This document shows, piece after piece, positions 1 to 20,749 of a DNA stretch of 20,749 nucleotides. The DNA is taken from IMG/VR virus record IMGVR_UViG_3300003322_000107, positions 1 to 20,749 of that record. The stretch is one strand, 5' to 3'. Each line of letters opens with the position of its first letter. Within the stretch, counting starts at the first letter, position 1. This stretch comes from a virus. The position numbers and the translations under genes were made by a program. Under the pieces are notes generated by a model. The model was given only the letters and a program-made list of their open reading frames with translations. It searched no databases and had not been told where the DNA came from.

Positions 1-243
1 AAATCAATCACTTAGCTAACCGTTAGATTAGAGTTAGCCAGTACTCAAGAATTTACACAAACAACAAGAAATAAATACACAGTGAGTTCGCCAGAACCCA
101 GACTTAAATAGTTAAAACAATCTTGAGCAACGACGTCATACATGGCCTGTATGACGTCGATTGCGTCAGAGTAATAGGTACCCTAGGGAAAAGGGAGAAA
201 ACGGCGCTACGCGCCTTTAAAGTAGATTTAATGAGGTTAAGAT
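1..243 (+). other. Gene-free leader with several strong hairpins (possible structured RNA, 3' part)
   Basis: No convincing ORF lies here before the holin start. Read as + strand RNA, the segment holds several inverted repeats: 15-20 with 33-38 (GCTAAC/GTTAGC), 44-50 with 121-127 (CTCAAGA/TCTTGAG), 86-89 with 94-97 (GTTC/GAAC), a perfect 12-bp hairpin at 131-159, and GGCGC/GCGCC at 203-215. So many helices in 243 bases suggest a structured transcript or leader whose 5' end may lie outside the window. No tRNA T-arm signature was found. That it acts as RNA is inference; the inverted repeats are seen directly. Confidence 0.4.
131..159. repeat. Perfect 12-bp inverted repeat with 5-nt loop
   Basis: CGACGTCATACA (131-142) is the exact reverse complement of TGTATGACGTCG (148-159), separated by TGGCC. 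The stem can be continued by GCAA (127-130) with TTGC (161-164) if A160 bulges out. No T-run follows, so a simple rho-independent terminator is unlikely. It could be a protein-binding dyad (operator) or a stable RNA hairpin about 85 bases ahead of the holin gene. The symmetry is certain; the role is unknown. Confidence 0.7.
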
Positions 244-675
244 ATGCCAGTAATCGTATCAGCCCTATTTGGGTTTTTAGGATCTTCAATAAAAGGATTG
301 TTTGGGTTTAAAGAATCTCAAGCAGCAGTAGTCAATAAAACTTTAGATATTGTAAAGTCAATTGATGATAATGATGCAAGTCGAGTAACAGCGACTGCTA
401 ATGCACTTAATGCGATCTTGACCCAAGGTTCTTGGTTAGAAAGAAACTGGAGAGCATTTCTTATGAGTGCTTTGACAGTTTCGTTAATAGCCAGTTGGTT
501 TGGGTATGTCCCAGCGCATTTTAATGATGCGATGACACCGCAAATGCAAGAATACTTTAGACTTCTTGAAATAGGTCTTGGAGGATATATTGCGAAGAAC
601 GGTATAGTAGAAGTAGTAAAAATGTTTAATATATCAAGCGTTATTAAGACGTTAGTAGATAAAAAGGTTTTATAG
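244..675 (+). CDS. Holin, 3TM GTA-type family
   Basis: A 143-residue membrane protein resembling the three-transmembrane holins of gene transfer agents and phages. Such proteins form holes in the inner membrane that release or activate the cell-wall hydrolase. An N-terminal hydrophobic/amphipathic stretch (residues 2-20) is followed by a polar helix, then a W-L-E-R-N-W-R patch (64-70) directly before a transmembrane segment (about 71-89), and another hydrophobic helix at about 105-125. The WxxRxWR patch before the membrane helix is typical of this family. The start is supported by GAGG at 233-236. It sits at the left of the late region, but no endolysin is adjacent in this window. The call rests on pattern recognition; an unrelated small membrane protein is the alternative. 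Confidence 0.7.
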   Translation: MPVIVSALFGFLGSSIKGLFGFKESQAAVVNKTLDIVKSIDDNDASRVTATANALNAILTQGSWLERNWRAFLMSALTVSLIASWFGYVPAHFNDAMTPQMQEYFRLLEIGLGGYIAKNGIVEVVKMFNISSVIKTLVDKKVL

Positions 676-677
676 AC

Positions 678-706
678 TTTACAGAGAAAAATCTTTATGC
701 TATAGT
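678..706 (+). promoter_or_regulatory. Sigma70-type promoter P1
   Basis: TTTACA (678-683) and TATAGT (701-706) are separated by exactly 17 bases, with an extended -10 TGC at 698-700. Transcription would start near 713 and give a very short leader to the gene at 729. It lies in the gap right after the holin stop. Each hexamer matches five of six consensus bases. It is a good candidate for a host-RNA-polymerase promoter. Confidence 0.7.
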
Positions 707-728
707 AGCTTTTTAAAAGAGACGTATT

Positions 729-983
729 ATGAACATATTAAAAATTTATTCTGATTTAGGCAGCATAAAACTTGATTCTAATAAAAGAACTTCTAGAAAT
801 GTTGCTGTACATGCCGAAATAGACGGAATTGATTATGCATTAGGGGCAGAGTTATCTGTAGATTTATCAGATGAAGATGTTAGACTACTCAATACTTTGT
901 TTAGAGCTGCAGTAACCAGTGTTATGAAAGAAAACGGAGTTATAGATCATATAGACCAAGAAATTGCAAAGAATTCAAAATAA
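729..983 (+). CDS. Small acidic protein of unknown function
   Basis: 84 residues, not recognised. It looks soluble: no transmembrane segment, an N-terminal MNILKIYSDLGSIKL stretch, a middle part that could form beta strands (NVAVHAEIDGIDYALGAELSVDLS) and a helical C-terminal half rich in acidic residues. It has its own near-consensus promoter at 678-706 and an AAGAGA ribosome-binding site about 8 bases ahead of the ATG. Together these argue for a real, independently expressed gene, perhaps early or constitutive. It is followed at once by a second strong promoter. No function can be assigned. Confidence 0.65.
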   Translation: MNILKIYSDLGSIKLDSNKRTSRNVAVHAEIDGIDYALGAELSVDLSDEDVRLLNTLFRAAVTSVMKENGVIDHIDQEIAKNSK

Positions 984-996
984 TTTAGTTTTAGAT

Positions 997-1025
997 TTGA
1001 CAAATCGTAAATCGTGTGCTATAAT
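997..1025 (+). promoter_or_regulatory. Perfect consensus sigma70 promoter P2
   Basis: TTGACA (997-1002) and TATAAT (1020-1025) both match the consensus exactly, with a 17-base spacer and an extended -10 TGC (1017-1019). Transcription would begin near 1032. The first 550 bases downstream hold no credible gene but many complementary segments, so its main product appears to be a structured RNA, possibly reading through into the small genes at 1583 and 1721. It has the same design as P1 (17-base spacer and TGC before the -10), so both probably use the host's main sigma factor. Confidence 0.85.
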
Positions 1026-1031
1026 ATACTT

Positions 1032-1570
1032 ATAAAATAAATAATATCGATTACCGCTTAGGCTTAAATAGTAAGCGATCTCACACAAAATAACTTGAGA
1101 TGATCCTAAGTCTCCTTGATCTGGGTGCTATACAGATCTTAGAATAATAATATGGCCAGTCCCTCTGCATATCCTTGTACGGACTGGTTTTCTTGTTTTG
1201 CCTTATCAGCCAAAGAAGAAGATCTCAGTAATAGATGTTTGTCTAGGTTGTATCTAGACTGAAAGGGCCATTGATAAGGAACAATGTATCCTGCTCTGTC
1301 ATTGACATCAGGCATTCGAAACTGTACAAAGGTTCGCCCAGTACAGCTTGCCTTGCAACGAGGCACTATTAACCCCTCACGCCTCTTAACAATGCGCAAC
1401 TTAGGATCTAAAGTAAAAATACTGCTTTTGAGGTGTTTGCCGTACCAGCGTAGCTAAACGGTGTTAAGCGGAAAAATAGCTTTAGACGGAGAGCTGATAA
1501 ACTCTAGGGTATAACAGCGGTGAGGCGGTGGACCACGATAACCCTTATGGGGAAGTTCACCCACTTATTT
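1032..1570 (+). ncRNA. Candidate large structured noncoding RNA
   Basis: This stretch starts at the predicted start site of P2 and has no plausible protein gene. Hand-found helices: 1055-1060/1072-1077 and 1078-1083/1096-1101. A 10-bp helix 1102-1111/1399-1408 encloses hairpins at 1118-1123/1133-1138, 1156-1162/1181-1187, an 8-bp arm 1201-1208/1272-1279 containing 1241-1246/1254-1259, then 1282-1286/1300-1304, 1322-1327/1341-1346 (its loop has GG-UUCG-CC) and 1349-1353/1361-1365. Further 3' are 1490-1493/1502-1505 and 1527-1532/1556-1561. This nested multi-branch layout is what a large ornate RNA would show. Large phage-associated RNAs such as GOLLD and ROOL exist, but I cannot match it to any. 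The 3' end is uncertain: the 1156-1187 hairpin followed by TTTTCTTGTTTT could end a shorter RNA of about 160 nt. Confidence 0.6.
1156..1195 (+). terminator. Possible rho-independent terminator or RNA arm
   Basis: CCAGTCC (1156-1162) pairs perfectly with GGACTGG (1181-1187), followed by TTTTCTTGTTTT. The 18-nt loop is long for a terminator and the T-run is interrupted. It may terminate part of the P2 transcripts, or it may be one arm of the larger fold closed by 1102-1111/1399-1408. The sequence alone does not decide. Confidence 0.35.
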
Positions 1571-1582
1571 AGAGCTTAAGAT

Positions 1583-1717
1583 ATGTCAAAAATACTATCA
1601 GTTATAATTGGTCTTATAGTCTACATCGTTATGGTAATACCAGTAAGTATTGTATTGTTTTTAGTAATATTATTGTTAGGGCTATTAGCCGTTCCTTTTT
1701 ATTTATTAGAAGAATAA
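1583..1717 (+). CDS. Tiny hydrophobic membrane peptide
   Basis: A 44-residue ORF starting MSKILSVIIGLIVYIVMV and ending in LLEE. Nearly all of residues 4-42 is hydrophobic, with prolines at 20 and 38, so it could form one long or two short membrane helices. It starts right behind the structured RNA segment, and its start context (GAGCTTAAGATATG, 1572-1585) matches that of the holin gene at 13 of 14 positions. It ends 3 bases before the next ATG, suggesting coupled translation. Its place and make-up would suit a lysis accessory peptide (antiholin-like), but that is inference. A real gene is likely but not proven at this length. Confidence 0.5.
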   Translation: MSKILSVIIGLIVYIVMVIPVSIVLFLVILLLGLLAVPFYLLEE

Positions 1718-1720
1718 TAT

Positions 1721-1924
1721 ATGCCTATCTTTGAATGTGTCTGTACTACAACAGAATGTCCAGAAAATGTAGGACATTATCCAACATCTCATAGAGTTAT
1801 TGAAGTTTTGTGCAAAGCAGACGAAACACCTATCTGTGAAGCCTGCGGTTCAGGACTTACTAAATTAATTAGTGCTGTACCTGGATATGTAATAGGAACA
1901 TCCACCTACACCAGATGTAAGTAA
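1721..1924 (+). CDS. FmdB-like zinc-ribbon protein
   Basis: 67 residues. It opens with MPIFECVC, like the MP[IL]YEYxC start of FmdB-type ribbons (zf-ribbon_8), and its second Cys pair ICEACGSGLTKLISAVPG matches the usual CPxCG...K.ISAxPG end of that family. Candidate ligands are C6/C8, C13 and the C39/C42 pair (numbering approximate). Proteins of this family are common small phage and bacterial proteins whose role is unclear; regulation has been suggested for the founding member. The first Cys pair is unusual here (CVC plus a later C rather than a plain CxxC), so metal binding should not be assumed. It is tightly coupled to the membrane peptide just upstream. Confidence 0.65.
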   Translation: MPIFECVCTTTECPENVGHYPTSHRVIEVLCKADETPICEACGSGLTKLISAVPGYVIGTSTYTRCK

Positions 1925-2151
1925 TAGTCTTAAAGATCAAAAAAGAGAGTAACCGCGTCAGTGAGCGGTATTAGGCGTAGTTCAGAAGGTCTCACTGCCT
2001 CTGTATGGGCAACTGCCTTAAGTGGTCATCCTAAAACTTATAAGTCCTGCTCTCTCCTTATAAGGCCTCTAGTAAATAGCAACTAGAGAGTAAGCGAAGG
2101 AGGTGATTCAGCTGTCTACGGCTGACTCCCGAGATAAAGTCAAGAGGCAGT
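1925..2151 (+). ncRNA. Second structured noncoding segment
   Basis: A gene-free gap full of short complementary arms: ACCGC/GCGGT (1952-1956/1965-1969); AGGC-AGTT with AACT-GCCT (1973-1982/2011-2018, two-base bulge); AGAGAG/CTCTCT (1944-1949/2050-2055); CTTATAAG with its second copy (2037-2044/2057-2064, an alternative to the previous pairing); CTCTAG/CTAGAG (2067-2072/2083-2088); TCAGC/GCTGA (2108-2112/2121-2125) capped outside by GGAG/CTCC (2099-2102/2126-2129). It also carries AAGGAGGTGAT (2097-2107), an exact complement to the usual 3' tail of bacterial 16S rRNA, about 44 bases ahead of the next ATG. It could be a separate RNA, a long regulatory leader, or a continuation of the P2 transcript. 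No promoter of its own was seen. Confidence 0.45.
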
Positions 2152-2307
2152 ATGTATTGGTTTCAAGTAAATAAAGAATTTCCTGATAGATTTATATACC
2201 AGTATTTTCATTATGTTCCTTTAGGCAATACATTACAAATACGAACCAAGATTGTTGATAATCATCAAGAATTTATAGAATGGTACGAATTAAATAAAAG
2301 TTTATAG
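2152..2307 (+). CDS. 51-residue protein of unknown function
   Basis: The ORF starts MYWFQVNKEFPDRFIYQYFHY and ends ELNKSL. It is rich in aromatic residues (about a quarter Tyr, Phe or Trp) and has no membrane segment. AGAGG at 2143-2147 lies at good distance from the ATG. It ends 8 bases before the next gene, so it appears to be the first gene of the tightly spaced late series. It is not recognised. Its leader is the structured segment with a buried anti-16S sequence, which may affect its translation (inference). Its small size keeps confidence moderate. Confidence 0.5.
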   Translation: MYWFQVNKEFPDRFIYQYFHYVPLGNTLQIRTKIVDNHQEFIEWYELNKSL

Positions 2308-2315
2308 CAGGATTT

Positions 2316-2579
2316 ATGGATATTACAGCTACTCAAATAATAGTATTCGTAGGTTCTGCTATTTCAGGAATAGTAGGATTTATGATTAAAGATGTTTATA
2401 GACGTCTGACGAGCTTAGAAAAATCAGGCAGTGTTACTGAACCACAAGTAAGACAAATTATAGCAGACAAAGTCGATCCTATTAAAGAAGATCTTTCAGA
2501 AATCAAATCGAAGCTAGATTACCTCTTCAATCTGTTTTATTCCTCAAAGATTCCTTCTAAAAAAGATAATACCATATAA
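2316..2579 (+). CDS. Membrane-anchored coiled-coil protein
   Basis: 87 residues: one N-terminal transmembrane segment (about 6-24, IIVFVGSAISGIVGFMI), a short basic stretch (KDVYRR), then a charged helix with heptad-like spacing (about 50-75) and a lysine-rich tail. The layout resembles small phage lysis accessory proteins (i-spanin-like or class III holin/antiholin-like), though no lipoprotein partner gene is visible. AGGA at 2309-2312 supports the start. It lies directly ahead of the terminase genes, where many podoviruses keep small membrane proteins. Topology is read from the sequence; the function is a guess. Confidence 0.55.
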   Translation: MDITATQIIVFVGSAISGIVGFMIKDVYRRLTSLEKSGSVTEPQVRQIIADKVDPIKEDLSEIKSKLDYLFNLFYSSKIPSKKDNTI

Positions 2580-2583
2580 TCTT

Positions 2584-3051
2584 ATGCCTAGAGATACTGA
2601 CTACAAGGATAGTTATCCTCAAGAATTAATTGATATTATGAGTAAAGGAGCCAAAGGTGCTCCGGTATTTGCTCATTTTGGTATTTCAAGAAAAACGTTT
2701 TATAACTGGCTTAATAAGCACCCTGCTTTTAACGACGCTTATGAAAAAGGATGGGAAGCAGCTGAAAAGTGGTGGCATGATTTCGGCGTTCAAAAGATGC
2801 TTGAAGGAGACGAAGCCGGTTACAAATACTGGCAGTCGTTTGTAGCAAAGAACTTTGGATACGGGCGTAATGAGAATGCTCAAGCCGGTCCTCAGATTAA
2901 TATAGGAAATGTTAACGTTTTTCAAGGACAAAGTAAAGACGAGCTTATATCGTTTATTCAAGAAGGCCTTAAAGAACTTAATGTAATCGAAGCACAATTC
3001 CAGACTATTCCACAAGATATAGACCAAAAATTACTCGATGAACCTAAATAA
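2584..3051 (+). CDS. Terminase small subunit
   Basis: A 155-residue DNA-recognition subunit of the packaging motor; it binds the packaging site and directs the large subunit to start cutting. A helix-turn-helix is visible at about 25-45 (GAPVFAHFGISRKTFYNWLNKH), followed by the W-rich helix (WEAAEKWWHDFGVQKMLEG) and the GYKYWQSFVAKNFGY segment that recur in this family. The C-terminal part (100-155), variable in relatives, would contact the large subunit. Its end overlaps the start of the large subunit gene by 14 bases, the usual TerS-TerL order. Confidence 0.85.
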   Translation: MPRDTDYKDSYPQELIDIMSKGAKGAPVFAHFGISRKTFYNWLNKHPAFNDAYEKGWEAAEKWWHDFGVQKMLEGDEAGYKYWQSFVAKNFGYGRNENAQAGPQINIGNVNVFQGQSKDELISFIQEGLKELNVIEAQFQTIPQDIDQKLLDEPK

Positions 3052-4489
3052 TAAATCTGAAGCTGAGTTAATAAAAATAGCAGAAGCCGTAAAGCAGCTT
3101 ACAGAAAAGAAAAAATACAATTTCGCAGACTTTCTCTATCCTGACACTGGGCCTCTTAGAAGAGAGCTGTACCCTAAGCACATGGCCTTTCTAGAGGCAG
3201 GATCATACGCTGGCGAAAGAGCTTTTATTGCAGCTAACCGAGTAGGTAAAACGCTTACTGGTCTGTACGAAGTAGTAATGCATTGTACAGGAAATTATCC
3301 TCATTGGTGGAAAGGAAAGAAATTTAATAAACCAGTGGTATGCTGGGTGTGCGGCGACCGCGGCGAGATTATCCGTGACTCGATCCAAAGAGATTTGACT
3401 GGTGGATTTGAGTACGGAACAGGATTGATACCTAGAGATGCAATAGCGAAAGAGCCTTTAGCGCTACCAGGTATTGCTGGTGGCTATGGACAATACTTTA
3501 TTAAACATAAGTCTGGTGGTGTAAGCACCATTATTATTAAGACTTATCAATCAGGTAAAGAAGCTTTCGAAGCAGCTAAGATCGATGTCGTAATGCTCGA
3601 CGAAGAGTGTCCTTTAGACATCTATATTGAATGTCAAATGCGTACTCTGACGACTAACGGAATTGTATTCCTGACCTTCACCCCCGACTCTGGTTTGACA
3701 GACACTGTACTACATTTTCTTGACAAACCTAAAGCTGGAGAGAAAGAAAAATTTGTTGTTATGGTAGGTTGGGACGATGTTCCTCATATTACAAAACAAC
3801 AGCGTGAGGACATGATTGCTAAGATCCCTCCTCATATGATTGATACTAAAACAAAAGGTATTCCGTACAGAGGTAGAGGAGCTATCTATCCAATTCCAGA
3901 AGATGAAATTATTTTCGCTCCTGCTAAAGATTTTCCTCCTAAGCATTGGCCTAGAGCATACGGGTTTGACGTAGGTTGGAACAAGACTGCGGCTTTGTGG
4001 GGAGCATACGATCATTCTGACGATACTTGGTACATTTACTCTGAGCACTATAGCGGACAACAAGAACCAGCAGTGCACGCAAGTGCTGTAAGGTCGAGAG
4101 GAGCCTGGATTCCAGGTGTATGCGATCCTGCTGCTAGATCTGGTGGTAAAGGGAAAGACGGAGTAGCGTTTTTAGAAGCATACGCTAAAGAAGGATTGAA
4201 TCTTACTTTAGCTAATAATGCAGTAGAGCCAGGATTATTAGAAGTATATAACAGACTAAGTACTGGACGACTAAAGATTTGCTCGACTCTTCAAAACTTC
4301 TTTTACGAATATAGAATGTATAGAAGAGATGATAATGGAAAGCCAGTTAAAAAGAACGATCACTTGATGGACGCTCTTCGTTATTTAATCATGTCTGGAT
4401 TTGATGTGTTAGATACACATCCAGACGAAGATGATGATACTAGTCCTTTTAGTTTTGACTCAGACAGAAATTCAATTACAGGTTATTAA
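3038..4489 (+). CDS. Terminase large subunit (packaging ATPase/nuclease)
   Basis: 483 residues. The N-terminal ATPase pumps DNA into the head and the C-terminal RNase H-like nuclease cuts concatemers. Visible motifs: Walker A variant AANRVGKT (65-72), Walker B VVMLDEE (184-190), coupling motif FLTFTP (211-216), and nuclease acidic residues in GFDVGWNKTAA (Asp311), VCDPAA (Asp363) and DHLMDALRY (Asp445). The length is normal. The arrangement is that of the P22 gp2-like/Terminase_6 group, implying headful packaging by analogy. The start overlaps TerS by 14 bases; no later Met leaves the N-terminal adaptor region intact. Confidence 0.95.
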   Translation: MNLNNKSEAELIKIAEAVKQLTEKKKYNFADFLYPDTGPLRRELYPKHMAFLEAGSYAGERAFIAANRVGKTLTGLYEVVMHCTGNYPHWWKGKKFNKPVVCWVCGDRGEIIRDSIQRDLTGGFEYGTGLIPRDAIAKEPLALPGIAGGYGQYFIKHKSGGVSTIIIKTYQSGKEAFEAAKIDVVMLDEECPLDIYIECQMRTLTTNGIVFLTFTPDSGLTDTVLHFLDKPKAGEKEKFVVMVGWDDVPHITKQQREDMIAKIPPHMIDTKTKGIPYRGRGAIYPIPEDEIIFAPAKDFPPKHWPRAYGFDVGWNKTAALWGAYDHSDDTWYIYSEHYSGQQEPAVHASAVRSRGAWIPGVCDPAARSGGKGKDGVAFLEAYAKEGLNLTLANNAVEPGLLEVYNRLSTGRLKICSTLQNFFYEYRMYRRDDNGKPVKKNDHLMDALRYLIMSGFDVLDTHPDEDDDTSPFSFDSDRNSITGY

Positions 4490-4491
4490 TC

Positions 4492-6558
4492 GTGTCAGAT
4501 AAAGAATATTTAGTAAAATTAAGTAAATCTGATAATATAGCTGAAGAATTAGATTCAGAATTATTAGGTAAAATAGGTAACAAAGTTACCGAAGGGTTTG
4601 ATATAGACTTGTCTTCTATGCAAGAATGGAGAGCACAAGTAGAAGCAGCTGAAAATCTAGCTTCTTTAAAAAAAGAACCAAAAAATACTCCGTTTGTAAA
4701 TTCAGCTAACGTAAAATACCCTTTAATTACAAACGCATGTTTTCAATTTGCTGCTAATACGTACCCAGAAATTGTACAAGACGGCAAGGTAGTTAAAGCA
4801 GCTGTATTAGGCAGAGATCCAACAGGCTCAAAAGCAGAGCAAGCAAGACGTGTTTCTGACTATATGTCTTATCAAATGTTGTTTCAGACAACAGAATGGG
4901 AAAAAGGACTAGATAAATTACTGAACATGCTGCCTAATGTAGGTTTGTTGTTCAAAAAAACTTACTATGATCCTATCTGTAAGCAAAATTGTTCTGTAGT
5001 TTGTGATCCTAAAGACATCGTTATTAATGCGAAAGTAGAATGTTTAGATAAAGCTCGTCGTGTTACTCATATTTTGCATTTCTGTAAGAATGATTTAGTC
5101 GAATACGCTAGAGCAGGCTTGTTTTTAGAAGATCAAGTAGATCAAATTTGTGAATACTATCACGAATATAGTAATAATTCTTGTATAGACCTTTTAGAAC
5201 AGCATAGATATCTAGATTTAGACGAAGACGGCTATGAAGAACCTTACATTGTAACAACAGAGCAAGGCACTTCTCGAGTTTTACGTATTGTAGCTCTATT
5301 TGATAAAGACGGAATCGAAACTAATTCTAAAGGTAAGATTAGTCGCATCAAAGCACAAAGTCATTTTACTGATTTTCATTTTTTACCTAATCCTAACGGC
5401 AGTTTTTTAAGTATTGGTTTCGGTACTTTGATGTGCCATCTTAATGAATCTATTAATACAATCTTAAATCAATTAATAGACGCAGGCACACTAAGAAATA
5501 TGCAGGGCGGCTATATTGATTCTCGCTTAAAACTTGAATCTGGCATGAGCAGACACTCTCCAGGCCAATGGATACGTATTAAGCCAGTCGGCGGACAAGA
5601 ATTAAAGCAAGGATTCATGCCGATTACTTATCAAGAACCGTCTTCCGTTCTATATCAATTACTTGGGTTGTTAATACAGACCGGCAAAGAATTATCTTCT
5701 TCTACCGAAGCTATGCAAGGCTCTGTAATGCCAGACAATGCTAAGACTGGCGCTGTTTCTGCCTTAATTAATCAAGGAATGAAAGTATTCAACTCTATTC
5801 GTCGACGTATTTATCGCTCATTAAAAGACGAATACATGAAATGGTTCTATTTAGACAGCCAATACATGGATGAAGAAGAGTATATGACTGTTATGGATGA
5901 TAAACAAGCTGTTTATAGAAAAGATTTTGATATGAAGAGTATTGATATCATGCCAATCGCTGATCCAAATATGTCTTCTGAAGTCCAAAGACTACAACAA
6001 ATACAAGTTTTACAGTCTATGCTAGGCCAACCTAATGTAGACAGTACAAAAATTCAGATTAAAACGCTTGAATTTGCTCGGATTTCTGATCCAGAACAAT
6101 ATTTTGTTCCACCAAATCCAAATCAGCCTCCTCCACCAGATGTTATAGAACTTCAGGCTAAAATGATTCAACAATCTGCAGACAATGCCTTAAAAGCTCG
6201 TCAGCAAGATCTAGCCGAAAGAGAATTCCAGCTTGCAGCTATTAAAGCTGAAGCTGAAATAGAAAAAATTAAATCAGAATCTATTAAAAATATTGCTTTA
6301 GCTGAAGCCGCAGAAAAAGGCACTCAGCTAGACGATTATAGAACACAACTAGATATGATTAATTCGAAGATGTCTACTATTTTACAAGTCAGACAATTAG
6401 AACAGCAAGCTCAGATTGCAGCACAAAAAGCACAGACACCAGACCAAGAGGCGCCGAATAATGCAGAACAACCGCAAGCAGATGCTGGCTCAATGGCAGC
6501 AGCACCCAATGACCAAGCTGTACCTCCTGGCCCTGAAGGAGCACCTCCAGGCCCATAA
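4492..6558 (+). CDS. Portal protein, P22-type
   Basis: 688 residues, near the size of P22 gp1. It forms the dodecameric ring at one capsid vertex through which DNA passes and to which terminase and tail factors dock. The N-terminal region contains DLSSMQEWRAQVEAAENLAS and NTPFVNSANVKYPLITNACFQFAANTYPEIV split over residues 40-95, typical of this portal type. The centre (about 300-420) carries the conserved core with ELSSSTEAMQGSVMPDN. The C-terminal 150 residues form a long Q/A/E-rich helix (about 555-655), like the P22 barrel, ending in a Pro/Gly tail. Translation starts at GTG 2 bases after the TerL stop. The last 98 bases also encode the start of another gene. Confidence 0.93.
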   Translation: MSDKEYLVKLSKSDNIAEELDSELLGKIGNKVTEGFDIDLSSMQEWRAQVEAAENLASLKKEPKNTPFVNSANVKYPLITNACFQFAANTYPEIVQDGKVVKAAVLGRDPTGSKAEQARRVSDYMSYQMLFQTTEWEKGLDKLLNMLPNVGLLFKKTYYDPICKQNCSVVCDPKDIVINAKVECLDKARRVTHILHFCKNDLVEYARAGLFLEDQVDQICEYYHEYSNNSCIDLLEQHRYLDLDEDGYEEPYIVTTEQGTSRVLRIVALFDKDGIETNSKGKISRIKAQSHFTDFHFLPNPNGSFLSIGFGTLMCHLNESINTILNQLIDAGTLRNMQGGYIDSRLKLESGMSRHSPGQWIRIKPVGGQELKQGFMPITYQEPSSVLYQLLGLLIQTGKELSSSTEAMQGSVMPDNAKTGAVSALINQGMKVFNSIRRRIYRSLKDEYMKWFYLDSQYMDEEEYMTVMDDKQAVYRKDFDMKSIDIMPIADPNMSSEVQRLQQIQVLQSMLGQPNVDSTKIQIKTLEFARISDPEQYFVPPNPNQPPPPDVIELQAKMIQQSADNALKARQQDLAEREFQLAAIKAEAEIEKIKSESIKNIALAEAAEKGTQLDDYRTQLDMINSKMSTILQVRQLEQQAQIAAQKAQTPDQEAPNNAEQPQADAGSMAAAPNDQAVPPGPEGAPPGP

Positions 6559-6727
6559 AGAATATCTAGATTCTTTGGTTTTATACTCTCCAGCAATCTC
6601 TCCAGAGAATCTTCAACAGATAGCCCAATTAAAAGGACAGATACTAACCTTACAGGAAGTTGCAGAACCAAAAGAGTTTTTAACCGACGAAGATTTGGAG
6701 AAATTAGATGAAAGTACTAGGACATAG
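6461..6727 (+). CDS. Small portal-overlapping protein of unknown function
   Basis: 88 residues in another frame, with its first 98 bases inside the portal gene and its last 20 inside the GroES gene. I chose the ATG at 6461 because AAGAGG (6446-6451) lies 9 bases ahead; an upstream start at 6416 would add an unnaturally basic His/Lys/Arg-rich stretch, while 6482 also keeps the whole conserved-looking part. The protein reads MLAQWQQHPMTKLYLLALKE, then a helical body and an acidic tail. A W-x-x-H/N-P-x-T start followed by helices is typical of small proteins found just after phage portals; they have no assigned function. It was likely kept for head assembly, judging by position. Confidence 0.7.
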   Translation: MQNNRKQMLAQWQQHPMTKLYLLALKEHLQAHKEYLDSLVLYSPAISPENLQQIAQLKGQILTLQEVAEPKEFLTDEDLEKLDESTRT

Positions 6728-7013
6728 AGTTCTATTAGAAATGGTGTCAGAAGTAAAGGAAGAAAAAAGATCCGAAGGAGGGATTATTTTAGCTAAAGAA
6801 GAAAAAGTTTACGAAGAAGATTCAGAAATAGGAATTGTAAGACAAATAGGAGCTACTGCATATAAAGATCTAGGAGAAGGCGAACCTTGGATCAAAGTAG
6901 GAGACAGAGTAATGATTGCTCGTTATGCAGGAAAGAAAGTTCCGGGCCATAAACTTCTTAGAGTCGTAAATGACGAAGAAGTAATTTTAGATGTAAATGA
7001 CTTAGAGGTTTAA
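6708..7013 (+). CDS. GroES-type co-chaperonin (Cpn10)
   Basis: A 101-residue protein with the GroES fold signature. It starts VLGHRVLLEMV, has a mobile loop RSEGGIILAKEE (21-32) whose Ile-Ile-Leu matches the I-V-L tripeptide by which E. coli GroES binds GroEL, and VGDRVMIARYAGKKV (64-78), ending ILDVNDLEV. Known phage co-chaperonins (T4 gp31, RB49 CocO) replace host GroES so that GroEL can fold the coat protein. Its place between portal and scaffold suits that role here. GGAG at 6697-6700 supports the start. The segment ATAYKDLGEGEPW (49-61) is an insertion relative to bacterial GroES and may enlarge the dome (inference). Confidence 0.88.
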   Translation: MKVLGHRVLLEMVSEVKEEKRSEGGIILAKEEKVYEEDSEIGIVRQIGATAYKDLGEGEPWIKVGDRVMIARYAGKKVPGHKLLRVVNDEEVILDVNDLEV

Positions 7014-7015
7014 AA

Positions 7016-7966
7016 ATGAGCACAAATGATAAATTAATGGAAGAACTTAGACAAGCACAAGAAGAATTTAAAAAAATGGATTCCACAGCCGAAGTTGCAG
7101 AAGCCGAGTCTGCCGAAACAACCGAGAGTTCCTCGGAAGTTCATACAGAACAGCATTCAGAGCCTCAATATTCAGAAATTGAAAAACAGGCTATTGAACA
7201 GGGCTGGAATCCTAATTATGAAGGAGCAGACAAGAAATCAGCAGAGCAGTACGTAAAAGACGGCTCGTTTTTTCGTAAAATCGATGCTCAAAAGAAAGAA
7301 ATCAATGAATTAAAAGATGCTTTTAAACAGCTTTCTTCTCACCAAAAGAAAGTAGAAAAAGCCGCTTATGAAAAAGCACTAGCTGAAATTAAAGCGACAC
7401 GCGACGCAGCTATTGAAGTAGGCGACGTAGTTAAAGTCAATGCTTTAGATGACCATATTCAACAACATAAAGAAAATATACGTCGTTTAGAACAAGAAAC
7501 TTCTACACAACAACCACAAGCACCTCATCAAGCCGCCCTTGATTTTCAAGAACGTAATAAGACTTGGTTTGGGAATTTCGATAAAAATGTAGACCCTAAT
7601 ACATTAGACGAAGACGGCAAAGCTAATTATAGAATGACTAAAGCCGCGACGACGTACGATGAGTATTTAGGAATGAAAGTGTCTTCTGGGCAATTAAAAA
7701 TGACTCCAGAAGAGGCTATAAAAGCAGTAGAAGATTTTATTAAAGAAACTTATCCAGACAAGTTTAAAAATCCTAAAAAAGAAGCTCCTCAACAAGTATT
7801 AACTTCTACATCACATGAATCAGGTAGTGCTGCTTCTAAATTGACAAGCAGAATGACTGACCGTCAAAAGCAGCAGTACAAAATGTTTCTATCTGTAGAT
7901 CCAAAATTTGGTTCTATAGAAGATTTTGCTAAACACTTAGATCTAATTGGAGAATTAAAGAAATGA
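7016..7966 (+). CDS. Scaffolding protein
   Basis: 316 residues, very acidic at the N terminus and rich in Glu, Gln and Lys throughout. A disordered first part (1-60) is followed by a recurring scaffold/assembly segment QAIEQGWNPNYEGADKKSAEQYVKDG (about 58-84, broken here only by normal variation), then long coiled-coil helices (about 88-165), and a basic C-terminal region (about 265-316) of the kind that binds coat protein. Scaffolds guide coat assembly into procapsids and are then released or cleaved. It lies between portal and coat, the standard place, and its stop overlaps the next start (ATGA). The call rests on position plus composition. Confidence 0.82.
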   Translation: MSTNDKLMEELRQAQEEFKKMDSTAEVAEAESAETTESSSEVHTEQHSEPQYSEIEKQAIEQGWNPNYEGADKKSAEQYVKDGSFFRKIDAQKKEINELKDAFKQLSSHQKKVEKAAYEKALAEIKATRDAAIEVGDVVKVNALDDHIQQHKENIRRLEQETSTQQPQAPHQAALDFQERNKTWFGNFDKNVDPNTLDEDGKANYRMTKAATTYDEYLGMKVSSGQLKMTPEEAIKAVEDFIKETYPDKFKNPKKEAPQQVLTSTSHESGSAASKLTSRMTDRQKQQYKMFLSVDPKFGSIEDFAKHLDLIGELKK

Positions 7967-8403
7967 CTGTGTCAAAAGAGACAAAACTTAAAGAGAAATC
8001 AACAAGAGTTAAACGCAGACGTTTAGATAGAGCAGGACCCTTATTTATTGACGAAAAACATCTGGAAGCAGGATTCCACTACCGTATAGTCAATGATTCG
8101 CCTGCAGAACTAAACAAACGTATGAGAATGGGCTATGAAATAGTTCAAGACAAGAATATAGAAGTTGGAGATCAGATTGTAGGCAATTCAAGCCGTCTAG
8201 GCTCAGCTGTCGCTGTCAATGTTTCTGGCACCTCAGAACAAAAAGGTGTTTTGATGAGAATTCCAGTAGAAGACCATGCAGAATTGGTCGAGGAACTAAA
8301 TGAAGAAACAGACAAGCAAGAAGAAGCTATGTTTGCTGACACACTGTCAGATCTTTCAGTAAAAGAACGTAACACAATTTACGGTGGAATTAAAAAGGAA
8401 TAA
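7963..8403 (+). CDS. Structural-module protein of unknown function
   Basis: 146 residues, translationally coupled to the scaffold (ATGA overlap). A basic N terminus (KSTRVKRRRLDR) leads to FHYRIVNDSPAELNKRMRMGYEIVQDKN (about 43-70). A 'wvND...ri..a...GYe.V' pattern like this recurs in a family of unassigned proteins found after scaffold genes in many phages. A hydrophobic/Gly region (VGDQIVGNSSRLGSAVAVNV) and an acidic helical tail follow. It might be a minor head component or an assembly factor; there is no evidence for enzymatic activity. Confidence 0.7.
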   Translation: MTVSKETKLKEKSTRVKRRRLDRAGPLFIDEKHLEAGFHYRIVNDSPAELNKRMRMGYEIVQDKNIEVGDQIVGNSSRLGSAVAVNVSGTSEQKGVLMRIPVEDHAELVEELNEETDKQEEAMFADTLSDLSVKERNTIYGGIKKE

Positions 8404-8430
8404 CCCTTTAATTAATAGTGGAGTTTTTAT

Positions 8431-9036
8431 ATGGCAACAGGTATTGGTTTAGTACCAGTCCGACATAAAAACGGTTCTTCTTATAACGGAGAATCGAACC
8501 TTTACTACATCCCAGCAACTGATACTTCAACCATCGGTTTGTTTGAATGTGTAAAGTTAGTAAATGCAATGGATCCAGCTAATCAAGTGTCAGTAGTAGC
8601 TCAAGCGGCTGCTGGCGACGCGTTAGTAGGAGTTGTAGTAGGTTTTGCTTCTGATGCAGTAGGTACAGCAGCAGTTCCTCTTTCCGGCGTTCCTTACAGA
8701 CGTGCTTCAACTGCATGTTACGTATTAGTAGCAGACGATCCAGATCTTATTTTCCAAATCCAAGAAGATGCAGTAGGCGGTTCAGTAGCAGCTGCTGATA
8801 TCGGTTCACATTACAATGCGGACATTATTGTAGCTTCGTCTACAGCTAATGCCGACACTGGAACTGGTGTTAGTAAAACTATGCTAGACAGCTCAACTTC
8901 AGCTTCTACATCTGCAACGTTAAAAATCTTAGGCGTAAAACGAGACGGACAAAATGCTGGTGCACAAACCGGCGGTGCTGTACTCGAAGTTAAGATTTTT
9001 GAACATGCATTGATGGTAGCTGATTCAATCACTTAA
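8431..9036 (+). CDS. Probable capsid decoration/cement protein
   Basis: 201 residues, beta-rich and Ala/Ser/Val-rich. The opening MATGIGLVPVRHKNGSSYNG followed by YYIPATDTSTIGLFECVKLV and GDALVGVVVGF (about 61-72) is a pattern I associate with proteins encoded just before phage coat genes and annotated as structural cement or head decoration proteins; these sit on the capsid surface and stabilise it. It lies 15 bases ahead of the coat gene in the same operon. GGAG lies 9 bases before the ATG. Confidence is limited by relying on remembered sequence style and position. Confidence 0.65.
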   Translation: MATGIGLVPVRHKNGSSYNGESNLYYIPATDTSTIGLFECVKLVNAMDPANQVSVVAQAAAGDALVGVVVGFASDAVGTAAVPLSGVPYRRASTACYVLVADDPDLIFQIQEDAVGGSVAAADIGSHYNADIIVASSTANADTGTGVSKTMLDSSTSASTSATLKILGVKRDGQNAGAQTGGAVLEVKIFEHALMVADSIT

Positions 9037-9051
9037 TTTGGAGAATAGATA

Positions 9052-9975
9052 ATGACTAATATGAATACAGGTCTATTTCCCCAAGACTTACGACCTGGGA
9101 TTAAAAAATGGTTTGGTGACGAATATAAGGACTATGCTCCGATTTATTCGCGCATCTTTGAAATTGTAACGTCTGATCGTGCGTATGAAGAAGATGCTTT
9201 GCTATCTGGTCTTTCTTTATTGCAACGTAAAGATCAAGGAGCAGGTGTTCGCTACGAAGGCGGAAAACAAGGGTATTCACCTCGCTATGATATGATCACA
9301 ATGGCTTTGGGCTTCCAAATCACTATGGAAATGATGGAAGACGGAATTGCTCTGAAACATGCTGAACGTATGGCTAAGGCATTAAAAAGATCGTCAGTTC
9401 AAACAGATGAAATCTTGGCTCACCAAGTCTTAAATCGTGCTTTTAACTCTTCTTATACAATGGTTAACGGCGATACTAAAGAACTATGTTCTACAGCTCA
9501 CCCTATTCGTGGTAATGGTTCTACAACTACTTTCGCTAATAAATTAGCTGTAGATGCTGACTTATCAGAAGCTGCTTTAGAACAAGCGACGATTGATATA
9601 GGTTTGTTAGTAGACGATAGAGGTTTAAGAATTAATTTAATGCCTCAAAATCTAATCATCCACACCAACGAACAATTTAATGCTCATCGTATTTTGAAAT
9701 CACAACTGCGTGTTGCGACAACAGACAACGATGCTAACGCATTAAGAGATAACGGTGTTGTTAAAGATATCATTGTAACTCCTTTCTTAACCGACGTAGA
9801 TAGCTGGTTCTTAACCACGACTGCTCCAGACGGTTTGAAGTTCTATGATCGTAAAGCAGCTGTTATCGATAACGATACAGACTTTGATACTGCTTCAGGC
9901 AAATTCAAAGTAATGAGACGTTTGTCAGTAGGTTGGTCAGATCCTCGTGGCGTATACGGTTCACAAGGCGCGTAG
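9052..9975 (+). CDS. Major capsid (coat) protein, HK97-fold, Mu gpT-like
   Basis: 307 residues. N terminus GLFPQDLRPGIKKWFGDEYKDYAPIYSRIF, an E-loop-like segment (about 48-85, RKDQGAGVRYEGGKQGYSPRYDMITMALGFQITMEM), and ELCSTAHPIRGNGSTTTFANKL (about 143-164), the STAHP element shared by Mu gpT-type coat proteins; then LMPQNLIIHTNEQFNAHRILKS (about 198-219) in the A domain and a Trp/Gly-rich end. There is no protease gene and no long N-terminal delta domain, in keeping with a separate scaffold. This coat type differs from P22 gp5, so the head module is a hybrid. GGAG at 9040-9043 precedes the ATG. Confidence 0.88.
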   Translation: MTNMNTGLFPQDLRPGIKKWFGDEYKDYAPIYSRIFEIVTSDRAYEEDALLSGLSLLQRKDQGAGVRYEGGKQGYSPRYDMITMALGFQITMEMMEDGIALKHAERMAKALKRSSVQTDEILAHQVLNRAFNSSYTMVNGDTKELCSTAHPIRGNGSTTTFANKLAVDADLSEAALEQATIDIGLLVDDRGLRINLMPQNLIIHTNEQFNAHRILKSQLRVATTDNDANALRDNGVVKDIIVTPFLTDVDSWFLTTTAPDGLKFYDRKAAVIDNDTDFDTASGKFKVMRRLSVGWSDPRGVYGSQGA

Positions 9976-10012
9976 TAATAACAGGACAAGGATGTCTATT
10001 TAGGAGGTCGAA

Positions 10013-10423
10013 ATGAGTGCTTCTCATGTATCCGGTCCGTTATATTCCGCGAATGGTTTTGTAGGAGATATGACATCGACTGGAACTAGTACAGTAACTA
10101 ATTTAACAGTAGATACTGGTACTAAAACTGCCTCTGCAACAGCAGGTGCTGCTACTTTAAATAAAACTCAAGGTGCTATTACTTCTGAGTCTATTACAAC
10201 AGCAGCAGGTTCAGACTACGTTCTTACGTTGACTAACTCAGCAATTGCAGCAGCAGATATGGTAATTGCTACAGTGCAAAATGGAACAAATACAACTGAA
10301 GGCTTGTCTGTACAACGTGTACAACCAGCCGCAGGCTCTGTAGTTATCCGTGTACGTAATACGCATGCTTCTTCAGCGTTAAACGGCACCATTGTAGTAA
10401 AGTTCTTGGTTATCAAGGCTTAG
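10013..10423 (+). CDS. Small virion-associated protein (head decoration-like)
   Basis: 136 residues, beta-strand and Thr/Ala-rich, with the strongest ribosome-binding site of the module (AGGAGG, 10002-10007). After a variable N terminus (MSASHVSGPLYSANGFVGDM) the body TASATAGAATLNKTQGAITSESITTAAGSDYVLTLTNS and the end VVIRVRNTHASSALNGTIVVKFLVIK fit a small beta-sandwich seen in many phage structural modules. The strong site right after the coat gene suggests a high-copy product, consistent with a capsid surface protein. The function is inferred from place and composition only. Confidence 0.65.
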   Translation: MSASHVSGPLYSANGFVGDMTSTGTSTVTNLTVDTGTKTASATAGAATLNKTQGAITSESITTAAGSDYVLTLTNSAIAAADMVIATVQNGTNTTEGLSVQRVQPAAGSVVIRVRNTHASSALNGTIVVKFLVIKA

Positions 10424-10429
10424 TCTCTT

Positions 10430-10486
10430 GGGGCGGACTATAAAGGCCCCTATTTATTCTTCTAGATTGTTCTATTTAACAATCTT
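10430..10486 (+). terminator. Two tandem hairpins between capsid and tail modules (possible attenuator)
   Basis: GGGGC (10430-10434) pairs with GCCCC (10446-10450), followed by TATTTATTCTT. A second stem AGATTGTT (10464-10471) pairs perfectly with AACAATCT (10478-10485), followed by TCATCTTT. Neither has a clean T-run, so each alone would be a weak terminator. Their position right after the highly expressed coat region suggests partial termination or transcript protection, which is inference. Confidence 0.4.
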
Positions 10487-10502
10487 CATCTTTAGAGGCT
10501 AT

Positions 10503-10913
10503 ATGGCTAATACAATTACATCAAAAGTTTTAATAGACGGCAAACGAAATGCTGTTCTTTATATCACTCTGGCCTCAGACGGTACAAATGAGACCGGAAC
10601 AGTTATTTATGACTCTTCTGCTGTTGCTGCTACGTACGGCGATAGTGACCCTTTAACTTGTACTATAGAAAAAGTCTATGCGTCTTGTAATGCTGCTAGT
10701 ACAGCCAGAATTAATCTGTTATGGGATGCTACAACTGATGTTTTAGCTTTAAATGTTCCTACTTCAACAAATCCAACTAAAGCTGATTTCCGAGATATTG
10801 GTGGTCTTCCTAATCAGGGAGGCACAGGTAAAACCGGAGATATTTTGCTTACTACAACGGGCCTAGCTGCCGGCGATTCTTTAATTTTAGTCTTAAACAT
10901 CAAGAGAAATTAA
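10503..10913 (+). CDS. Small virion structural protein of unknown function
   Basis: 136 residues from the ATG at 10503. I prefer this start to an upstream TTG because AGAGG lies just ahead of it and the upstream part would run through the two hairpins. The sequence starts MANTITSKVLIDGKRNAVLYITLASDGTNETGTVIYDSS, a pattern found in small beta-rich proteins of many phage structural modules, and continues with TCTIEKVYASCNAASTARINLLWDATTD. Such proteins lie among head and tail genes; their role has not been assigned as far as I know. It ends 1 base before the next ATG. Confidence 0.65.
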   Translation: MANTITSKVLIDGKRNAVLYITLASDGTNETGTVIYDSSAVAATYGDSDPLTCTIEKVYASCNAASTARINLLWDATTDVLALNVPTSTNPTKADFRDIGGLPNQGGTGKTGDILLTTTGLAAGDSLILVLNIKRN

Positions 10914-10914
10914 T

Positions 10915-12402
10915 ATGGCGCAATTATACGGCACACGAGTAAGTGCTACTCTAGGCGATGTATTGCAAATATCTAACTCAGGTAGTGGTGTAGATGGCAC
11001 GCTTAGGGCAGTAAGTAGTGGACAAGGTACTAGTAGTGCTCTATCTATCTCTACTACTGCAGTCCAAGTAACAGGTAATTTTACTGCCTCTGGAACATTT
11101 AGTGTAGGAAGTATTGTAGCTTCTGGTAATGTTTCTTCTGCTACTTCAACTGTATCAGGAAATGCTACAATTGGAGGTACTTTAGGAGTAACAGGTAATG
11201 TAACATTGTCTGGAACTACCCTTACTGCTACTACTTCTGATTTTTCTATAAAAGGGCTTACAGCGTCTGGTGCTGCCACGTTTTCAAGCACTTTATCAGC
11301 TCAAGGCATTACTTCTACTACTTTAAGTTTATCAGGAGCTCTTACAAGTTCTAGCACACTTAGTGGAACCGCTCTAACTGTGTCTTCTGGCTCTGGCGCC
11401 ATTAAGTTCTCTAATAATGGTACACCAACGATAGTAGATTACTCTAATAATAATTTATTGTCGTTTGTAGGTAATGCAGGGTCTGCTGTAAATTATCTTA
11501 AAGTAACTAACAACACTACTGGTAATGTCCCTTCGTTAGTTAGTGTTGGTGATACTAATATTGGATTACAATTAGCTGCTGCTGGTACAGGAAACGTTAT
11601 TTTAGGTACTACAACTGGTACTGCTAATAGTGGTATTCAAATAGGACAAGCAGGAACTAGTCTTAGAGACTGGAATGGTAATATATTATTAAGATTTAAT
11701 GCTGTAGCTAATGCTACTAGCAGTCTTTTAATAAAAAACGGGAATGTACTAGGATCTCTTTATCCTACTCTTCAAAGTACAGACCAACTAGATATCGTTG
11801 CTTCAGGGTCTGTTAATCTTAAAAGTAATCTTCCTTTAAAATTATATGATTCGTCTAATACATACTATACACAATTAAATTCGGTATCTGGTATAACTGC
11901 AGCTAGGACAATAACTTTTCCTGATTGCGACGTATCAAAATTTTACGTCCAAAGACAATCCAATACTATATCCGCAACAGCCGGCATATCTTCTACAATT
12001 CCGGCCGATAATACTATTCCACAAAATACGGAAGGATCTCAAATCGCTTCGGTTACTATTACCCCGAAGAATGCAAACAATACATTGATTGTTAGAGCCA
12101 TAGGATCGATTTCTAAAGTCGATAATGGATCTACTATATTTGCTTTATTTAGAGATTCGACTGCAAACGCAGTTGCGGCTACTGTTATAGCGCACGGCGC
12201 TACTACAGGATCTAATTTTAACCAGACTCCCTTTGAAATTATTTACTCTGTAGTTGCTGGAAGCACAGCCAGTACTACATTTTATTTGCGAGCGGGCATA
12301 GGGTCAGGCAATCAATTTCTTATTAATGCCAATGGCTCCTTTACTTTAGGAGGCATTATGCCTAACGCAAGTATTATCGACGTCGTTGAATATTCAGGAT
12401 AA
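10915..12402 (+). CDS. Fibre-like structural protein with C-terminal beta domain
   Basis: 495 residues. The N-terminal third (about 1-160) is low-complexity Ser/Thr/Gly with repeating short motifs (xVSGNxTxxGTL, SGALTSSSTLSG), as in the rods of phage fibres. The middle (about 160-345) keeps beta-rich repeats with GNVxLGTTTG and LRDWNGNILLRF. The C-terminal domain (about 350-495), with TIPADNTIPQNTEGSQIASVTITPKNANN split across 364-392 and ALFRDSTANAVAATV, matches a beta-sandwich seen at the ends of many phage fibre proteins, likely for host or glycan contact. It lies before the gp4-like gene, an unusual place for a tail fibre, so a head fibre is a fair alternative. Confidence 0.72.
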   Translation: MAQLYGTRVSATLGDVLQISNSGSGVDGTLRAVSSGQGTSSALSISTTAVQVTGNFTASGTFSVGSIVASGNVSSATSTVSGNATIGGTLGVTGNVTLSGTTLTATTSDFSIKGLTASGAATFSSTLSAQGITSTTLSLSGALTSSSTLSGTALTVSSGSGAIKFSNNGTPTIVDYSNNNLLSFVGNAGSAVNYLKVTNNTTGNVPSLVSVGDTNIGLQLAAAGTGNVILGTTTGTANSGIQIGQAGTSLRDWNGNILLRFNAVANATSSLLIKNGNVLGSLYPTLQSTDQLDIVASGSVNLKSNLPLKLYDSSNTYYTQLNSVSGITAARTITFPDCDVSKFYVQRQSNTISATAGISSTIPADNTIPQNTEGSQIASVTITPKNANNTLIVRAIGSISKVDNGSTIFALFRDSTANAVAATVIAHGATTGSNFNQTPFEIIYSVVAGSTASTTFYLRAGIGSGNQFLINANGSFTLGGIMPNASIIDVVEYSG

Positions 12403-12404
12403 TT

Positions 12405-12737
12405 ATGACAAAACCGTATTTTAAATACTGGGACGCGTCTGCTATATGTGACATATGTGGATTTAAGTTTAAAAAATCTCAGCTAAGAAAGACATGGGAC
12501 GGCTATATGGCTTGTTCCATAAACAAATGCTGGTATCCAAAACATCCTTTCGATGACCCTATTTTTACTAAAGACGATCCTCAACCTATACCTAATGCTC
12601 GTCCTGAACTTCCAGTTGTTTATTTAGACGCTGGTCTAGGTATTTCAGTATGGGATAAAAATTGGTTTAGTGTTAATTACGGTCTTCAAATTGACCCTGT
12701 CTGGGATCAGCTAAACGATTTTTGGGAAAATTACTAA
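12405..12737 (+). CDS. Cys-rich phage protein, probable zinc-binding
   Basis: 110 residues. Near the N terminus is CDICGFKFKKSQLRKTWDGY (15-34), then C37, C42 and H47, followed by HPFDDP and PQPIPNARPELP. This CDxCG-x-KF...LRK.WDG..xC...HP pattern recurs in small proteins next to phage head-tail joining genes. The CxxC plus later Cys suggests one zinc site (inference). It sits 1 base ahead of the gp4-like gene, so a part in head completion or connector assembly is plausible, but no function is established. Confidence 0.65.
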   Translation: MTKPYFKYWDASAICDICGFKFKKSQLRKTWDGYMACSINKCWYPKHPFDDPIFTKDDPQPIPNARPELPVVYLDAGLGISVWDKNWFSVNYGLQIDPVWDQLNDFWENY

Positions 12738-12738
12738 G

Positions 12739-13689
12739 ATGACCACATCAAATTCTACAGATTTTACTCAGACAAGAGATCAAATTATAGCTGATGCTCT
12801 TAGTTTATTAGGAAGACTAGGGGAAGGAGAAACTCCTACCACCAACGCGCTTTCTTTTTGTTCTAATATTTTAAACAAATTAATTAAACAATGGGAAACA
12901 CAGCTACATCTTTGGACAACATCAGAAGGAACGGTGTTCTGTAATCCTGGCCAAAATACATACCGGCTATCTCCTACTGGAGACTATGCTTGTGACGACA
13001 CTACTTTAGTTACTAATCAAATTACAACAGCCTCGTCAGGAAGTTCTTGTGTTGTTACTAGCACAACAGGAATTAATGTCGGAGATACTATAGGAATTGA
13101 GTTAGATACTGGAACTAGATTTTGGACTACTGTAGCCTCTGTTCCTAATTCTACTACTGTAAATTTAGTAGGAAGTATGACAGGAACTGCTAGCGTAAAT
13201 AATACAGTTTTTAGTTATACATCAAATATAGGTCGGCCCATTGACATTAGGAGTGCTAGACGCAGAATAGGAATATTTGATTCAGAGTCTGATAACGAAA
13301 TTAGAATGACTGGTAGATCTGATTTTATGGGAATTGTAAATAAAAACACTCCTGGATTCCCTAATAGAGGATTTTATACAGCACAAAGAGATCAAGGTAT
13401 TTTGTACGTATGGCCAACACCAGACGATTGTACAACTCGAATTCAAATTTCTTATGCTAGATCTATACAAGACTTTGATACTGGTACAGACACACCAGAT
13501 TTGCCTCAAGAATGGTTATTCGCGTTAACATACAATCTGGCTCGTGCTGCTGCCCCTGCTTACGGAATCAATTTAACAAAATCAGATCCAAATGACATTA
13601 TAAATCTTGCTGTATCTTCTTTAGAAGAATTAAAAGCATGGGATGCAGAAAACTCAAATATCTATATTGTTCCTGACGACAATTTATAG
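12739..13689 (+). CDS. Head-to-tail adaptor, P22 gp4-like
   Basis: 316 residues. The N terminus TRDQIIADALSLLGRLGEGETPTTNALSFCSNILNKLIKQWE (about 11-52) is the helical start typical of P22 gp4/tail accessory factors, which dock under the portal and begin closing the filled head. The C-terminal half has FPNRGFYTAQRDQGILYVWPTPDDCTTRIQISYARSIQDFD (about 207-247) and LPQEWLFALTYNLARAAAPAYGI (about 255-277), both characteristic. Between them, at about 90-162, lies a Thr/Ser/Val-rich beta insert (VGDTIGIELDTGTRFWTTV) absent from P22 gp4, which is about half this length. It is next to the gp10-like gene, as in P22. Confidence 0.82.
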   Translation: MTTSNSTDFTQTRDQIIADALSLLGRLGEGETPTTNALSFCSNILNKLIKQWETQLHLWTTSEGTVFCNPGQNTYRLSPTGDYACDDTTLVTNQITTASSGSSCVVTSTTGINVGDTIGIELDTGTRFWTTVASVPNSTTVNLVGSMTGTASVNNTVFSYTSNIGRPIDIRSARRRIGIFDSESDNEIRMTGRSDFMGIVNKNTPGFPNRGFYTAQRDQGILYVWPTPDDCTTRIQISYARSIQDFDTGTDTPDLPQEWLFALTYNLARAAAPAYGINLTKSDPNDIINLAVSSLEELKAWDAENSNIYIVPDDNL

Positions 13690-13695
13690 GATTTT

Positions 13696-15090
13696 ATGGC
13701 TACTATAGATTTTTTAAATTCGTGGGATAAAACCAAATCAGTAGATTGGGCGCAGGCTGAATTGACTAATTGGTATCTACAAGGCAATAAACGAGGCAAG
13801 CTTCCTTTAGCTGCATATCCTTGTCCTGGAACGTCTGTTTTCTCTGCAGGAACTGGAACGAGCTGGAGAGGTCTTTATGAATATAATGGTGTCTTATATG
13901 GCGTATTAGACAGCACGTTTTATTCTATAGGTTCTGATGGAACAAAAACAACGTTAGGTACTTTATCGACTTCTTCAGGCAGAGTCAGATTCGCTAATAT
14001 TACAGATCAAATCTTATTAGTAGATGGAACTGCAGGCTATTTATTTATTGTAAGTACATCTTCTTTCTCAGCTATTTCAGACGTGGATTTTCCTTTTACT
14101 ACTACAAGTATAACTGCACAAGACGAGTACTTTATCGCAGCTGTTCCAGGCACTCCTAGAGTTGTCTATTCAGATATATCTGATGGAACAAGCTGGAATG
14201 CATTGAACTTATTACAAAAAAGTGGCATATCACAAAATGTAATAGCTGTCAAGTCTTTATATCCTTATATTTGGTTTATTGGCACAACTTCGCTAGAACC
14301 TTATTTTAACTCTGGTGCTCCTTTTGAGAGAGATAACACAGGTGTTTTGCGTATAGGTATGCCTACAAATGCTGTAGATACAGTAGCTGTCAGTACAACA
14401 TCCATGTTTTTTGTAAGTAAAAATGCTTCTGGTGGTATTCAAATTATTCAAGCACAGCCAGGGAATTTTGCTTCTGTCTCTACTGAAATAAGCTATCAAC
14501 TAAAACAAGTAACTGATCTAACTGGATCTTTTGCATATACTTATATGCAAGAAGACAACGAATATTATACAGTAACATTCCCGGCTAGTAATTTAACATT
14601 TGACTACAATATTACGACTAAATCTTGGAATAAAAGAGAATCTTATGTCGGCGGCCAGTACACTCGCCACATCGGCAACTGCTATGCGTTCTGTTACAAC
14701 AAACAAATCATCGGAGATTACCAATCCGGTAATCTTTATTACATGGACTCTGACGCTCAAACTGAGAACGGTACAGCTATTCGTCGGACTTTAGTTACTT
14801 ATCCTTTCTTTAAAGATACAAAATATATAACTATAGATCGTTTGATTATGGAATCAGAATCAGGCGTAGGTAATAATTCTACGATCGATTTGTATTTATC
14901 TACGGACGGAGGGCACACATTCAATCAAAGATCTCCATCCAGAACTATAGGCACGACTTACGGAGCTAGATCGCTGCTTTATGACAGAATAGGCTCAGCT
15001 CGTCAATGGGTTTTTAAAGTTCAGACAACTATGACAGACAAATGTATTTTATTAGGTGCTACAGGCGATTATAGAGTGGAGACGTATTAA
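13696..15090 (+). CDS. Packaged-DNA stabilisation protein, P22 gp10-like
   Basis: 464 residues, close to P22 gp10 (472). This family forms the hexameric beta-propeller of the short tail hub, holding DNA in the head and linking adaptor to spike or fibre. Seen: [20 protein letters not shown] (31-50), [22 protein letters not shown], repeated propeller strands each with Trp/Tyr-Gly turns, [16 protein letters not shown] (about 100-115), [16 protein letters not shown] and [16 protein letters not shown]. These match the Phage_stabilise-type family. AGGA at 13688-13691 precedes the ATG. The stop shares one base with the next start. Confidence 0.88.
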
Positions 15091-16331
15091 TGTCTGAAAA
15101 ATTGCCTCAGCCTCCAGTACAATACCAAATGTTTGAAAATGGTACCATGACACCGCCTTGGAAATTGTGGTGGAGCTTAGTTTATACGCGTATTGGGACA
15201 GCTACTGGATTTGCTCCTGATACTGGAACATACATAGTCCAAACTCCTTCTGGAAGCCTTCAAAACGAGCAAGCATTGAGTACCTTGTCGTCAGGGTTTG
15301 TTCAAGTAGGTCCTGGCGGAGTGTTATCAAGCACAGGAGACGATAAAATCCGGGCTTCTGATCTAGAGAACACCTCCGTAACTGCAGGAACTTATACAAT
15401 CAATGACATGGCTATGTTTGACGTAGATGCGCAAGGCCGTTTGACTTCAGCAAACAGCCTGTCGTTTACAACAGCGCCTTCGGGCCCTGCTGGAGGAGAT
15501 TTAACCGGATACTACCCAAGCCCTACTATAGCAGCTACATTTGTAGCAAGTGCTTCTCAAGGCGGAACAGGCTTGACAAGCTACTCGCAAGGTGATATAC
15601 TATATGCATCTGCGGCAACAACTATATCTAAATTAGCTAAAGACACAAATTCTACAAGATATTTGTCTAATCAAGGCACTAGCAATAATCCTAGCTGGAG
15701 TCAAGTAAATCTAGCAAACGGTGTTACTGGCAATCTTCCAGTAACAAATCTAAATAGTGGAACTTCTGCTTCAAGTACTACCTTCTGGAGAGGAGACGGT
15801 ACTTGGGCCACTCCTTCAGGCGCTTCTGCCGGGTTTGTATTCTTAGCTACCGGAACAGCGTCTAGTAGCGCAACTATAGATTTTACCAGCGTTACTGGTT
15901 ATACAAACTATCTCATCATTTTTGATAACGTGCTTCCGGCAACCAACAACGTAGATCTTATGTTAAGAGTGTCCACAAACAGCGGAAGTTCTTGGAATGC
16001 AGGCGCTACTGACTACGGTTATCAGACATTTACTGCCGCAGGAACCGGCACTGCTGCAACGAACGTTTCAGGGAATTCTGTAATTCTAGTTAGCGCAACT
16101 TGGGCCAATAGCACAAGAGGTTCTGGAGTCATTTACATCTATAATCCCGGCAGCGGAACGGCAACAAATGTTTCTTGCCAGTCTTTTTATGAAGATCAAG
16201 CCAAAGCTACGTACAGGTACTACTTATCAGCTGGAAGAACTACCTTTACTACTGCAGTAAATGGCATACGTCTTTTGTTTTCTAGTGGCAATATATCTAC
16301 AGGACAATTCAAACTTTACGGTATAACCTAA
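15090..16331 (+). CDS. Tail fibre protein
   Basis: 413 residues. The N terminus [31 protein letters not shown] is typical of podoviral fibre heads that attach to the tail hub. A Gly/Ser/Thr shaft follows, with [17 protein letters not shown] (about 130-146) and [19 protein letters not shown] (about 156-175), standard fibre repeat motifs, then [13 protein letters not shown] (about 231-243). The C-terminal domain (about 246-413; [30 protein letters not shown] and [10 protein letters not shown]) is a beta-sandwich common at phage fibre tips, likely the receptor-binding part. It occupies the slot of the P22 needle gene (gp26), which is missing. No catalytic tailspike domain is visible. Confidence 0.82.
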
Positions 16332-16603
16332 TGGCTTTAACTAAAGTAGTAAATGGAGAAGTTATAGAGCTTACTCCAGAAGAAGAAGCAGAAATTACTC
16401 AGTTTTGGGCAGATCAAGCAGCAAATATTCAAGCTAAATTGTATGCTGAGAACAGAAGAGCAGAATATCCGGCTTTAGGTGATCAACTAGACAATATCTA
16501 TAAAGCTTTAAGTTACTTACATACTAACGGCACAGATATCGGCGCTGATGGCTTAGCTTATATAGAACAAATTAAAACAATTAAAGAGAAATATCCTAAA
16601 TGA
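16331..16603 (+). CDS. Small XkdW-like tail protein
   Basis: 90 residues. The middle ENRRAEYPALGDQLDNIYKAL (about 40-60) matches the R..YP..GDQLD.lwk signature of small proteins encoded right after phage fibre genes (XkdW-type), thought to be tail components or fibre assembly helpers. The N terminus is acidic (ELTPEEEAEITQFW). It is coupled at both ends: its ATG shares a base with the fibre stop, and its stop overlaps the next start (ATGA). The role is inferred from family and place. Confidence 0.7.
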   Translation: MALTKVVNGEVIELTPEEEAEITQFWADQAANIQAKLYAENRRAEYPALGDQLDNIYKALSYLHTNGTDIGADGLAYIEQIKTIKEKYPK

Positions 16604-17082
16604 AATTTGATCCTTTAAGTCCTGTTATATTAGGAATACCTGATTCTGTTACAGTAAAAGACTTTTATTCTATTCCAGAAGTATACCAGATGTCGAACGG
16701 CACTGGAGGATCCTGTCCTTTTGATATGACTTTTTCTGAATATTTAGAAGACAAGGGATTTCGATTTCTTAGTTTTGTTTTAGAAAACCAATTGATCGGA
16801 ATTATCCATTATAGATATTTAACTGACATTTGTGTAGAAGCACACATAAATGTTCTTCCAAAATACCATAAGCAAGGACTAGGAAAAGAAATTTTAGAAA
16901 TTGCCATAGACTGGTTTAAATGTAAGGAAGAAGACACTACTTTTATGACGTACGTTCCTAGTAATTGTCCTCATGTTTTAAAGTTTATGCTAGACAATCA
17001 ATTTACAGCAGCAGGCTGTATTCCAAATTCAGTTTATTACAACAATCAATTAGTAAATTTATTTATTTTTACAAGAGGGTAA
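16600..17082 (+). CDS. GNAT-like acetyltransferase at the P22 gp14 position
   Basis: 160 residues. VEAHINVLPKYHKQGLGKEILEIAIDWFK (79-107) has the GNAT motif A layout: beta strand, then a (Q/R)xxGxG-like acetyl-CoA loop (HKQGLG, 90-95), then a helix. An earlier strand pair (FRFLSFVLENQLIGIIHYRYL, 54-74) and the later YVPSNCPHVLKFMLDNQFTAAGCI fit the rest of the fold. In P22 the gene between the needle and the ejection genes (gp14) is a head-assembly factor of a related type, so this may be a structural or assembly version rather than an active enzyme. Catalysis cannot be judged from sequence. Confidence 0.7.
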   Translation: MKFDPLSPVILGIPDSVTVKDFYSIPEVYQMSNGTGGSCPFDMTFSEYLEDKGFRFLSFVLENQLIGIIHYRYLTDICVEAHINVLPKYHKQGLGKEILEIAIDWFKCKEEDTTFMTYVPSNCPHVLKFMLDNQFTAAGCIPNSVYYNNQLVNLFIFTRG

Positions 17083-17083
17083 T

Positions 17084-18568
17084 ATGGGCGGTGGATCATC
17101 CAGCGAATCAACTAGTTATGGCTATTTGCCTTATGTAACTCCAGGCGCTGCAAGTGTCATTGGACAATATCAAGCTAATGCAGCCAATCAAGCTGCTCAA
17201 GTAGCTCAGCAACAAACAGCGGCTGCTATTGCTGCTATTACTAACAACTTTAATGCGGCTAACACGACATTACAGCCTTATGTATCTCAAGGCGTACAAG
17301 CTCAAAATGAATTAAACCGATACTTAGGATTAGATCCTTATAATCCAGGATCAGCTCCGACAGCGCCTAAAGCGTATACTCCTAGTCAAACAGACATTCA
17401 AAATTACGTAGCTAATAATTCATATTTAGGTGCAGTACCAGGAGCTAACGATAACAATTTATACACTATTTATAATGGTCTTGGGGCTAAATGGAACGGA
17501 ATAAGCTTAACAGGTGCTAATGGACCTTACAAGCCAAGCGGCCTCGATGTAATAGGGTACAACGGCCCTGCAGATTACAGTCAAGTTGCTGCTTCTAATT
17601 TCGACGCTAACGGTAATCCTATCTATGCTGTCGGTACACAAAATGCTATAAATGACTTCATCAAAAAGAATCCGGACGTTGTTAGTCAAATTTCTGATTA
17701 TTTAACTCAGCAATACAATGATACTAATAAAGATGCTATTCAAGCTGCTAATGATCAATATCAAAAGCAATTAGAAGCATATAACCAAAATTTACAATGG
17801 TATAACGAAGCTAAAGCAGCAGGTTCCTATACTCCAGATCAAATTTCTGCAGCAGTGGCTGCACAGCCTGGATATGCAGCACAACAACAACAAGGTATTG
17901 ATGCAATTCAAAAAGCTGCTAGTGCTAAAGGTCTCTTAGGTTCTGGTAACATGCTTAAAGATATTTCTAACTTTGGTTCTCAATTAGAAAGCCAGTACTA
18001 CAACAACATGCTTAATAATCTAGCACAACAAGCAGGTATTGGTGCCCAAGCAGCTAATTCGTCTGCAGGTGTATTAACAGGACAAGGAACAGCTTTAGGT
18101 AATTTACAATCACAATTAAGTGATTCGTTGGCTAATGCTGCTCTTGCTAAAGGACAAGCTCAAGCGTCTGCTTATCAGTTAGGTAATACCCAATATAATA
18201 AGGTAATTACCGGAGAATCTAGTTCTAGCTCTGGTGGCGGAGGATTGTCCGGCATAGGCTCGTTACTAGGAGGAGTTGCATCATTAGGAAAATTATCTTC
18301 TAAATTGCTAAAAACAAAAGGCGAAGAAGTCAAGATAGATCTAGATGATTTAGATAATCTACCTGTAGAAAAATGGCAGTACAAACCTAGCGTAAAATTT
18401 ATGGATAAAGTAGATCATATTGGTCCTTATGCAGAAGACTTTAAAGAAGTGTTCGGAGTCGGTGACGGAGTTACTATAGATACAGTAGATGCTATCGGTG
18501 TGCTATTTGGAATAGTAAAACAATTAAAAGATAAAATAAAAGAATTGGAGGTTAAAAATGCCAATTAA
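17084..18568 (+). CDS. DNA ejection (pilot) protein with C-terminal S74-type chaperone domain
   Basis: 494 residues. The N terminus is MGGGSSSES. The body is Ala/Gln-rich helical (28-60, 215-275), then IQKAASAKGLLGSGNMLKD split at 275-293 and GSQLESQYYNNMLNNLAQQAGIGAQAA (298-324), a signature of internal ejection proteins of gp7/gp20-like phages, which leave the virion with the DNA and cross the cell envelope. A Ser/Gly linker (379-405) leads to 426-494: LPVEKWQYKP, VDHIGPYAEDFKEVFG, DTVDAIGVLFGIVKQLKDKIKELE. This matches the intramolecular chaperone (peptidase S74) domain better known from fibre and spike ends. The usual SDxRLK cleavage start is not clear (SSKLLKTK at 405-412). Its last 11 bases overlap the next gene. 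Confidence 0.78.
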   Translation: MGGGSSSESTSYGYLPYVTPGAASVIGQYQANAANQAAQVAQQQTAAAIAAITNNFNAANTTLQPYVSQGVQAQNELNRYLGLDPYNPGSAPTAPKAYTPSQTDIQNYVANNSYLGAVPGANDNNLYTIYNGLGAKWNGISLTGANGPYKPSGLDVIGYNGPADYSQVAASNFDANGNPIYAVGTQNAINDFIKKNPDVVSQISDYLTQQYNDTNKDAIQAANDQYQKQLEAYNQNLQWYNEAKAAGSYTPDQISAAVAAQPGYAAQQQQGIDAIQKAASAKGLLGSGNMLKDISNFGSQLESQYYNNMLNNLAQQAGIGAQAANSSAGVLTGQGTALGNLQSQLSDSLANAALAKGQAQASAYQLGNTQYNKVITGESSSSSGGGGLSGIGSLLGGVASLGKLSSKLLKTKGEEVKIDLDDLDNLPVEKWQYKPSVKFMDKVDHIGPYAEDFKEVFGVGDGVTIDTVDAIGVLFGIVKQLKDKIKELEVKNAN

Positions 18569-19940
18569 TTTTGGAATATTAGCTCCATTAACTCAAAATG
18601 CTCCTTCGATAAGTGGAGGAGGGGCTGCTGGTGTTTCGGCTCCTAGACCTTACGATCCTTTAGATGATCTAGGCTCTGGATTTTTAAAAGGTCTTCAAGC
18701 AGGCCAGCAATATCAAAAAGGACAGCAAGATTTAGAATTAGGCGAACAACAGAAGACTCAAAATCAACAGCAGATTGATATGAATGAGTTAAAGCTGAAT
18801 AATGCTCAAAATAAAGCGATGGACGAAGAAGAGAAAAGAGCTGGTGCACAAAAAGATATAAATACTTACAGATCCGTTTTATACAAACAAAATCCGGCAA
18901 TGGGAGCCGATTTTGATTCAAAAATGGCTAATGCTTTAGATGCTCAAGCTAAAGCTAGATCTTCTGATGCAAAAGCTTTTGAAGAAGAAGAAGGACTAAG
19001 AGGACAATTTTATCGTAAAGTTGCTATGGGGATTAATCCTCAAACAGGACAGCCTGATCCACAGCAACAAGCTGCTATATGGCAAATTGCTCGTAAAGAT
19101 CTTCCATCAAGTGTTAAAGACACTATTCCAGAACAATTTGATCAAAATAGTTTTATGGCCGGCATATTATCCAATCAAGTTGCTTTAGCTGACGCTAGAG
19201 CTAAAGCTATGGCCGGAGCTAAGCCGTCTGATACACAAAAACGTATTCAGGAATTAAGTGATGCTAAAGTACAAGCTGGTCAAGGACCTTTGACACCAGA
19301 ACAAAAAGTACAGGCACTGCAGCAAGGTTTAGATAAATCTATTACGCCTGCTAAGATGGTCAACAACCCTTTAGATATAGCCTTAGGATCTAAGGATGCA
19401 GAAGCGGCTAAAGTAGCTAGAGATAACAGAGACTCGATGGATACGTTCCATACGACAGTTCAATCAGCTAAAAAAGAGTTGTCATCCGTTCCTGAATATT
19501 CGGTAGGCCCTGCTGCTAATTTTCTAAAGATTCCGAAATGGAATGCACAAGCTCAGATCTTAAAGTCATCGTTAAACTCGTTAGCTTTACAAGCAAAAGA
19601 TATATATAAATTAGGTGGTGGACAAGGATTTACAGATGCAGATCGAGATTTCTTGACAGAAGTAGTAGGTAATACTGCTATGGACAAATATCCTTTATCT
19701 AAAATATTAGACAAAATGGATGATCTAGCTGCTAAGTCAAAATATCAATCTTGGAAACGAGAAGATGAGATCATGCAAAATAGTGATAAATATAGTCAAT
19801 GGAAGAAGAATAACCCAGAGCCAGCTAAATCGTGGGAAGATAAAAGCAAAAATTCTGCTTTTGAAGAAGGACAGATTTATCAAGATGCTAAAGGAAACAA
19901 AGCTAAGTACGTCAATGGTAAATGGGTAGAGGTACAATAA
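18558..19940 (+). CDS. DNA ejection (pilot) protein, gp20-like by position
   Basis: 460 residues, mostly Gln/Ala/Lys-rich helices. The N terminus ends in a Gly/Ala/Ser segment (ISGGGAAGVSAPRPYDPLDDLGSGFLKGLQAG), then coiled-coil-like helices (about 50-110), a middle helical domain, and a C-terminal domain (about 290-400) with SLNSLALQAKDIYKLGGGQGFTDADRDFLTEVVGNTAMDKY, a pattern shared by several phage internal proteins. It ends AKGNKAKYVNGKWVEVQ, a short beta tail. GGAGG at 18547-18551 is a strong ribosome-binding site inside the previous gene. It lies in the P22 gp7-gp20-gp16 slot; assignment to gp20 rather than another pilot protein is by position. Confidence 0.65.
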   Translation: MPINFGILAPLTQNAPSISGGGAAGVSAPRPYDPLDDLGSGFLKGLQAGQQYQKGQQDLELGEQQKTQNQQQIDMNELKLNNAQNKAMDEEEKRAGAQKDINTYRSVLYKQNPAMGADFDSKMANALDAQAKARSSDAKAFEEEEGLRGQFYRKVAMGINPQTGQPDPQQQAAIWQIARKDLPSSVKDTIPEQFDQNSFMAGILSNQVALADARAKAMAGAKPSDTQKRIQELSDAKVQAGQGPLTPEQKVQALQQGLDKSITPAKMVNNPLDIALGSKDAEAAKVARDNRDSMDTFHTTVQSAKKELSSVPEYSVGPAANFLKIPKWNAQAQILKSSLNSLALQAKDIYKLGGGQGFTDADRDFLTEVVGNTAMDKYPLSKILDKMDDLAAKSKYQSWKREDEIMQNSDKYSQWKKNNPEPAKSWEDKSKNSAFEEGQIYQDAKGNKAKYVNGKWVEVQ

Positions 19941-19941
19941 C

Positions 19942-20749
19942 ATGCCGTTTGATCCTAGTTCAGCTAAACTACTTACTCCACCAGCAGAATCGAGCGGTGC
20001 TTCAGGATTTGATCCTTCTACTGCTGTTTTAGCTGGGTCTAATCAAAGAACATTTCATGAAGACGATTCTCCTGCTTCTTCAAACCTAGTTGATAAAATT
20101 ACAGATCCAGTAATTGCTTTAGGACAAGGTGTAAGATCTGGTCTTGAAGACACTGCCGGAGACATAGGAGGATTGGTTACTCAAGCTTTAAGTTATATCT
20201 CTCCTGAATTAGCAGACAAACTAAATAAATCAGGCGCTGACATAAGACATGCTTTAGATGCTTCTGATTATAAAGACATTAATGAAGCGCATCCTATATT
20301 CAATGCCTTAGGTAAAGGCACTGGTTATGTAGGAGGTATTTTAGCTGGTGGTGAGGCAGCAGCACCTGCTAAGTTAGCAGAAGGCGCTGGAATGTTAGAT
20401 AAAGCTGTCTATTTAGGTAAAAATCTAGCAGGACAAGGAGCTATTGGTGCTGCGTTAGCTGGAGAAGGAAACAGAGTTGAAGGTGCTTTATTAGGAGCTG
20501 CAGCACCTGCCGCTATTTCAGCTATTTCTACTGGTATTAAATCTGGTGCAGAAGCACTTGCTAATAAATTTGGCTTATTAGATAGACTAAAAACAGAAGT
20601 AAATAATATTAACGCTGGAGTTAGAGCAGACGGAAATTTATCTCTTACAGATAAAGCTGCTGCTAGTATAACTAATTATGCTGAAAAAGCTAAACAAATC
20701 GAAAACGAGAATTTTGATACGATTAAACAAATTCCAGGAACTATTAAGA
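19942..20749 (+). CDS. Third ejection-type protein, partial (cut by window end)
   Basis: Starts 1 base after the previous stop with AGAGG at 19928-19932 and stays open for 269 codons to the last base, so the 3' part is missing. The N terminus is Ser/Pro-rich (MPFDPSSAKLLTPPAESSGA). Hydrophobic Gly/Ala-rich helices follow: GKGTGYVGGILAGGEAAAPA (about 121-140) and GQGAIGAALAGEGNRVEGALLGAAAPAAISAIS split at 166-198. Such Ala/Gly membrane-seeking stretches are typical of large pilot proteins (P22 gp16-like) that insert into the host envelope. Position as the third ejection gene supports this; the family cannot be fixed without the rest. Confidence 0.65.
   Translation, partial: MPFDPSSAKLLTPPAESSGASGFDPSTAVLAGSNQRTFHEDDSPASSNLVDKITDPVIALGQGVRSGLEDTAGDIGGLVTQALSYISPELADKLNKSGADIRHALDASDYKDINEAHPIFNALGKGTGYVGGILAGGEAAAPAKLAEGAGMLDKAVYLGKNLAGQGAIGAALAGEGNRVEGALLGAAAPAAISAISTGIKSGAEALANKFGLLDRLKTEVNNINAGVRADGNLSLTDKAAASITNYAEKAKQIENENFDTIKQIPGTIK

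Follow-up and report, generated by a model that had tools for sequence, protein, structure and literature searches.

Gene order and features of the locus

The window, i.e., the whole stretch of DNA analyzed, is a 20.7-kb virus fragment from IMG/VR of 20,749 nt. Its features are arranged in the order holin, 84-aa gene, promoter, non-coding segment, 44-aa membrane peptide and zinc-ribbon-like gene, followed by a second non-coding segment, small genes, and the genes for the terminase small subunit (TerS), terminase large subunit (TerL), portal and major capsid. The holin-like lysis gene is at positions 244–675 on the + strand and matches the holin family phrog_3427 with an E value of 2.7e-6. The 84-aa gene (729–983) is directly before the promoter, and the gene for the 44-aa membrane peptide, which starts at 1583, ends the non-coding segment. 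TerS (2584–3051, + strand) matches phrog_309; TerL (3038–4489, + strand) matches PF03237 and PF17289 and served as query for relatives. No tRNA or tmRNA was found in the window. A near-perfect palindrome (positions 127–164; 39 bases, 87%) lies at the 5' non-coding end and is a possible terminator or protein site.

Three related contigs, L002, L005 and L085, were identified via TerL and the holin, and the holin-like gene has homologues in all three. No relatives were found in viral contigs by way of TerS or the 84-aa gene at 729. The small zinc-ribbon-like gene (1721–1924, + strand) has homologues at L005:1996, L002:3414 and L085:2062, and by inspection there is a promoter and a non-coding segment upstream of each. 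The second non-coding segment of the window, from the zinc-ribbon gene to the next small gene (1925–2150), has a folding z of -1.65; a conserved second non-coding segment is likewise present 3' of the zinc-ribbon gene in L005 and L085.

Promoter and non-coding segment

The promoter at positions 997–1025 (+ strand) was found by consensus scans and reads TTGACA-17-TATAAT with an extended -10 (TG); the start of transcription is predicted near 1032. The initial annotation called it the best promoter of the window, and it is in fact the sole 12/12 sigma-70 site there. It forms the 5' edge of a non-coding, putatively transcribed segment or long leader whose extent is taken as 1032–1582 (+ strand). 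That these approximately 550 bases hold no credible gene also agrees with our analysis, as + strand open reading frames of 60 aa or more are absent between 984 and 1720. The sole open reading frame in the segment is on the minus strand (1139–1399, 86 aa, TTG start). It has no match in Pfam or PHROGs, and a protein-coding reading of the segment, with this frame lacking a family, was rejected.

A terminator-like hairpin is found at positions 1154–1199 (+ strand), with a 9-bp stem and a long loop, followed by TTTTCTTGTTTT; the fold has a calculated energy of -16.8 kcal/mol. It may represent an early stop or an attenuator, but the terminator reading is only suggestive because the loop exceeds the limit of the terminator scan.

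These features could describe a long untranslated leader of a late lysis/packaging operon in the style of lambda pR', in which the hairpin at 1154–1199 acts together with antitermination and the abiF core described below is incidental or merely regulatory. The strong promoter stands immediately before small late genes and the terminase, the hairpin with its U-run is approximately 160 nt past the start, and the promoters seen in L005, L085 and L002 precede non-coding segments at the same place. However, such a leader leaves unexplained a match at E 4e-10 to a covarying protein-binding RNA motif, and we regard it as a rather improbable account, although a leader could itself carry the motif.

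Predicted helices and folding energy

The segment had been described as a large ornate RNA on the basis of its exact helices, and the helices themselves are as described: a 10-bp long-range helix (1102–1111 with 1399–1408, both + strand), an 8-bp arm (1201–1208/1272–1279) and a hairpin with a UUCG loop (1322–1346) are all exact. The 5' strand of the long-range helix at 1102–1111 is the exact complement of 1399–1408, and the 3' strand shares bases with the 3' part of the abiF motif. The energy model gives a pairing probability of approximately 1.0 for the long-range helix and 0.48 for the 8-bp arm.

The further claim that so many helices are unlikely by chance did not hold. Inverted repeats of 8, 9 and 10 bp number 5, 2 and 1, which is near chance: among dinucleotide-shuffled sequences, 21%, 20% and 9%, respectively, have at least as many. 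Folding of positions 1034–1575 is slightly better than that of shuffled controls but only slightly (z = -2.03; 2 shuffled sequences in 100 fold equally well), and local z-scores are modest, the best being -2.5 at 1090–1209. The exact helices are thus weak evidence for one large ornate RNA.

In the Rfam covariance scan no family, GOLLD and ROOL included, reaches its gathering threshold, and nothing for GOLLD or ROOL appears either at that threshold or at E values up to 5. Known large RNAs, riboswitches and introns were sought in Rfam at both gathering and relaxed settings, and the scans returned only a sub-threshold abiF match and one chance-level match. No alignable relative of the segment, from which covariation of the long-range helix might be judged, was found in the phage records, in the loci of the related contigs or in 2.8 Mb of fetched loci. 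The only direct DNA match is a 44-nt promoter-like stretch of Bacillus phage Goe8.

An abiF-type RNA motif at positions 1368–1409

The antitoxin RNA of AbiF (Abi_2), a protein thought to be ancestral to Cas13, is known mostly from beside the toxin gene. AbiF is a HEPN RNase toxin, and in Clostridioides difficile the RNA RCd22, which has two abiF motifs, binds it directly and neutralizes it in cis and in trans (PMC12373285).

The relaxed Rfam scan places an abiF RNA (RF03085) at positions 1377–1407 with 28.5 bits (E 0.023), which misses the gathering score of 37. The earlier reading of the sequence had overlooked this motif. A covariance model (R1) was built from 47 other phage copies, with the window excluded from training. 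It finds the motif at 1368–1409 on the + strand with 35.9 bits and an E value of 4e-10; the next match in the window has 7.8 bits. We regard an abiF-type motif of the RF03085 type, some 350 nt into the long non-coding segment, as established. The proposal of a structured phage RNA at this place is supported by way of this short motif; the long-range architecture is not what supports it.

The core consists of an XGC/GCN helix (1380–1382/1394–1396), inner pairs (1386–1387/1391–1392) around AAC, and a single-stranded CAA (1397–1399). RF03085, as represented by RCd22 and the PbAbiF ncRNA of Prevotellaceae, shares with it the core GCCUCUYAACRAUGCNCAA, the XGC/GCN helix, the UY/RA pairs around AAC and the single-stranded CAA after the core. 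In the window the core is exact, and every tested base is intact, including both covarying pairs. The differences from RF03085 are the score below the Rfam threshold, a poor local outer stem and the lack of an adjoining Abi_2 gene. RCd22, which lies before its toxin gene, contains two copies, whereas the window has one clear copy. A degenerate second core, GCCTTGCAACGAGGC, is at 1350–1364 (+ strand) with three mismatches to the core pattern. It is weak and only a possible copy, and model R1 does not find it.

The local outer stem of the window copy has 3 bp at best, with broken pairs in the alignment to the model. Stems of four pairs or fewer are also seen in 12 other viral copies, e.g., L101, L117 and L181. 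In the energy model the bases of the outer stem favor the long-range helix, which possibly replaces this stem. The core pairs have a probability of 0.17 and forcing them costs 2.2 kcal/mol, in a model that is ignorant of tertiary or protein-bound motifs. Judged from the sequence, the long-range helix could form at once with the core pairs, the sole conflict being at the final A of CAA (1399), and trimming the helix to 1102–1107/1403–1408 would leave the six-base 3' linker that normal copies have. When a long-range closing helix was sought in the other phage copies, a 10-bp case was found only in the window and in L114, and in L114 the local stem is intact.

Viral copies and covariation

Viral contigs were searched with the common denominator of the core, GCCTCTYAACRATGCNCAA. 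The pattern is present in at least 120 viral stretches. By our own estimate approximately 7 are expected, calculated as 2^-34 per position and strand over approximately 1.2e11 positions and assuming 20 kb per contig. An extended exact pattern of the window's own copy has no match in the viral contigs. The flanks of the viral copies form a hairpin, with an outer stem of freely variable sequence.

Among the 71 distinct copies listed, the window included, positions Y7 and R11 are exclusively C/G or T/A. The base before the core and N16 form A-T in 26 copies, C-G in 16, T-A in 14, G-C in 3 and G-T in 2, with other combinations in 10. In the 47 copies without the window, 87.7% of cells are paired and the covariation score is 0.554. 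Shuffled controls score 0.168, with none of 500 as high, and slid controls score at most 0.157. Pair 21–25 is UA in 26 of these copies and CG in 21, with no other combination. Judged from these alignments, the phage copies covary strongly and the covariation of the stem is under selection.

Among named phages, the motif is found in Mycobacterium cluster-J phages Redno2 and Dove, cyanophages S-SZBM1 and S-CREM1, Sulfurimonas phage SNW-1, Bacillus phage SBSphiJ and Enterococcus phage phiSHEF4. The cluster-J phages (of M. smegmatis) and SBSphiJ (of B. subtilis) are ordinary laboratory phages. SNW-1 and phiSHEF4 score 33.3 and 31.1 bits with RF03085, both below the gathering score of 37. The abiF sRNA of S-CREM1 has been reported as an Rfam match (PMC9964418), and single matches in phages, like abiF RNAs themselves, are thus already known. 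The sequence surrounding the S-CREM1 motif is unrelated to the window. S-SZBM1, a cyanophage of the same host strain, has its abiF motif inside a tRNA array.

Absence of the toxin gene and association with tRNA genes

Of 95 usable cellular copies, 56 are closely followed by an Abi_2 gene in the same orientation, versus none of 102 viral copies among the matches listed. This local count, for which a profile was built from PF07751 hits in motif-bearing genomes, is the fair comparison, since whole records and whole genomes differ in length; at that larger scale PF07751 is present in 18 of 25 motif-bearing cellular genomes versus 0 of 47 motif-bearing viral records. Abi_2 is also absent from the six complete genomes of motif-bearing phage isolates that were examined. 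The 20.7-kb record of the window has no PF07751 match, but it is a fragment, and such a gene may lie elsewhere in this phage.

Because its local outer stem is poor, the window motif could be decayed, and with no Abi_2 gene in the record the locus might be the remnant of an AbiF toxin-antitoxin locus in which the RNA motif persists without function. Against this, all tested core bases are intact, both covarying pairs included, and a perfect promoter is kept; moreover, phage copies as a rule stand without the toxin gene, and their stem covariation is under selection. A decayed remnant is, in our assessment, very improbable.

A tRNA gene is within approximately 600 nt of 70 of the 120 listed viral copies versus 2 of 122 cellular copies. 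Forty-six viral loci (e.g., L088, L100 and L136) have a common, related context: the abiF motif is flanked by a tRNA-3'-half-like element and a tRNA gene and is a regular member of tRNA arrays. A further arrangement is seen in L106:2816–2681 (- strand), where an abiF motif is followed within approximately 50 nt by a DUF3800-VIII RNA (RF03075, 52.7 bits).

The same position in related phages

L002, L005 and L085 have no similarity to the segment of the window and no significant R1 match. At the same position L005 and L085 have an RNA that is different from that of the window (L005:1675–1960 and L085:1790–2045). It is conserved from promoter to terminator, is roughly 240 nt in length and ends at the terminator. 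This RNA has 8 compensatory pairs, its conservation is visibly above that of the neighboring gene, and it has no Rfam match. Its core, GTCCTAAGAGCCGTGAGGCATTGA, is present as a pattern in a third contig, L208. As the positional counterparts hold a different RNA, the site may be described as an RNA locus with changing content. Beside the RNA locus these two close relatives have differing protease-type genes at one and the same position, weakly similar to ATP-dependent proteases in L005 (1049–1654) and trypsin-like in L085 (1135–1767), which hints at a variable accessory spot.

In Efquatroviruses, the gap between TerS and TerL in phiSHEF4 (L353:2467–3062) and in relatives L355–L360 contains a structured RNA of approximately 480 nt from promoter to terminator. 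In phiSHEF4 the abiF motif opens a promoter-driven module in this gap. The module is present in SSMH01, whereas precisely this module is missing from LOK1, Efa29212_2e, LY0322 and Alamo, in which the next promoter comes immediately after TerS. The gap RNA has modular gains and losses, and the remainder of the gap is a structured RNA in its own right, with 12 compensated pairs in six phages. Rfam gives only a sub-threshold abiF match in the TerS–TerL gap.

These RNAs bear on the proposal that the window encodes a stand-alone large ornate RNA of the GOLLD or ROOL kind and of a new class. In this view the 10-bp helix would close off a multi-branched fold that functions as an RNA particle, with the abiF motif among its arms. 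GOLLD and ROOL are large phage RNAs often found by tRNA islands (PMC12286853), and the window RNA resembles them in phage location and large size. A segment of approximately 550 nt, a minimum free energy fold with the 10-bp helix around several arms at a probability near 1.0, the conserved RNA structure at the corresponding site of L005 and L085, and the Efquatrovirus RNA between TerS and TerL are all consistent with it. However, the z of the segment is only -2.0, its inverted repeats occur at chance numbers, Rfam gathering thresholds are not reached and no relative of the segment was found in the collections searched. It differs from GOLLD and ROOL in having no Rfam match, no tRNA in the window and no demonstrated covarying large architecture. 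We consider a large RNA of this kind unlikely.

A possible RNA antitoxin mimic

The reading that we favor, with modest confidence, is that the phage makes a transcript carrying an AbiF antitoxin motif without the toxin, and that this transcript is a mimic that neutralizes the AbiF of the host. The occurrence of this signature in many phages that lack the toxin suggests a use in disarming the AbiF defense. We infer transcription, AbiF binding, neutralization and a benefit to the phage as follows. The promoter at 997 would give rise either to a non-coding RNA or to the long 5' leader of a lysis/packaging operon, in both cases with the motif at 1368–1409. During infection this RNA would bind the host AbiF protein in trans, and with the RNase kept off abortive infection would fail. 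Several findings count against the mimic: the Rfam score is sub-threshold, the local outer stem has only 3 bp, the core pairs are improbable in the energy model, the hairpin at 1154–1199 might stop the transcript before the motif, and the window has a single clear copy rather than the two of RCd22.

Such a mimic would work like the pseudo-ToxI RNA through which phage PhiTE evades ToxIN (PMC3475682). The mechanism would be shared, with a phage non-coding RNA imitating a bacterial RNA antitoxin, and here the antitoxin RNA is found in phages without the toxin (0 of 102 copies among the matches listed). The RNA and toxin families are different, ToxI is a tandem repeat array whereas the window has one clear copy, and the effect has been shown for PhiTE but is inferred for the window RNA. 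The lactococcal phage sk1, which according to a review has an AbiF-protecting region, was also considered and set aside; it has no match to the core pattern and its best R1 match has an E value of 0.2. Protection by sk1, if RNA-based, is therefore not via the abiF motif.

A broader and more tentative reading, which we think doubtful as a whole, joins these observations. Phages may keep swappable islands of structured, promoter-driven RNAs next to terminase and lysis genes or in tRNA arrays, with each module a mimic against a different RNA-regulated defense toxin, and the window RNA may be a composite whose motif is closed by the long-range helix in place of a local stem. This reading is based on the gain and loss of the Efquatrovirus module, the different RNA in L005 and L085, and the pair of motifs in L106.

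In the passages of the S-CREM1 paper that concern the abiF sRNA, no mimic or decoy role is proposed (PMC9964418). The view of phage abiF RNAs as mimics lacking the toxin was not found in the literature covered, and its priority is uncertain.

Collateral cleavage of anticodons by Cas13a has been discussed (PMC12373285). A toxin lineage that damages tRNA would fit the tRNA association of the motif, as the mimic and spare tRNAs would then serve one purpose, although this is speculation. If the antitoxin RNA is widely present in phages by itself, it would represent a common RNA-based counter-defense, a counterpart of the anti-CRISPRs that is directed at the Cas13 lineage. It would also give a new reason for the presence of other small RNAs within phage tRNA arrays.
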